Below the pieces are notes generated by a model. That model searched no databases. It was not told the DNA's origin and saw only the letters and a list, made by a program, of their open reading frames with translations. From contig QNFR01000003.1 in the NCBI GenBank assembly GCA_003646405.1, forward strand, positions 1-60,839: a DNA stretch of 60,839 bases, read 5' to 3'. The position numbers were made by a program, and so were the translations under genes. Source of the stretch: Gammaproteobacteria bacterium. GTDB lineage: Bacteria > Pseudomonadota > Gammaproteobacteria > Pseudomonadales > Halieaceae. Each line of letters begins with the position of its first letter. Position 1 is the stretch's first letter. Shown in pieces: positions 1-60,839 of this stretch.

Positions 1-221
1 GCTAGAGTAGTGAGGCGGCGAGTCACCGTCGCACAGCGACAAGTCTCTGCTTGAAACTCAACATAATTCGCGATGTCCTGCGTCGTGGGCTCGAGAGGGG
101 TTACGCCGCTTTGTTCACACCACCGACAATAGCACCTGAAGTCAGATTTGTAGCTTTTTAGCGTGGCCTTGGCAAATGCGCCGTCGTGGCAGGCAAAAAG
201 CTCATCGATGCTGTCGATCAT
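1..221 (-). CDS. Tyrosine recombinase, N-terminal part only (copy A, runs off left edge)
   Basis: The start codon is at 221 and the frame is open to the window edge, giving 73 codons. The protein begins MIDSIDELFACHDGAF and matches the N-terminal core-binding region of the intact recombinase at 2062-2937 (shared pattern GAFA-ATLK-Y, then WCEQ, then a TARRR-like stretch read here as TVTRRL). The catalytic domain lies outside the window, so activity cannot be judged. The start codon is well placed behind a G-rich ribosome binding site inside a conserved upstream element also found before copies B and C. It is more diverged from B and C than they are from each other. Confidence 0.75.
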   Translation of the reverse strand, partial: MIDSIDELFACHDGAFAKATLKSYKSDFRCYCRWCEQSGVTPLEPTTQDIANYVEFQAETCRCATVTRRLTTL

Positions 222-335
222 GGTGATTACCCTTACCCATAAAACGGGGCAGGCTCTCCTTGGGTTATTCTCACCGTATAAAAATACTGGAGTTGCGCTG
301 TAATTCAAGAGGGTGGGTTTATTTGATTGAATTTT
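222..335 (-). repeat. Conserved upstream element of recombinase copy A
   Basis: This stretch lies directly upstream of recombinase A. It shares with 2957-3043 and 5645-5733 the blocks TGATTACCC/TGGTTGCCCC next to the start, an AAAAATAC block, and a terminal GGTGGG(G)TTATTTGA-T-AAT block (here 311-333). Its position suggests promoter plus leader, but a recombination (att-like) site is equally possible. The match is by eye; no alignment was computed. Confidence 0.6.
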
Positions 336-396
336 TGATTGAAACGTCTCTGGCAAGTGCTGCGCCACGATAGCCCAACTACTTGGCAGAACACCA

Positions 397-425
397 GGAT
401 AGGTGTTATCCACTAACACCTATCC
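397..425 (-). terminator. Perfect 12-bp hairpin just after abiEii
   Basis: Arms 397-408 and 414-425 are exact reverse complements around a 5-nt loop, starting 3 nt beyond the abiEii stop codon. There is no T-tract on the minus strand, so it is not a canonical intrinsic terminator. It could stabilise the transcript 3' end or be a recombination or protein site at the module boundary. Confidence 0.5.
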
Positions 426-427
426 GA

Positions 428-1213
428 TTACCCGTTGAGTAGGGAAATCAGAGAGTTATTGACCTTCTCTGACATAGCGTTTAGATCCCATTCGTATCCA
501 GCTGCCAGCAGTGGGCCTATATCACTGGCGAAGTTATTGTCTTGCAGCTTCGCAGCAATATTGTCCTCGAACTGTTTTTTGGTCACCATATGCCCACCAT
601 GCTGCATATAAGCGTAGAAGACCGCGATGATCTTTTCTGGGTTAGCGTCTTTGACGTCAAGTGCTATTGCGAGGTCGAAGAGATCCCGCCCTTTTTTGCG
701 CTGATAAAGGGCCCGGAGTTTTGTGCCCAGAAGCTCATTGAGCTCGTAACTGAGTATCGAGCATGATCCGGTGTACCACCGCGAATCCACTGTAAATAGA
801 ACGTCTTTGAACCCAGCAACGGCGAAGTGTTCGCGCGTGTTGATTTCGATCTTCAAACGAAGAGGTTGGCCATCTTCAGACTGGAACCGGTACTTGAACG
901 TGATGCGCGCATTTGTTTGCTTATATTTGGGTTTGCCAAGCCAGGGGTCTAGTACTTCGCGAAGAGCAGCCATGACAGAACCGGCGGGCACCGCTTTCAC
1001 TTGAACGAGGTCGATGTCCTCGGAGTATCTCGCAGCGGGCAGGTACAGCTTGAAGAGAGCGGTACCTCCTCGGAAAGCCAGGGCATCATGAAGTATTTTG
1101 TTAGAAAAGATATCAATCAGCGCTCGGCTGATGACAAGGTCCTGTTCGACCTGGGCATCATCCACCCACGGCGCCTGATTCCGCCATTCGGTGATGTAGT
1201 CGCGCGGAATCAT
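428..1213 (-). CDS. abiEii: AbiEii-type nucleotidyltransferase toxin
   Basis: This is the toxin half of a type IV toxin-antitoxin pair of the AbiE family, 261 aa from the start at 1213. It shows the DUF1814 nucleotidyltransferase signature: GGTALFK at 49-55, then SEDIDLV at 63-69 (metal-binding acidic residues). A later block, KLRALYQRKKGRDLFD at about 165-180, is the family's conserved K and RD motif. The start at 1213 was chosen because it gives an ATGA overlap with the abiEi stop; an upstream GTG or other start would only add 13 unrelated residues. All key residues appear intact. Such toxins transfer nucleotides to tRNA or other RNA in characterised relatives; the substrate here is unknown. 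It is co-transcribed with abiEi. Confidence 0.88.
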   Translation of the reverse strand: MIPRDYITEWRNQAPWVDDAQVEQDLVISRALIDIFSNKILHDALAFRGGTALFKLYLPAARYSEDIDLVQVKAVPAGSVMAALREVLDPWLGKPKYKQTNARITFKYRFQSEDGQPLRLKIEINTREHFAVAGFKDVLFTVDSRWYTGSCSILSYELNELLGTKLRALYQRKKGRDLFDLAIALDVKDANPEKIIAVFYAYMQHGGHMVTKKQFEDNIAAKLQDNNFASDIGPLLAAGYEWDLNAMSEKVNNSLISLLNG

Positions 1214-1992
1214 ATGTCTGGCTCCAGCTCTGAATTGACGATGAGTTTCCAATCCCTCACGCGTTGTCCGCCAGTATCCTTACGCCCAGAAACTAGCATC
1301 GTGTACTTGCACGCGTGTTCGCGAACATACTTTTTAATGCCCGCAGCGGCGTTGCTTGCTTCAACGAGCTCCAATATATAGCCAAGCCGTTGGACCCAGG
1401 TTATTGGCGCCGCTGCGGCCGCTTTTGCCAGAACTGAGGCGTCGATCTCATCGGCAAGCTCTGAAAGAATGGTGGCAACCTGGTCGAGCCCGCCAACATA
1501 ACCAGGGTATCCGGCCAAATCGATGGCCGTTACTTCTGGCGTCGAAACCCTTAGCTCACCGCGCGATGTGTTAAATTTTCGTACCGGCACTCCATCAATG
1601 TTTTTTCTTGCGATGAACTTCACCCGGACTTTGCCACAGTGGATCGGCCTGCGGTTCTTTTGCACAAAGACTTGAAATTCCTGCGGGCGCTGATGAGCCG
1701 CTCCATAGTACTGCGCAGCGGTTAGCAGCCCTGCGTAATAAGTCAGTTTCTTGTGTCCCATTAAGTCCGGTATGAACTGGTCTGCCGGGAGACAGCCTAG
1801 CGACCGGTATTCCGGGGGAACGATGACGTAGAACCCGCGGGCGGGGGACGAAATTTGACCCCGCCTCGCTAGTCGGTACAGGGCGAGTTTACTGGCGTCT
1901 GGAGAGACGTTAAGGGCTTCGCGAGCCTCCTCGGAGGTGAAACTGTAACGCCCCCGGGACGCCAGATCTTCGATAAAGTCTCTGGCCGTCAT
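1210..1992 (-). CDS. abiEi: AbiEi-type antitoxin and transcriptional repressor
   Basis: Antitoxin partner of the AbiEii gene that follows it with an ATGA overlap; 260 aa. The N-terminus (about residues 10-60) is a winged-helix AbiEi domain with the typical ALYRLARRGQI then RGFYVIVP pattern. The C-terminal part carries the family block with LSTPE-like VSTPEVTAIDLAGYP. AbiEi proteins in characterised systems neutralise the toxin and bind inverted repeats in their own promoter. A perfect 9-bp inverted repeat lies 26 bp upstream here, consistent with autoregulation. The module is flanked on both sides by tyrosine recombinases. Confidence 0.88.
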   Translation of the reverse strand: MTARDFIEDLASRGRYSFTSEEAREALNVSPDASKLALYRLARRGQISSPARGFYVIVPPEYRSLGCLPADQFIPDLMGHKKLTYYAGLLTAAQYYGAAHQRPQEFQVFVQKNRRPIHCGKVRVKFIARKNIDGVPVRKFNTSRGELRVSTPEVTAIDLAGYPGYVGGLDQVATILSELADEIDASVLAKAAAAAPITWVQRLGYILELVEASNAAAGIKKYVREHACKYTMLVSGRKDTGGQRVRDWKLIVNSELEPDI

Positions 1993-2018
1993 GTAGCCTC
2001 CATTAATTTTTACTCTAA

Positions 2019-2043
2019 TAAAGTATCGTATAGTGATACTTTA
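2019..2043. promoter_or_regulatory. Probable AbiEi operator (9-bp inverted repeat)
   Basis: TAAAGTATC at 2019-2027 and GATACTTTA at 2035-2043 are exact reverse complements separated by 7 nt. The site sits 26-50 bp upstream of abiEi and overlaps where its promoter should be. AbiEi family antitoxins are known to repress their promoters through such repeats; the assignment here is inferred from position. Confidence 0.65.
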
Positions 2044-2061
2044 TGCAAGCAACTCAGCAAC

Positions 2062-2937
2062 TCAGAAATCCTGCCACTCTCTTAAATAACTAATAACCGA
2101 TGATTCTCTGCGCCAGCCGCCGCGCAGCATAATACGTTCCAGGCTCTCCCCGGCGTACAGTAAATCCAATGCAGCACCCACCCGGAATGATTGGCCGCTT
2201 AACATATCGCTGAGTTCCAAATCGGTCTTAGCCTGCAAGGCCCGCAATCGTCTATTAATACTACTGGGATCCAGGCTCTTGCCGACGTTTCCGTAGCGCC
2301 CCACTTTACGTAATATATAACCCTCACAGCCGACAAATTCACCCCACGCCAGCAATTGGTCAAACAGCGCCCGACTAATGGGAATAAGCTTACCAAAGCC
2401 CCATTGGTCGGTTTTGGAAAAGCGCAGCTGCATCGCCGTTTTTCCATTGGGTACCATTAGCATGTCGTCGAACTTGAAGCGGCACAATTCAGATCGGCGG
2501 CGCATGGTCTCATAACCAAGCTGGAGCATGACGGCATCGCGCTGGCCACAGGTGTCGCGCCCACATACCGCCAGCAGCGCCTCCAACACGTCTTTGGTTA
2601 GCGGCACAGCCTGCTTCTGGGCTCTGCCGTAGCGCCGGTGCATACGCCTGATCGCCAGGGTAACAAGATAGTTTCGGGTGGGATCGGGATGGTCGCTTAG
2701 CAGTAATATATTGCTGATAGTGCGAATGCGCCGCCTGGCGGTGGCGGGCGATGATCGCTGGGCCATGTAGTCTACAAATGAAGCGATGTCTTCTGGCCGG
2801 GCGGCAAAGGGCAAAACGGCGTTTTGCTCACACCACTGGTTATACACGACAAAATCACAGCGATAGGCCTTGAGTGTGGCTTCGGCGAAGGCACCTTCGA
2901 AGCTCACCAGTATCTCATCAATTAAACTGGCAGCCAT
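2062..2937 (-). CDS. Tyrosine recombinase (copy B), full length but with Q in the catalytic HxxR box
   Basis: Full-length site-specific recombinase of 291 aa. It has an N-terminal SAM-like core-binding domain (about 1-105) and a C-terminal catalytic domain. Visible catalytic positions are R147 in MRRRSE, K175 in FSKTDQW, R252, W275 in GGW and Y284 in ISYLR. The usual His of the HxxR box is Gln (QSFR, 249-252); degraded copy C keeps HSFR at the same place. It shares about 400 bp of near-identical 5' sequence with copy C. A better-placed ATG at 2956 is out of frame and gives a 12-codon ORF, so translation from 2937 may be reduced or coupled. Function as an active integrase is therefore uncertain. 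Confidence 0.85.
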   Translation of the reverse strand: MAASLIDEILVSFEGAFAEATLKAYRCDFVVYNQWCEQNAVLPFAARPEDIASFVDYMAQRSSPATARRRIRTISNILLLSDHPDPTRNYLVTLAIRRMHRRYGRAQKQAVPLTKDVLEALLAVCGRDTCGQRDAVMLQLGYETMRRRSELCRFKFDDMLMVPNGKTAMQLRFSKTDQWGFGKLIPISRALFDQLLAWGEFVGCEGYILRKVGRYGNVGKSLDPSSINRRLRALQAKTDLELSDMLSGQSFRVGAALDLLYAGESLERIMLRGGWRRESSVISYLREWQDF

Positions 2938-2956
2938 GCTCGCAGGTATCTGTCAT
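2918..2956 (-). other. 12-codon minicistron overlapping the recombinase B start
   Basis: ATG at 2956 follows a GGGAGGGG ribosome binding site with ideal spacing. It opens a 12-codon frame (MTDTCEHGCQFN) that stops within the recombinase gene, in a different frame from it. In copy A the equivalent ATG is the recombinase start itself, so this is either an indel scar or a leader for translational coupling. Confidence 0.45.
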
Positions 2957-3043
2957 GGTGGTTGCCCCTCCCTGGGCTTATATCACCGTAAAAATACCTG
3001 AGCTGGGTGCTAATACAACCCGGTGGGGTTATTTGATTGAATT
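2957..3043 (-). promoter_or_regulatory. Conserved upstream element of recombinase copy B
   Basis: It carries the same blocks as the elements before copies A and C: a G-rich Shine-Dalgarno region, an AAAAATAC block, AGCTGGGTG-TAATACAA (shared closely with C) and the terminal GGTGGGGTTATTTGATTGAAT block at 3022-3042. A promoter role is likely from position; a recombination-site role cannot be excluded. Confidence 0.6.
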
Positions 3044-3072
3044 GTGGTGCTTTCTCGAATGTTCCATCTTGC

Positions 3073-3265
3073 CTAGGCGGCCTCTAAAAGAAATTCCACT
3101 TTCACTGCCTCACAGGGAAATTCAATTGCACCCTTTACGGTCCTGCTGAGGAGCCCCGCTGCAAGCAGTGCGGTCACGTCACGGTGTACCGCTTTCACAT
3201 CCCGCTCAACCCGCCGCGCAGTTTCCCTGATTGATACAGGGCCAGCTTTTCATAATTCGTAGCAC
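3073..3265 (-). pseudogene. Relic of a winged-helix antitoxin-like regulator (HVO_A0114 type)
   Basis: On the minus strand, 3234 to the TAG at 3073-3075 reads SIRETARRVERDVKAVHRDV, then a TALLAAGLLSRT-like stretch, and ends EFPCEAVKVEFLLEAA. This is the C-terminal winged-helix of the small regulator family often paired with toxin genes. The frame is broken just upstream (TGA in frame) and no start is found, so only the C-terminal half survives. No toxin partner is visible nearby. Confidence 0.6.
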
Positions 3266-3305
3266 CCCGGTTGGGATTGAGATAAGGTGGCAACCTGTTC
3301 GAGCG

Positions 3306-3404
3306 GGTTCAACCCCCATTGCATGCTTGGAGGTTTTAAACCCCCACTGTTTTTTGGAGGGGACTTGGTCCCCCCGCTTTTGGCGGTCTTAAACCCCCCA
3401 AAGG
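3306..3404. repeat. Degenerate tandem repeat of 26-27 bp with C-rich core
   Basis: Four units start at 3306, 3332, 3359 and 3385. Each begins GG, continues with TTAAACCCCC or a variant, and most end in TTGGA or TTGGC. Unit 3 holds a GGGGAC-TTG-GTCCCC hairpin. Both strands are open across it (for example GGFKPP-like on plus and GGLKPP-like on minus), but no start signal or family supports a protein. It lies between the antitoxin relic and a recombinase relic. Confidence 0.6.
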
Positions 3405-3544
3405 TGTGTTCAAATGAACACGCGATTGAGACCAAAGTGGCGATAACAACGATAAAATCCGGTACATATCGGTTTATACCGGAAGTGGGATTTAAGCTTC
3501 AGGTGCTAGTGGATGTCACCTGACATGATGGTGGCCGACATTCG

Positions 3545-3640
3545 TCATACCAACTGCCAGGCCCGCAGATATCTCATCGCCGCAGATTGAGACCGCCAGC
3601 CACCACGCAGCATGATCATGGTCAGGCTGTAACGATCTCC
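3545..3640 (-). pseudogene. C-terminal relic of a tyrosine recombinase (copy D)
   Basis: Minus-strand reading from about 3640 to the TGA at 3545-3547 gives a recombinase tail: IMLRGGWRSQSAAMRYLRAW, then QLV and stop. It contains the GGW motif and the catalytic Tyr. It is very close in sequence to the tail of copy C (5003-5080). Nothing of the N-terminal or catalytic-Arg region remains; DUF2442 coding sequence begins immediately upstream. Confidence 0.7.
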
Positions 3641-3641
3641 G

Positions 3642-3881
3642 TCAATGCTGCTTACTGACTTTGTCATAGAGTACATCAGTAGCTAAATCAGCCTCATTTG
3701 GCCAGCACACTACCCCGTATTCATCCACTGTTACCTGCGAAAAATATTCGCTTTCTTTCAAAGGCTCAAACATTTCACCAAACAATCTATCTTCTATTGA
3801 AATTTCACCTTGTAGGCCATCATTAAACGTCAGGGATAAAACATATCCTGGTTTTGCTTCAACATGTATTACCTTGATCAT
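3642..3881 (-). CDS. DUF2442 family protein (putative antitoxin)
   Basis: Small 79-aa protein with the DUF2442 pattern: an N-terminal strand region (VIHVEAKPGYVLSLTF), DG, an acidic middle and the ending VVCWPNEADLATDVLYD, where W-PNEADLA--VLY is the family hallmark. It lies 2 nt downstream of a DUF4160 gene. The pair is widespread in accessory regions and is predicted, not proven, to be a toxin-antitoxin module. The stop falls right beside recombinase relic D. Confidence 0.8.
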   Translation of the reverse strand: MIKVIHVEAKPGYVLSLTFNDGLQGEISIEDRLFGEMFEPLKESEYFSQVTVDEYGVVCWPNEADLATDVLYDKVSKQH

Positions 3882-3883
3882 AT

Positions 3884-4144
3884 TTACTCCAGCGGCTCAA
3901 TTTTATCTAAAGGCTTATGCAAAACTGCCAGGTCCCAATCATGACGCAATTCATTTCTATGTATCACAGCCCACTCAACTGTTAATGCCAGCGCTCTTTT
4001 CGGCAATTCGCCTTTGATAATTTCAAGCGTGGCAATTTCTATTGTCGCCTCATATTCGCCATATATAACATGAAAACGCGGAGGATTGTGGTCATCATAA
4101 TACATACGAATCAAGATACCGAAAAACTGACTAATCGTTGGCAT
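3884..4144 (-). CDS. DUF4160 family protein (putative toxin partner)
   Basis: An 86-aa protein with the DUF4160 signature: MPTISQFFGILIRMYYDDHN at the start, then PPRFHVIYGEYEA, I-TLEIIKGELPKRAL and W---H--EL---WDLA. It forms an operon with the DUF2442 gene, separated by 2 nt. Family members are small basic-acidic mixed proteins of unproven activity; the toxin assignment comes from co-occurrence. It is complete at its usual length. Confidence 0.82.
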   Translation of the reverse strand: MPTISQFFGILIRMYYDDHNPPRFHVIYGEYEATIEIATLEIIKGELPKRALALTVEWAVIHRNELRHDWDLAVLHKPLDKIEPLE

Positions 4145-4219
4145 CTATTATTACAACCTTGATATCTTTATCGAATACATCTGTCACTTCAGCTGCCCGA
4201 GCATCGATCAACTCTACCC

Positions 4220-4510
4220 TCAGACATAAATGCGCTCCCTTTCCACATAGGGACGCAATTCGGGTCGCAGAGCTTTTTCGGTAACCAGGTCAATAGAGCA
4301 ACCCATCAAGTCTTCCAGAAAGAACTGCACACCGAAGTAGCGCTTGGATGTAGCGGGCCCATCGAAATCGACAAGGATGTCAACATCACTATCGCTGTTA
4401 GCGGTATCGCGTGCCGTAGAGCCAAAAAGGGCAAGACGGGTAACGCCAAATTGAGAGATAAGCTCTTGCTTACTCAGGCTTAGGAATTCTATAGCCTGCT
4501 CGCGCTTCAT
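4220..4510 (-). CDS. MntA-type minimal nucleotidyltransferase
   Basis: A 96-aa minimal nucleotidyltransferase. The motif G30-S31-x10-D42-x-D44 (LFGSTARDTANSDSDVDILV region) is intact, with the third acidic position in the strand near SIDLVTE. In known systems MntA is the antitoxin that AMPylates the HEPN toxin HepT. No HepT gene follows here: only 75 nt without a gene separate it from DUF4160. Instead it overlaps by ATGA with an upstream MarR-type regulator. It may be an orphan antitoxin or a partner in a different pair. Confidence 0.82.
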   Translation of the reverse strand: MKREQAIEFLSLSKQELISQFGVTRLALFGSTARDTANSDSDVDILVDFDGPATSKRYFGVQFFLEDLMGCSIDLVTEKALRPELRPYVERERIYV

Positions 4511-4860
4511 AAGCCCACCTTATTAGAATTCAATTTTACCTTCAACTCCTCAATCTCCACCCTCAGGGCTTCATACTCTTCCATTTTGCGCGCCAAAAAG
4601 CGGACCGATATCTTGGCTTTGGCCTCAATTCCCTTGGGCGTGAGCACATAAAAATAGGCCCGCTTGTTCTCACTGTTCTTGAAGTTGTTGGCCTTCACCA
4701 GGCCCTTGTCTATCAATGCCCGTACGCAGTAGTTGGCTTTACCCAGGCTCACACCCAACTCGCCGGCCAACTCGCGCTGGCTGATGCTGGGGTTTGTTTC
4801 CAGTATTTTGAATACGTGGTAGTGGGTATCTTCTGTCATGGCTATTGGCGGGTGAGACAC
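4507..4860 (-). CDS. EPS-associated MarR-family winged-helix regulator
   Basis: A 117-aa DNA-binding protein. The winged helix spans about residues 15-80 with SISQRELAGELGVSLGKANY as recognition region, followed by KAN-FKNSENKRAYFYVLTPKGI and a C-terminal coiled coil (RKMEEYEALRVEIEELK). This pattern is that of the MarR subgroup usually found in exopolysaccharide and O-antigen clusters. Met8 (4839) is an alternative start. It overlaps the MntA-type gene by 4 bp, an unusual pairing in this recombinase-rich island with no polysaccharide genes in view. Confidence 0.8.
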   Translation of the reverse strand: MSHPPIAMTEDTHYHVFKILETNPSISQRELAGELGVSLGKANYCVRALIDKGLVKANNFKNSENKRAYFYVLTPKGIEAKAKISVRFLARKMEEYEALRVEIEELKVKLNSNKVGL

Positions 4861-5000
4861 GCTACCACCCTACCCCGTGGTAAATCCGGGCATAAGGTGA
4901 GGGGTAAAAATACTTCATGTTCAAAATATGAACACAGGGATGTATTAAAACGTAAAAGCGGGGATTGTAGCAAGGAAAAAGCGTGTCTCAGGGTCAACAT

Positions 5001-5637
5001 TTATCGCACCGACTGCCAGGCCCGCAGATATCTCATCGCTGCGGATTGAGACCGCCAGCCACCGCGCTGGCATGATCTTGGCCAGGCTGTCTCCGTTGTC
5101 GAGCATATCCAGCGCCGCACCCACGCGGAATGAATGGCTACTCAAGGAGCCGCCCAGCTCCAATCCCGCCCGCTTCTGTAGTTCTTTTAGTCGTCGGCTG
5201 ACACCACTCGGGTGAATGACGGCATTGCGCTGGCCACAGGTGTCGTTGCCACATACCGCCAATAGCGCCTCCAATACGTCTTTTGTCAGGGGCACAGCCT
5301 GCTTCTGGGCTCTGCCGTAGCGCCGATGCATGCGCCTGATCGCCAGGGTGACAAGATAGTTTCGGGTGGGATCAGGATGGTCACTCAGCTGCAATATATT
5401 GCTGATAGTGCGAATGCGCCGCCTGGCAGTGGCGGGCGACGACCGCTGGGCCATGTAGTCTACAAATGCAGCGATGTCTTCCGGCCTGGCTGCAAAGGGC
5501 AAAACGTCGTTTTGCTCACACCACTGGTTATACACGACAAAATCACAGCGATATGCCTTGAGTGTGGCTTCGGCGAAGGCACCTTCGAAGCTCGCCAATA
5601 TCTCATCAATTAAACTAGCGGCCACAACTGTAGACAT
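5001..5637 (-). pseudogene. Degraded tyrosine recombinase (copy C)
   Basis: The N-terminal half is nearly identical to copy B, but an in-frame deletion of about 90 codons joins GQRNAV to a stretch equivalent to SSINRRL. This removes the first catalytic Arg and the Lys. HSFR survives. A one-base insertion near 5068-5072, seen by comparison with relic D, then shifts the frame before the GGWRSQSAAMRYLRAW tail, whose original stop is the TAA at 5001-5003; the shifted frame instead runs to 4945. It cannot make an active recombinase. Confidence 0.8.
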
Positions 5638-5644
5638 CTTCCAT
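5615..5644 (-). other. 9-codon minicistron overlapping the recombinase C start
   Basis: ATG at 5644 sits behind the GGAGGGG ribosome binding site and reads MEDVYSCGR then TAG. The recombinase frame begins 7 nt later, at 5637, in another frame. It parallels the minicistron before copy B although its sequence differs. Confidence 0.4.
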
Positions 5645-5733
5645 GGTGATTACCCCTCCCTGGGTTTGTCTCACTGCATGAAAATACCGGAGCTGGGTGT
5701 TAATACAATAGGGTGGGGTTATTTGACTAAATA
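5645..5733 (-). promoter_or_regulatory. Conserved upstream element of recombinase copy C
   Basis: It has the same block order as the elements before copies A and B: TGATTACCCCTCCCTGGG, AAAATACCGGAGCTGGGTG, TAATACAA and GGTGGGGTTATTTGACTAAAT (5712-5732). Conservation outside the coding frame suggests a selected function or a shared mobile end. Confidence 0.6.
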
Positions 5734-5738
5734 TCTCT

Positions 5739-5780
5739 GGGCGTGAGTACATAGAAGTAGGCTCGCAGATACCTCATCGC
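5739..5780 (-). pseudogene. Mosaic scrap: regulator fragment fused to recombinase tail fragment
   Basis: Bases 5739-5766 match 4635-4662, inside the MarR-type gene, with about four differences. Bases 5763-5780 match the recombinase-tail stretch near 5023-5040 with one difference. The two pieces are now joined, so a similar module once stood here and was deleted. Confidence 0.5.
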
Positions 5781-5815
5781 TCATCACCCGGTAGTAAATG
5801 GCTCTGGCGCTAGTG

Positions 5816-6142
5816 TCAGCTCAGCTTGCTGGATACCAGGCGATTAAGGCTTACTCCAGACTCGGCGGCCTGCAGGGCTAACATGCGATGAACATCTGGA
5901 GGTACGCGAACCAGAAATCGTCCACTGTAATTTTTGGCCGCATAGGGTTCCGGCGGCTCCTCACCCGATTTTGTCATCTCTTTGAGCGCAGCCCTTACCA
6001 ACTTGCGGATACCGCTCAGCGCCTTTTCCGGGCTGGAATCGAGCCAGCTTAGGCTGGGAAATTCTGCACAGAGGCCGACGTGCTCCCGATCTTCATCCGA
6101 CCATGTGAGCCTATAGGTATAGCGATCAATATTTTTCGTCAT
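5816..6142 (-). CDS. hicB: HicB-type antitoxin
   Basis: A 108-aa antitoxin. The N-terminal HicB fold (YTYRLTWSDEDREHVGLCAE, then FPSLSW) is followed by a ribbon-helix-helix DNA-binding tail with SGRFLVRVPPDVHRMLALQA and GVSLNRLVSSKLS. It overlaps the upstream hicA by 17 bp. HicB proteins neutralise HicA and repress the promoter; the RHH tail supports DNA binding here. The gene appears intact. Confidence 0.87.
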   Translation of the reverse strand: MTKNIDRYTYRLTWSDEDREHVGLCAEFPSLSWLDSSPEKALSGIRKLVRAALKEMTKSGEEPPEPYAAKNYSGRFLVRVPPDVHRMLALQAAESGVSLNRLVSSKLS

Positions 6143-6386
6143 GTTCAGCCTCGAGTCGACTCACCGCCTGCAGTACCTGTCTCACCTGATACGGCTTTGC
6201 CTTACCCTTCGAGTTTTGAATATTTACCCTCGGGTCACCTTGCCAAGGAGTCTTGAACACCATGTGACTTGAGCCGGTTTGCCTGGGCGGACCGAAATAG
6301 TGCTCACATACTTTGGCTACATCCGCGAAACGCGTACCCACAGGATTGCGCTTCATCTGGAGCAGAATTGAGTCGATACCAGCCAT
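6126..6386 (-). CDS. hicA: HicA-type mRNA interferase toxin
   Basis: An 86-aa toxin of the dsRBD-like HicA fold. The catalytic His is H41 in GSSHMVFK, followed by DPRVNIQ and KAKPYQVRQVLQAV, as in family members that cleave mRNA. Met11 is an alternative start. The toxin-first order with overlap is the usual one for this family. Upstream at 6390-6430 is an A+T-rich stretch with repeated GATA/TATC blocks that may contain the promoter and operator. Confidence 0.85.
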   Translation of the reverse strand: MAGIDSILLQMKRNPVGTRFADVAKVCEHYFGPPRQTGSSHMVFKTPWQGDPRVNIQNSKGKAKPYQVRQVLQAVSRLEAEHDEKY

Positions 6387-6535
6387 CAGAGAACAGTATC
6401 ACTATTGATATCACAACTGGAACATCAAAATCAACCAATACATTGTGCGTCAGCGGAATGTCCTGCGCGATTTTGATGTAATTTTGCGGCAGGCGCTGCT
6501 GGAGCGCGATGGAATGTGTCAGCATCCGGGCTGTC

Positions 6536-6847
6536 ATGAATCGCGATATTGGTCTAGTCGTTTATGAGCTAGACAGCACGGACTTGACTACCTCCACCGG
6601 AAAGCTCCTTCTTACGATGCTTGCAGGGTTGGCTGAAATGGAACTAGAAACACTCAAGGAAAGGCAGCGTATTGGTATTGCCCGTGCAAAAAAAGAGGGT
6701 AAATATATTGGGAGAAAGCCCGTAGATTCGAAAATTATAGATACTGCCTTCCAGTTAAAAAATAATGGCGTATCAATTGATGCCATAGCAACCCAACTAA
6801 AACTAGGACGTTCTACGCTTTATCGTGAGTTTGCGAAGCGATTATAA
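6536..6847 (+). pseudogene. Headless serine recombinase (resolvase) relic
   Basis: The frame reads GLVVYELDSTDLTTSTGKLL, then MLAGLAEMELETLKERQRIG and a C-terminal helix-turn-helix ending YREFAKRL. This matches the second half of resolvase/invertase-type serine recombinases. The first ~85 residues, including the catalytic Ser, are missing; what precedes the frame (6509-6535) does not match. It is A+T-richer than its neighbours and on the opposite strand, so it is probably the scar of another mobile element. Confidence 0.72.
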
Positions 6848-6915
6848 CGGCAATCAGGGGAACAATTTTCGAAACGCAACCAGCGCGGGCTCCAAGGTGC
6901 CCGTGAGAAAGGGGA

Positions 6916-8125
6916 TTACTTTTCCGGAAACAGGCCTGGCAACCAACGCGCTGATAAAGCTGCGGGGAAGGCAAGCTCGAATGGAGCTCTAGTGCTCCTG
7001 GCTTTGATGACCCCTTTATCCAGGAGTGCCCGCGTTATCCTCTGAGAGCTTCTTTCACTGAGTCCCAGTAGTTCGGGAACCTCCGCTCTGCCTAATTCCC
7101 CACGATCAATCAACGCGCCAATAACTCTATCTGACTTTGCTGGCAGGTCGCCACTGCTTATCTCTTCCTCGCACCAGACCTTAGCGCGTGCCCGCAGCTT
7201 CTTGGGTTGCATTAACTCTTCCATGAAATCCACTTGATCAATGCATATGTTGAGGAAAAACTCCTTGAATTCGGCAAGGCTCTCTTCGCTCAGGTTTCCC
7301 CGCCCGTCAAGGTCATTGCGCCTTTGCTGGTCGCAATTGTTCAGGTGCGTCTTGTAGCTTTCAACGTTTCTGGCAAGTCCGCGGGCGATTGACCACACTC
7401 CCCCTGTATCAATAGTTTGCCGGAGCTTGGCATAGAACATAAGGCGGGCCACTCGGCCATTCCCATCAAGAAATGGGTGAATATAGAGCAGGCGGTGATG
7501 CGCTGCAGCGGCAGCCAGGATCGAATCCAGCTTGCCGAGATTCGCATAACCATTCTCGAATCTGGCCATGAATCTGGGAAGAGCGCCAGGGCTTATCCCA
7601 ATATGGCGACCAACCTTTACGTCATGTTCTCTGAGTTTTCCTGGCCTGACTTGGAGTCGCTCACCTGTATCAGGATTATCGATCCAGAGCATTTCATCCG
7701 GGAGGAGTTCGCAAAATCGTCGATGCGTTTCCACTACCCCTTCCTGTGTGGTGGCGCGACCATCTAAACCTCCCTGATCAATCCACTCCTGAACTGAAAT
7801 ATGAGCCATTGCTTCTAGTTGGAGGTCACGCTGCTTCGGATCAGCGCTAAAGTCTTCGTTGAGTGCTTTCTCGATTTCGATCGGGTGCGCGTCATGACCC
7901 TCGATAAGGTTGGAGTAATAGCAGTTCATTGATCGCACAACTGTGGCTAGAGCATCCACTATCTTCGGGGGGTAGACTTGAGCGTAAGCTCGCTGACTTT
8001 TCGGTCAGCGTGATTGCCAGGTCCGCGAGTTTCGATCGATGACGGGAACCCTCACTGACAAGCAAAGGCTCGATTAATCCTATGCTCTCGCCGCGATCCT
8101 CATTTTGTCCGTTTTTTGTAGCCAT
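6916..8125 (-). pseudogene. Fic-domain AMPylator gene with a +1 frameshift
   Basis: The main frame (to 7959, 347 aa) carries the Fic core motif HPFLDGNGR and a C-terminal winged helix. The N-terminus lies in another frame from the ATG at 8125 (LIEPLLVSEGSRHRSKLADL region). The switch falls at a run of six C on the coding strand (7967-7972); five would restore LPPKIVDAL. The joined protein would have the class II inhibitory motif SNLIEG. Either the gene is inactivated, or this is a sequencing error or slippage in a homopolymer. Fic enzymes modify proteins with AMP; the target is unknown. Confidence 0.78.
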
Positions 8126-8193
8126 CCATCGACCCTTTTTCCCTCTCCCACGATCATATTTTTGGCCGGTTATTTAATAGCATGGCACCTAAA

Positions 8194-8229
8194 ATGACGC
8201 ATTTTATGGCGGATTTTATGACGCCTTCC
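8194..8229. repeat. Three tandem 12-bp units upstream of fic
   Basis: Units start at 8194, 8206 and 8218 with consensus ATGRCGSATTTT (the third is partial). They are 69-104 bp upstream of the fic start, in an A+T-rich intergenic region (8126-8440). A regulator-binding array is plausible. Confidence 0.5.
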
Positions 8230-8355
8230 TATACCCGGAAAATACTATTAATATCATATAGTTAAAATACTTTGAAGAGTTTTATTGGCATCTAATATCA
8301 CGGGTTTAATGGCGACTTATATGGATGCCCCGAACATATTGTTTATATCTGTTTT

Positions 8356-8383
8356 TTGTATCTTGTGGCACTTCTGTTACAAT
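8356..8383 (+). promoter_or_regulatory. Probable promoter of the zeta-type toxin-antitoxin operon
   Basis: TTGTAT at 8356-8361 and TACAAT at 8378-8383 are spaced by 16 bp, about 58 bp before the GTG start at 8441. This is a reasonable sigma-70 match by eye. Confidence 0.5.
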
Positions 8384-8404
8384 TTGCTACTTAGGCTTTT
8401 AATT

Positions 8405-8426
8405 GGCATATAAAGATATAGATGCC
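8405..8426. promoter_or_regulatory. Imperfect palindrome before the antitoxin gene, possible operator
   Basis: GGCAT at the left end and ATGCC at the right end enclose a TATA-rich core that is partly self-complementary. A related TTGGCATCTAATATC lies at 8285-8299. Its place between promoter and ribosome binding site fits antitoxin autoregulation. Confidence 0.4.
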
Positions 8427-8440
8427 AGGAGGGAATATCC

Positions 8441-8923
8441 GTGGTAAAAACTGTACAGCAGCATATTGCTCCTCCTATCGACGACGATGGGTATCGTAAA
8501 GGAGTGAGTGGAATCTTCCGTTCCCTGCGGGGCCTGATGAGCCGGACGAGGTGGATGAAGCCGGTCCACACGTACAAACTTATGAGCGGCGCCGACTTTG
8601 GACGGAACATCCAGAAGGAGCTGAGGGCCCTCGGTGAAAAGGAAGGCCCAGGTGTACTCACGGTTTCCATTCGCAAGCAGCTGAAGGCTGTCGTAATCAC
8701 GCCAGAGCACTATGAAGACCTGCGCCAGATTCGTGAAAAATTCGAAGTACTTGTTGCTGCCCGGGCAACAACTGAGGTTGAGGATGCCCGGGATCACTTT
8801 GATGCGCTCTTTTCACAGATAACCTCGGAGCAATCCCATACGGCATCGGAGGCATTATTCTCTGTGAGTGGCGAGGATTTGGCGAATCGCTACGGTCCGG
8901 GAGCAACGGAAACCGCTCAGTGA
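8441..8923 (+). CDS. Putative antitoxin of a zeta-type pair (Phd-like segment)
   Basis: A 160-aa protein from a GTG start with a strong AGGAGG site at 8427-8432. Residues 75-110 (VSIRKQLKAVVITPEHYEDL, then RQIREKFEVL) look like the Phd/YefM-type beta-helix that ends in a VIL-x-xxYE pattern. The rest has no family I recognise. It overlaps the toxin gene by GTGA, and antitoxin-first order is typical. The antitoxin role is inferred mainly from context. Confidence 0.6.
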   Translation: MVKTVQQHIAPPIDDDGYRKGVSGIFRSLRGLMSRTRWMKPVHTYKLMSGADFGRNIQKELRALGEKEGPGVLTVSIRKQLKAVVITPEHYEDLRQIREKFEVLVAARATTEVEDARDHFDALFSQITSEQSHTASEALFSVSGEDLANRYGPGATETAQ

Positions 8924-9537
8924 TTACCGTCATTGCCGGTGTTAACGGAGCCGGCAAAAGCTCAGTCATCGGTTCTTGGTTGCGGGATAACGGCGGCGAA
9001 TATTTTAACCCAGATGAGGCAACGCAGAGGTTGCGTAAGCAGGAGGCGACGATGAGCCTCGATGAAGCCAACGCGACCGCATGGCAGATCGGGTTTGATC
9101 AACTCTCAAAGGCGATTGACGAGGGGGCGTCGTATACCTTCGAAACCACGCTGGGTGGCAATTCGATCACTAATAAATTGCACGAGTCGATCGAAAAGGG
9201 GCGACAGGTGAGTCTCTTCTACTGTGGTCTGGCTTCGGTCGATCTCCATGTCCAGCGCGTGGCTGCGCGGGTGCAGCGGGGGGGGCATGACATCCCCTCG
9301 GAGAAAATACGTCAACGCTTTGAATCGTCGATCGCCAATCTCGTGACGCTGGTACCTGCGTGTTACCAGGTCCTCGTCTTCGATAATTCAGCACCCTTGC
9401 GGGATGATAAGCCCTCTCCAGTTAAGCTACTTCATTTGATTGAAGGCCAGTTCAGGCAGGCGCCAAGCCCAGATATACCGGAATGGGCCAAGCCCATTGC
9501 TGGTGCAGCTCTTAGGCGGGTGTACCCGGATTCATAA
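8920..9537 (+). CDS. Zeta-toxin-family P-loop kinase
   Basis: A 205-aa protein with Walker A GVNGAGKSS at residues 7-15, FNPDEA at about 28-33 and FETTLGG in the middle. This is the layout of zeta/PezT kinases, which phosphorylate UDP-GlcNAc-type substrates in studied members. GTG start, overlapping the upstream gene by 4 bp. Non-toxin P-loop kinases of similar layout exist, so toxicity is an inference from the operon. It is the last island gene before the tRNA genes, whose 3' ends face it. Confidence 0.78.
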   Translation: MITVIAGVNGAGKSSVIGSWLRDNGGEYFNPDEATQRLRKQEATMSLDEANATAWQIGFDQLSKAIDEGASYTFETTLGGNSITNKLHESIEKGRQVSLFYCGLASVDLHVQRVAARVQRGGHDIPSEKIRQRFESSIANLVTLVPACYQVLVFDNSAPLRDDKPSPVKLLHLIEGQFRQAPSPDIPEWAKPIAGAALRRVYPDS

Positions 9538-9725
9538 CGGGCCTCTCGTTCCAGGGGGCGTATACTCAGGGATCCATGCGGAGCCTACATTCAGCCAATA
9601 TATCGTTATTTTGTTCGAAAATTACAGCTTCAAACGATTAGAGCGCTTGAATCTGGCCAAAATTCAACAGCCTGTTAGGGCTCATCATTTTTGGTCATAC
9701 CAAGTGATGCTATTCAAAGGAAATT

Positions 9726-9799
9726 TGGAGGCTCGGAGCGGAATCGAACCGCTGTGCACGGAGTTGCAGTCCGCTACATCACCACTCTGTCACCGAGCC
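9726..9799 (-). tRNA. tRNA-Cys (anticodon GCA)
   Basis: The minus strand folds into a cloverleaf. Acceptor GGCTCGG (from 9799) pairs with CCGAGCC, the anticodon loop reads CTGCAAC with GCA, a TTCGATT T-loop is present, and CCA is encoded at the 3' end (9726-9728). It follows tRNA-Gly by 11 bp. Its 3' end marks the start of the accessory island. Confidence 0.95.
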
Positions 9800-9810
9800 T
9801 TAGGGGGGAT

Positions 9811-9886
9811 TGGAGCGGGAAACGAGATTCGAACTCGCGACCTCAACCTTGGCAAGGTTGCGCTCTACCAACTGAGCTATTCCCGC
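9811..9886 (-). tRNA. tRNA-Gly (anticodon GCC)
   Basis: The minus strand begins GCGGGAA, has the D-loop AGCTCAGTTGGTAGAGC, anticodon GCC in TTGCCAA, T-loop TTCGAAT and an encoded CCA end (9811-9813). The pgsA/tRNA-Gly/tRNA-Cys order matches other gammaproteobacteria, where a tRNA-Leu often follows; none is seen here. Confidence 0.95.
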
Positions 9887-9992
9887 ATCATGAATGTCGT
9901 TAAAAAAACGCACCCACTTGGAAGGCGCATATTGTATTCACCGTGCGTCAGGAGTCAAGCAGAATACCAGGGAATTCTCGCAAGCAACTGAA

Positions 9993-10565
9993 TTACATAG
10001 AATTATCCATATCCTTAATAATTACCCAGGCCGCTTTCAGGTAGATGAACATGGACCACAGGGTCAATACGGCCGCGGTATACAACACCACATAGCACAG
10101 GGCCAGCATCCAGTTTTCATCCCTGGCAGGGTCTATCGCCAGCAACGCGGTAATAGCCACCATCTGAAACCCGGTTTTTACCTTGCCTATATAGGAGACC
10201 GCCACCGACGTGCGCTCCCCCAGTTCAGCCATCCACTCGCGCAGGGCGGAAATCACCATCTCCCGGCCGATAATAACGCAGGCCGCCAGGGTGAACAGCA
10301 ATGTGTCGTGACGCTCTACCAACAGCACCAGGGCGATAACCACCATCAGTTTATCCGCCACCGGATCCAGGAAAGCCCCAAAGGCGGTCATTTGGCCCAG
10401 GCGGCGGGCCAGGTAACCATCGAACCAGTCAGTAATGGCTGCCACCGCGAATATAACGGCGGCAACCACCAGGTGATTCTTGAACGGCAGGTAAAAAAAC
10501 ACTACCAGGACCGGAATCAGCATAATCCGCATGAGGGTCAATGTATTGGGAATATTAATTGGCAA
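9993..10565 (-). CDS. pgsA: CDP-diacylglycerol-glycerol-3-phosphate 3-phosphatidyltransferase
   Basis: Makes phosphatidylglycerophosphate, the committed step to phosphatidylglycerol and cardiolipin, in the inner membrane. The 190-aa protein has several hydrophobic segments and the CDP-alcohol phosphotransferase motif D46-x2-D49-G50-x2-A53-R54, then G63-x3-D67-x3-D71. The start follows the uvrC stop by 5 bp, so the two are co-transcribed. Two tRNA genes lie downstream on the same strand. Confidence 0.95.
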   Translation of the reverse strand: MPINIPNTLTLMRIMLIPVLVVFFYLPFKNHLVVAAVIFAVAAITDWFDGYLARRLGQMTAFGAFLDPVADKLMVVIALVLLVERHDTLLFTLAACVIIGREMVISALREWMAELGERTSVAVSYIGKVKTGFQMVAITALLAIDPARDENWMLALCYVVLYTAAVLTLWSMFIYLKAAWVIIKDMDNSM

Positions 10566-10570
10566 GTGGC

Positions 10571-12418
10571 TTAAGTCCTTTCACCCGGTGTGACGATATG
10601 ATGCAAATGATCATATATCCGTTGTGCCATTGTGGCACTAATTCCAGAGATTTTCTGTAACTCCTCTACATTGGCATTCTCCACGCCCTGGGCGCTGCCA
10701 AAATGGCGCAGCAATTCCCGCCTGCGCTTGGCACCCACCCCGGGAATATCCTCCAGTGTTGACCGTTGCCGCGCTTTATCGCGTCGTGCCCTGTGGCCCG
10801 TAATGGCGAAGCGGTGTGCCTCGTCTCGTATTTGCTGGATAAGATGTAGCGCCGCATTGTCACCGGGCAATTGCCTCTGCTCCCCGGTAGCGCCATTGAC
10901 CAGGGTTTCGAAACCGGCTTTTCGGGTGAGCCCCTTGGCCACACCAATAACTTCCACACCGCTCAACTGCAGGTCCCGCAGTACCGTCATGGCCTGGGTA
11001 ACCTGCCCTTTACCCCCGTCGATAAACAAAATGTCGGGGCGGATCCCCTCTCCCGATTTGAGCCGCTTATAACGCCGTTCCAGCGCCTGCGCCATGGCGG
11101 CGTAATCATCGCCCGGGGTAATACCCTCGATATTGAACTTGCGGTAATCGGATTTACGCGCACCATTTTGATCAAATACCACACAGGAAGCCACGGTCGC
11201 CTCACCGGAGCTATGGCTGATATCGAAGCACTCCATGCGCTCCGGCAACTCGGGTAATGCCAACAAATCCTGCAGTGCCTGCAGCCGTCCTATCATTGTC
11301 TGGCGCCCGGCCAGGTGAGATTCCAGGTTGGTCTCGGCGGTCTGCACAGCCAACTTCAACCATCGGGCTCTGGCTTCACGTACCCGACTGCGCAGTTTTA
11401 CCTGGTGCCGGGCCTGCACTGACAGGGCCTGCGCCAGTATCACCGTATCTTCGGGCACCTCATTGACGATTATCTCCGCGGGAACAGCCCGGGCCCCACC
11501 CAGGTAATACTGAGGAATAAATGCCGACAGCACTTGAGCCGCACTCTCTTGCAATTTCAGCGGCGGATAATAGGTTTTGCTACCCAGCACTCGCGCGCCA
11601 CGCACAAATAACACCTGTACACAGGCCCGTCCGCCCATTGCCGCGGCAGCAAGGATATCCAGGTCCCCCGTAACCCCCTCGATACCCTGACTGGCCTGCA
11701 CATGCTGCAGCTGGCTGAGTTGGTCACGGTAAATAGCCGCCTTTTCATACGCCAGTTGCGCCGCCGCCGCTTCCATATCATCCGCCAGGCGCACCATTAA
11801 TTGCTGGGACTTGCCGCGCAAAAACAGGGTGGTGCTTGCCACCTGTGCGTCGTACTCTTCCTTGCCTACCAGGTCGACGCAGGGGGCACTGCACCGGTCA
11901 ATCTGGTGCTGCAGGCAAGGCCGGGAACGATTCTTGAAGTAACTGTCTTCGCACTGCCTGACCTTGAATACCTTCTGCAGAAAGTGCAGCGATTCCCGTA
12001 CTGCCGCAGCGCTGGGATAAGGACCGAAATACAGTCCTTTTTTACGCTTGGCGCCTCGATGCAGGCTGAGCCTGGGAAACTTGTCCTCGCTGGATAAAAA
12101 TATATAGGGGTAGGATTTATCGTCCCGCAGTAGAATATTGTATGGCGGCTGCTGGGTCTTGATGAGGTTGTGTTCCAGCAGCAGCGCATCCACCTCGGTG
12201 GAGGTAACGGTCACCTGTATGTCCTGGATGCGCGCCACCAGCGCCATGGTCTTCTCGGTAAGGCCGCTGGCGCGAAAATAGCTTCCCACCCGGTTTTTGA
12301 GGTTGCGTGCCTTACCCACGTAGAGCAGCTTACCCTCTGTGTCGTACATCTGGTAGATGCCCGGGCGTGTTGTGAGCGCTTTCAAAAAAGCCTTATGATC
12401 GAACTCGCTCACAGGCAT
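10571..12418 (-). CDS. uvrC: Excinuclease ABC subunit C
   Basis: Nucleotide-excision repair nuclease that makes both incisions with UvrB; 615 aa. It has an N-terminal GIY-YIG domain (RPGIYQMYDTEGKLLYVGKA), a central cysteine cluster, a UVR motif (about residues 200-235), an RNase H-like domain with the DISHSSGE motif, and C-terminal helix-hairpin-helix repeats ending near DIPGVGAKRRRELLRHFGS. The start at 12418 gives the normal length and overlaps the murB stop by one base; the open frame upstream is murB coding sequence. Confidence 0.96.
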   Translation of the reverse strand: MPVSEFDHKAFLKALTTRPGIYQMYDTEGKLLYVGKARNLKNRVGSYFRASGLTEKTMALVARIQDIQVTVTSTEVDALLLEHNLIKTQQPPYNILLRDDKSYPYIFLSSEDKFPRLSLHRGAKRKKGLYFGPYPSAAAVRESLHFLQKVFKVRQCEDSYFKNRSRPCLQHQIDRCSAPCVDLVGKEEYDAQVASTTLFLRGKSQQLMVRLADDMEAAAAQLAYEKAAIYRDQLSQLQHVQASQGIEGVTGDLDILAAAAMGGRACVQVLFVRGARVLGSKTYYPPLKLQESAAQVLSAFIPQYYLGGARAVPAEIIVNEVPEDTVILAQALSVQARHQVKLRSRVREARARWLKLAVQTAETNLESHLAGRQTMIGRLQALQDLLALPELPERMECFDISHSSGEATVASCVVFDQNGARKSDYRKFNIEGITPGDDYAAMAQALERRYKRLKSGEGIRPDILFIDGGKGQVTQAMTVLRDLQLSGVEVIGVAKGLTRKAGFETLVNGATGEQRQLPGDNAALHLIQQIRDEAHRFAITGHRARRDKARQRSTLEDIPGVGAKRRRELLRHFGSAQGVENANVEELQKISGISATMAQRIYDHLHHIVTPGERT

Positions 12419-13437
12419 TACCGGTAAACCCTGGGCTCGATCACCAGCTGAATCCCAAAAATATCCGCCACCGCCGCGGCTACTGCACTGGCCAGTGACA
12501 GCAGTTGTTCGCCCGTGCCATTGCCGTAGTTGACTAGAACAAGGGCATGCTCCGGGTGAATCCCGATATCGTCTTGGCGGTAGCCCTTCCAACCGCAATG
12601 GTCGATCATCCAGGCAGCGGCCAATTTCACCCGGCCATCCTGCTGCGGGTAAGCGGGCAGGCCGGGGAACTGCGCTATCAATACCCGAGCCTGTTCCGCA
12701 GGCACCAGGGGGTTTTTGAAAAAGCTTCCGGCATTGGGCTCAACTGCCGGATCGGGTAGCTTGCCGCGACGAATACTGACCACCGTATTGAACACATCCC
12801 GCGGGGTTAATGACCCGGCATCTGCCTGTGCAAAGGCCTCGGCCAGGGCCGGATAACCTATAGATAACTCAGGCACCCGCGAGAGCTGCAAATCCACTGC
12901 GGTAATTACCAGCTTGTCACGCAAACTGTGCTTAATCACGCTGTCCCTGTAGCCAAACTCACAGTCGGCATTGGACAGCGTCAATGACCGGCCATCGGCG
13001 ATAACCAGCGCATGCACCCGCAACAGGCATGACTGCAGTTCGACGCCATACGCCCCGATATTCTGGATGGGAGCAGCGCCAACCGTACCTGGAATCAGGG
13101 CCAGGTTTTGCAAACCGTACAGCCCCTGCTGCAGTGTCCATTGCACCAGTGCGTGCCAGTTTTCGCCGGCGGCCACACGTAAACTTACGCGATCATCGAC
13201 TTCCCCGATGATTTCAATACCCCGGGTATCCTGGCGTACTACCAGGGCATCGAGATCCTTCGCCAGCACGACATTGCTGCCCTGCCCCAAAGGCACCACG
13301 GGCAACCCGTGCTCAGCCGCCCATCTGAAGGCCGCCAACAAATCCTCGTCGCTGCCCACCCGGACCAGTGCCGCAGCCCGCGCCTGGAACGAGAGCGTAT
13401 TGTACGGCTGTAGCGGTTCACCGCGCAGAATTTGCAT
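12418..13437 (-). CDS. murB: UDP-N-acetylenolpyruvoylglucosamine reductase
   Basis: FAD enzyme that reduces UDP-GlcNAc-enolpyruvate to UDP-MurNAc in peptidoglycan synthesis; 339 aa, type I MurB. The FAD-binding stretch LGQGSNVVL, the block CEFGYRDSVIKHSL with the catalytic Ser, NAGSFFKNP and the C-terminal EPRVY are present. The start at 13437 (MQILRGEPLQPYNTLSF) was chosen by family length; the longer frame upstream is a relic of another gene. Its start lies inside the last codons of that relic. Confidence 0.95.
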   Translation of the reverse strand: MQILRGEPLQPYNTLSFQARAAALVRVGSDEDLLAAFRWAAEHGLPVVPLGQGSNVVLAKDLDALVVRQDTRGIEIIGEVDDRVSLRVAAGENWHALVQWTLQQGLYGLQNLALIPGTVGAAPIQNIGAYGVELQSCLLRVHALVIADGRSLTLSNADCEFGYRDSVIKHSLRDKLVITAVDLQLSRVPELSIGYPALAEAFAQADAGSLTPRDVFNTVVSIRRGKLPDPAVEPNAGSFFKNPLVPAEQARVLIAQFPGLPAYPQQDGRVKLAAAWMIDHCGWKGYRQDDIGIHPEHALVLVNYGNGTGEQLLSLASAVAAAVADIFGIQLVIEPRVYR

Positions 13438-13580
13438 CGAGCAGTTCCTGTTCCAGACATGTTTTTTGCAGCAATCCTTCACTGGCAACTTCCACCAGTC
13501 CCAGTACCCGCGAGAACCCGTCGGCACCACCATAGTAGGGGTCCGGTACTTCCCTGGTCACCGCCAAAATGGATGCTGCC
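13418..13580 (-). pseudogene. C-terminal relic of a low-molecular-weight protein tyrosine phosphatase
   Basis: The minus strand reads LAVTREVPDPYYGGADGF, then SRVLGLVEVASEGLL, and ends at TGA 13418-13420. DPYYGG with the following helix is the C-terminal signature of Wzb/PtpA-type phosphatases. The P-loop (C-x5-R) and the N-terminal 100 residues are gone: an in-frame TAG lies just upstream and kdsB ends at 13637. In related genomes a phosphatase gene sits between kdsB and murB, so this is a deleted ancestral gene whose tail overlaps murB by 20 bp. Confidence 0.7.
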
Positions 13581-13636
13581 ACCACGCTCTATGTATTTGG
13601 AGTCAGCTTCGGATAGTAGTTCCAGCGCATAGCTAT

Positions 13637-14407
13637 TCACTCAAGCAGGGCGCGAACGGCGTGCAGGTCCTCTTCCGTATCGACACCACCCGGAACACTC
13701 TGCACCGCCCGCTCTACATGTATGCCCACACCGTGGTACAGCGCCCGCAGTTGTTCCAGCGCTTCCAGTTGCTCTAAAGGCGCGATTGGCCAGGTGACAT
13801 AGCGGTGCAGGAAACCCGTGCGATAGGCGTAAATACCGATATGACGGTACCAGTTGCCGGACTGCGGCAGGGCTTGCTGTCCGTGCATAAACGCATCCCG
13901 CGGCCAGGGAATCGGCGCGCGGCTGAAGTACAGGGCCATGCCCTTGATATCGCTCACCACTTTCACCGCGTTGGGATTGATCAGTTCATCACGCGCCTCA
14001 ATGTCCTCGCACAGGGTGGCCATGCCCGCCTGATCGCGCCCGGCCAAATTGGCCGCCACCTGGTCGATTACCGCCGGCGGGATCAATGGCTCATCGCCCT
14101 GTACATTCACCACGATGTGCTCGTCAGGCCAGTTCAGTTCCAGCGCCACCTGCTGCAGGCGGTCGGTACCCGAGGGGTGGTCCGGGGACGTCATGCAGAC
14201 CTCGGCCCCAAAGGCCTGCGCCGCGTCAAAAATGCGCGCATCATCGGTGGCGATCACCACCTGCTCAGCGCCGCTCAGGCGCGCCTGCTCCCACACGCGC
14301 TGTACCATGGGTTTGCCGGCGATCTCCAGCAAGGGCTTGCCCGGCAACCGGGTTGATCCGTAGCGAGCGGGGATGACGACGGTGAAAGGCCCGGGTGTGA
14401 AAGACAT
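13637..14407 (-). CDS. kdsB: 3-deoxy-manno-octulosonate cytidylyltransferase
   Basis: Activates Kdo to CMP-Kdo for lipopolysaccharide inner core synthesis in the cytoplasm; 256 aa. The N-terminal nucleotide-binding motif [17 protein letters not shown], the [10 protein letters not shown] block and the late VDTEEDL block are all present. It follows lpxK by 31 bp. The small Trm112-type gene often seen between lpxK and kdsB is not here. Confidence 0.96.
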
Positions 14408-14438
14408 AGAAACTCCCTGTTGTCTAATAGTTAGCGCA

Positions 14439-15395
14439 TTAGGTGCGAACCAGTGCGGCTACCGCCTCAGGCAAGGCACGGGGTAGACGCGCATCAATCC
14501 TGAGATACCAGCTGTTGCCACCGGCGATTTCGCGACATTTTACCGCGTCTTTCTCGGTCATGATAATCGGCTTGTCACCCAAACCGGCAAGATCTGCAGC
14601 ACTATAGGCATGGTGGTCCGGGAAAACACATTGCTCCGTCTCAAAACCAAGCCGGAGCAACGACTCAAAAAACTGCGCGGGCTGGCCAATACCCGCCAGG
14701 GCGACTATCGATTTACCAATAGCGACCACCGCTACCGGACGCTGTTCTCCCGTCACGAGATTCACCAGGCAGTCGTGCTCATAGTAGACACCGTTGAGGG
14801 GATCATCACTGCCGCGATACAGGACATAGTCGACTGACTGCAGGCGACTCACCGGCTCGCGCAGAGGTCCGGCGGGCAGGCAAAAACCATTGCCAACGCC
14901 CACTCGCGCATCCAGTACGGCTATTTCCATATCCCGGGCCAGGGCGTAGTGCTGCAATCCGTCATCACTGATCACCACATCGACCGCAAAGTTCGCCAGC
15001 AGCGCACGCACCGCGGCGGGGCGCGACGGCGCCACCACACAGGGGCAGCGGGTGCGCCGGTAAATCAGCAGTGGTTCATCGCCACAGTCCGCAGATGTAC
15101 TGGTGTCGCAAACCGTATGTGGAAACACACCGGCGCTGGCGCCGTAGCCACGACTGACCACACCCACTGCAATGCCCTGTGCTTGCAGCGCCTCTACCAG
15201 AGCGATGACGATGGGCGTCTTACCGCTGCCACCGACTGTTATATTGCCCACGATCACCACCGGTTTATCCGCCCGATAACAGCTCAGGAGGCCACTGGTG
15301 TACAGTTGGCGGCGCAGGGCCGTCAGGCAGCGAAACAGCCATTCCAGCGGGCGCGCCAGCCAGAGCCACCAGGCACCGTTGTACCAGGCTTGCAC
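14439..15395 (-). CDS. lpxK: Tetraacyldisaccharide 4'-kinase
   Basis: Phosphorylates the 4' position of the lipid A disaccharide precursor at the inner membrane; 318 aa. A hydrophobic N-terminus precedes the P-loop VGGSGKT (54-60). Further family blocks are [21 protein letters not shown] and TEKDAVKC. It sits 25 bp downstream of msbA, the flippase for the product pathway. Confidence 0.95.
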
Positions 15396-15420
15396 CAGTC
15401 GTCGCTCCCCGCCCCAGGTA

Positions 15421-17268
15421 TTAATCGGTGAATTCCTGGTGGTACAGCTGTGCGTACAATCCCCCCTGGGCCAGTAAATCGGTGTGGCTGCCGCTCGCTA
15501 TGATACGCCCGGCATCCATCACCACGATGATATCCGCCCGCTCCACCGTCGACAGGCGGTGAGCAATCACAATCGTGGTGCGCTCCACCATGATATTGTC
15601 CAAGGCGCGCTGAATACGGTACTCGGATTCATTGTCCAGCGCGGAGGTCGCCTCATCCAGAATAAGTACCGGGGCATCCTTGAGTATCGCCCGGGACAGG
15701 GCGATACGCTGGCGCTGACCGCCGCTGAGTCCGCCGCCATCTTCGCCGAGCATGGTCTGGAAACCCTGGGGCAGTCGTTCGATAAAGTCACGGGCGTAGG
15801 CAGATTCGGTGGCAGCCAGCACCGCCTCCTCAGTGGCGTCATTCAACGTGCCATAGGCGATATTATTGTATACGGTATCGTGAAACAGGGTCACCTGCTG
15901 CGACACCAGCGCCAACTGGCGGCGCAGGTTGGCCAGTTCGTACTGCTCTATCGCAACGCCGTCCAGCAACATTTTTCCCTCGCCAATCGGATAGAACCGC
16001 GCCAGCAGTTGTACCAGGGTGCTCTTGCCGCTGCCCGAGCGCCCTACCAGCGCCACTGTCTGGCCGGCGGAGATCTCCAGTGACACATCCTCTAATACCC
16101 GCGTACCGGTACCGGGGTAGGCAAAGGACAGGTGCGCGATACTGATATCGCCGACAGCACGCCCGACAGTGTGTTTGCCCTGATCGATCTCTTGCTCCTG
16201 GTCAAGCTGGGCAAAAATGTCCTCAGCCGCCGCCAGGCCTCGCTGCACCACACTCTGCACACCGCTCAATTGCCGGATGGGCTTGCCCAACTGGGCGGCG
16301 GCAGTGAGAAAGGCCACCAGGGAACCGGCAGAAAAGCCCGCCAGGATGTTCGGACTGAGCGCAAACCACACCAGAGTGCCCAGGGACACGGCCAGCAGGG
16401 TCTGGATAACCGGCGTACTCAGTGCATCGGCCAGGGCCAGTTTGAGGCTCTGGATGCGATTATATTCACTGGCACCGCGAAAGCGCTCTTGCTGCTGGCT
16501 TTGGCCACCAAAGATACGTACTTCTTTGTAGGCACCAATACTTTCATTGGCAACCTGTGTCACATCGCCCATGGAGGCCTGAATGCGGCGACTATAGCGC
16601 CTGAAGTGTTTGCCGACAACGGTCACCACCAGGGCGATGAATGGCGTTACCGCCAGAAATACCAGGCACAAACGCCAGTTCAGGTACAACATATAACTGA
16701 GCAGCGCCACCACGGTGAGGCTTTCACGCACGATAATTTTAAGTGCCTTGGTTGCCGCCCCGGCCACCTGCTCCACATTGAAGGTGATCTTGGAAATCAG
16801 CACACCCTGGCTGTGACTGTCGTAATAGGCACTGGGCGCCACCAGCATTTTGTTGAACAACTCGCAGCGCAGTTGGTGAACCAGATGACGCGCCACGTGG
16901 TTCATAAAATAAGTGCCCACGAAAAAACCTGTCGAGCGGGTCAGGGTCAACAGCACGATGGCCACCGGCACCGCGATCCGGGCAAATTCCAGCTTCCCCA
17001 TCTGGTCGCCATCAAAAAATCGGTAGGCCAGGCCCGAGATGATGCCCTTTGCCACATCAGGGGACTCATTCAGGGAATCCAGCAGGAACTGCATCAGATC
17101 CGCGAGCAACACGTTGCCCAGGGAATAGACCAGGTATCCAAGCAGGCTGAATAAAAAGAAATACCAGTAGGGCAGCACATAAGACAACAGGCGCCGGTAA
17201 AGCTGCCAGTCGCTCAGGTCGCCCTGTCGCCGCGTACTGCTGTACAGGGCGTGTTGATGTTTAACCAT
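15421..17268 (-). CDS. msbA: Lipid A export ATP-binding/permease protein MsbA
   Basis: ABC exporter half-transporter that flips lipid A-core across the inner membrane; 615 aa. An N-terminal six-helix membrane domain (to about 340) is followed by an ATPase domain with Walker A VGRSGSGKST, signature LSGGQRQRIA, Walker B VLILDEATSALD and the H-loop AHRLSTV. The start at 17268 overlaps exbD by 8 bp and gives the usual length. Together with lpxK and kdsB it forms an envelope-lipid operon. Confidence 0.94.
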   Translation of the reverse strand: MVKHQHALYSSTRRQGDLSDWQLYRRLLSYVLPYWYFFLFSLLGYLVYSLGNVLLADLMQFLLDSLNESPDVAKGIISGLAYRFFDGDQMGKLEFARIAVPVAIVLLTLTRSTGFFVGTYFMNHVARHLVHQLRCELFNKMLVAPSAYYDSHSQGVLISKITFNVEQVAGAATKALKIIVRESLTVVALLSYMLYLNWRLCLVFLAVTPFIALVVTVVGKHFRRYSRRIQASMGDVTQVANESIGAYKEVRIFGGQSQQQERFRGASEYNRIQSLKLALADALSTPVIQTLLAVSLGTLVWFALSPNILAGFSAGSLVAFLTAAAQLGKPIRQLSGVQSVVQRGLAAAEDIFAQLDQEQEIDQGKHTVGRAVGDISIAHLSFAYPGTGTRVLEDVSLEISAGQTVALVGRSGSGKSTLVQLLARFYPIGEGKMLLDGVAIEQYELANLRRQLALVSQQVTLFHDTVYNNIAYGTLNDATEEAVLAATESAYARDFIERLPQGFQTMLGEDGGGLSGGQRQRIALSRAILKDAPVLILDEATSALDNESEYRIQRALDNIMVERTTIVIAHRLSTVERADIIVVMDAGRIIASGSHTDLLAQGGLYAQLYHQEFTD

Positions 17269-17701
17269 CGCCCGCTTGACCGGACCGATTCGCCGGCTGC
17301 CTGGTGGTAATACTGAGGTGCACAAAGCCCATCCGACCCACCGCATCCATGGCGCGCACCACATCCTCGTGGGCGGCCTGGCCGTCGGCGGTGATAATCA
17401 TGGGCATGGTGGTATCGCCTGCGGAGACCTTGTAAATCGCCGCCTGCAAGGTGCGCAGCCGCGCATCAACCAGGCCCTGGCCATTAACACGGTAACGCCC
17501 GGCCTCATCTATCAGGATCTCAATCTGCTGCTGTGTGCTCTCTTTCACCTGCCCCTCGGCTTCCGGCAGGTCGATACTCAACTGAGTTTCGCGGGTGAAG
17601 GTAGTGGACACCATGAAGAAAATAAGCAGCAGAAACACCACATCAATAAGAGGTGTCAGGTTGATACCGACCTCCTCCCGTCGTTGGCGGCGAAATTTCA
17701 A
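17261..17701 (-). CDS. exbD: ExbD/TolR-family proton-channel protein
   Basis: Energy-transducing partner of ExbB. It has one N-terminal membrane helix (LTPLIDVVFLLLIFFMVST) carrying the essential Asp (D20) and a periplasmic domain; 146 aa. It harnesses the proton motive force for TonB-dependent or Tol-like processes. The start overlaps the exbB stop by ATGA. No tonB is adjacent, so the receptor system served is unknown. Confidence 0.92.
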   Translation of the reverse strand: MKFRRQRREEVGINLTPLIDVVFLLLIFFMVSTTFTRETQLSIDLPEAEGQVKESTQQQIEILIDEAGRYRVNGQGLVDARLRTLQAAIYKVSAGDTTMPMIITADGQAAHEDVVRAMDAVGRMGFVHLSITTRQPANRSGQAGDG

Positions 17702-18327
17702 GAGCCGGTGTCCGTATTCTCTTCGCTGTGCAGGGCATCAACCAGTTTAATCGTTTCCTGCTCCAGTTCGACCACGATGCCATCGATTTTGCCGGTAAAG
17801 TAACGGTGCATCACCAGCGCCGGGATGGCCACAGTGAGACCCGCGGCGGTCGTGATCAGGGCCTCCGAGATACCGCCCGCCAGGGCGCTGGCATTGCCGG
17901 TGCCCTGGGTCATTATTTCGGCAAACACCTTGATCATACCGACTACCGTACCCAACAGGCCCAGCAGGGGCGCAATAGCGGCGATGGTTCCCAGGGTATT
18001 GAGATAGCGCTCCAGATCGTGCACGACATGCCCGGCGGCTTCCTGGATGCTCTCCTTCATCACATCCCTGCCGTGGTAGGCATTACCCAGTCCCGCCGCG
18101 AGAATACGACCCAGTGGCGATGATTGTTTCAGTGTGCGCAGGCGGGTCGCATCCATCTCACCGGCCTTAAGCTGCTTCCACACCGTTGCCAGCAGGTGAG
18201 GCGGCGAGATTTTTTTAGCATTGAGTGTATAAAGCCGTTCAACACAAATTGACAATACGATGATGGAGCACAGCACTATCAGCACCATCAACCATCCGCC
18301 AGCAATCAGCAGTTCAAGCACAATCAC
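17698..18327 (-). CDS. exbB: ExbB/MotA-TolQ-family proton-channel protein
   Basis: Inner membrane protein of 209 aa with three membrane segments: an N-terminal one, then two longer ones around IAAIAPLLGLLGTVVGMIKVF and ALITTAAGLTVAIPAL. It forms the proton channel with ExbD. It leads the exbB-exbD-msbA-lpxK-kdsB cluster. A long palindromic repeat lies 31-113 bp upstream and may separate it from comEC. Confidence 0.93.
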   Translation of the reverse strand: MIVLELLIAGGWLMVLIVLCSIIVLSICVERLYTLNAKKISPPHLLATVWKQLKAGEMDATRLRTLKQSSPLGRILAAGLGNAYHGRDVMKESIQEAAGHVVHDLERYLNTLGTIAAIAPLLGLLGTVVGMIKVFAEIMTQGTGNASALAGGISEALITTAAGLTVAIPALVMHRYFTGKIDGIVVELEQETIKLVDALHSEENTDTGS

Positions 18328-18357
18328 GTCCTGTTATTCGTTGTAATCGTCACATTA

Positions 18358-18440
18358 TCCCAGAAACTGCGGTTGGGCGCGAAAAAGATGTGCATCAAGA
18401 GCTTATGCAGACTTTCGTGATCCAACCGCGGTTTCTGGGA
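18358..18440. repeat. Dispersed palindromic element, copy 1
   Basis: Arms 18358-18376 and 18422-18440 (19 bp, one mismatch) flank a 45-nt loop holding GCGAAAAAGATGTGC and GCAGACTTTCGTGATCC. Copy 2 at 46418-46477 has the same loop core. It is located between comEC and exbB on a strand where both genes run the same way, and may act as a strong hairpin. Confidence 0.7.
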
Positions 18441-18479
18441 TTATACCCACACTATCAAGCGGTACGAAACAGGACAAAC

Positions 18480-20780
18480 TCACATCCAGAAGCGCCGTTT
18501 TTCCACTCGATAAGCACGTACCACCGGCGGCTGACCCGGGGTGAAGTCAAATTCCAGGGCGCCACTTTCAACGGTGGACAACACCGTCGCATCCGTGTTT
18601 TTTAGACGCTCCAGTACCCGGGGGTGCGGATGTCCGAAGCGATTGGCGTAGCCATTACTCAAAATCACCACCGTGGGCCGCACCGTCTTGAGCAATGCCT
18701 GCGATGAGGATGTCAGGCTGCCGTGGTGCGCCGCCAATAACCAGTCGCTGCGCAAAGTTCTGCCCCAGTAGCGCACCAGTTCCCGCTCCCTGTCCCCCTC
18801 GATGTCACCAGTGAGCAGTTGGCGGTAGGCGCCGATTTGCACCTGCAACACACAGGAGCTGTCGTTACTCACCAGTGCGGTTTCGCGCGCCGGCGATAAA
18901 AACTGAAAACTCTGGCCACCGGGCCAGCGCCATGCCTCCCCCGCGACGCATGGCCGCCCGCCCCGCACTCCCGCCAGCTCGGCACCGTAGCGGAAACGCG
19001 CCACCGGCATAGCCTGTAACACGGCTGCTGTGCCGGCACTGTGATCCGTATCCGGGTGACTGACCACAAAGGTGTCCAATGCCTCTACCGCCTGTTTGCG
19101 TAAATAAGGCAGGATCACCGCGGTTGCCATATTGGCGCCGGCGGGATCGCCCCCGCCGGTGTCGTACAGCAGGGTACGCTGACCCGCCCTGATCACGATG
19201 GCCGTCCCCTGCCCCACATCCAGCACTGTCACCCTGGTGGATTGATTTGCACTGGCCGGCGCCGGAATCGCGGGCAGCAACAGTGGCAGCGCCAATACTG
19301 ATGCCAACAACTTTGTGGGAATACCCGCCGGGATAATCAGTAGCGCTACCGCCAGCAAGGCCAATAACACCGCGGACAAATCGGGGGCGAAATACTGGTA
19401 TAACCAGTGCCCGCTGCTATCAACCAGGTCAACCGCCAGCGGTAACAACTTTTGCAGTGGCCAGGACGCCAACTGCCACAACCCTGATTCCAGGGGCCAA
19501 CCCAACAAAAAACTGACCACGGCCAGCAGTGCAAGCGGCACAACAATGAACCCAACCAGGGGGATCATCAGCAGGTTAGCCAGCGCACCCACCAGGCTAC
19601 TGCCGCCAAACCACCAGGCGCCCATCGGCAACATCACCAGCGCCATGAAGGCATGAGTGCTTAGCAGACGCTGGCACAGACCCGCTCCACGCTGCCAGGA
19701 TGACAGCCACAACAGGGCTGCAACAGCGCCAAAAGACAGCCAGAAGCCACTGCCCAGTGCCGCCAGTGGATTGGACACCAACACCAACACCGCCGCGAGC
19801 AGCAGGTTATTGCCGGAGCCACTGCTACGACCGACAAGGTTGGCCAGAATAAAACAGGCCAACATGCACAGTGCGCGCTGAGTGGCCAGGGAAAACCCCG
19901 CCAGCGCCGCGTAGGCACAGGCAAATACCAGCGCCAGGACGCCCGGCAGCCAGGCCACACCAAGCCCCGCACCGAGGTATAGCAGGCGGGCACTGAGCCC
20001 ACCCATCACATAACCGGCCCCGGCGACCAGCCCGACATGCAAACCGGAGATCACCAACAAATGGTTGACGCCGAACTGTTGCAGCAAGGACCAGAGCCTG
20101 GCGTCTATACCACTCTTGTCCGCCACCGTGATAGCGCGAAGAATGGCCCGAACATCCCTCTCCATAGCCAGGGCGGCGATGTGCTCGCTTATTTGCAGAC
20201 GCAGGCGATGGTGCGCTGTACTGAGCCTATTTCCCGGGGGCAAGCGCTGCGCCCTGCCGGCCCTGACGCTGCCGACGCCGTCGATACCGCTCTGCGTGAA
20301 CCAGGCTTGCATATTGAACGAGCCGGGGTTTGCCAGGCCCCAGGGTTTTTTCAATTTCACCCCGAATTGCCAGCGATCCCCGGGAACCATTTTACGCGGG
20401 CCGTAATAGGAGAGAAGCAGTCGTGAAGGGCCCTGGCAGCGCGACGGATCAATCGTCCCCACCGAGAACTCGAAGCGCTGGCGGAGCGTCCCGTCGGGCA
20501 TCCGGCTTGTCCTGGGCAGCGAGGAGACTTCACCGGTCAGCGTCAATGGCAGCTTGACGCAGTCGGCCGCCAGTCGCTTATGGATCAGTGAAGTCCCGTA
20601 ACAGATAGCCAGCACGCAACCCAGGGCCAGGCCACTGGCAAGCCGGGCAGGCCTGGTACGCCAGCGAAGCAGGACAACAGCCGCGCCAACCAGCGGCAGT
20701 AACACCGGCCATCCGGGCAACTGTGGCAACAGGCCCACTGGCACTATTCCCAGTACAATGCCAGTCATCCATGACTGCAT
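18480..20780 (-). CDS. comEC: ComEC/Rec2-family DNA uptake channel
   Basis: Inner membrane channel for single-stranded DNA import in natural transformation; 766 aa from the start at 20780 (MQSWMTGIVLG). It has an N-terminal DUF4131 region, a central competence domain with many hydrophobic helices and the HLLVISGLHVGL motif, and a C-terminal metallo-beta-lactamase-like domain with SHPDTDHSAG and AAHHGS. The frame is open further upstream, but the extra residues do not resemble the family. Other competence genes are outside the window. Confidence 0.92.
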   Translation of the reverse strand: MQSWMTGIVLGIVPVGLLPQLPGWPVLLPLVGAAVVLLRWRTRPARLASGLALGCVLAICYGTSLIHKRLAADCVKLPLTLTGEVSSLPRTSRMPDGTLRQRFEFSVGTIDPSRCQGPSRLLLSYYGPRKMVPGDRWQFGVKLKKPWGLANPGSFNMQAWFTQSGIDGVGSVRAGRAQRLPPGNRLSTAHHRLRLQISEHIAALAMERDVRAILRAITVADKSGIDARLWSLLQQFGVNHLLVISGLHVGLVAGAGYVMGGLSARLLYLGAGLGVAWLPGVLALVFACAYAALAGFSLATQRALCMLACFILANLVGRSSGSGNNLLLAAVLVLVSNPLAALGSGFWLSFGAVAALLWLSSWQRGAGLCQRLLSTHAFMALVMLPMGAWWFGGSSLVGALANLLMIPLVGFIVVPLALLAVVSFLLGWPLESGLWQLASWPLQKLLPLAVDLVDSSGHWLYQYFAPDLSAVLLALLAVALLIIPAGIPTKLLASVLALPLLLPAIPAPASANQSTRVTVLDVGQGTAIVIRAGQRTLLYDTGGGDPAGANMATAVILPYLRKQAVEALDTFVVSHPDTDHSAGTAAVLQAMPVARFRYGAELAGVRGGRPCVAGEAWRWPGGQSFQFLSPARETALVSNDSSCVLQVQIGAYRQLLTGDIEGDRERELVRYWGRTLRSDWLLAAHHGSLTSSSQALLKTVRPTVVILSNGYANRFGHPHPRVLERLKNTDATVLSTVESGALEFDFTPGQPPVVRAYRVEKRRFWM

Positions 20781-20932
20781 GGTAGGGCTTCCTAGAGAAA
20801 CAGGCGCTTTGAGGGCATAATAATGTCCTTGAATGTTGGCATAGCGTCGGCAACAATGCGCTGAGCCGGGCACACCAGCCAGTCAACCACATCACTACAG
20901 GGAATGACACGTCACATCCGACCACCCCAGCG

Positions 20933-21475
20933 ATGCCGAAAAAAACACTGAAAATGATCGTCCCCAGCGCTGCCAGAGTACGTGAAATAAAATCACTGCA
21001 CCTGTTGGGGGACTGGATCTACGCGAGCAATTTGTGGCACATCAATCGCTACTCCGCGTCCATGGCTTTCTTTATCGGTCTGTTTGTAGCATTCATGCCG
21101 ATACCGGGACAGATGATACTGGCCGCCCTGCTGGCGGTGCTAATGCGTTGCAACCTGCCCCTGTCAGTGGGTCTGGTGTGGATCACCAACCCGGTTACCA
21201 TGCCTGGCATTTTTTACCTGTCCTACAAGGTCGGTGCGATGATCATCAATGTGCCGCTGGAGCATATTGAGTTCGATCTGAGTTTTCACTGGCTCAGCAA
21301 CAGTCTGGGCGCCATCTGGAAACCTTACCTGCTGGGATGCCTGATCTGCGGGCTGTTTTTCGGCAGCCTGGGTTACTTTACCATCAGTATGTTGTGGCGC
21401 TGGCGCGTGGCTTACCACTGGCGCCAACGCAAGAAGCGCATACGCGCCGCCGAAAAGCTCAACCGTCCTGGTTGA
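20933..21475 (+). CDS. DUF2062 membrane protein
   Basis: A 180-aa protein with a DUF2062 core: FIGLFVAFMPIPGQMILAAL, then NLPLSVGLVWITNPVT, then two more hydrophobic segments and a basic C-terminus (RQRKKRIRAAEK). Its function is unknown; the family is linked to envelope genes. It is divergent from comEC and its last 17 bp overlap the 3' end of the lolE-type gene on the other strand. Confidence 0.9.
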   Translation: MPKKTLKMIVPSAARVREIKSLHLLGDWIYASNLWHINRYSASMAFFIGLFVAFMPIPGQMILAALLAVLMRCNLPLSVGLVWITNPVTMPGIFYLSYKVGAMIINVPLEHIEFDLSFHWLSNSLGAIWKPYLLGCLICGLFFGSLGYFTISMLWRWRVAYHWRQRKKRIRAAEKLNRPG

Positions 21476-22703
21476 GTACCTGTGCGGGCGCCAATGCGGC
21501 GGCGCGCCTGGCGGGATAAATCGCCGCCACCACGCACATGGCAAAGGCAATACCGCCCACCATCAACACATCCCGGAGCAGCAGGTCCACCGGCAGGAAA
21601 GAAACCGGGTATACATCGGTGTTGAGGAAGCGCATATCCAACAGGCGTTCCAGCCATCCCACCAGACCGGGTACCGCCATGCTACCCGCCGCCCCCAACA
21701 GACTACCCAGAACCACGCCCACCACACCGATCATGGCGCCCTGCAGCACAAAGATCCAGGCGATATCACCCCCGGAGGCGCCCAGGGTGCGCAAAATAGC
21801 GATATTGCCCTGCTTGTCGAACACCACCAGTACCAGTGAGGACACCACATTGAAGGCCGCCACGCCGATAATGGAGAACAACAGGATGGACACCAGGTCC
21901 CGGGACAACTGGATCGCGGCATACAGATTGCCGTGGGTCATCATCCAGTTGGTCGTGTAATAGCCCGGCGGCAGGTTGTTTATCAGTTCCCAGCCAATGC
22001 GCGATACATCGAAGAGTTTGTCGGTCACCACCCGCAGACCGCTGACAGCGCCGTCCAGGCCAGCCAGCCGGGAGGCCAGTTGTAAGTGAACCAGGGCCGC
22101 CCCCTGGTCCAGTTCAGTCCCGGTATCCAAAACCGCAGTCAACTGCAGTGTTTCAAAACGGGCGGCCCCGGGCCGACTGGCCCGGCTTGCCCCGGGGACT
22201 ATCAGGGTGAGTTGCTCACCGACCCGTACACCCAAGCGGTCGGCAATGCCAATCCCGAGAATCAAACCATCCGGCTGCTGAGCGAATGCCGTAATATCAG
22301 TCGCGCTGAGGTGACGCAATAAGCGCTCGATGGCAGCGTGGTCTTGGGTATCCAGGCCGATGCCCCTGGCCGTTTCAATATCCGTGCCGCGCATAAACAA
22401 TGCGTCAAACTGGGTAAATGGTGTAACTTCCACCACATCCGGATGCCGGGCAAGTGTTTGCGCCTGCTCCCGCCAGTCAACAATCGGCTGGTGGGAGTAA
22501 ACTGTGACATGCGGCACCAGAGCGAGGATACGTTCGCGCATTTCCTTGTCGAAACCGTTCATCACAGACAACACGATGATGAGCAGCCCGATAGCCAGCA
22601 CCAACCCCAACATGGACAAAGAAGACAGAAATGTCGACAAATGCCCCCGGCCAAAGGCAAAGGTGTAGCGCAGGGCTATACGCGATATTTCAACAAAACT
22701 CAC
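21459..22703 (-). CDS. lolE: Lipoprotein-releasing ABC permease, LolE-type
   Basis: Membrane subunit of the LolCDE complex that extracts outer-membrane lipoproteins for transfer to LolA; 414 aa. It has an N-terminal helix (LGLVLAIGLLIIVLSVMNGF), a large periplasmic domain, and three C-terminal helices of the FtsX type. The start overlaps the lolD stop by 4 bp. It is paralogous to the gene at 23373-24635; which of the two is C and which E is set here only by gene order. Confidence 0.9.
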   Translation of the reverse strand: MSFVEISRIALRYTFAFGRGHLSTFLSSLSMLGLVLAIGLLIIVLSVMNGFDKEMRERILALVPHVTVYSHQPIVDWREQAQTLARHPDVVEVTPFTQFDALFMRGTDIETARGIGLDTQDHAAIERLLRHLSATDITAFAQQPDGLILGIGIADRLGVRVGEQLTLIVPGASRASRPGAARFETLQLTAVLDTGTELDQGAALVHLQLASRLAGLDGAVSGLRVVTDKLFDVSRIGWELINNLPPGYYTTNWMMTHGNLYAAIQLSRDLVSILLFSIIGVAAFNVVSSLVLVVFDKQGNIAILRTLGASGGDIAWIFVLQGAMIGVVGVVLGSLLGAAGSMAVPGLVGWLERLLDMRFLNTDVYPVSFLPVDLLLRDVLMVGGIAFAMCVVAAIYPARRAAALAPAQVLNQDG

Positions 22704-23380
22704 ACCAGGGCCTGCAATCCGCCGTCGCGCAGTTCCAGTGTCCGGTGCATATGCGCCGCGATGGCGGGATCATGGGTCACCACCACGAAACAAGCGCTGT
22801 CCTGACCCAGCTCATCGATCAGGGCCAATACCTGAGCCGCTGAATGCGGGTCCAGGTTGCCGGTGGGCTCATCCATCAAAACAACATCGGGCCGCCTGAC
22901 CAGGGCCCTGGCAATGGCCACCCGCTGCCGCTCGCCGCCGGAAAGTTGTGCCGGGCGATGGCTCAAGCGATGAGCCATGCCCACACGCTCCAGCATCTGC
23001 GCCGCCTGCCGCCAGGCCTCACTGCGCGGCATACCGCCGATTAACAGCGGCATGGCGACATTTTCCCGGGCATCGAATTCCGGCAGGAGGTGATGAAACT
23101 GATAGACAAAACCCAACTGCGCATTGCGCAACTCACACAGGGCACGTTCGCTCAGGGTCGAGAGATCCTGGCCCCGCATCAGCACTTTCCCGCTGCTGGG
23201 GTTATCCAGTCCACCGAGCAGATTGAGCAGCGTGGATTTACCCGAGCCGGAGGCTCCGACCACTGCGATTTTTTCACCGGCGAGTAAGGTCAGGGCGACA
23301 TTTTCCAATACCGTGACAGACCTGTCCCCGTCTTCGTAGATCCGGGACAGGGCTTCGCATTGCAATATCACTTCACTCAT
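22700..23380 (-). CDS. lolD: Lipoprotein-releasing ABC ATPase LolD
   Basis: ATPase of the LolCDE complex, 226 aa. Walker [15 protein letters not shown]-loop in [14 protein letters not shown], signature [14 protein letters not shown], Walker [14 protein letters not shown] and H-loop VVTHD are all visible. The start at 23380 overlaps the upstream permease by 8 bp and matches the family start ([15 protein letters not shown]). Confidence 0.95.
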
Positions 23381-24635
23381 AGCGCAGCACTTCGGCCGGG
23401 GCGATGCGGGCCGCCCGCCAGGCGGGATACAGGGTGGCAAGCAGACTTAGGAGCAGGGAGGCCAGCACCACCCTCGACACATCCGCCCACTGCATGTCGG
23501 CAGGCAGTTCACTGATAAAATACACAGACGGATCGAACAATTTCACTCCTAACAAGTTTTCCATGAAAGCGGTAATCCCCGAGATATTTGTTGCCAGCAG
23601 CACGCCGGTCGCAGCGCCGATTGAAATACCCACCGCGGCGAGGCCAAGACCATGCGCGACAAAAATCGCCATAATCCCGCTGGCGCGCGCACCCATGGTG
23701 CGCAGCACAGCGATGTCGCGGCGTTTTTCCGCCACCGACATGACCAGGGTGGAAACAATGTTAAACGCGGCCACCGCCACCACACTCAAAAGTAACAGGC
23801 TGACCATCAGTTTTTCCAACTTGATCGCGCGGAACAGGGAGCCCTGGGTCTGGCTCCAGTCCCTGACTGTGTAGTGCGCCGGCAGATCCCTGGCAAGTCT
23901 GAGCATGGTATCGGGCGCGCCAAACAGGTCCAGGGTTTTTACCTGCAAACCGTCCACCATCTCTTTACTCCCCAACAACTTTTGCCCCGTCGCCAGAGAC
24001 ACGTACGCCTGGAGAGCGTCCGGCTGGGCACCCACTTCAAATAACCCTGTCACCGTAAGACGTTTAGTGCGGGGAAATATGCCAAGAGGTGTGACCGTAA
24101 GCCGCGGCACCGTCACCTCGACCTGATCACCGGGTACGACGCCAAGCGTGCGCGCCAGCGCAGCACCCAAAACCACATTAAATCCGGGGGCATCCAGACT
24201 ATCCAGGCTACCCGCAACCATGGCATCCGCTATATTTGAAACCCTGTTCTCCAGTTGCGGGTCCACAGCGGTAAGCACACCACCACGCAGAGTACGGCCG
24301 CTGCCCAGTATGACTTTATCGGTAATAAAAGGTGAGGCTGCAACGACTTCGGGATTGGCTTCTACTGTGGCCAGCAACTCGCGCCACCGATCTATAGCAC
24401 CGTCTCTGTGCTCTATATAACCGTGTGCAACCAGTGACAGAATGCGCCCGCGCAGCTCTGTAGCAAAGCCATTCATGATAGCCAGCACCACGATCAGGCT
24501 GGCGACACCGAGAACCATGCCCAGCATGGACACCATGGCGATAACAGAAGTGAAACGATTGCGCTTTCGGCTGAAGCTGTAACGCAGCCCTATAAAGGAT
24601 GCGTAATTGACAATGGCACTACGGCGACAGGACAA
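23373..24635 (-). CDS. lolC: Lipoprotein-releasing ABC permease, LolC-type
   Basis: Second LolC/LolE permease, 420 aa. It opens FIGLRYSFSRKRNRFTSVIA, followed by the helix SMLGMVLGVASLIVVLAIMN, a periplasmic domain and three C-terminal FtsX-type helices. The start at 24635 is TTG; no in-frame ATG lies close by, so the exact start is uncertain. It is first in the lolC-lolD-lolE operon, downstream of nqrM by 17 bp, so read-through from the nqr operon is possible. Confidence 0.9.
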   Translation of the reverse strand: MSCRRSAIVNYASFIGLRYSFSRKRNRFTSVIAMVSMLGMVLGVASLIVVLAIMNGFATELRGRILSLVAHGYIEHRDGAIDRWRELLATVEANPEVVAASPFITDKVILGSGRTLRGGVLTAVDPQLENRVSNIADAMVAGSLDSLDAPGFNVVLGAALARTLGVVPGDQVEVTVPRLTVTPLGIFPRTKRLTVTGLFEVGAQPDALQAYVSLATGQKLLGSKEMVDGLQVKTLDLFGAPDTMLRLARDLPAHYTVRDWSQTQGSLFRAIKLEKLMVSLLLLSVVAVAAFNIVSTLVMSVAEKRRDIAVLRTMGARASGIMAIFVAHGLGLAAVGISIGAATGVLLATNISGITAFMENLLGVKLFDPSVYFISELPADMQWADVSRVVLASLLLSLLATLYPAWRAARIAPAEVLRYE

Positions 24636-24652
24636 ATGTAAAGGGCTCGGAT

Positions 24653-24886
24653 TTATTTGTCTGCAGAATAATACAGCTCGGGGTTATTCTTGCCCACTTC
24701 TGCGCCGCGGGTTTCCTCGTCACAGCGCTTTGAGTCACCCCCGCACAGATCACAAGCAGTATCTATGCCCAGGGCACCCATACCGCCACAGGAGCCCTTT
24801 ATCGGCGGACGGCCCGCAATCACACCCACCGCCATACCGGCCACGACCAGGCCAATAACCAACAAACTGATAAAAAATAATGTCAT
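24653..24886 (-). CDS. nqrM: NqrM, Na+-NQR maturation protein
   Basis: A 77-aa protein with one N-terminal membrane helix and four conserved cysteines (C33, C45, C48, C55) in the SCGGMGALGID, CDLCGG and KRCDE blocks. In Vibrio, NqrM is needed to assemble the iron centre of Na+-NQR. Its place just after apbE and the nqr genes supports this role. Confidence 0.93.
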   Translation of the reverse strand: MTLFFISLLVIGLVVAGMAVGVIAGRPPIKGSCGGMGALGIDTACDLCGGDSKRCDEETRGAEVGKNNPELYYSADK

Positions 24887-24907
24887 GTGCCTGGTCTCCG
24901 GGGCCCG

Positions 24908-24933
24908 GTCTAACCCTGTAGTCTAACCCTGTA
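24908..24933. repeat. 13-bp perfect tandem duplication
   Basis: GTCTAACCCTGTA occurs twice head to tail (24908-24920 and 24921-24933) in the 55-bp gap between apbE and nqrM, probably a replication-slippage product. Confidence 0.7.
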
Positions 24934-24941
24934 GTCGAACT

Positions 24942-25997
24942 CTATTGTTGCGCCTCAGCCAGATACCCGGTGAATGCCGGGGTGTGGCTATGCACCAGGT
25001 CTTCGCCGACACTGCGGATAAAATATACCGCCAATTCTTCTGTCTGTGCTACTGCCATTGCCTGCTCCGCCCCCAATACCGTCAACGCGGTCGCCCAGGC
25101 ATCGGCGAGCATGGCGCTGGGGTGTACCACCGTCACCGACACCAGGTTGTGTACTACAGGATACCCGGTCCGGGGATCAATGCTATGGGAATAGCGTTTG
25201 CCATCAACCTCAAAATAATTACGGTAGTCCCCCGACGTCGCTACTGAGACATCGGTCAGGCTAATCGCGGTGGCCATCGATCGCCCGGTGCTCTCGGGCT
25301 GCTCAATGGCGACACGCCAGGGGTCTCCCCTGCCGCTCATACCCGACATCCTCATCTCGCCGCCCACCTCCACCAGAAACCGGCTGAGCCCCTGTCCGGC
25401 AAGCCAGTTGGCTACCTGATCCACCGCATAGCCCTTGGCCAGGGAGGAAAAGTCCAGGGATAGATCCACCAGCTTCATCACCTGTGAATTGGCGCTATCG
25501 CGCCTGATATTACCCTGCCCCACCTGCGCCAGTAACCGCGCGATGGCTGACTCAGCCGGCGGAACATCGATTGCGGGGCCGGGACCAAAGCCCCACAGGT
25601 CGACCAATGGTGCTACCGTGACATCATAAGCTCCCGCGCTCGTCCTGCCAACAACCAAAGCTGTTGACAACACGCTGTAAAAGCCCGGGGACACCGTAAA
25701 CCAGGTATTGGGTGCAGTGGCGTTGAAGCGGCTGATCTCGGAGTCTTCCCGGTAGGTCGACATGCTGCGGTCGATCTGCGCCAGTTGCTCCTCTATACCC
25801 TGCTGCAGGCGGCTCTGGGCAACGTCGTTCCCAGACGTTACATAGGTCACATGCCAAGTGGTACCCATAGTGGTGCCGGCCAACTGCACCACCGGTGGCT
25901 CGCTATTGCAAGCCGCCAGGCAGAGCACTCCAAGCAAACAAAAAAGCCACCCTGTGGAGTGACTTTTGATGGTTGGAGTACTACCCGCCGAAGTCAT
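24942..25997 (-). CDS. apbE: FAD:protein FMN transferase (ApbE lipoprotein)
   Basis: Attaches FMN covalently to Thr residues of NqrB and NqrC in the periplasm; 351 aa from 25997 (MTSAGSTP). The signal peptide [14 protein letters not shown] ends in a lipobox. The ApbE domain shows [12 protein letters not shown], the RFNA block, [13 protein letters not shown]-like [12 protein letters not shown] and [20 protein letters not shown]. The start overlaps nqrF by 17 bp. A hairpin with a T-run falls within the signal-peptide codons, suggesting reduced expression relative to nqrF. A start at 26024 is also open. Confidence 0.92.
25936..25966 (-). terminator. Terminator-like hairpin after nqrF, inside apbE signal-peptide codons
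   Basis: On the minus strand AAAGTCAC (25959-25966) pairs with GTGGCTTT (25943-25950) through 8 bp including one G-U, around an 8-nt loop, followed by TTTTG TTTG. It begins 15 nt past the nqrF stop. The apbE frame runs through it, so it may attenuate rather than end transcription. Confidence 0.6.
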
Positions 25998-27204
25998 CGA
26001 GCAGGATATTCTCCGGTTCCACACCCAGATCCGTGAGCATCTGGATCACCGCCGCATTCATCATAGGCGGCCCACACATATAGTACTCGCAGTCTTCAGG
26101 GGCCGGGTGGTTCTTCAAATACTCCTCGAACAACACATTGTGGATAAAACCGGTGTAACCTTCCCAATTATCCTCAGGCTGGGGGTCAGACAGGGCCACA
26201 TGCCACTGAAAATTATCATTCTCCGCCGCCAGTTGGTCGTACTCGTCATGGTAAAACATCTCCCGCAGTGAGCGGGCGCCGTACCAGAAGGATATCTTAC
26301 GCTTGGAATTGAGACGTTTGAGTTGGTCAAAGATATGCGAACGCATGGGCGCCATGCCCGCGCCGCCGCCGATAAACACCATTTCGGCATCGGTATCCTT
26401 GGCAAAAAATTCTCCGAAGGGTCCGTATACCTTCACCTTGTCCCCGGGCTTGAGATTGAATACCCAGGAAGACATCTGGCCACAGGGTATACCCTCACTG
26501 CCTGGAGGCGGGGTGGCGATACGGATGTCAAACTTCACCACACCCTTTTCTTCCGGGTAGTTGGCCATGGAGTAAGCGCGGATCACATCCTCCGTGACTG
26601 TTGATTCCAGCTTGAAAAAACCGAAGTGCTCCCAGTCACCGCGGTACTCCTCGTCGATATCAAAATCGGAATACTTGACGTGATGGGGCGGACACTCCAG
26701 TTGCACATAACCGCCGGCGCGAAAATCCACGCTCTCACCCTCGGGCAGTCTCAGGGTCAACTCCTTTATGAAGGTTGCGACATTAGGATTGGACTCTACC
26801 GTACACTCCCACTGCTTGACGCCGAATACCTCTTCGGGCACCTCAATTTTCATATTGTGCTTCACCGCGACCTGGCAACTCAAGCGCCAGCCCTCGCTCG
26901 CATCGCGGCGGGTAAAATGCACTTCCTCCGTGGGCAACATGGAGCCGCCGCCATCGTTTACAATGCACTTGCACTGTGCGCAGGTGCCGCCACCACCACA
27001 GGCCGAGGGCAGGAACAGCTCAGCCTCGGAAAGGGTTTGCAAGAGCTTGCCACCGGCGGGCACGGTGATGGTTTTTTCGCCGTTAATCAATATACTCACA
27101 TCACCGGAACTCACCAGGTGGGAGCGCGCATAGAGGATGATTACCACGAGCAGTAGCACGATCGCGGTGAACATGCCGACGCCGAATACAATTGTCATAT
27201 CCAT
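25981..27204 (-). CDS. nqrF: Na+-translocating NADH:quinone reductase subunit F
   Basis: Electron-input subunit that oxidises NADH, 407 aa. One N-terminal membrane helix is followed by a 2Fe-2S ferredoxin domain with [12 protein letters not shown] and a later SCQV cysteine. The FAD domain has RAYSMANYP, and the NADH-binding part has [19 protein letters not shown] and the C-terminal CGPPMM and DDFGG. The complex pumps Na+ across the inner membrane. It is last of the six nqr structural genes. Confidence 0.97.
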
Positions 27205-27226
27205 ATCAGTTCAGTCCCTCTGAGCC

Positions 27227-27835
27227 TTAAATATCAATGCCGCCAAAGGACATAAAGCCCAGTGACATCAAGCCGACTATGATGAAAGTAATGCCCAGGC
27301 CCTGCAGCCCCTCCGGCACATCCGAGTATTTCAGCTTTTCGCGGATACCCGCCAGGGCGACAATAGCCAACGCCCAGCCCACACCCGCACCGGCGCCGTA
27401 TACCACGCTTTCGGCGAAGTTGTAGTCGCGCTCAACCATGAACAGGGAGGCGCCCAAAATGGCGCAGTTCACCGTGATCAGGGGCAGGAACACCCCCAGT
27501 GTGTTGTAGAGCGCCGGCACGAACTTGTCCAGGAACATTTCCAGGATTTGTACCAGGGCTGCAATCACCCCGATATAGGACAACAGGCCCAGGAAGCTCA
27601 AATCCATTTCGGGGTAACCCGCCCAGGCCAGCGCGCCGTCTGCCAGCAGGTAGGTATAGATCAGGTTGTTGACCGGGACGGTGATAGTCAGTACCACGAC
27701 CACCGCGATACCCAGACCCAGTGAGGTCTGTATCTTCTTGGAGATGGCCAGGAAGGTACACATGCCCAGGAAGAAGGCCAGCGCCATATTCTCGATAAAT
27801 ATGGAGCGAATAAATAAACTTAACAAGGCTTCCAT
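27227..27835 (-). CDS. nqrE: Na+-translocating NADH:quinone reductase subunit E
   Basis: Integral membrane subunit, 202 aa, with six hydrophobic segments and the FLGMCTFLA and [10 protein letters not shown] motifs; the conserved Cys in each helps hold the membrane iron centre. It is homologous to RnfA, but the nqr neighbours fix its identity. The start abuts the nqrD stop. Confidence 0.96.
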
Positions 27836-28498
27836 TTACACACCCTCCTGCACAGGCGTGTGCTTGGCAATCGTGAAGTCCGGCGCCTCGACCTGCTCCT
27901 TGCGGAAACTGCGCAGTGCCCAGATAAACATACCGATCAGGAAGAAAGCGCTGGGTGGCAGCAGCAGCAACCCGTTGGGGACATACCAGCCGCCGTCGGT
28001 AACCAGTGGCAGTATCTCAAAGCCCAGTAATTTGCCCGCGCCGAACAGCTCCCGCACCACGGCCACGACAATCAATACCACGCTGTAGCCCAGGCCGTTG
28101 CCTATGCCGTCAATAAAGCTGGCCACCGGCGGGTTTTTCATAGCGAAGGCTTCGGCCCGCCCCATGACAATACAGTTGGTAATGATCAGGCCGACAAATA
28201 CCGACAAGGATTTGCTGATAGCGTAGGCATAGGCCTTGAGGAACTGGTCCACCACGATAACCAGGGAAGCGATGATTATCATCTGCACTATGATGCGAAT
28301 GCTGCCCGGTATTTGTTTGCGGATGGCAGACACGAACAGGTTGGAAAATGCCGTCACAAAGGTCAGCGCCACACACATCACCAGCGTCACCTGCAGGGAC
28401 GAGGTAACGGCCAGGGCCGAGCACACCCCCAGTATCTGCAGGGCAATGGGATTGTCCTTGAAAATCGGACTGAGCAGAGTCTCTTTTACGGTCTGCAT
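27836..28498 (-). CDS. nqrD: Na+-translocating NADH:quinone reductase subunit D
   Basis: Integral membrane subunit of 220 aa, related to NqrE. The motifs [13 protein letters not shown] and [13 protein letters not shown] carry the paired conserved cysteines. A run of hydrophobic helices fits a Na+-channel-forming pair with NqrE. It lies 2 bp after nqrC. Confidence 0.96.
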
Positions 28499-28500
28499 GA

Positions 28501-29274
28501 TCAGGCCTCCCCGGATTTCAGGTTGTTAAGGAATGGCTCAAAGCCGTTTTCACCCAGCCAGAACCGCACCAGGTTAGTCACACCGCGAGCGGTCAGCGTG
28601 GCGCCGGCAAGGCCGTCTATTTCCCAGCTCGCATTGGCGTTGGCAGGGTCAACCGCGCCCTTGATCAGGCCAATGGCGACCTCGCCATCGCGGTAGACCT
28701 TTTTACCCGGCCAGCTGGCTTTCCAGCGGGGGTTGTCCACCTCGCCGCCCAGCCCAGGCGTTTCAGCATGTTCGTAAAAGCCCAGCCCGGCCACCGTATC
28801 GGCGTCAGACTCCAGGGCGATAAAACCGTACAGGGTAGACCACAGGCCATAGCCGCGTACGGGCAGGATGATTTTGTCGATGCTACCATCCGCGCCCTCA
28901 ACCAGGTAGATAATGGCGTAGTGTTCACGCCGGGCCACCTTGGCCAGATCCTGGTCGGAGGTCAGGGCATCGGAAGCGGCGGGATCCTTGGCCGCCTTGC
29001 GCTGGTCGTAGCTCTCGGCGTTCACATCCTCGGCAAACTTGCCAGTACGCAGGTCCACGATGCGGGTCGAAATCTGCCCGAACTGTTCATCCACGCTCAC
29101 ACTGTCGTCGTACATGCCGGCGGCAGCCAGGACATTGCGCTTGAGGTCCTGGATCTTGTTGGCTTCCTGTGCCGGCTTCAACAGTACCGCCGCGGCGGAT
29201 ACGACGATCGAACAGACGATGCAGAGGGAGAACGCGACAATGAGTGTTTTGCTGGTGCTGTCGTTACTGGACAC
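28501..29274 (-). CDS. nqrC: Na+-translocating NADH:quinone reductase subunit C
   Basis: Periplasm-facing flavoprotein subunit of 257 aa from a GTG start at 29274, which overlaps nqrB by 11 bp; a longer frame upstream only reads nqrB sequence. It has one N-terminal membrane helix, then an FMN-binding domain. The flavinylation site is [10 protein letters not shown], with T226 as the expected FMN acceptor. The residue two before GAT is Ala-containing AGAT rather than the commoner SGAT. Confidence 0.94.
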
Positions 29275-30460
29275 GGGCAAGCCTCCGTTTGATATTGGCC
29301 TGGACCACAAAGTGATCTATTAGTGGGGCAAACAGGTTGGCGAACAAAATTGCCAACATGATGCCTTCCGGAAACGCCGGGTTAACCACCCGGATCAACA
29401 CCGTCATAAGGCCGATCAGGATGCCAAAGGCCCATTTTCCGGTGTCGGTCATAGACGCCGACACCGGGTCGGTCGCCATAAAGATCATGCCAAAGGCGAA
29501 ACCCCCGGTTACCAGGTGCCAGTACCAAGGCATGTTGAAGGCCGGATTGCTGTCTGAGCCGATCATATTGAACAATGACGACAGCGCTATCATACCGAGC
29601 ATCACCCCGGCGATGATGCGCCAGGAAGCAATGCGGCTAGCCAGCAACAACAGACCACCGACCAGGATCGCCAGGGTAGAGGTTTCACCGATGGAGCCAG
29701 GCACCGAACCCAGGAAAGCTTCCATCCAACTCCACTGCTGCTGCAGGGCGGCCATACCTTCAGAGGCCGCTACTGACAGGGGCGTGGCACCGGTATATCC
29801 ATCCACCGCGGTCCACACCGCATCACCGGACATCTGCGCAGGGTAAGCGAAATACAGGAAGGCCCGCCCGGTCAAGGCCGGGTTGAGGAAATTCTTGCCG
29901 GTTCCACCGAATACTTCCTTGCCGATCACCACACCGAAGCTGATGCCCAGAGCCACCTGCCACAGGGGCATGTCCGGCGGGCAAATCAGTGCGAACAGAA
30001 TAGAGGTAACAAAGAATCCTTCGTTGATCTCGTGGCCACGCTTCATGGCGAACAGGACTTCCCAGCTGATGCCTACCAGGAAGGTCACTATGTAGATAGG
30101 CAGGAAAAATACCGCGCCGTACCAGAAGCAGTCCCAGATACTGCTGCCGTCGTAGCCGCCCAGCAGTTCGATCAGCCAACCGTGCCAGCCCTCGACACCC
30201 TGCCCTGCCTCCATCACACCAGTAGCCTGGAATCCCAGGTTGTACATGCCGTAGAACATGGCGGGGAAAGCCGCCAGCCAGACGGTGATCATGATGCGCT
30301 TCAGGTCCACCCCGTCACGCACGTGAGCGGTGGATTTGGTCACCGAATCCGGTGCGTAGAGGAATGTGTCGAATACCTCAAACAGCGCAAACCACTTCTG
30401 GAAGCGCCCGCCCTCCTGAAAGTGGTGCTCCACATTGTCCAGAATTTTTCTCAGTCCCAC
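29264..30460 (-). CDS. nqrB: Na+-translocating NADH:quinone reductase subunit B
   Basis: Large membrane subunit, 398 aa, with about ten hydrophobic segments. The covalent FMN site is [10 protein letters not shown] (T226). [20 protein letters not shown] and [16 protein letters not shown] are further family blocks. It is the site of the Na+-uptake step and of ubiquinone reduction with NqrA. It follows nqrA by 3 bp. Confidence 0.96.
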
Positions 30461-30463
30461 GGC

Positions 30464-31801
30464 TTAACCCTCCTTCTCGATACGCGTCAGATTGTCCCGC
30501 AGGATGGGGCCGTATTCGTACTTGCCCGAACAGACATAACTGCACAGAGCCAGATCTTCCTCTTCCAGTTCAAGACAACCCAGAGCCTGGGCCGTCTCTG
30601 TATCACCGACGATAAGTGCGCGCAGTAATTGTGTGGGCAGGATATCCAGGGGCATCACTTTCTCGAAACTGCCGATCGGCACCATGGCACGCTCACTACC
30701 GTTGGTGTTGGTGTTCATGGGCAAGGGCTTGGTGCCAAAGAAACTGGTGAAGTAAATGCCGAGGTTGGAGTGCTTTTTAAAGCCCGGAGACAACCATCCC
30801 ATAAACTCCCGGTGGCGCCCTTCCAGCAGTACCGATACCTGATTGTGGTAGCGTCCCAGATAGGCCGTAGCGCCATGGACGGCACGCCCACCCAACACCG
30901 AGCCGCTGATAATGCGGTTCTCGCCATTTTTCAATTGCCCGGCACACAGCGCATCCAGGTCCACGCCCAGGCGAGTACGCAGTAAACGGGGTTTCTCCAC
31001 CTGGGGACCGGCCAGCGCGATGACACGCTCGGTATAAAGCCGTCCGTCAAGGAACAGGCGACCGATAGCGATGACGTCCTGGTAACCGATGGTCCACACC
31101 GACTTGCCCTCGCTGGCACCTTCCAGGAAGTGGATATGGGTGCCCGCCAGACCGGCCGGATGAGGCCCTTCGAATTGCGCCAATTCAATATTAGAGGCAC
31201 TACCCTGGGATATCTGGACGCCGCCGGCAGTGCACAAATAGAGTTTGCCGGTGGTGAGCCCGGCCAGAAGGTCCTGGCCCAGGCTAAACGCCTCGGGCTG
31301 TTCGGCTATGATCACTGCCGGGTCGGCGGCCAATGGGTGGGTATCCACGGCGGTGACAAAAATTGCCGCGGCCTCGGCGTCAGCTGCCGGAACCTTACTA
31401 AAAGGGCGTGTGCGCAGCGCCGTCCACTGTCCACTGCGCAGCAATTGCTCGCGAATCACAGCGGCGTCGGGCAAGGTATCTGCCGTGCAGGTGCTGAATG
31501 TTTCTGCGTCATCACCGTCCAGTTCGATAACCACCGACTGCAGTACTCGCCTGGCCCCACGGTTGATGGCGGAGACCACGCCACAGCCCGGCGCGGTGTA
31601 GCGCACGCCTGCGGTTTTCTTGTCGGTGAACAACAGCTGGCCAAGCACAACCCGGTCGCCCTCGCACACCGCCATGGTGGGTTTCATTTCAACATAATCA
31701 AACCCGACCAGCGCGACATCACGCGCCGCTGGTGCATCTTCGATAACTTGCTGGGGAACTCCCTGAATAGGAATGTCCATGCCTCGCTTGATCTTGACCA
31801 T
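30464..31801 (-). CDS. nqrA: Na+-translocating NADH:quinone reductase subunit A
   Basis: Cytoplasmic subunit without membrane segments, 445 aa, first gene of the operon. It begins [14 protein letters not shown] and contains [15 protein letters not shown] and the [17 protein letters not shown] barrel-sandwich part. It contacts the quinone site with NqrB. A TATAAT at 31899-31904 on the minus strand lies about 95 bp upstream. Confidence 0.96.
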
Positions 31802-31898
31802 ACAACCTGCCTACATAATCAAAACAAATGTGGATGGGCTGGAAACAGTATAGCCATGAAATACAGCAACCCCTGACGATTGAATCCAAACCGCGCGC

Positions 31899-31904
31899 AT
31901 TATA
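31899..31904 (-). promoter_or_regulatory. Probable -10 box of the nqr operon
   Basis: TATAAT on the minus strand inside CGCTATAATGCG, with a weak -35 candidate (TAGCAC) 18 bp upstream. It is the only good -10 match between gap and nqrA. Confidence 0.5.
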
Positions 31905-31966
31905 GCGGATTGCTGCTCCGAAGTGCTAGTTCAGAGGTAACAGTTCTTTGATTTTGAACAGGTTTT

Positions 31967-32002
31967 GAGCAAGTCATTTGACTTCGGTCAAATGACTTGC
32001 TC
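31967..32002 (-). terminator. Strong 15-bp hairpin between gap and nqrA
   Basis: Perfect arms 31967-31981 and 31988-32002 with a 6-nt CTTCGG loop, starting 6 nt past the gap stop. There is no long T-tract, but stem length and place favour a transcription end for gap. Confidence 0.65.
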
Positions 32003-32007
32003 GATAA

Positions 32008-33477
32008 TCAGGCCCGCCGGGGGTAGACAGCGAAATGAATTCCCGCCATTTGCTCCAGAATACGGTGTACCTGGCAGCTGTAGCCGAATTCATTGTCATA
32101 CCACAGGTACAACACGGCCTGCTTGCCATTAACAATGGTGGCCTCGGCATCGAATATACAGGCGTGGCGCGAGCCAACAAAATCGCTGGATACCACCTCG
32201 GGGGATGACGAGTAGTCTATCTGTTTGCGCAGGGATGAGTGCAGCGCCTGGCTGCGCATGAATTCGTTTACCTTGTCCCTGGTGGTTTCCCTGGCCAGGG
32301 TGAGGTTAAGAATGGCCATGGAAACGTTGGGCGTGGGTACGCGGATAGCATTGCCGGTTAATTTTCCCGCCAGTTGCGGCAATACCTTGGCCACAGCGGC
32401 GGCCGCGCCAGTCTCGGTCAACACCATGTTCAACGGGGCGCTGCGACCGCGACGTGACGCCTTGTGGTAGTTATCGATGAGGTTCTGGTCGTTGGTGTAC
32501 GCGTGCACCGTCTCCACGTGGCCGGCGACAATACCGTATTCATCATCCATCACCTTCAGCGGTGGTGCTATAGCATTGGTGGTGCAGGATGCGGCGGAAA
32601 TAATGGTGTCCGATGGGTCGATAATATCGCTATTGAGACCCGCCACCACGTTTTTGAGGTCGCCTTTACCCGGTGCGGTCAGTATGACCTTGCTCACACC
32701 CTTGCTCTTGAGGTGCAGGGACAGGCCGTCTCTGTCACGCCATACACCGGTATTGTCGATGACGATGGCCTTGTCTATGCCGTATTGAGTGTAGTCGACG
32801 GTATCCGGCCCGTCGGCGTAGATCACCTTGATTTCGTTGCCATTGGCGATGAAAGACTGGCGTTCCTCATCAACGCGGATGGTGCCATCAAAAGCACCGT
32901 GCACCGAATCGCGACGCAGCAGACTGGCACGCTTGACCAGGTCATTGGGGGCTTTACCCTTGCGCACGACAATGGCGCGCAGCCGCAGGCAGTCTCCGCC
33001 ATCGGTCTTGTCGATCAGGATCCGCGCCATCAGGCGGCCGATACGGCCAAAACCGTAGAGGACAACATCCTGCGGTTGGGCCAGGGGTTTGTCCTGGGAA
33101 CCGATCAGATCAGACAGTTCCTGTTCAACATATTCATCTACGCTCAGGCCTGCGCCGGCACCCTGGTCGAAATAACGAACGGCCAGACGACCGACGTCGA
33201 TGTGAGCCGGGCCCAGGTCGAGTTGGGACATGACGCTGAGAATGGGAAAAGTTTCAAATGCGGACAGCTCATTGCCCTCGACCTGTCGCACGTAACGGTG
33301 ATCTTTCATAATCTCGAACACCGACCGGTTAACCAGCGGCTTTCCGTAGATATAGCACTTGACGTTTTTCTCACGGGACAGCCGCCCTACAAGCGGAATC
33401 ATGCCCTCGGCCAGCGCCTCGCGCTCTTTCCAGTCTTTAAAGTAATCGTCGGGACGTGTTCGCTTACGGTCATTCAC
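32008..33477 (-). CDS. gap: Glyceraldehyde-3-phosphate dehydrogenase with N-terminal extension
   Basis: A 489-aa GAPDH: about 135 extra N-terminal residues come before the NAD-binding motif YGFGRIGR (141-148). The catalytic Cys is C298 in SAASCTTNAIAP, and the LWYDNEFGYS block is near the C-terminus. It oxidises glyceraldehyde-3-phosphate in glycolysis or the reverse. This long form is the one found next to mfd in Pseudomonas. It is divergent from mfd. Confidence 0.93.
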   Translation of the reverse strand: MNDRKRTRPDDYFKDWKEREALAEGMIPLVGRLSREKNVKCYIYGKPLVNRSVFEIMKDHRYVRQVEGNELSAFETFPILSVMSQLDLGPAHIDVGRLAVRYFDQGAGAGLSVDEYVEQELSDLIGSQDKPLAQPQDVVLYGFGRIGRLMARILIDKTDGGDCLRLRAIVVRKGKAPNDLVKRASLLRRDSVHGAFDGTIRVDEERQSFIANGNEIKVIYADGPDTVDYTQYGIDKAIVIDNTGVWRDRDGLSLHLKSKGVSKVILTAPGKGDLKNVVAGLNSDIIDPSDTIISAASCTTNAIAPPLKVMDDEYGIVAGHVETVHAYTNDQNLIDNYHKASRRGRSAPLNMVLTETGAAAAVAKVLPQLAGKLTGNAIRVPTPNVSMAILNLTLARETTRDKVNEFMRSQALHSSLRKQIDYSSSPEVVSSDFVGSRHACIFDAEATIVNGKQAVLYLWYDNEFGYSCQVHRILEQMAGIHFAVYPRRA

Positions 33478-33514
33478 TGCTTTTACCCTTTGTCTTGGTC
33501 ACTGTGGGGTTGGG

Positions 33515-33581
33515 GCGGATATTATCATCCGCTGACAAATAACGCGCAAGCTGGTATCCGGCAAATTTACAGTCTCTGTAA
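33515..33581. promoter_or_regulatory. Two inverted repeats in the gap-mfd divergent promoter region
   Basis: GCGGAT (33515-33520) pairs with ATCCGC (33527-33532), and TTACAG (33567-33572) pairs with CTGTAA (33576-33581). Both lie within the 156-bp gap between the gap and mfd starts and could be operators. The first overlaps a TAATAT stretch on the gap strand. No regulator is identified. Confidence 0.35.
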
Positions 33582-33633
33582 TGACCCCCACTGGAGATAG
33601 GCACCGCCTTACCTATACAATGACGCCCCTCTG

Positions 33634-36600
33634 ATGCTCACCGCGGCAAGCGACTCACACCCTATGTTCAGTAAGCTGGTCAAAAAAACGCCCTGGCCCG
33701 ACAAAACAGCCACCCGCTCCACCCTGGGGCCGTTTTACGGCAGTGCCGATGCGCGCTGTATTGCCGAGTTGGCAACGTTGGAGCACCTGTTACTGGTGAT
33801 AACCGCCGACACCAGCTCGGCCCTCGCGCTGGAGCGGGAATTGCCCTTTTTCCTGGACCAGCCACTGGAGATCCTGGCTTTCCCTGACTGGGAGACGCTG
33901 CCCTACGATAATTTTTCCCCGCACCAGGACATCATTTCAGAACGCCTCAATACCCTGTACCGCCTGTCCGGCATGACATCAGGCATACTCATCGTACCGG
34001 TGCCCACTTTGATGCACCGTCTGGCGCCCACCGCGTACATCGCCGGTTCCAGCCTGGTGCTGCAGGCGGGACAGACACTGGATATCGACGCGTTCAGGCG
34101 CAACCTGCAACGCAATGGCTACATCAATGTAGAGACGGTTTACGAACACGGCGAGTACGCCCTGCGCGGCTCCCTGTTCGACATCTACCCGATGGGCAGC
34201 GAACTGCCCTACCGTATCGATCTGCTGGACGACGAGGTGGATACGCTGCGCACCTTCGAACCGGAGAGCCAGCGCACAGTCGACAAAGTGGACGCCATCA
34301 ACCTGCTCCCGGCCCGTGAATACCCCCTTAATCGCGCCGCTGTGAGCCGCTTCCAGCTCAACTGGTATGACAGTTTTGACGTGGACAACGACAGCTGCCC
34401 CACCTATGTCGAAGTCAGTGCCGGTCGCAGCCCCAGCGGTTGTGAATATTACCTGCCGCTGTTTTTTGAGCACTGCGCCACCCTGTTCGACTATCTGCCG
34501 GAAAATGTATCTATCATCACCACTGGTGATCATCACGGCGCGGCGAGGCACTTTTGGGAGGAAATTGAAACCCGCTTCGAGGAATACGGCATCGATCCTC
34601 GGCGGCCCTTATTGCCTCCGCGCAAGTGTTTCGCCCCGGTGGAGGAGTTGTACCAGCTACTGGGCAATTATGCCGTGCTGGAACTGCGCCATAATCCGGA
34701 CGCGCCGGTGCACCAGCAGACGGCTGTACTACCACCGCCCGAGCTGGCCGGCGACGGCCACAACCAGTCACCCACCGACAAGCTGGCCGACTTCCTGCAG
34801 GAGCATCACGGGCCGGTGTTGCTCTGCGCCGAATCCGCCGGGCGCCGGGAGATTCTGCTGGAGTCGCTGCGCGAACACAGCCTGGAACCACCGGCCGTTG
34901 CCGACTGGCACGCCTTTATTGCCTCCGGTCTGGATTTCGCCATCGCCACCGCACCCCTGGACCGGGGGCTGTACTTTGGCCCGGACCATCCCACCCTGGT
35001 GTGTGAGGCGCAGCTGTTCGGCAATCGCGTGGCCCAGCGCCGCCGGCGCAAAAGTAGCGACGAGAACGCAACAACCAACGTATTCAAAGACATCAACGAA
35101 TTGCGCGAAGGCGTGCCAGTGGTTCACCTGGAGCACGGTGTGGGTCGCTACATCGGGCTGCAGACACTGGCGATAGATGAGCAGGAGACAGAGTTCCTCA
35201 CTCTGAAATATGCCCAGGATGCCCGCCTGTACGTACCCGTCGCCTCCCTGCACCTGATCAGCCGGTATGCCGGCAGTGACCCGGAAATGGCCCCCCTGCA
35301 TAAGCTGGGCTCGGACCAATGGGAAAAAGCGCGGCGCAAGGCCAGCGAGAAAGCCAACGACATTGCCGCCCAGTTACTGGAGGTCTACGCCCGGCGCGAA
35401 GCCCGGGAGGGTTTCGCTTTCGAGCGCGAACTGCACAGCTACGAACAGTTTTCTGCGGCATTTCCCTTCGAGGAAACCCCCGACCAGGCAGTCACGATCA
35501 ACGCGGTTATCGAGGATATGCACAGCGGCCGAGTAATGGACCGCCTGGTCTGTGGGGATGTGGGTTTTGGCAAGACGGAAGTCGCCATGCGCGCCGCGTT
35601 TGTCGCCACCCGCAACAACAAACAGGTCGCGGTGCTGGTCCCCACCACCCTGCTGGCGCAGCAGCACTACAATTCCTTCTGTGACCGCTTTGCCGACTGG
35701 CCCGTTACGGTGGAGGTGGTATCGCGCTTCAAATCCGCCAAACAATTGGCCGACGTTATGCGTGCGGTGGCATCCGGCGACATCGACATACTGGTGGGCA
35801 CCCACAAACTGTTACAGAGTAACTTCAAGTTCGATGACCTCGGCCTGTTGATTATCGATGAGGAGCACCGCTTCGGCGTTAAACAAAAAGAGGTGATCAA
35901 GGCACTGCGCTCCGAAGTGGACATCCTGACCCTGACCGCAACCCCGATTCCCCGCACCCTGAACATGGCTCTGGGCGGCATGCGCGACCTGTCCATCATC
36001 GCCACCCCGCCCGCACGGCGGCTGTCTATCAAGACCTTTGTGCGCGAACACAATATCGCCCTGGTCAAGGAAGCCGTATTGCGCGAAACCCTGCGCGGTG
36101 GCCAGGTCTACTATCTGCATAACGAGGTAAAGACCATCGAGGAGAGTGCGCGTAAGCTACGTGAACTGCTGCCGGACCTGAGCATAGGCGTGGCCCACGG
36201 ACAGATGCGCGAAACACAGCTGGAACAGGTGATGTCGGCCTTTTACCATCGGCGCCACCACATCCTGTTGTGTACCACCATTATCGAGACCGGCATCGAC
36301 ATCCCCAATGCCAACACCATTATTATTGAACGCGCCGACAAATTCGGCCTGGCCCAATTGCACCAGTTGCGCGGTCGTGTGGGCCGTTCTCATCACCAGG
36401 CCTACGCCTACCTGCTGTGCCCGCCCCGCTCCGTCATCACACCGGATGCGGGTAAACGCCTGGAGGCCATAGAAGCCGCCGGCGACCTGGGCGCCGGTTA
36501 CCTGCTGGCCACGCACGACCTGGAGATCCGCGGCGCGGGGGAGTTGTTGGGCGATGAGCAGAGCGGGCAAATCCACAGTGTCGGCTTTACCCTTTATATG

Positions 36601-37128
36601 GATATGCTGCACCGGGCGGTAGATGCCCTGAAGCGCGGTGAAATACCCGACGTCGATGCTCCCCTGGATCAGGGTACTGAAGTGAACCTGCACCTGCCGG
36701 CGTTGATACCCGATGATTACCTGCCCGACGTCAATAGCCGGCTAATCCTCTATAAGAGAATTGCCGCGGCCGCCAACGATGGTGAATTACGGGATTTGCA
36801 AGTGGAAATGATCGACCGCTTCGGCCTGTTGCCTGAGCAAGTGGGCAACCTGTTCCAGGTATCGCGCCTGCGCCTCAAGGCCCAGGCCCTGGGTATTCGC
36901 GCCATTGATGCGGGGCCCGAGGGTGGTAGTATCGACTTCAAGCAAACAACCCGGGTAAATCCGCTGAGTCTGGTCAAGCTGGTTCAATCCGACCCCCTGT
37001 CCTATAAACTGGCCGGGGCAACGCGACTGCGCTTCGAGCAACACTTACCCGATACCCGGGAACGCCAGCAGTATCTGGAAGAGCTGCTGGAATCTTTCGC
37101 CACCGACGCCGAAGAGGACGCCGCTTGA
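33634..37128 (+). CDS. mfd: Transcription-repair coupling factor
   Basis: Removes RNA polymerase stalled at lesions and recruits UvrA; 1164 aa. It has a UvrB-like N-terminal module (DQPLEILAFPDWETLPYD region), an RNA polymerase interaction domain around GVPVVHLEHGVGRYIG, then a RecG-like translocase with Walker A GDVGFGKTEVAM, IIDEEHRFGVKQKE, TATPIPRTLNMA and the LHQLRGRVGRS helicase motif, and a C-terminal TRCF domain. Met11 (33664) is an equally good start. The csiV start overlaps its stop. Confidence 0.97.
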   Translation: MLTAASDSHPMFSKLVKKTPWPDKTATRSTLGPFYGSADARCIAELATLEHLLLVITADTSSALALERELPFFLDQPLEILAFPDWETLPYDNFSPHQDIISERLNTLYRLSGMTSGILIVPVPTLMHRLAPTAYIAGSSLVLQAGQTLDIDAFRRNLQRNGYINVETVYEHGEYALRGSLFDIYPMGSELPYRIDLLDDEVDTLRTFEPESQRTVDKVDAINLLPAREYPLNRAAVSRFQLNWYDSFDVDNDSCPTYVEVSAGRSPSGCEYYLPLFFEHCATLFDYLPENVSIITTGDHHGAARHFWEEIETRFEEYGIDPRRPLLPPRKCFAPVEELYQLLGNYAVLELRHNPDAPVHQQTAVLPPPELAGDGHNQSPTDKLADFLQEHHGPVLLCAESAGRREILLESLREHSLEPPAVADWHAFIASGLDFAIATAPLDRGLYFGPDHPTLVCEAQLFGNRVAQRRRRKSSDENATTNVFKDINELREGVPVVHLEHGVGRYIGLQTLAIDEQETEFLTLKYAQDARLYVPVASLHLISRYAGSDPEMAPLHKLGSDQWEKARRKASEKANDIAAQLLEVYARREAREGFAFERELHSYEQFSAAFPFEETPDQAVTINAVIEDMHSGRVMDRLVCGDVGFGKTEVAMRAAFVATRNNKQVAVLVPTTLLAQQHYNSFCDRFADWPVTVEVVSRFKSAKQLADVMRAVASGDIDILVGTHKLLQSNFKFDDLGLLIIDEEHRFGVKQKEVIKALRSEVDILTLTATPIPRTLNMALGGMRDLSIIATPPARRLSIKTFVREHNIALVKEAVLRETLRGGQVYYLHNEVKTIEESARKLRELLPDLSIGVAHGQMRETQLEQVMSAFYHRRHHILLCTTIIETGIDIPNANTIIIERADKFGLAQLHQLRGRVGRSHHQAYAYLLCPPRSVITPDAGKRLEAIEAAGDLGAGYLLATHDLEIRGAGELLGDEQSGQIHSVGFTLYMDMLHRAVDALKRGEIPDVDAPLDQGTEVNLHLPALIPDDYLPDVNSRLILYKRIAAAANDGELRDLQVEMIDRFGLLPEQVGNLFQVSRLRLKAQALGIRAIDAGPEGGSIDFKQTTRVNPLSLVKLVQSDPLSYKLAGATRLRFEQHLPDTRERQQYLEELLESFATDAEEDAA

Positions 37129-38198
37129 TACAGATTCTACAATATCGCCTGACAGCCGGGGCTGTGGCCGCCCTGATGCTGCTGCTGACAAGCCCGGCAT
37201 TTGCGCAGAAAGAGCGCTGGTGGCGCGTTGAGCTGTTGATCTTCAGCCACGAGTCGGCTCAGTCGGAGGAACAATGGGACCCCACCCCCAACCTGGCTTA
37301 TCCCAGCGCAGCGCGCTTTCTGGTGGAACCGGGGCTGATCGAAGACAACCTTGCACAGCATCACGCAGACAGCATGGTGGATGAATTTGGCCGGCAAATT
37401 CTGACCATACTGCCCCAGCCCGACTCGAGTGAGTCCCCCCAGATAAACGATAACGGTGCGCCTGATCCCGCGCAGTCAGTAACAGATATCCCGCGCGACC
37501 CCAACACCGTGGCCATCACCATCGTCGAAAAAATAGACGAACAAGCCACCGGGCAAGGCGCACTGGTCCCCACGCCATTTATAGTACTGCCCAGCGCGCA
37601 ACTGGAGTTTCGCGGCAAAGCGGCCTATATGCAGCGCAGCGGCAAATACCGGACCCTGTTCCACCAGACCTGGGTGCAACCTGTCGCCGATCAGGCCAGT
37701 GCCCTGCCTATCATCCTGGACCGGTCCGGGAATAGCGGACAGTGGCCGCCACTACAGGGCAGCATAAAACTCTACCTGTCGCGCTACCTGCACCTGGAAA
37801 CCAATCTCTGGCTGAATACCCCGGGAGATTACCTGCCCGGCGTATGGCGAATGCCACCACCGCCCCTGGGACCCCCGTCGCTGATTATCGAGGCGCTGCC
37901 GGAGCCGGAGTTGGAGTTGGGAGCCCTTAGCGGCGACTGGGCCAGCGCAATCGAACAGCCATCGTCATTGCCTGAAGGAGTGGAGGAAGTGCCGCTATCT
38001 GAGGAGGATTTGGGTCCCGTTTACCCCTACCGGCACGCTATACTGCTACAGCAGGAGCGGCGTATGCGCAGCACAGAGGTGCACTATATAGATCATCCCA
38101 TGCTGGGCGTGGTGGCCAAACTGACACCCCTGACAGCCGCAGAGCTCGAGGCCATGGCACAGGCTGAAAGAGACCGCGAGGCCGCTCAAGCGCAGTAA
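37125..38198 (+). CDS. csiV: CsiV-family periplasmic protein
   Basis: A 357-aa exported protein. The signal peptide ends at SPAFA-Q (about residue 27), followed by WWRVELLIFSHES, the family's N-terminal mark, and later the RYLHLETNLWL block with YPYRHAILLQQERRMRSTEVHYIDHP-like C-terminal part. CsiV was described as a peptidoglycan-binding divisome-linked factor. The start is TTG, overlapping the mfd stop. Its 3' end overlaps the convergent phosphorylase gene by 13 bp. Confidence 0.85.
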   Translation: MIQILQYRLTAGAVAALMLLLTSPAFAQKERWWRVELLIFSHESAQSEEQWDPTPNLAYPSAARFLVEPGLIEDNLAQHHADSMVDEFGRQILTILPQPDSSESPQINDNGAPDPAQSVTDIPRDPNTVAITIVEKIDEQATGQGALVPTPFIVLPSAQLEFRGKAAYMQRSGKYRTLFHQTWVQPVADQASALPIILDRSGNSGQWPPLQGSIKLYLSRYLHLETNLWLNTPGDYLPGVWRMPPPPLGPPSLIIEALPEPELELGALSGDWASAIEQPSSLPEGVEEVPLSEEDLGPVYPYRHAILLQQERRMRSTEVHYIDHPMLGVVAKLTPLTAAELEAMAQAERDREAAQAQ

Positions 38199-38935
38199 CG
38201 GCTGCCCAGTAAATGCTGCAATAGCTGCCGCACTTCAACAGCCTCTCGCCGCAGGATTTCGCGCATCATGTGCAGGGAGATAGGCAGGTCGCCAAGCCCC
38301 GCGGCCGGATTCACCACCATGCACACGCAGGCATAGGCCAGCCCCAACTCACGTGCCAGGGAAGCCTCCGGCATGCCGGTCATGCCGACCACATCACAGC
38401 CGTCGCGCGCCAGTCGACGGATTTCCGCCGCCGTCTCCAGTCTGGGCCCCTGGGTTACACCGTGTATGCCCGACGCCTCATGGGAAATCCGGCCAGCATT
38501 TGCCACCGCTATGAGCGCCAGGCGCAGCTCGCGGTCATAGGGTTCGGTGAAGTCGATGTGCATCAGTTCACCGCTGGCGCCGTCATCGAAACTGTGTGCC
38601 CGCCCCCAGGTGTAATCTATTACCTGGTCGGGAATTACCAGGGTCCCCGGCCGCATGGGTTCAGTGATACCACCAACAGCGTTAATGGCAAGGATATCGT
38701 CGACACCCAGGGAGTGCAGTGCCCATATATTCGCCCGGTAGTTGATCAAATGTGGCGGGATCGTCCCAGGGCTACCATGACGCTGCAGGAAGAACACACG
38801 AGTGTCACCCAGCCTGCCCTCCTGTATTGCCCGGGAGGGTTCGCCGAAAGGGGTTTGCGGCGTGTGGGTCTGTACAAGCTCCAGGCCCTCCAGTTCATCC
38901 ACACCGGTGCCGCCGATTATGGCCAACTGCCTCAC
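38186..38935 (-). CDS. S-methyl-5'-thioinosine (or thioadenosine) phosphorylase
   Basis: Purine nucleoside phosphorylase family member of 249 aa: AIIGGTG at the phosphate-binding N-terminus, QRHGSPGTIPPHLINYRANI, AVGGI and CDVVGMTGMPEASLARELGL. It salvages methylthio-nucleosides from polyamine and quorum-signal synthesis. The homologous gene at this place in Pseudomonas acts on methylthioinosine, so that substrate is preferred here, but the specificity residues were not checked. It overlaps the upstream channel gene by 4 bp. Confidence 0.87.
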   Translation of the reverse strand: MRQLAIIGGTGVDELEGLELVQTHTPQTPFGEPSRAIQEGRLGDTRVFFLQRHGSPGTIPPHLINYRANIWALHSLGVDDILAINAVGGITEPMRPGTLVIPDQVIDYTWGRAHSFDDGASGELMHIDFTEPYDRELRLALIAVANAGRISHEASGIHGVTQGPRLETAAEIRRLARDGCDVVGMTGMPEASLARELGLAYACVCMVVNPAAGLGDLPISLHMMREILRREAVEVRQLLQHLLGSRYCA

Positions 38936-40098
38936 GCGCCTGGCTCCGGTGCGTCTGGTTCCGGTGCGAGTTGCTCCACCTGCACTGTCCTGGTGGGAAA
39001 GGCGACATCCGCGCCGTTGGTGTGAATAATGTCCAGAATCTTTAACAATACGTCCTGCTTTATTTTGTGAAAGTCCACCCAGACCGTGGTTTTGGTAAAC
39101 GTGTAAACGAAAAAATCCAGTGACGAGGGTGCAAACGATACAAAATTGACGATCAGGGTACGGGACAGGTCTATGTCCTTATGGTTTTCCAGCATGGTTC
39201 TCACCTGATCGACAATGGCCTCCATTTTGTCCGCATCCTGGTAGCGAATACCGATGGTCTCGTAGATACGGCGGTTGAACATACGGGAGGGATTTTCCAC
39301 TGATATCTGGCTGAACACCGCATTGGGTACATACAGTGGCCGCTGATCGAAGGTGCGGATACGCGTCAGGCGCCAGCCGATATCCTCCACCGTACCCTCA
39401 ATTTGCTTGTCTGGAGAGCGAATCCAGTCGCCGTTGGTAAAGGGCCGATCCAGGTAAATGCTGAGGCCGCCAAAAAAATTGGCCAGCAGGTCCTTGGCGG
39501 CAAAGCCCACGGCGATGCCGCCAATCCCGCCAAACGCCAACAGGCCGGAGATGGTTACCCCGATGCTTTGCAGCACCAACAGGCCGGCTACCATCCACAG
39601 GGTGATCCGCGCCAGCTTCGCCGTGGCGCGCACTGTGGCCCTGTCAGCGGAGGCTGTGCGGCCGCGATCCTCTGCCAGAATTTCCCGCTCGGCTCCGGTA
39701 ATCAGTCGGTGCAGGAACCACACCAGCAGGAACACCAGAGCGGTATCGTAAGTCTGTACCAACGCGTGCTGCAAACCGGTAGCCAGCGGATAAACTTCCA
39801 GTGCCAGATAGGCGATCAAAACCCACAGCACCACCCGGATCGGGGTCTCCAGTGACGTGATAAGCACATCGTCCCAGCGCTGGGCGCTGGCTATGGCAGC
39901 CCGGTGCAGATGTCGAACCACGACCCCCAGCAGCAGGTGGGCAGTAGCGCCACAGAACAACAGCAGGGCCAGGGCGACGACCTGTGTATCCAGTTCCAGA
40001 TATTCACTAATGGGGGTAATAACCCGCGAAATGATGTTCAAGTCTAGTACTCCAGGCATCTTATCTGAGTTAATGAAGAGTTCGCTCTTTTTAGACAA
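38932..40098 (-). CDS. MscS-family mechanosensitive channel
   Basis: A 388-aa inner membrane protein with about four N-terminal hydrophobic helices. The pore-lining helix and beta domain are IGVTISGLLAFGGIGGIAVG, FAAKDLLANFFGG and RPFTNGDWI, as in MscS/YbdG-type channels. It probably protects against osmotic downshock. Met14 (40059) is an alternative start. The C-terminal tail is acidic and Pro/Glu-rich. Confidence 0.9.
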   Translation of the reverse strand: MSKKSELFINSDKMPGVLDLNIISRVITPISEYLELDTQVVALALLLFCGATAHLLLGVVVRHLHRAAIASAQRWDDVLITSLETPIRVVLWVLIAYLALEVYPLATGLQHALVQTYDTALVFLLVWFLHRLITGAEREILAEDRGRTASADRATVRATAKLARITLWMVAGLLVLQSIGVTISGLLAFGGIGGIAVGFAAKDLLANFFGGLSIYLDRPFTNGDWIRSPDKQIEGTVEDIGWRLTRIRTFDQRPLYVPNAVFSQISVENPSRMFNRRIYETIGIRYQDADKMEAIVDQVRTMLENHKDIDLSRTLIVNFVSFAPSSLDFFVYTFTKTTVWVDFHKIKQDVLLKILDIIHTNGADVAFPTRTVQVEQLAPEPDAPEPGA

Positions 40099-40331
40099 AT
40101 TACTTATGTCCAGAGCTTGTACTGTGTGAGTTCGGATATATAAAGCCTAGCGAAGGCTTAAGTCAACTCTTGAAGTCTATTGCAACTGCTTGATCTTTGA
40201 TGAAAAAATTTCCGGGCATAAATTCTGGAATTTATAGCTGCTTTTTTATGCCATTTTCCCATAATGGACAGGCTTTTCCAGCGTGATATGTTGGTCGAAC
40301 CACCACCAAAAAAGGGTAAAGGTACAATTCA
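40099..40331. other. Intergenic stretch between divergent genes with one palindrome
   Basis: Contains ATAAATTC-TG-GAATTTAT (40218-40235, exact 8-bp arms) enclosed by a looser GGCATAAA/TTTATGCC pair. No open frame with a recognisable product was seen. Confidence 0.4.
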
Positions 40332-40649
40332 ATGAAAATGCTCGCTCCCGTCATCGGCGGGTGGTACAAGGATTTACAGACAAATGGCCTGTTTGAAATT
40401 GTCGACTGGGACCCGTCCTCTCTGACCATCGAAATGCAGTACCTGGACGGCGAAGTTGCAGAATACGACCTGGATGCCTGGCGGGAAATGCGCTTGCAGC
40501 GCGCCGAGCCCCCGGAAGACTGGCGTACGGCGTTTGAACTGGATGACGAGGACTTGCTGGACCCGGATCTGCCCATGCACCCTGAGGACTGGAGTAACCC
40601 GCTGAACTTCATCGAACCGGACACAATGTGTGGCGTAGAGGAATACTGA
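40332..40649 (+). CDS. DUF6763 family small acidic protein
   Basis: A 105-aa protein with the pattern [19 protein letters not shown], then [10 protein letters not shown] and an acidic tail with EDWSNPLN. No membrane segment or catalytic motif is seen. The family is a conserved gammaproteobacterial neighbour of lexA; its function is unknown. The lexA SOS boxes begin 63 bp past its stop. Confidence 0.8.
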
Positions 40650-40711
40650 TCCCGTCCCGCAGAAGACTTCCCGGAAAACGGCAAAACACCTGTTGAATCA
40701 CGGACCGTATA

Positions 40712-40727
40712 CTGTATATAATTACAG
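40712..40727 (+). promoter_or_regulatory. LexA box 1
   Basis: CTGTATATAATTACAG matches the CTG-N10-CAG SOS operator with the favoured alternating A/T centre, 32 bp before the lexA start. Confidence 0.9.
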
Positions 40728-40730
40728 CAC

Positions 40731-40746
40731 CTGTACAGATAAACAG
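40731..40746 (+). promoter_or_regulatory. LexA box 2
   Basis: CTGTACAGATAAACAG also fits CTG-N10-CAG, 19 bp downstream of box 1 and just ahead of the ribosome binding site. Two tandem boxes before lexA are known in E. coli. Confidence 0.75.
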
Positions 40747-40758
40747 AGGGTGCCAGTA

Positions 40759-41361
40759 ATGGAAAAGCTTACACAGCGTCAGCAGCAAGTGCTGGATGTT
40801 GTCCGACAACATATAGACCAGACTGGCTATCCCCCTACTCGTGCAGATATTGCCCGGGAACTGGGTTTCAAATCGGCCAATGCCGCCGAAGAACACCTTA
40901 AAGCCCTGGCGCGCAAGGGCGCAATCGAAATCATCCCCGGCGCCTCCCGCGGCATCCGTCTGCCCCATAGTGCGGGTATCCCTATCGTGGGCCGTGTGGC
41001 AGCGGGCAATCCGATACTGGCCGAAGAGAATATTGAAGACTACTGCGAGCTGTCCCCCAATTTTTTCAAACCCGCGGCAGACTACTTCCTGCAGGTGCGG
41101 GGAGACAGCATGATCGAGGTGGGCATCCTTGATGGCGACCTGCTCGCTGTGCACAGTACGCCGGTGGCCAATAATGGCGATATCGTGGTGGCGCGTATCG
41201 ATGACGAAGTGACGGTCAAGCGCCTGCACAAAACCAGGCAGAAGCACATAGTGGAGTTGTTACCGGAAAATTCCGCTTACGAGCCGATTGTGGTGGATTT
41301 GCGCGAACGACAGTTCGCCATCGAGGGCCTCAGCGTGGGTGTGCTGCGCCGCGGCAATTGA
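40759..41361 (+). CDS. lexA: SOS repressor LexA
   Basis: Represses SOS genes and self-cleaves on RecA filaments; 200 aa. It has an N-terminal winged helix ([22 protein letters not shown]), cleavage bond A82-G83 in RVAAGNP, and the Ser-Lys dyad S117 (GDSMIEVG) and K154 (VTVKRL). The start at 40759 (MEKLTQRQ) is set by the family; the longer frame would cover the operators. No sulA gene follows. Confidence 0.97.
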
Positions 41362-41376
41362 GGACACGCGTTGCCG

Positions 41377-41625
41377 CTAGTGCAGTACGCGCGAAGCTTC
41401 CATAGTCGTTGTTATTTCTATTTCTCCCCGCTCGGCAACAATGGCCGCTACCTGAATGCCGGTCTGAATCATGGCTTTTGCGACTTCCAACCCATTGTCC
41501 ATCAGGTAAGCACGGGTTTCGTCCGAGAAACTGATTACCACCAGCGGCTCCGAGTCATCATCCACCCGTTGCAATACAATCTCTCCGTCTCCGAGATCAA
41601 TAATTTCCAGTATTGATGCAGGCAC
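41377..41625 (-). CDS. Conserved small protein of unknown function
   Basis: An 82-aa acidic protein (ILEIIDLGDGEIVLQRVDDD, LVVISFSDETRAYLMDNGLE) ending ASRVLH. No family name is recognised with confidence; similar small genes sit between lexA and topA in Pseudomonas relatives. It is convergent with lexA with a 15-bp gap. Confidence 0.65.
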   Translation of the reverse strand: MPASILEIIDLGDGEIVLQRVDDDSEPLVVISFSDETRAYLMDNGLEVAKAMIQTGIQVAAIVAERGEIEITTTMEASRVLH

Positions 41626-41705
41626 TCAATAAACCCCTGATTGTTGAAACCACGCGTCTATTCTAACAGCTGCTACTGCCAGCGGCCAGCACCCTGTTAC
41701 ATACC

Positions 41706-42173
41706 CTAATATTCGTCCAGGGAGTTACTCATCCGGTCAAACAGCGCTTCCAGATTATCTATCCACTGTTGCGCTCGCTCGCAGCCCGTTAATTCGGGCG
41801 CGGCGACGGCGAGATTACCCTGCATGGGAGTGGCGCGAACGGGTACCTCATGGTCTGACACTATCTCAGCCAGCCAGCCTTGCGTCTCCAACTGATGGAA
41901 TTCACGAATCTCCCCGGGCACGGCCCTGCCCGCAGCGATATCAGGCAACCCGGCACAACCCCGTGGTGGCTGGCCGGTCAGTTGCTCCGAGCCGCTGACC
42001 TCCAGCAGGAACCAGCCGTAGGCAGCGAGCAAATGTTCCCTGACGGCGGGCAGAAAAGCCTGCGTGATCGTCACCGCGGGGATATCCTGCGCCGCCAGCG
42101 CACGACGCCAGCCAGACAACTGAATTTTGGCCAGATACAAGCCGTGGTTGGCCCGGGCCCGCGCCGAACTCAT
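41706..42173 (-). CDS. DUF6586 family protein
   Basis: A 155-aa protein ([19 protein letters not shown], then a helical middle and [20 protein letters not shown]). The gene overlaps the topA stop by ATGA, as in Pseudomonas, where a DUF6586 gene is coupled to topA. It is soluble with no catalytic motif; its function is unknown. Confidence 0.75.
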
Positions 42174-44875
42174 TTCTTTGCGCTGGAGCCGGATGCCTTT
42201 TTACGGGGGCTGGAGGCTTTTTTACGGGGACTGGAGGCCCTGCTCTTCGCTTGCTCTTCCTGCCATTTACCATTGTGGTAAAAGGCTTTCCAGCCGGTGG
42301 CCTTGCCATCCTTTTCCGTCATCACATACTGCTCTTTGGTCTTGCGACTGAAACGGATCTGAGCCGGATTACCATCGCTATCGGCGGTTGGCGCGCTGAA
42401 CAGGAAGGTGTACTTGGGATCGATCTCACCCTGGTGTGGCAGCATTTCACTGACCAGCGGCGCACGCGTCTCGCGATTGCGGGGAAACTGGCTGGCCGCC
42501 AGGAACAGGCCCGCCGCCCCATCGCGCAGGATGTAATGATCTTCCACCTTCACACACTCCAACTCGGGCATGGGCACAGGATCCATCTTGGGCGGCGCCG
42601 CCTCCCCACTACGCAGTAACTTACGGGTATTCTTGCAGTCTTCTGCGGTGCAACCGAAGTACTTGCCAAAACGCCCGTTCTTGAGCTGCATTTCGGCGCC
42701 GCATTTATCACATTCCAGAACCGGCCCCTCATAGCCCTTGATCTTGAACTTGCCATGCTCTACTTCAAAACCCCGACAATTGGGGTTGTCGCCGCATACA
42801 TGCAGTTTGCGGTCCTCATCGATAAGGTAGCTGTCCATGGCGGTACCACACAGCTTGCAGTGGTGCTTGGTGCGCAGCAAACGGGATTCAGCCTCGTCGT
42901 CTGCATCTTCCCTGATCGCCTCGTCACCGGCGGTCAGGTTCAAGGTGTGCTTACAGCGCTCCTTGGGTGGCAGGGCGTAACCAGAGCAGCCCAAAAATAC
43001 CCCGGTGCTGGCGGTACGCACCTGCATGTCTCGGCCGCAGTTACTGCACTTGATATCGGTCATGGTCGGTTCATTGCGCTGCATGCCGACCGGTTCCTCC
43101 TCCCCGGCTTTTTCCAGCAGACTGCTAAAATCGGCGTAAAACTGATCCAGCAATTCGTGCCATTCCAGCTTGCCCTGGGCCACATCATCCAGGCGCTCCT
43201 CCATGGAGGCGGTAAATCCGTAGTCCAGTAATTCGGCGAAGCTGGTCTGCAGGCGATGGGTGACAATATCGCCCATTTTTTCCGCATAGAAGCGCTTGTT
43301 TTCCAGCCTTACGTAACCTCGATCCTGAATTGTGGAAATAATGGCGGCGTAGGTGGACGGGCGGCCGATACTGCGCTTTTCCAACTCGCGTACCAAGCTC
43401 GCCTCGCCATAACGGGGGGCCGGCTTGGTAAAATGCTGGGCTGGATCCACCTTGATCAGGTTGAGTGCATCCCCTTCTTTCATATCCGGCAGCACGGCGT
43501 CATCACCCTTGCGGCCCGCTGGTGCCTGCACCCTGGTATAACCGTCAAAGCGAATGATGCGCCCCTTGGCATTGAGCTGGTAGTCACCGGCGCTGACCGT
43601 CACCACAGTGGCGGTGTACTCGGCATCAGGCATCTGACCCGCGACAAACTGGCGCCAGATGAGTTCGTACAGGCGCTCGGCGTCCCGCTCCATGCTTTTT
43701 AACGCGGCCTGTGGAACATTCACATCCGATGGCCGAATCGCTTCGTGTGCCTCTTGCGCGCCCTCTTTGGAGGAGAAACGCCTGGGGTTATCGGGCAGGT
43801 ATTTCGCAGGAAAGTTGTTCCCAATATACTCGCGGCACGACGCTACCGCTTCGGCACTGAGATTGGTGGAGTCAGTACGCATATAGGTAATGTAACCTGC
43901 CTCATACAAGCGCTGAGCCAGCATCATGGTTTTCTTTACGCTAAAGCCCAGTCGTGTACTGGCCGCCTGCTGCAAGGTGGAGGTAATGAAGGGCGCCGGC
44001 GCTTTGGAGCGAGTGGGTTTATCCTCACGCTTGCTCACCGCGTAGGGCAGAGCCTGCAACTCGGCTACGGCGGCTGTGGCGCTGGCCTCGTCACCCGGAC
44101 GAAACTTCTCACCCTTGTGTTTGCGCACCTGAAAGCGGACTTCATCGTCGCGCTGCGTACCCAGATCGGTATGAATCTCCCAGTATTCTTCTGGCACAAA
44201 GGCCCTTATTTCGCGCTCTCGCTCGACGATAAGGCGTACAGCCACGGATTGCACGCGACCGGCGGACAGCCCCCTGGCCACTTTAGCCCACAGCAGCGGT
44301 GACACCATGTAACCCACCACCCGATCCAGGAAGCGGCGCGCCTGCTGTGCATTGACCCTGTTCTGATCCAAATGTGCGGGCTGCTCAAAGGCTTCGGTGA
44401 TCGCCTTTTTGGTAATTTCATTGAATACCACGCGTTGATAGCGTGCGTCATCGCCGCCAATGGCCTCCTTCAGGTGCCAGGCAATAGCCTCCCCCTCACG
44501 GTCGAGGTCGGTTGCGAGGTAGATGGTATCGGCGTTGGCGGCGAGCTTCTTGAGCTCATTGACGACTTTTTCTTTGCCCGGCAGTATCTCGTAGGTGGCT
44601 TTCCAGCCGTGCTCCGGATCTACACCCATACGCCGGATCAATTGCTCCCGGGCATTCTTTTTCTTGTAGGCCGCCTTTTTGGCCGGGGCCATTTTACGGG
44701 TCTTGGCAGCCTGGGCAGCGCGCGCCTTGGGGTCCGCCTTACTGGTGCTACTACCAGCGGTGGGCAGGTCCCGAATGTGCCCGACGCTGGATTTAACGAT
44801 AAAATCCGAGCCCAGGTACTTGTTGATCGTCTTGGCTTTGGCCGGCGATTCCACGATGACTAGTGATTTGCCCAT
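42170..44875 (-). CDS. topA: DNA topoisomerase I
   Basis: Type IA topoisomerase that relaxes negative supercoils; 901 aa from 44875 ([17 protein letters not shown]). The Toprim domain has [15 protein letters not shown], the active-site Tyr is in [11 protein letters not shown], and [11 protein letters not shown] lies between. The C-terminus has Cys4 zinc modules ([21 protein letters not shown]) and a basic tail with repeated SSPRKKAS units. It was trimmed from a longer open frame by homology to the family start. Confidence 0.96.
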
Positions 44876-44984
44876 AAATTCCTGTCGTACACTCAATAGT
44901 GGCTGTGCGCCGGACCGTCCAGCGCACAAAAAGTGTGCATATATAAGTCGCTATCACGCTGCGGTCAAGAAAAATCGTTATTTG

Positions 44985-45443
44985 TCAGTGCAGCAACTGC
45001 TCGGCCCAGGTCTCCAGCACCTGCCGGATCTGTTCCACATCCTCCTGGGAACCGGACTCCTGCCAGTAGATGCCGCAACTGGCCTCGCTGACACCGGCTA
45101 CCAGGATTCCTGCGGGTAGTTGCTGCAGCAAAGCCGGTACCGGGGTACGTCGATCCAGGCTCCGCCAGCCCTCCTGGCAGGCGCTCCAACTGACACGTGT
45201 AACCGGCTCACCGCGCCGTGGTGGCAGGCGCTTGCCATAATAAATAATGTCCCCCCCTGGGGCGGCCCGGGGCGGCTGGCGACTATTTTTTGCGCCGGGC
45301 AGTGTGCGAAATTCCACGAACAGACCATGCACTGCGGCATACTCACGCAAACGCGCGACCTTGCGCTGCCTTTTGCTCGGTACAAAGTGAGAAAGTGGCG
45401 CCAGGGCCAGGGCAATAACAAAAATTATCAGTAAATAAGTCAT
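44985..45443 (-). CDS. Membrane-anchored protein of unknown function
   Basis: 152 aa from 45443: a single N-terminal helix (YLLIIFVIALALAPLSHFVP) and then a soluble domain with a basic stretch (SKRQRKVARLREYAAVHG) and GDIIYYGKRLP. The C-terminal half contains a GIYWQESG stretch and DVEQIRQVLETW. The family is not recognised; a homologue upstream of topA in Pseudomonas is similarly uncharacterised. Confidence 0.7.
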   Translation of the reverse strand: MTYLLIIFVIALALAPLSHFVPSKRQRKVARLREYAAVHGLFVEFRTLPGAKNSRQPPRAAPGGDIIYYGKRLPPRRGEPVTRVSWSACQEGWRSLDRRTPVPALLQQLPAGILVAGVSEASCGIYWQESGSQEDVEQIRQVLETWAEQLLH

Positions 45444-45541
45444 AGTGCTCCAACCACCCGACAAGTGAGGAGCAGGTGGCTGGAGCACCAGATCCAGGCC
45501 AATTCTGCACATATCGACATACCAAGATACCCGAAATGGTA

Positions 45542-45569
45542 TTGATCGGGTAAAATTTTATGCTATAAA
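45542..45569 (+). promoter_or_regulatory. Probable promoter of uspA
   Basis: TTGATC at 45542-45547 and TATAAA at 45564-45569, 16 bp apart, 35 bp before the uspA start. A GGAG site follows at 45593-45596. Confidence 0.55.
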
Positions 45570-45603
45570 TGTCTGTACACGTTTTTGAAGATGGAGTATC
45601 ACC

Positions 45604-46035
45604 ATGTCCCAGTACACCAAAATCCTGGTCGCAGTAGACCTCAGTGATGAATCTGCGCAGGTGGCCCAGCGCGGGCATTTCGTTGCCAAGAACAACAACG
45701 CAGAGCTGCATCTGATACATGTTATCGAGCCTCTGAGCTTCGCTTATGGGGGTGACATTCCCATGGACTTTTCCGGCATCCAGGATGAAATCCACCAGCA
45801 GGCCACGCAACAGCTGAAGCGCTTTGCCAAGGCCAACGGCATAGACGAAGAGCACCAGCACATCATCCTGGGCAGACCGGAAGTGGAGATACACGCAACC
45901 GCCGAAGAACTGGGCGCTGACCTCATTGTGGTGGGCAGCCACGGTCGCCACGGCCTGGCCCTGCTGTTGGGTTCTACGGCTAACGGCGTCCTGCATGGCG
46001 CCAGTTGCGATGTGCTCGCCGTGCGTGTGAGCTAG
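45604..46035 (+). CDS. uspA: Universal stress protein
   Basis: A 143-aa UspA-fold protein: VDLSDESAQ at the N-terminus and the nucleotide-binding motif GSHGRHGLALLLGSTANGVL at the C-terminus (G-x2-G-x9-G-S/T), so it is of the ATP-binding kind. It is expressed from its own promoter and convergent with the gene at 46049. Its specific stress role is unknown. Confidence 0.9.
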   Translation: MSQYTKILVAVDLSDESAQVAQRGHFVAKNNNAELHLIHVIEPLSFAYGGDIPMDFSGIQDEIHQQATQQLKRFAKANGIDEEHQHIILGRPEVEIHATAEELGADLIVVGSHGRHGLALLLGSTANGVLHGASCDVLAVRVS

Positions 46036-46048
46036 TGTACCTCGTCAC

Positions 46049-46330
46049 TCATGAGGCCAGGAACCGCTCCAGTTGTGACCGCGAGAATGGCCAGTTGAGC
46101 TCCCTGCCATCGGGGTGCTGCAAGACCGGAATCAGCACACCGTAACGCTCAAATAAAGTATCTGATTCACTGATATCCACCTGATCAAAATCAAGGGCAG
46201 TGCCCGCCCGCTGTTGTGACTTTTGTTGCAACTGCAGCATCTGTTTGGCAATTTCGCACAGATGACAGGCGGAGGTGCCATAGAGAGTAAAATGCGTCAA
46301 GAATTCGCCCTTCGGTTGGTGATTCAACAT
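46049..46330 (-). CDS. Glutaredoxin-like thiol protein
   Basis: A 93-aa thioredoxin-fold protein with FTLYGTSACHLCEIAKQML, where CHLC is the redox motif, and the cis-Pro stretch GVLIPVLQHPDG. It fits the DUF836 glutaredoxin group. Substrates are unknown. A terminator-like hairpin sits 31-54 bp upstream, so it needs its own promoter very close to its start. Confidence 0.82.
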   Translation of the reverse strand: MLNHQPKGEFLTHFTLYGTSACHLCEIAKQMLQLQQKSQQRAGTALDFDQVDISESDTLFERYGVLIPVLQHPDGRELNWPFSRSQLERFLAS

Positions 46331-46360
46331 GTCCCACCTACAGGTTAGACCCTACCCGCA

Positions 46361-46384
46361 AAAAAAAAGCCTCGGATGAGACTT
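46361..46384 (-). terminator. Terminator-like hairpin upstream of the glutaredoxin-like gene
   Basis: Minus strand: AAGTCTC (46378-46384), loop ATCC, GAGGCTT (46367-46373), with one G-U pair, then a run of T. No annotated minus-strand gene feeds into it, raising the question of a small transcript from 46385-46566. Confidence 0.5.
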
Positions 46385-46417
46385 GAACTGCCACAGGGCC
46401 AGGCGTTACCATCATTG

Positions 46418-46477
46418 TGGAAGCCGCAGTGGATCGCAAAAAGGTGTGCAGACTTTCGCGATCCACTGCGGCTTCCA
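46418..46477. repeat. Dispersed palindromic element, copy 2
   Basis: Perfect 20-bp arms 46418-46437 and 46458-46477 around a 20-nt loop with GTGTGCAGACTTTC. Arm ends and loop resemble copy 1 at 18358-18440, with a shorter loop. It lies in the divergent intergenic region between the glutaredoxin-like and methyltransferase genes. Confidence 0.75.
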
Positions 46478-46566
46478 GGATAATAGAGCAGATACTGTAA
46501 TATAAACAGGGCCTCCACGACCGGGTCACAGACCTTGTCAGTGACAAAGAAAAAATCAGCCAAGCC

Positions 46567-47346
46567 ATGCCGGAGCAAAACAGCTACGAGGATAAAAAAG
46601 CATTCTTCAGCCGGGTGCTTACCGTGTATGGTCGCAAACCCGTTCTGGGCGCGCTGTGCGATAGCAACTTAGCGTGCCACGCCCTGCACCTGGCCCGGAG
46701 TAACCGCGAAGCGGGCATCATCACCCAGATAAGACAGCAGGCCGAATCTCGTGGCGTGCCGGTAAAGCTGCACAGCAGAGAACAGCTGGCGCGACTTTCG
46801 AAAAATGGCAAGCAGGACCAGGGTGTGGCGGTTGATATCGTCTGCCCCGCTTTCAGGACTATGGATCAGTATCTGGGGTCACTGCCTGATCATCCGCCAC
46901 AGCGATTGCTGGCACTGGACAGCATCAGTAATCCACAAAATCTCGGCATGATCATACGCTCCGCCACCGCGGGACAAATTGACGGCATCATCTGGTCGCG
47001 CAAGGGCAACGCGGCGCTGGGCCCGCTGGTAATAAAAGCCAGTGCCGGCACCCTCTACAGGGCGCCGCTGCTATTGTGCCCGGTATTACCCGAGGCTCTG
47101 CGTGCATGTCAGGCACGGGGCGTGGAAATCTGCACACTGGCGGCGGATGCGCGGTTATCGCTGTTCCACCACCGCCCGCAGGGCCATTGTGTCTATGTAC
47201 TGGGTAACGAGACAGAGGGGGTTTCAACGGCAGTCAGCAGTTTGGCGGACACCCCGCTGAGTATTCCCATGGGCAATGGCGTGGAATCTCTCAATGTGGC
47301 AATCACGGCGAGCCTTATCGCCTATTCCAACTACCTTGACAGGTAG
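46567..47346 (+). CDS. SpoU/TrmH-family RNA 2'-O-methyltransferase
   Basis: 259 aa with an N-terminal substrate-binding domain (VYGRKPVLGAL) and a C-terminal trefoil-knot SPOUT domain: LDSISNPQNLGMIIRSA, VLGNETEGVS and IPMGNGVESLNVAIT, the three SpoU motifs. It methylates rRNA or tRNA. It is not clearly RlmB or TrmH, so no symbol is given. The end overlaps the VWA gene by 16 bp. Confidence 0.88.
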   Translation: MPEQNSYEDKKAFFSRVLTVYGRKPVLGALCDSNLACHALHLARSNREAGIITQIRQQAESRGVPVKLHSREQLARLSKNGKQDQGVAVDIVCPAFRTMDQYLGSLPDHPPQRLLALDSISNPQNLGMIIRSATAGQIDGIIWSRKGNAALGPLVIKASAGTLYRAPLLLCPVLPEALRACQARGVEICTLAADARLSLFHHRPQGHCVYVLGNETEGVSTAVSSLADTPLSIPMGNGVESLNVAITASLIAYSNYLDR

Positions 47347-48506
47347 GCCATACTCTCTTCCAGGCCCTTGAGAGTGAGGGGGTACATACGGCCTTCCATT
47401 AACTGGCGGGTGATCGAAACGGACTGCGTGTACTGCCATTCAGCCTCAGGGGCCGGGTTGATCCAGATGACTTTGTCATAGACTTCCTGCAAACGGCGCA
47501 TCCACACTTCTCCGGACTCGTCATTCCAGTGCTCTACAGAGCCACCGGGATGCACAATTTCATAGGGCGACATGGAGGCGTCCCCGACAAACACCACTTT
47601 GTAGTCGTGGCTGTACTTGTGCAGGATATCCAGCAAGGGCGTGCGCTCGTTATGACGGCGGATATTGTTGCGCCACACGCTTTCGTAGAGGAAATTATGG
47701 AAGTAGAAATACTCCATGTGCTTGAACTCGGTGCGGGCAGCTGAAAATAACTCCTGGCAAACCTTCACATGAGGGTCCATGGAGCCACCCACATCGAAAA
47801 ACAACAACACTTTTACCGCGTTGTGCCGCTCCGGCACCATTTTGATTTCCAGCAGGCCGGCGTTGCGTGCGGTGGAACTGATGGTATCGTCCAGGTCCAG
47901 TTCATCGGCCGCCCCGGTGCGGGCAAATTTGCGCAGGCGGCGCATAGCCACCTTGATATTGCGGGTACCCAGTTCCACGCTGTCGTCCAGGTTTTTGAAC
48001 TCGCGCTTGTCCCAGACTTTCACCGCTTTCTTGTTGCGGCCGTTGGGGCCGACCCTGATGCCCTCCGGGTGATAGCCTTCCTGGCCAAAAGGTGAGGTAC
48101 CACCTGTACCAATCCATTTATTGCCACCCTGGTGGCGTTCCTTCTGCTCTTCCAGGCGCTTCTTGAACTCCTCGATCAACTTCTCCAGGCCGCCCAGGGA
48201 TTCGATTTTGGCCTTTTCCTCTTCGCTCAGGTTCTTCAGGAACTCCGAGCGCAGCCAGTCGTCGGGGATCAACGCCTCGATAATATCACCCAGCGCTTCC
48301 AGGCCTTTGAAGTGCAGCCCAAAAGCCTTGTCGAAACGATCGAAGTATTTTTCATCCTTCACCATGCAGGTTCGGCTGAAATAGTAGAATTCATTCATAT
48401 CAGCGAACGCGATATGCTGTTTCATGCCTTCCATCAAATCCAGCAGTTCCCGAGTCGTCACCGGGACGCCCGCGTCTCTGAGACCTTGAAAGAAGTTGAT
48501 TAACAC
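47331..48506 (-). CDS. VWA-domain (CoxE-like) protein
   Basis: 391 aa. The C-terminal von Willebrand A domain has the MIDAS motif DVGGSMDPH and VFVGDASMSPYEI; the N-terminal half is helical and charged, with a Glu/Lys-rich stretch around 105-145. It sits downstream of a MoxR ATPase, the usual partner, which probably acts on it as a chaperone-like AAA+ unit. The target complex is unknown. Confidence 0.87.
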   Translation of the reverse strand: MLINFFQGLRDAGVPVTTRELLDLMEGMKQHIAFADMNEFYYFSRTCMVKDEKYFDRFDKAFGLHFKGLEALGDIIEALIPDDWLRSEFLKNLSEEEKAKIESLGGLEKLIEEFKKRLEEQKERHQGGNKWIGTGGTSPFGQEGYHPEGIRVGPNGRNKKAVKVWDKREFKNLDDSVELGTRNIKVAMRRLRKFARTGAADELDLDDTISSTARNAGLLEIKMVPERHNAVKVLLFFDVGGSMDPHVKVCQELFSAARTEFKHMEYFYFHNFLYESVWRNNIRRHNERTPLLDILHKYSHDYKVVFVGDASMSPYEIVHPGGSVEHWNDESGEVWMRRLQEVYDKVIWINPAPEAEWQYTQSVSITRQLMEGRMYPLTLKGLEESMAYLSR

Positions 48507-48576
48507 GAGTGCGCCTCGTCACTCGTAATGTAATATTCAGCGAGTCGCCAGGGGGCTGGCAGCAAGACCAGGTGCA

Positions 48577-49422
48577 CTAGCGGGTCTCGCGGCGATGCAT
48601 GAACGCCAGGCGCTCCAGCAGATGAACGTCTTGCTCATTCTTCAACAGGGCGCCATACAGGGGTGGTATCGCCTTGCTATGATCGCGATCCTTGAGGATT
48701 TCGTCGGGGATATCGTCTGCCATCAACAGCTTGAGCCAGTCGATCAGCTCTGAGGTGGACGGTTTCTTCTTGAGGCCGGGAATAGACCGTACGTCGAAGA
48801 ATACTTCCATCGCTTCCTGCACCAGTTCCCTGGCGATATTCGGGTGATGCACCTCGACAATCTCACGCATGGTATCGCGGTCGGGGAAATTGATATAGTG
48901 GAAGAAGCAGCGACGTAGAAAGGCGTCCGGCAGTTCTTTTTCGTTGTTACTGGTAATAATGATGATGGGGCGTTGCCTGGCCTTGATAGTCTCGCCGGTC
49001 TCATAGACGAAGAACTCCATACGATCCAGTTCCACCAGCAGGTCGTTGGGGAACTCGATATCGGCCTTGTCCACCTCGTCGATCAACAGCACCACTTGCT
49101 CATCGGAGTCAAACGCCTCCCACAACTTGCCGCGTTTAATGTAATTGGCAATATCGTGGACTTTTTCATCCCCTAACTGGGAATCCCGCAGGCGAGAGAC
49201 CGCGTCGTACTCATACAAGCCCTGCTGCGCCTTGGTGGTGGATTTGATATGCCACTGGATCAGGCGCTTGCCCAGCCCCAGCGCCACTTCTTCGGCTAAC
49301 ATGGTTTTACCGGTACCCGGCTCGCCCTTGATCAACAGCGGGCGTTCCAGCGTCACCGCAGCGTTGACCGCCATGCGCAAATCATCGGTGGCGATATATC
49401 GTTCAGTCCCCTGGAATTTCAT
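48577..49422 (-). CDS. MoxR-family AAA+ ATPase
   Basis: 281 aa with Walker A GEPGTGKTMLAEE, Walker B VVLLIDEVDKAD, sensor-like IIITSNNEKELPDAFLRRC and a C-terminal lid. MoxR proteins assemble or activate complexes together with VWA proteins. The partner VWA gene follows 70 bp downstream. Confidence 0.92.
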   Translation of the reverse strand: MKFQGTERYIATDDLRMAVNAAVTLERPLLIKGEPGTGKTMLAEEVALGLGKRLIQWHIKSTTKAQQGLYEYDAVSRLRDSQLGDEKVHDIANYIKRGKLWEAFDSDEQVVLLIDEVDKADIEFPNDLLVELDRMEFFVYETGETIKARQRPIIIITSNNEKELPDAFLRRCFFHYINFPDRDTMREIVEVHHPNIARELVQEAMEVFFDVRSIPGLKKKPSTSELIDWLKLLMADDIPDEILKDRDHSKAIPPLYGALLKNEQDVHLLERLAFMHRRETR

Positions 49423-49463
49423 AGTCTACTCATCACTTGTTCACAGTACGAAAGGCGCACAGG

Positions 49464-49883
49464 TTACAGATTGGGGCTCGGCTTATCAATATTGACGGCT
49501 GAAGAGGGTCCGGTGGACTGCGCCGGATTTTCCAGGCGAGCACTTCTCGGGCCGCGCCCGCGCAAGACTGTCAGGCCCAGCAACAATGCCAGCGCCACAG
49601 CCAACGCCGACATAAAGCCCAGTGGCCGCAGCGCGTGTTCGGCAGCTTCATAACCATCGGTAAGCAGCTGAAAACCCGCAACTATCAGTGCCGGCGCAAA
49701 GGTATCCACTCCCTCCTTCGGGTAGGCCGGGGTAAGCAGCAGCGCGCCGCCCAGCAATACCACCAGGGCCACCCAGCCCGCCCGCCAATGTCGACCCAGC
49801 CACCAGACCAGGTACAGCAACATGGTGCAGGCAGCACCGACGTATGCATAAATCGCAGTAAGGTAGGAACTTTCGCTTAACAC
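49464..49883 (-). CDS. Four-helix membrane protein of unknown function
   Basis: 139 aa from a GTG at 49883 with an AGGAGAG ribosome binding site; longer frames overlap ycgN and were rejected. It has hydrophobic segments near YAYVGAACTMLLYLVWWLG, AGWVALVVLLGGALLLTP, APALIVAGFQLL and LGFMSALAVALALLLGLTVL, and a Ser/Pro-rich tail. No family is recognised. It follows ycgN by 10 bp. Confidence 0.72.
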   Translation of the reverse strand: MLSESSYLTAIYAYVGAACTMLLYLVWWLGRHWRAGWVALVVLLGGALLLTPAYPKEGVDTFAPALIVAGFQLLTDGYEAAEHALRPLGFMSALAVALALLLGLTVLRGRGPRSARLENPAQSTGPSSAVNIDKPSPNL

Positions 49884-49893
49884 TGGCTCTCTC

Positions 49894-50331
49894 CTATTCC
49901 ACCCAATGTACGATGTGTTCATCGAACCCGTCAGGGTGAACATATTCATCTGAAATCGCGCGGCCGCGAATCGATACCCCGGCGCGGTGCACTGTATTGG
50001 CGTCACCGCTTACCAGGGGGTGCCACTCTGGTAACGGCTGCCCGTCGGCGCGCAGGCGATAGGCACAGGTACTGGGCAGCCAGTCCAGGGTATGTACGTC
50101 GTCTTCTCGCAGCTGTATACAGTGGGGTACCAGCACGGAGCGATTGGCATAGCCGGTGCATCGGCAGGTTTGTTCGTCGAGATAACGGCAGCGGACCTTG
50201 GTATAATACACTTCACCACTTTCGTCATCTTCCAGCTTGTGCAGGCAACACTTGGCACAGCCATCGCACAGAGCCTCCCATTCGGTGTCGCTGAGCTCGT
50301 TCAGTGGTTTGTCGTGCCACCATTCAGCCAC
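49894..50331 (-). CDS. ycgN: YcgN-family cysteine cluster protein
   Basis: 145 aa with a conserved Cys cluster: LCDGCAKCCLHKLED, CRYLD and CRCTGYANR, then PHCIQL and LPSTCAYRL. The Cys set may bind zinc or an iron-sulfur centre. It overlaps ycgL by 8 bp; the rnd-ycgL-ycgN order is conserved in Pseudomonas-like bacteria. Its function is unproven. Confidence 0.92.
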   Translation of the reverse strand: MAEWWHDKPLNELSDTEWEALCDGCAKCCLHKLEDDESGEVYYTKVRCRYLDEQTCRCTGYANRSVLVPHCIQLREDDVHTLDWLPSTCAYRLRADGQPLPEWHPLVSGDANTVHRAGVSIRGRAISDEYVHPDGFDEHIVHWVE

Positions 50332-50596
50332 CCTGACCGTCCCGGCGCAACAATTCCGCAGCCGTGGGCGGCATCTGCAGGTAGAATCCCTTGTCGGCGA
50401 TATCCGCCAACACCTCGGCGATATTGGCTCTGGCCAGTTTACTCTGCGGGTCCAGGAGCAGGGTCATAACAGCTTCCGGCTCGCCGAACTGAGTCATCAA
50501 TACTTCCGGCACATCCACCAGCCCACGCGCTTTAGCCACATACAGGTACATCTCCTGCTTGCGCGGACTTTTGAATACCTGGCATAACAGTTTCAT
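50324..50596 (-). CDS. ycgL: YcgL-family protein
   Basis: 90 aa with the YcgL pattern CQVFKSPRKQEMYLYV, VPEVLM-QFGEPEAVMTLLL, and KGFYLQMPP. Small soluble protein of unknown role. Its start overlaps the rnd stop by 1 bp. Confidence 0.92.
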   Translation of the reverse strand: MKLLCQVFKSPRKQEMYLYVAKARGLVDVPEVLMTQFGEPEAVMTLLLDPQSKLARANIAEVLADIADKGFYLQMPPTAAELLRRDGQGG

Positions 50597-51729
50597 TACG
50601 CCGTTCCCACCAATGATTGCCGCAGCGGTCCTATGACAATTTCATTGCGCCAACCCTGCCAGTGCACAGGTACGCTGAGCGCCTCCCCCGCAGCCTCGCG
50701 TAACAGCAGCTCATAATCCTTGCTTTGCAACAATATCTCCGGTGCCATTGCCAACTCCCCGGCGATGGCACGGACCCTGGCCTTGAGTTTTTTAACCTGG
50801 TCGCGCTGCCCGGCATTCAGTGGCGCGGGCAGGGCTTGTGGCAACTCGTCGTCCGGCACTGTGCGCTGTCCGGCCAATACCTGCAACAGCGCCTCCCCGT
50901 AGCGGCGCTGGGCCGGGGGCGGCAAGTCCACCCCGGTTTGCAACTCGACCCGGTTTTGCGGGTCTAGCCGGGCCAGTGCCAGGCAGGCCTTGTCATCGAT
51001 AATCCAGCTGCGCGGTTTGTCCCTGCTGCGCGCGATCTGCTCCCGCCAGTCACAGATCGCCACCAGAGAACCCAGTTGGCGGGGATTCAACTTCCAGGCC
51101 GTCTTGATCCGTTTGTGGTAGTCAACAACGGCAGTACCCAGAGCGCCCATGGCATCGCGGCCATCGGCCAGTACCCAGTCCCGCCTACCCTGTTGCTCAC
51201 ACTGTTTATCCAGTTCCTGCCATACCGGCAGTAGCCAGGTCACATCCAGCGCTGCATATTCACACTGTGATGCGGTCAGGGGCCGCTGCAACCAGTCGGA
51301 ACGGGTTTCCCCTTTGGGCAAGTCTATATCGCAGATCGCGTGAACCAGGGCGCGATAGCCCAGGCCAAAGCCCAGGCCGAGCATGGCCGCCGCCCGCTGT
51401 GTATCGAACAACGGCTGGGGTAACACCCCCAGCCAGTTCTGGAATACTTCCAGATCCTCACTGGCCGAATGCAGGACTTTGACCACACCCGGATCAGTGA
51501 AAAGTTCTACCAGGGGCGCAGGGTTTTCGATAGTAAGCGGGTCGATCAGCCAACCCGTCTCGCTGCCCGCCGCCTCCTGCGCAAAGCAAAGCTGCACCAG
51601 CGCAACCTGCGGATAAAAGGTATTGCGACGCATAAATTCGGTATCGACGATCACCGCCTCGCTGCCGGCGCCCTGCGCCAATACCTGCTGTAGAGCCTCA
51701 TCCGACTCGATAAGCTGCCAATTCATCAA
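50596..51729 (-). CDS. rnd: Ribonuclease D
   Basis: 3'-5' exoribonuclease that trims tRNA and other RNA 3' ends; 377 aa. The DEDD exonuclease domain shows VIVDTEFMRR (D and E), LHSASEDLEVF and YAALDVTWLLPVW; an HRDC domain follows in the C-terminal half. It is upstream of ycgL and downstream of recR by 3 bp. Confidence 0.94.
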   Translation of the reverse strand: MMNWQLIESDEALQQVLAQGAGSEAVIVDTEFMRRNTFYPQVALVQLCFAQEAAGSETGWLIDPLTIENPAPLVELFTDPGVVKVLHSASEDLEVFQNWLGVLPQPLFDTQRAAAMLGLGFGLGYRALVHAICDIDLPKGETRSDWLQRPLTASQCEYAALDVTWLLPVWQELDKQCEQQGRRDWVLADGRDAMGALGTAVVDYHKRIKTAWKLNPRQLGSLVAICDWREQIARSRDKPRSWIIDDKACLALARLDPQNRVELQTGVDLPPPAQRRYGEALLQVLAGQRTVPDDELPQALPAPLNAGQRDQVKKLKARVRAIAGELAMAPEILLQSKDYELLLREAAGEALSVPVHWQGWRNEIVIGPLRQSLVGTA

Positions 51730-51732
51730 TTA

Positions 51733-52332
51733 TTACTCCATCGGCCGCCGGCCGGACAATGCGTGGGCCAGAGTGGAGCCATCCACATACTCAAGTTCAC
51801 CGCCCAGAGGCACACCGTGGGCGATACGTGACACCCTGACACCCTCGATCTGCAGCATATCAGTAAGGTAGTAAGCCGTGGCCTCTCCCTCCACAGTTGG
51901 ATTGGTGGCCAGAATAACTTCCCCGATATCCTCGTCGACAATCCGTTGATGCAATTTCTCCAGGCCGATCTCGGCCGGGCCAATTCCGTCAATAGGCGAC
52001 AAGTGGCCCATCAACACGAAATAAATACCACTAAAGCTGCCACTCAACTCCACCGCCAGCACATCGGCAGGTGTCTCCACAATGCAGATAGTCGTTGCAT
52101 CACGCTTTGGGTTGGAGCAGATTTCACAGATATCAAGCTCGGTAAAGTTGCGACAGCGGCCGCAGTGGCCCACGCGGTCCACTGCCTCCTGCAGGGCCGC
52201 AGACAAAACGGCGGCCCCCTCCCTGTCACGTTCCAGCAGATGCAGGGTCATACGCTGGGCCGACTTGGGGCCAACCCCCGGCAAGCAGCGCAGAGCGTCG
52301 ATAAGGTTTTGTATCGCGGGGCTAAAATTCAT
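51733..52332 (-). CDS. recR: Recombination mediator RecR
   Basis: 199 aa. A helix-hairpin-helix ([12 protein letters not shown]) is followed by a zinc motif (CGRCRNF---DICEICS) and a Toprim domain ([13 protein letters not shown]). With RecFO it loads RecA on gapped DNA. It is part of the dnaX-ybaB-recR operon. Confidence 0.96.
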
Positions 52333-52338
52333 GGCGGA

Positions 52339-52662
52339 TCAAAATGGCATTTTGAAACCATCGGGCAGATTGAGACCCGAGGCAAGTCCTGACATGGCAT
52401 TCTGGTTATGCGCTTCGACTTTGCGTACAGCATCGTTGACCGCTGCGGCCAACAGGTCTTCCAGCACCTCTTTGTCTTCGCCAAGTACGGCATCATCAAT
52501 CGACACCCGCTTGACATCATGTCGCCCGGTCATAATCACAGTCACCATCCCGGCGCCGGATTCACCGCGCACCTCAGCGTTAGCCAGTTCTTCCTGCGCC
52601 TTTTGCATATCGGCCTGCATTTTTTGCGCCTGCTGCATCAAGTCTGAAATACTTCCCTTCAT
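52339..52662 (-). CDS. ybaB: Nucleoid-associated protein YbaB/EbfC
   Basis: 107 aa, starting [20 protein letters not shown] with a long N-terminal helix, then [14 protein letters not shown] and [16 protein letters not shown]. It forms DNA-binding dimers. It lies 6 bp before recR and 29 bp after dnaX. Confidence 0.95.
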
Positions 52663-52691
52663 CTTTATTCCTCAACATTCCTTTTCTAGGT

Positions 52692-54389
52692 TTACAGATC
52701 GGTGGGAACAATAGACGATAGGTCCAGTTCCCCGTCGAAGCGGGCGATCAGTTTCTGTAATTGCGGGTCACCCTCAATAGACGCAATCGCCTCCTGTTGT
52801 CTCTCTTGCGCGAGGCGCGCCTTACGCATCGCCGGAGTCTCTCGCTGCACGTCACCCGGGACTATACGGACTGACAGCGGGAGCCCGAAGTAGTTCTCCA
52901 GGGCCAGGCGTATCTTGTCATTGTGGCTGTCGTTAAACAGTGAAGCGTTACCCGAGTCCAGGACAAATTGCAGGCCATGGTCATCCGAGCTACGCAGATC
53001 ACAATGAGAGGCGATATTATAGACAATACCAACCAGGCCCAGCGACTCCAGTAATTGGGGCCAATTGTCCGGATTGAGATCAGTCAGTGCGAAAGCGCCA
53101 ACGTGGCATACCGGTGACAACTCAAGCGGCGTTGCGACTGACACCGCGACAGGCTCGGGCTCAGGCGCGGTGCGACTGCGCGCCGCCGCCTGAGGCTCCT
53201 CATGGGGCTTTTTTACCTGGGTACCGACCTCCACCGCGGCACTCTGTTGTTCTTGCTGCTCCACCGCCTGTAACTCCCCCGCCCCGAGGCTGTTATCGAT
53301 GACAGCCTCGGGGCGAAACGCCAGCATGCGTAGCAGGATCATTTCAAAGCCACTGCGAGGATCGGGTGCCAGCCCGATGTCGCGCTTACCGTTCAGGGCT
53401 ATCTGGTAGAACAGCTGCGCATCCTCGGCAGTGATAGTCCCGGCTATCTGCCTTATCCGCTGCGCATCTCCCCAACTGTTATCAATAGCTTCGGGTACCA
53501 CCTGGGCCATGGTCACCCGATGGATTAGTGACAGAAGCTCATCCAGGCCACCTTCGAAATCCGGCGCATGCTCACCCATGTGCGCAACCACGTCCAACAG
53601 CTTTGTCGGCTCCCCTTCACAGAGGGCCTCTAACAGCTGATAAATAAAACTGAGGTCCACACTGCCCAACATGCTGCGCACATCAGCTTCACCGACTTTA
53701 CCGGAGCCGAAGGAAATCGCCTGGTCGGTAAGACTCAGGGCATCGCGCATGCTCCCGGCAGCGGCCCGGCCAAGCAGCCACAGGGCGGGCTCCTCAAAAC
53801 CAACCATCTCCTGCTCCAGCACCTTGCCCAGATGCCCCACGATCTGCTCCGGCGGCATATTCTTCAGATTGAATTGCAGGCAACGCGACAGGACGGTGGC
53901 CGGCAGCTTTTGGGGGTCCGTGGTGGCCAGCAGAAACTTGACGTGAGGTGGCGGCTCCTCCAGGGTCTTGAGCAGCGCATTGAAACTGTGGGTGGACAGC
54001 ATGTGCACCTCGTCTATCAGGTACACCTTATAGCGCGAGTGGCTAGGCGCGTACTGCACATTCTCCAGCAGTTCGCGGGTATCCTCCACCTTGGTGCGCG
54101 ATGCGGCGTCCACCTCCAGCAGATCCACACTGCGTCCCTCGGCAATTTCCAGGCAGGAAGAGCACTCACCACAGGGCTCTGAACTCACACCCTGCTCACA
54201 ATTGAGGCATTTGGCCAAAATTCTGGCAATGGTGGTCTTGCCCACACCCCGGGTCCCGGTAAACAGGTAGGCGTGGTGCAGTCGGTCGTGGTCCAGGGCA
54301 TTCACCAGTGCCTGCAGCACATGCTCCTGACCAACCAGTTCCCGAAAGCTCTTGGGTCGCCACTTGCGTGCCAGCACCTGATAGGACAT
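52692..54389 (-). CDS. dnaX: DNA polymerase III subunits tau and gamma
   Basis: Clamp-loader ATPase, tau form of 565 aa. AAA+ domain with Walker A GTRGVGKTTIARI, zinc module CEQGVSSEPCGECSSC, Walker B VYLIDEVHMLST and sensor motif RC in VLSRCLQ. The region after about residue 365 is a Pro/Glu/Ala linker, then a C-terminal tau domain. A slippery A AAA AAG at residues 393-394 with flanking signals should make a ~396-aa gamma form. It is first in the dnaX-ybaB-recR operon. Confidence 0.96.
   Translation of the reverse strand: MSYQVLARKWRPKSFRELVGQEHVLQALVNALDHDRLHHAYLFTGTRGVGKTTIARILAKCLNCEQGVSSEPCGECSSCLEIAEGRSVDLLEVDAASRTKVEDTRELLENVQYAPSHSRYKVYLIDEVHMLSTHSFNALLKTLEEPPPHVKFLLATTDPQKLPATVLSRCLQFNLKNMPPEQIVGHLGKVLEQEMVGFEEPALWLLGRAAAGSMRDALSLTDQAISFGSGKVGEADVRSMLGSVDLSFIYQLLEALCEGEPTKLLDVVAHMGEHAPDFEGGLDELLSLIHRVTMAQVVPEAIDNSWGDAQRIRQIAGTITAEDAQLFYQIALNGKRDIGLAPDPRSGFEMILLRMLAFRPEAVIDNSLGAGELQAVEQQEQQSAAVEVGTQVKKPHEEPQAAARSRTAPEPEPVAVSVATPLELSPVCHVGAFALTDLNPDNWPQLLESLGLVGIVYNIASHCDLRSSDDHGLQFVLDSGNASLFNDSHNDKIRLALENYFGLPLSVRIVPGDVQRETPAMRKARLAQERQQEAIASIEGDPQLQKLIARFDGELDLSSIVPTDL
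53160..53232 (-). promoter_or_regulatory. Programmed -1 frameshift signal in dnaX
   Basis: On the coding strand are an internal GGAGGT (53227-53232), 12 nt, the slippery A AAA AAG (53208-53214, read GTA AAA AAG in frame), and a downstream 8-bp stem (53187-53194 with 53160-53167). A -1 slip gives two codons, then TGA at 53200-53202. E. coli dnaX uses the same three parts. Confidence 0.8.
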
Positions 54390-54509
54390 GAATGGTATTG
54401 CCTTACAACACAGAAAGGGAGCTAGGATACACCAGCCGGGTATTGACGCAAAACATGCGGGTGAAATGAATTGCCGGGCTACCAGCCAGAACAGCCGTAA
54501 TCGAGGCTA

Positions 54510-55661
54510 TTACTTATACGACGCGACCGGGCTTGGATTAAAAAACTCCAGAATACTGTCGCGTTGAGCCATCGCATCACGATACCCGCAGTCAATTAAC
54601 TCTTTGCAAAACTCTTTTTCAAACAATAAATAACTCGCCAGACTGGTGCCGCCGCCTTTTTCGGTTGCTCCAATAACCTTCATCGCAAGGCGCATCGCTC
54701 GCGGTAAATCCTTGACGTGTTTTGCCGCAATATCGTCGAACTCCATACTCGGGTAAATCACCAATAAATCGATAATGCGCATATCCCCGGGCGGAGTGTG
54801 AGGGCTTTCGTTTTGAACATAAGCCACCAGGTCATTCACGTTGACCAGCGTGTCGATATCATGTTCCAGACTATCGATAAACGCACTGTTGAAAATATGG
54901 CCTATCATTTGTGCCAGTGACGGAGAATGCGTTTCCTGCTCCCGCCGTGGTACATGGGTTGCATTGCCGCTCACACCGATGACCAACACGCGATCCGCAC
55001 CCATACGAATGACCGGGCTTATTGGCGCAAGTTGTCGCAGTGCACCATCACCGAAATATTCCCGGCTGATTTTTTCAGCGGGCAGCAGAGCGGGAATCGC
55101 AGAAGAGCCCAGAATATGACTGACATTCAAGCTGCCGGGCACTCCCACGCTACGGCCATTGCGCCATTTTCCCATACTGGGTAAACCCTGAAAAAATGTG
55201 ACACTTTCCCCTGAGGTATACCCTGTAGCGGAGACACCAACCGCATCCAGGTAGCCCTTATCGATACGTTTCTGGATATTCCTGAATTGAATCGACTGAT
55301 TTAACAAATCTCGCAGGGGGTCGTTGTTGAGCAGTGACAGGGGGCGAGTCCGGCCAACACCCTGATTAAACAACGAGCCCAGCATACGACCCATACCACT
55401 GAGCAAATCCCAACACCCCGCCTTGTAGACTTTGTCAACGTGTAATGAATTCCAGATTTTCTCGACTTTCTTCACGGCCAGGCGAAAATTATTGGCCGAT
55501 GCGGCCAGCGCCACCGCATTGACAGCACCAGCGGAAGTCCCACTGATAATGGAAAATGGATTGTGGGCATCCTTTGCGTGCAAATCGGCGATGGCTTTGA
55601 GCACACCCACCTGATAAGCACCTCGAGCGCCGCCCCCGGAAAGAACCAGTGCAGGTTTCAT
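54510..55661 (-). CDS. Patatin-like phospholipase
   Basis: 383 aa with an N-terminal patatin domain: oxyanion-hole LSGGGARGAYQVGVLK, nucleophile elbow GTSAGAVNA (S43) and catalytic Asp in FGDGALRQL. No signal peptide is seen, so it is probably cytoplasmic or peripheral. The C-terminal DUF3336-like part is not clear. Substrates are unknown. The integrated element begins upstream of it. Confidence 0.88.
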   Translation of the reverse strand: MKPALVLSGGGARGAYQVGVLKAIADLHAKDAHNPFSIISGTSAGAVNAVALAASANNFRLAVKKVEKIWNSLHVDKVYKAGCWDLLSGMGRMLGSLFNQGVGRTRPLSLLNNDPLRDLLNQSIQFRNIQKRIDKGYLDAVGVSATGYTSGESVTFFQGLPSMGKWRNGRSVGVPGSLNVSHILGSSAIPALLPAEKISREYFGDGALRQLAPISPVIRMGADRVLVIGVSGNATHVPRREQETHSPSLAQMIGHIFNSAFIDSLEHDIDTLVNVNDLVAYVQNESPHTPPGDMRIIDLLVIYPSMEFDDIAAKHVKDLPRAMRLAMKVIGATEKGGGTSLASYLLFEKEFCKELIDCGYRDAMAQRDSILEFFNPSPVASYK

Positions 55662-55950
55662 TGACTGTTGTTATGGTTGAGTATTCGCCCGAGTATAGAC
55701 CACCCAAAGCAGAATTTCACCGGATACATAACGCTGAGCAGCTCTCGGGAATAGCACTAGCCGGTGGAGAGATTCCCAAAATTGGAGGCGACCCAGACGG
55801 GTAACCCCTTGTTTTATCCCACCGCATCCAATTGAATTAAACATATTTTAACCTACATACAAAGCATATTTCTCATTTGCCTTGTGTTTCACCATAACAC
55901 CGCGTAACATCCAAACGCAAGTATTTATGTTGGCTAGGATGTCGGACAAA

Positions 55951-57240
55951 ATGCCCAAGGTTGCCAAAGAACTATCCGCCATTGAGGTTCAACGCCTCAC
56001 TCGCATGCCGCCGGACACCCGGGCATTCAATTACTTCCCTGCCGGGGGCGTACCGGGCCTCCTACTACGCGTGGCCAAATCCGGCGCCTGCTATTGGGTG
56101 CTCAGGGCGAGTGTTGGCAAGAGGGTTACCAGCAGCGGCAAAGAGGCCCCACTACGCCGCGACATAGGCCTGGGTGCCTACCCTGAAATCTCCCTCAAAG
56201 TAGCCCGCCAGCGGGCGGCAGTAAAGCGGGAGATGATCCGCGAGGGTCTGGACCCCGTGCAGGAGCGCCGGACCGCAAGGCAGGCACGGCAAGCTCTCAT
56301 CGCCCAGCACATGACTTTCAATGAAGCGGTGGAGATTGCCAAGGAACTGGAGTCCATCGGGGATGACAAGGCGGGCAAAGCCTGGACCCACAAGTTGGAA
56401 ACCTACGCGATCCCCACCCTGGGGCACCTGCCCGTTGCGAAAATTGAGCGGGACCATATCGTTGATGTATTGCTCCCGATCTGGACAACCAAGACCAGGA
56501 CCGCCAAGGATGTGCGAAAGCTGGTCGAGGATGTACTGGATCGGGCCTATGCTGCCAAAAATATCGGACGCCACAATCCGGCCCGCTGGGACAAACTGCT
56601 GCAACATCGACTGCCCAAGGCGACCAAAAAGGGAACAAACTTCCCTGCCCTACCCTTCCCCCTGATAAATACCTTCCTGGCTGAGTTGCGCAAGCTCACC
56701 GATACAGCGGCGCCAGCGGTGGCGTTTGTCATCTACACCGGCGCCCGATCCGGCGAAGTCTGCGGCTCCACCTGGCGGGAGATCGACCTGGACCGCAAGT
56801 TGTGGACCATCCCCAAGGAACGCATGAAAAAGGGCGAGGAACACCGCATACACCTCTCTGCGCCCGCAGTGGCGATTCTAAAGGCTTTAGCCGGGGGTGG
56901 ACCTGATGACCCTGTATTCCCCACTGTGACCGGCAGGCACCACCAGAACGCCAGACCATCCAAGATAACGCGGGAGATCGGCAAGGGCATGGGCTACCAG
57001 GCCACTGTTCACGGATTCCGCGCTACTTTCCGCACCTGGGGCGAGGAAGAAACCGAATACCCAGAATCTATTCTGGAAATGGCCCTGGCTCATAAAATCG
57101 ACGATGCGGTGAAAGCGGCTTACCAGCGCGGTGATCTGCTGAAAAAACGGCGCGCCCTGATGGATGACTGGGCCGCGTATTGTGCGAAGCCAGCTCCCGC
57201 AGGCGCCGTGGTGAACATTGGGGAGCGAGTCAATGGGTAA
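55951..57240 (+). CDS. int: P4-type phage integrase
   Basis: Tyrosine recombinase of 429 aa from 55951 (MPKVAKELSAIEVQRL); starts at 55939 and 55882 are also open. It has an N-terminal DUF4102 arm-binding domain (GGVPGLLLRVAKSGA, RRDIGLGAYPEISL), a core-binding domain near residues 110-200, and a catalytic domain with TGARSGEV (Arg), the Lys region WTIPKERMKK, HGFRATF and AYQRGD (Tyr). All catalytic residues are present. It marks the left end of an integrated element; no tRNA target or att repeat is visible on this side. Confidence 0.93.
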   Translation: MPKVAKELSAIEVQRLTRMPPDTRAFNYFPAGGVPGLLLRVAKSGACYWVLRASVGKRVTSSGKEAPLRRDIGLGAYPEISLKVARQRAAVKREMIREGLDPVQERRTARQARQALIAQHMTFNEAVEIAKELESIGDDKAGKAWTHKLETYAIPTLGHLPVAKIERDHIVDVLLPIWTTKTRTAKDVRKLVEDVLDRAYAAKNIGRHNPARWDKLLQHRLPKATKKGTNFPALPFPLINTFLAELRKLTDTAAPAVAFVIYTGARSGEVCGSTWREIDLDRKLWTIPKERMKKGEEHRIHLSAPAVAILKALAGGGPDDPVFPTVTGRHHQNARPSKITREIGKGMGYQATVHGFRATFRTWGEEETEYPESILEMALAHKIDDAVKAAYQRGDLLKKRRALMDDWAAYCAKPAPAGAVVNIGERVNG

Positions 57241-57931
57241 AGAGAGACCACTAAACAAAGACCCCGAAAAAGAATATCTATACCAGGCGATGAATGCCGC
57301 GCTGGCTGCAATGGCTGAGGCGCAAGTGAAGTTGCTCGACAGGCAACGCATCGCCGCTTCTGGTTTGCGATTGGAGGAAGCTGAGCGAGAAAGGGAGCTG
57401 GATCGACATGAAGATCTTTGTTGGCGAACAATTAAGAACCAGCACAAGCCATTTCAATACACAGAGTATCTCGGGGACATCGCGCTACCAATGGATGTAG
57501 TGGCCACCCTGCTACGAGCAGTTTATAAATTCGAGATATTGGATAATATTGCAAAAAACACAGCAAAGAATCGTGATGAACTGTGGCAGGTTCTCAGAGA
57601 TGCAAGAGACGCCTTTGACGACCCCGGCATATTAGGCCGAGCCCATCAAAACCAAGCCGCTATGAATGTACTGGGGATGACCGAGCGAAAGGGCAACCAA
57701 CCCGAATTATGGCTTGATGAATACCAGCACTTGATTCGACCCCGAATAACTGACGATCGTCCTTTTGTGCCAATGGGCAAAGAATTTGCGGTTAATTATC
57801 TAGCCAGGAAATACAAAAAAGGCAAGAAAAGCAATAGAAATATAATGTTCGACGCCCTGGCTAAAGAAATCACGCGACAGCGCAAAGAAGGTATATCAAT
57901 TCCCAGCATCCTACCGCAGAGGGAGCCATAG
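57233..57931 (+). CDS. Uncharacterised gene after the integrase
   Basis: 232 aa from the ATG at 57233, overlapping the integrase by 8 bp. Highly charged and helical (AALAAMAEAQVKLLDRQRIA, EEAERERELDRHEDL), with a basic C-terminus (ARKYKKGKKSNRN). No family is recognised. The overlap suggests co-expression with the integrase. Confidence 0.65.
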   Translation: MGKERPLNKDPEKEYLYQAMNAALAAMAEAQVKLLDRQRIAASGLRLEEAERERELDRHEDLCWRTIKNQHKPFQYTEYLGDIALPMDVVATLLRAVYKFEILDNIAKNTAKNRDELWQVLRDARDAFDDPGILGRAHQNQAAMNVLGMTERKGNQPELWLDEYQHLIRPRITDDRPFVPMGKEFAVNYLARKYKKGKKSNRNIMFDALAKEITRQRKEGISIPSILPQREP

Positions 57932-58036
57932 CCCATACAGGGGGAAATCGCCTAACGAATTTCCCCTGACATTTAATTTTCCAGCCCAGTAATATTTCCC
58001 TGCAACGGCAAACTATGCCTTTCAAGGGAACAAGAC

Positions 58037-58222
58037 ATGAACACTTCACACCTTCCACGAAAGTGGGTATCTGACAAAACTCTAGCCGAATATTTCGAAG
58101 TGAGCCGCGCCACTATCTGGCGTTGGGTCAAGATCGGAAAACTTCCTGCACCTGAAAAAATTGGTGAAAACTGCACTCGCTGGGACTTCGAGAAAATCAC
58201 TCAGGCTGAAAACGCCGCATAA
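58037..58222 (+). CDS. AlpA-type excisionase/regulator
   Basis: 61-aa helix-turn-helix protein: WVSDKTLAEYFEVSRATIWR, then WVKIGKLPAPEKIG and RWDFEKI, the AlpA/MerR-like pattern. Such proteins control integrase and excision in P4-type elements. An AAGGGA ribosome binding site lies 11 bp upstream. Confidence 0.88.
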   Translation: MNTSHLPRKWVSDKTLAEYFEVSRATIWRWVKIGKLPAPEKIGENCTRWDFEKITQAENAA

Positions 58223-58228
58223 ATCACT

Positions 58229-60286
58229 GTGCAAAAAAAACCACCAGTGTTGGGCTGGCGGCAATTGATGATGACCATATCGGAATGGACAAGAAACATG
58301 ATAGCACAGAGCACAGCACCACTACACGATGAAGGCCTGCAGTTCCCCGTGGCTTTCGGTCACAATAAAACTGATGTCGACCTGCAGTTAAAAACCCTGA
58401 CCCTTGAAGACATGGCCGCGTTGTTTTCCAAGTTTCGCGAAGGTAAAGAAGGCAAAAAAGAGGGTGATAAGAACGGGCCCTACATTATCCCGGCCAAGTT
58501 TGGGGATAACTATCGCAATAGCGACAACATAAGAACCTGGTCCGTGGCAACGCTGGACTTGGACGATAAAGTATTCGCCACAGAGGCCATGATCCGGGAG
58601 CAGCTGTCCGGCCTGGTCTATTTTGCCCACACCACCCACCGCCACCTTATCAAAGTTCCGAGGGTAGAGATGTGGCGGGTGTACCTCCCCTACAACCAGC
58701 CAGTGCCGCCCAGCCTGCACGAAAAAATCCAAGCGAGATTAAACGCACTCTTCCCGGGTACCGACGACTGCACCGAAAAAACCATGCAGTTCTTTTACCT
58801 CCCCTCCCACTGGCCGGGGATGGGCCACGAGGCGCGCTCTTTCAACACCCTGGGCGAAGGCGAGTTGCTGAACCCGCTGACCTTCGATCCGGCACCGGTG
58901 AAGGGAGCAAGCCGACCCGATGAATGGGACGGGAGCGCGCCGGGTGACAAGACACCAAAAACACCAGGGCAATACAGCGACTGGCTGGGCAAGATGCTGG
59001 AAGGTGACAACCTGCACGGGAATGCCACTGCAGTAACTGCCAGCATGGTTTCCAGGGGCCTGGATGATGCCACGATCATGTCAGTGTTCCAGGCATGGCG
59101 CCCCACGCTTGAGGAGGCCAGAGACCTGGAGCGAGTGCAGGCCCTGTTCGGGGGTGAATTGCAGCGCCTGATCGACGGGGCCCGCCGATTCATCGCCAAA
59201 AACGAACCGGCGCCCGGTAAAGACTTCGACGACTTTGTATTAAGCCAGACCGCCGATGCAATGGAGGCTGAAATGGATGCGGACAAATATGTCATTGCTC
59301 GAATGGCCATATTCGGGCAGAGCACTGTTTTCTACGGTGACAGCAACATGGGCAAGACCCTGCTAACCATTCACCAGGTCGCACAGCAGATCGAGGACGG
59401 CGAGATTGACGGGAGCCAGGTCTACTACGTCAACGCCGACGACCACGGTCGCGGGATTGTCCAAAAGCAACGCCTGGCGGAAAAGTACGGTTTCAAGATG
59501 CTGGTGCCCGGCCGTGAGGGTTTCCAGGCCAACATGTTGCGCCCTTTACTGCAAGCACGGGTCAAAGCTGGGCGCGGGGGGGGTTGTGTTGTCATCCTGG
59601 ACACGCTGAAGAAATTCACCGATCTGATGAGCAAGCGCGAAGGCACCGCCTGGGGCAATATCTCCCGGGAATTTGTCTCTGCCGGGGGCACCCTGGCCGC
59701 CCTGGCGCACACTAACAAGCACAAGGACGACGACGGTAATTCAATCTACGCCGGTACTGCCGATGTGGTTCAGGACTGCGATTGCGCCTACATTATTGAA
59801 TTGGTAGACGATGATATCGGCACCAGGACCGTGGTTTTTCGCAACATCAAGGCCCGGGGGGACGTTGACCGCAAGCGGGCGTTTTCTTATACCCTCGATG
59901 TGCCCTACCAGGAGATGTTCGACTCCGTGCAGGTCATCGAGGACCAGGTACTGGAGCGGTCCCGGGAGCGTAAAGTCTTCGCCGATACCCTGGCCAAACA
60001 CCATGACGCCATCATGCATATTCAATCCCTGATCCGCGAGGGGGTGACAAAACGCCGCGCGCTAATTGATCGCGGGTATAGGAATACTAACTTCAGCCGG
60101 GCATTCATTACCGAGGTCCTGGACGAACACAGCGGAGACAATCTGCTGCAGGGCCACAGGTGGAAATGCAGCAAAGGACCCAAAAACAGCCTGTTGTACA
60201 GCCTTTTAAGTGGGGGGTCGGAAAGCTGTACAACTGGTACAACAGAAATGGGTGAATCCCGGTCCGCCGAGGAGTGGGAGTCGTGA
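58229..60286 (+). CDS. Primase-helicase-like replication protein
   Basis: 685 aa. The N-terminal half has a PrimPol-like core: WSVATLDLDD (109-113 acidic DLDD) and YFAHTTHRH (131-139). The C-terminal half is a RepA/AAA_25-type helicase with Walker A GDSNMGKT (370-377) and Walker B GGCVVILDTLKK. The GTG at 58229 is used; ATG at 58268 is an alternative start. It probably initiates replication of the excised element. GTACAA motifs overlap its 3' end. Confidence 0.8.
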   Translation: MQKKPPVLGWRQLMMTISEWTRNMIAQSTAPLHDEGLQFPVAFGHNKTDVDLQLKTLTLEDMAALFSKFREGKEGKKEGDKNGPYIIPAKFGDNYRNSDNIRTWSVATLDLDDKVFATEAMIREQLSGLVYFAHTTHRHLIKVPRVEMWRVYLPYNQPVPPSLHEKIQARLNALFPGTDDCTEKTMQFFYLPSHWPGMGHEARSFNTLGEGELLNPLTFDPAPVKGASRPDEWDGSAPGDKTPKTPGQYSDWLGKMLEGDNLHGNATAVTASMVSRGLDDATIMSVFQAWRPTLEEARDLERVQALFGGELQRLIDGARRFIAKNEPAPGKDFDDFVLSQTADAMEAEMDADKYVIARMAIFGQSTVFYGDSNMGKTLLTIHQVAQQIEDGEIDGSQVYYVNADDHGRGIVQKQRLAEKYGFKMLVPGREGFQANMLRPLLQARVKAGRGGGCVVILDTLKKFTDLMSKREGTAWGNISREFVSAGGTLAALAHTNKHKDDDGNSIYAGTADVVQDCDCAYIIELVDDDIGTRTVVFRNIKARGDVDRKRAFSYTLDVPYQEMFDSVQVIEDQVLERSRERKVFADTLAKHHDAIMHIQSLIREGVTKRRALIDRGYRNTNFSRAFITEVLDEHSGDNLLQGHRWKCSKGPKNSLLYSLLSGGSESCTTGTTEMGESRSAEEWES

Positions 60287-60338
60287 AACCCTTGCCAGTC
60301 CTGAGTTGTACAAGTGTTACCAACTATACAAGTAGTAC
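60194..60338. repeat. Cluster of GTACAA motifs, possible replication iterons
   Basis: TTGTACA (60194-60200), TGTACAAC (60227-60234), GGTACAAC (60236-60243), TTGTACAAG (60306-60314), CTATACAAG (60324-60332) and GTAC (60335-60338) fall within 145 bp, ending in an A+T-rich stretch (60339-60365). CTGTTGTAC at 60191-60199 is the exact complement of GTACAACAG at 60237-60245. An origin next to the replication gene is inferred. Confidence 0.5.
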
Positions 60339-60397
60339 TAATAATACTAAATACACAGATATTAGACCCCACCCCAAGAAATGCGGAGACCACCACC

Positions 60398-60691
60398 ATG
60401 GGCTGTGAAGCTGTTCAACTGAATTTGAGAAAAAAACGCGTACGCCTGGCAAAGAATCTCCACGTTGAGTTTTCAACCGGCGACGACAATCGACTCCGCG
60501 CGGGCTGGGATCCGGGCGTGCCGGCCACCCCCAGCCGCCAGATCTGGAAGCGGTACAAGCTGACCCGCGATGCCTATCTGCAGGAGATGGCAGTCGACCA
60601 GGGTATCAGTATGGTCCTGGCAGATTGCGAAGGCCTGCGCACATTCAAGCCCACCGGGGCATCACACACCACAGGATGGAACGAGCTATGA
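60398..60691 (+). CDS. Small hypothetical protein of the integrated element
   Basis: 97 aa from the ATG at 60398 (MGCEAVQLNLRKKRVRLAKN). Basic N-terminal half, then RQIWKRYKLTRDAYLQEMAV. Family not recognised. Its stop overlaps the next start by ATGA, and its last bases belong to the 69-bp duplicated unit. Confidence 0.6.
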   Translation: MGCEAVQLNLRKKRVRLAKNLHVEFSTGDDNRLRAGWDPGVPATPSRQIWKRYKLTRDAYLQEMAVDQGISMVLADCEGLRTFKPTGASHTTGWNEL

Positions 60692-60788
60692 AAAACGAGA
60701 GAACACTACGCACCCTGCACCACCGGGGCATCACACACCACAGGATGGAACGAGCTATGAAAAACGAGAGAACACTACGCACCCTGCA
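60651..60788 (+). repeat. Perfect 69-bp tandem duplication
   Basis: Two identical 69-bp units (60651-60719 and 60720-60788) are followed by 8 bases of a third. The period is a multiple of three. Each unit holds the ATG-containing start region of the last gene in the window. Confidence 0.9.
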
Positions 60789-60839
60789 CCACCGGGCCCA
60801 CACCCTGCAGAATGAAACCGCCCGGAAATTTAACTTTAC
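60688..60839 (+). CDS. Start of a small gene with duplicated N-terminus (runs off right edge)
   Basis: From the ATG at 60688 the frame reads MKNERTLRTLHHRGITHHRM and then repeats its start after 23 residues. The second ATG at 60757 begins the presumed ancestral protein (MKNERTLRTLHHRAHTLQNE). Which start is used is unknown. Family not recognised. Confidence 0.5.
   Translation, partial: MKNERTLRTLHHRGITHHRMERAMKNERTLRTLHHRAHTLQNETARKFNF

Follow-up and report, generated by a model that had tools for sequence, protein, structure and literature searches.

A Probable PICI-like Phage Satellite at the 3' End of ffs Encoding an HK97-Fold Capsid Protein without a Fused Maturation Protease

The window analyzed here comprises 60,839 nucleotides and corresponds to contig C3 in the draft assembly of a gammaproteobacterium (G000; 91% complete, 2.90 Mb in 279 contigs). 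Close to the right end of the window, four genes are closely packed on the + strand. The first of these (int, 55939–57240, starting at 55939 or 55951) encodes a tyrosine integrase with Arm-DNA-bind_3, Phage_int_M and Phage_integrase domains (PF13356, PF22022 and PF00589), each above its Pfam cut-off, and with a match to phrog_1; these are P4-type integrase domains, in agreement with the name that a sequence-only reading of this DNA had given to the protein. The end of int is overlapped by orf2 (57233–57931, 232 aa), which has no match in Pfam, PHROGs, NCBIfam or PADLOC. A small HTH regulator of the AlpA/excisionase type follows (58037–58222, 61 aa), recognized by Pfam HTH_17 (28.5 bits against a cut-off of 27) and by phrog_66, an excisionase and transcriptional regulator family; its earlier designation as AlpA has these matches behind it, and no named AlpA model matched. 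The last and largest gene, rep (58268–60286, frame open from 58229), encodes a protein with a primase-like N-terminal part and a RecA/AAA-type ATPase part (phrog_9765, phrog_6357), both recognized weakly by profile. In the primase-helicase proposed earlier, residues 70–205 resemble phage primases (phrog_9765, E 3e-12), and the AAA_25 match, at 24.9 bits, falls below the cut-off of 27. An AlphaFold model of Rep made without an alignment (mean pLDDT 35) was set aside, and the one match from a PDB sequence search was judged to be due to chance. The arrangement as first described, with integrase, unexplained ORF, small HTH regulator and large Rep-like ORF running in one direction over 55.9–60.3 kb, is thereby confirmed.

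Across the 3' end of rep lies a candidate replication origin (60191–60421), in which iteron-like GTACAACTG repeats are placed around an AT-rich stretch (32% GC at 60300–60359). To allow for the repeat word having been picked afterwards, we scored the largest 9-mer family of whatever sequence in a 236-bp stretch: the candidate origin holds five copies, against a maximum of three in 200 shuffles and of four in 514 window tiles, so that families of at least five copies occurred in 0/200 shuffles and 0/514 tiles. Iterons and an AT-rich stretch directly 3' of the replication gene make up the origins reported for Gram-negative PICIs (PMC6092414), which the candidate origin resembles in sequence. A search of the element at a lax threshold returned no int-alpA RNA up to E 1; in one of the related elements described below (L016, genome G230) Rfam places an int-alpA RNA at 6609–6678 (RF02996, 61.9 bits).

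The last 103 bases of C3 (60737–60839, + strand) are identical to the first 103 bases of contig C69 (locus L003, 12,964 bp), the sole other match to this end in the genome, and it is C69 that carries the remainder of the element, which the sequence-only reading had placed beyond the window. C3 ends just after a 69-bp tandem repeat of 2.1 copies (60651–60796, + strand). The join is supported by synteny in the same-family genome G405, where relatives of glnS and cysS, then ffs, dnaX, ybaB, recR and rnd are grouped together, ffs lying 126 bp ahead of dnaX. Among 16 genomes of the order, fetched out of 54 that matched, dnaX lies within 2.3 kb of ffs in 11 and 5–6 kb away in two; in the other three it was not seen in the fetched stretch around ffs. 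That the join consists of a 103-base overlap beside a tandem repeat, together with synteny and not with reads, nonetheless weighs against the satellite interpretation developed below.

Across the join, the + strand continues with orf5 (60314–60691, likely start 60398; no Pfam or PADLOC match), orf6 (60757–60839 and on to L003 320, spanning both contigs), orf7 (L003 525–911), the major capsid protein gene (MCP; L003 972–2039; PF25209, phrog_133), orf9 (L003 2036–2536) and a gene for a small terminase, TerS, of the Nu1/phrog_141 type (L003 2794–3303). Three genes inside the element lie on the − strand, encoding a HicA-like toxin (L003 3489–3803), a 106-aa partner in the antitoxin position (L003 3800–4120) that matched no family, and a Q-like antiterminator of a phage family (L003 4271–4618), for which matches were found in 8 of 50,697 phage records, the best at 35% identity. 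The element thus has ten genes on the + strand and these three on the other.

An 18-bp attL core at 55781–55798 recurs, identical, as the attR core at L003 4735–4752, at the 3' end of the SRP RNA gene ffs (L003 4746–4842, − strand; RF00169, 69 bits), with no other exact copy in the window and C69. The second att site called for by the sequence-only reading is therefore found, and the left end, which had been set at 55951, is indeed the left end of the element but begins at the att core at 55781. Judged by its sequence, the element is complete, bounded by att repeats and integrated at the 3' end of ffs beside dnaX, with a joined length of 9,690 bp (about 9.69 kb) if the repeat is counted rightly. 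To the right of attR on C69 we find ffs, tRNA-Arg, tRNA-His, tRNA-Pro and core genes, among which folD, cysS and glnS were recognized by eye; the rightward extension, which had been set as a refuting test, thus passes through 4.6 kb of further element genes before ffs and the core genes are reached, and the element withstands it. When the flanks are joined in silico at the core, the resulting empty site contains an intact ffs with a short T-run after it and resembles that in G405. Gram-negative PICIs are characterized by a specific att site that prophages leave free; the attachment site seen here is ffs with a perfect 18-bp repeat. The element also provides ffs as a site for a putative tyrosine-integrase satellite.

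Between the att core and dnaX lies a patatin-like phospholipase gene (window 54510–55661) that is missing there in G405 and that shows weak partial matches to PADLOC phospholipase effectors. We considered it as a part of the element and as anti-phage cargo, and rejected both, as it sits beyond the core and no further core copy occurs nearby even at four mismatches; it is probably host DNA, possibly left by an earlier insertion. The notion that the ffs–dnaX interval is an insertion hotspot, suggested by gaps of 2–6 kb in three loci (L058, L062 and L066), was dropped because the ORFs in these gaps look, by eye, like host genes.

Searches with Pfam and PHROGs found no portal, TerL, maturation protease, tail or lysis gene among the element proteins scanned, the MCP matching fusion families in their non-protease portion. 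Just four frames of the joined element reach at least 200 aa, those of Rep, integrase, capsid and orf2, which leaves no room for a TerL or a portal. Pseudomonas phage LPPA33 carries a related capsid, and its TerL and portal, which are annotated as hypothetical and which we named from position and size, gave no match in the element. An incomplete phage structural set, here MCP and TerS, in combination with no lysis genes is likewise what is asked of a Gram-negative PICI. The anti-phage cargo anticipated for such an element did not materialize: no defence genes were found when eight element proteins were compared with PADLOC, the sole match being a weak partial one to Cas2 (Rep, E 0.003).

As far as its sequence tells, the MCP is the capsid half of phage protease–capsid fusions, without the protease. 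Residues 8–351 match positions 322–664 of 668 in phrog_133, a phage maturation protease–capsid fusion; PF25209 matches as well, and NCBIfam gives the same C-terminal match, below whole-protein cut-offs. In tests against both phrog_133 and PF25209 the capsid half is homologous over its length, and the fused protease half is absent from the frame, which has 355 aa and an upstream stop. The model predicted from 23 sequences shows an HK97 fold at pLDDT 80.6, and encapsulins, JBD30, HK97, the P4 procapsid and the cf-PICI EcCI2 are among the structures that this model appears to resemble. The protein matches 85 of 50,697 phage records at E 1e-3, at 26–27% identity among the matches listed. With a capsid profile (A1) we obtained matches in 37/390 genomes of the order and 62/398 of the phylum, this genome being counted in both, and then counted by hand the non-self matches covering at least 280 of 348 positions, leaving out shorter ones, many of them in frames near 300 aa. 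In the order, all 16 counted matches lie in frames of 479–795 aa, the 479-aa frame adjoining a portal match; in the phylum, 48 of 50 lie in frames of at least 538 aa, and the other two are cut by a contig end (G823) or 505 aa long (G1008). A sample of the class gave capsid matches in 11/369 genomes, the short frames being ours (355 aa) and those of G230 (349 aa), G266 (361 aa), G134 (398 aa, near a contig end) and G247 (471 aa, plus a broken copy). No second capsid of this family was found in our genome, which is 91% complete.

Protease-less capsids with 29–40% identity to this MCP are present in four other loci, namely L016 (G230), L017 (G266), L129 (a Thiobacillus MAG) and L130 (a Proteobacteria MAG); a scan of genome contigs gave 142 pattern matches, three of which are relatives, and scans of IMG/VR with MCP, Rep and an alignment (A3) confirmed none. 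An integrase gene and a replication-type gene, the latter weak in L017, accompany the capsid gene in L016, L017 and L129, and L130 is cut on its left side, so that no integrase was observed there. TerL and portal of LPPA33 had matches in none of the four, a search that unrelated types of these proteins would escape. In all five members of the group the capsid gene is accompanied by orf7, which directly precedes it in L003, L016, L017 and L129 and lies 4.4 kb ahead of it in L130; orf9 comes after the capsid gene in three of these loci (L003, L016 and L129). Searched by tblastn at E 0.01, the 50,697 phage records gave no match to the orf7 product, whose profile matches 9/369 genomes of the class; the idea that it is a strict partner of the capsid is weakened by several profile matches without a capsid gene in the 3-kb stretch. 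Tape-measure proteins are encoded in L016 (11626–14055), L129 (12816–14492) and L130 (8335–10626), the last of which also has a minor tail protein and a TerS, and by means of these proteins the three elements, which otherwise resemble satellites, may set their own tail length. L129 additionally encodes, after capsid and orf9, a 204-aa protein (11680–12294) with a HEAGH motif, zinc-peptidase-like by eye and with no PHROGs match, which going by this motif could be a replacement protease.

In an unrooted 39-row tree six satellite capsids, together with row L018, fall on one side of a 100/100 branch. A second unrooted tree of 30 rows, from which L018, L019, other long rows and near-copies were removed and in which L146 replaces its shorter version, separates L003, L016, L017, L129 and L130 from the other 25 rows by a 100/100 branch found in 200/200 bootstrap trees, and the AU test rejects (p 9e-6) a placement of L017 among the phage rows. 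The sampling leans toward the satellite five, because profiles made from the group served to find some of them. The supposition that the protease is retained by every related capsid outside the group was discarded: L146 (G1008) lacks the protease half yet sits among the fusions, so that protease loss or decay has occurred more than once. This capsid was also taken up separately by two other islands, L146 and L020 (G127), the latter with a neck protein, TerS and a full fusion capsid. A decayed element in G247 (L022, 9600–17500) has a broken capsid gene, TerS and orf7 fragments and a partial integrase, and lies near folD and two tRNA genes, the ffs of that genome being located elsewhere.

A decayed prophage that kept integrase, Rep, capsid and small terminase by chance would explain why the capsid, TerS and Q-like genes come from phage families, and one related island, that in G247 with its broken MCP gene, is visibly decayed. 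We nevertheless hold this origin to be improbable for the present element, whose main frames are all intact and whose att repeat is perfect. Moreover, the orf7–MCP core recurs in other elements, likewise without a TerL or portal match, and random decay would not repeat that same core.

The element is instead likely to be a complete Gram-negative PICI-like phage satellite that its own tyrosine integrase has inserted at the ffs 3' end, with a proposed helper-dependent cycle. The satellite or phage-inducible-island reading first put forward from the left half is strengthened by the att repeats, the length of 9,690 bp, the replication gene with its origin-like repeats, the capsid and the small terminase, and equally by the fact that no gene for TerL, portal, protease or tail was found. 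The DNA itself shows where the element begins and ends, its site, which genes it has and lacks, the capsid family with its grouping, and the origin-like repeats; the helper type and each step of the cycle are what we infer. A helper phage would turn on the AlpA-type regulator, upon which the element excises (step 1), and its replication by Rep would start at the repeats that lie at the 3' end of rep (step 2). The Nu1-type TerS of the satellite, together with the TerL of the helper, would select satellite DNA (step 3), and the protease-less MCP would either join the helper capsid, as does Ccm of SaPIbov5, or form the shell itself in place of the helper's, with protease, portal and tail supplied by the helper (step 4). 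As the shell protein comes without its usually fused protease, the rest of the particle is probably borrowed. More speculatively, the Q-like antiterminator may switch on late transcription (step 5), a function that in P4 belongs to Delta; for antitermination of PICI or satellite late genes, a mention found in the literature concerned phage phi80. No resident helper was found, since the genome (91% complete) yielded neither a GpA-type TerL nor a second capsid of this family, which counts against the satellite reading.

P4-like satellites have a P4-type replication protein and factors such as Sid, Delta and Psu, and P4 is not known to carry an MCP or TerS of its own. The P4-type integrase domains and the small AlpA/Vis-type regulator might suggest a satellite of this type, an assignment that we regard as extremely improbable: neither a P4-type replication protein nor Sid-, Delta- or Psu-like factors appear among the Pfam and PHROGs matches of the element proteins scanned, and the element has its own MCP and TerS. 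An alternative role for the MCP is that of a weapon, in which a protease-less capsid poisons helper heads and so protects the host population, packaging being secondary. Ccm, a capsid homologue, has been described as a weapon against helpers (PMC8569155), and interference is a listed PICI feature (PMC6092414). We deem it unlikely that this is the main role, given that the adjacent TerS gene points to packaging of the satellite's own DNA, and the two roles are compatible.

Beyond the PICI-like satellite itself, one may tentatively picture, at odds that we put below even, a satellite-only lineage of HK97-fold capsids that split from protease–capsid fusions by protease loss and that moves with orf7 among diverse satellites of Proteobacteria, the elements setting their own particle dimensions. 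In this picture the MCP would fix the head, possibly assisted by orf7 as a factor for size or assembly, the tape-measure proteins of the three relatives would fix tail length, and helper protease, portal and terminase would act in trans. Among the titles and abstract openings listed in our literature searches no protease-less capsid group in satellites is described, which is not to claim its absence from print. A capsid gene is common in Gram-negative PICIs; what is added here is a group whose capsid gene lacks the protease otherwise fused to it, is linked to the uncharacterized orf7 and in some cases comes with a tape-measure gene. It allows a clean test of whether a protease-less satellite capsid relies on the helper protease and whether the helper head is resized.

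Among systems already described, the Gram-negative PICIs outlined in PMC6092414 (EcCICFT073, PmCI172 and others) likewise place the integrase first, have an AlpA-type regulator and a replication gene of their own with iterons and an AT-rich stretch behind it, run mostly in one direction over about 10 kb and sometimes encode TerS. The rightward order of int, AlpA regulator and primase-rep is found here too, with the AlpA and Rep labels taken from weak profile matches, a weakness that counts against the satellite reading, as does the orientation of the HicA-like, partner and Q-like genes, which opposes the one-directional order of Gram-negative PICIs. The element differs from them in its Rep, in a capsid without the protease half, in the ffs site and in the opposite orientation of its HicA-like and Q-like genes. 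cf-PICIs have their own full head set of portal, protease, capsid, TerS and TerL; of these, capsid and TerS alone were found here. They are satellites with their own capsid gene, as is ours, whose MCP model has a Foldseek match to EcCI2 (capsid 9gyi), and are reported to make their own capsids (PMC11389934). For PICIs, PMC10111431 gives a capsid gene in 21 of 29 reference elements and reports it to be dispensable for transfer in the cases studied, which is a further point against the satellite reading. The left end of satellite AH14b of Pseudomonas sp. ANT_H14, with integrase, one gene, AlpA regulator and its own primase, is like that of our element; AH14b is 16.8 kb long, and its authors report that neither structural nor terminase genes could be recognized in it (PMC4936722). 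The nearest worked-out case for this MCP would by analogy be Ccm of SaPIbov5, a cos-type SaPI: there too a phage capsid homologue is encoded without an element protease and the helper gives the rest, in a Gram-positive host and with an unrelated capsid family, and the role of Ccm, which is described as occupying pentamers and as unable to form shells alone, has been shown, whereas that of the MCP is proposed (PMC8569155). SaPIs are governed by Stl, the present element putatively by AlpA.
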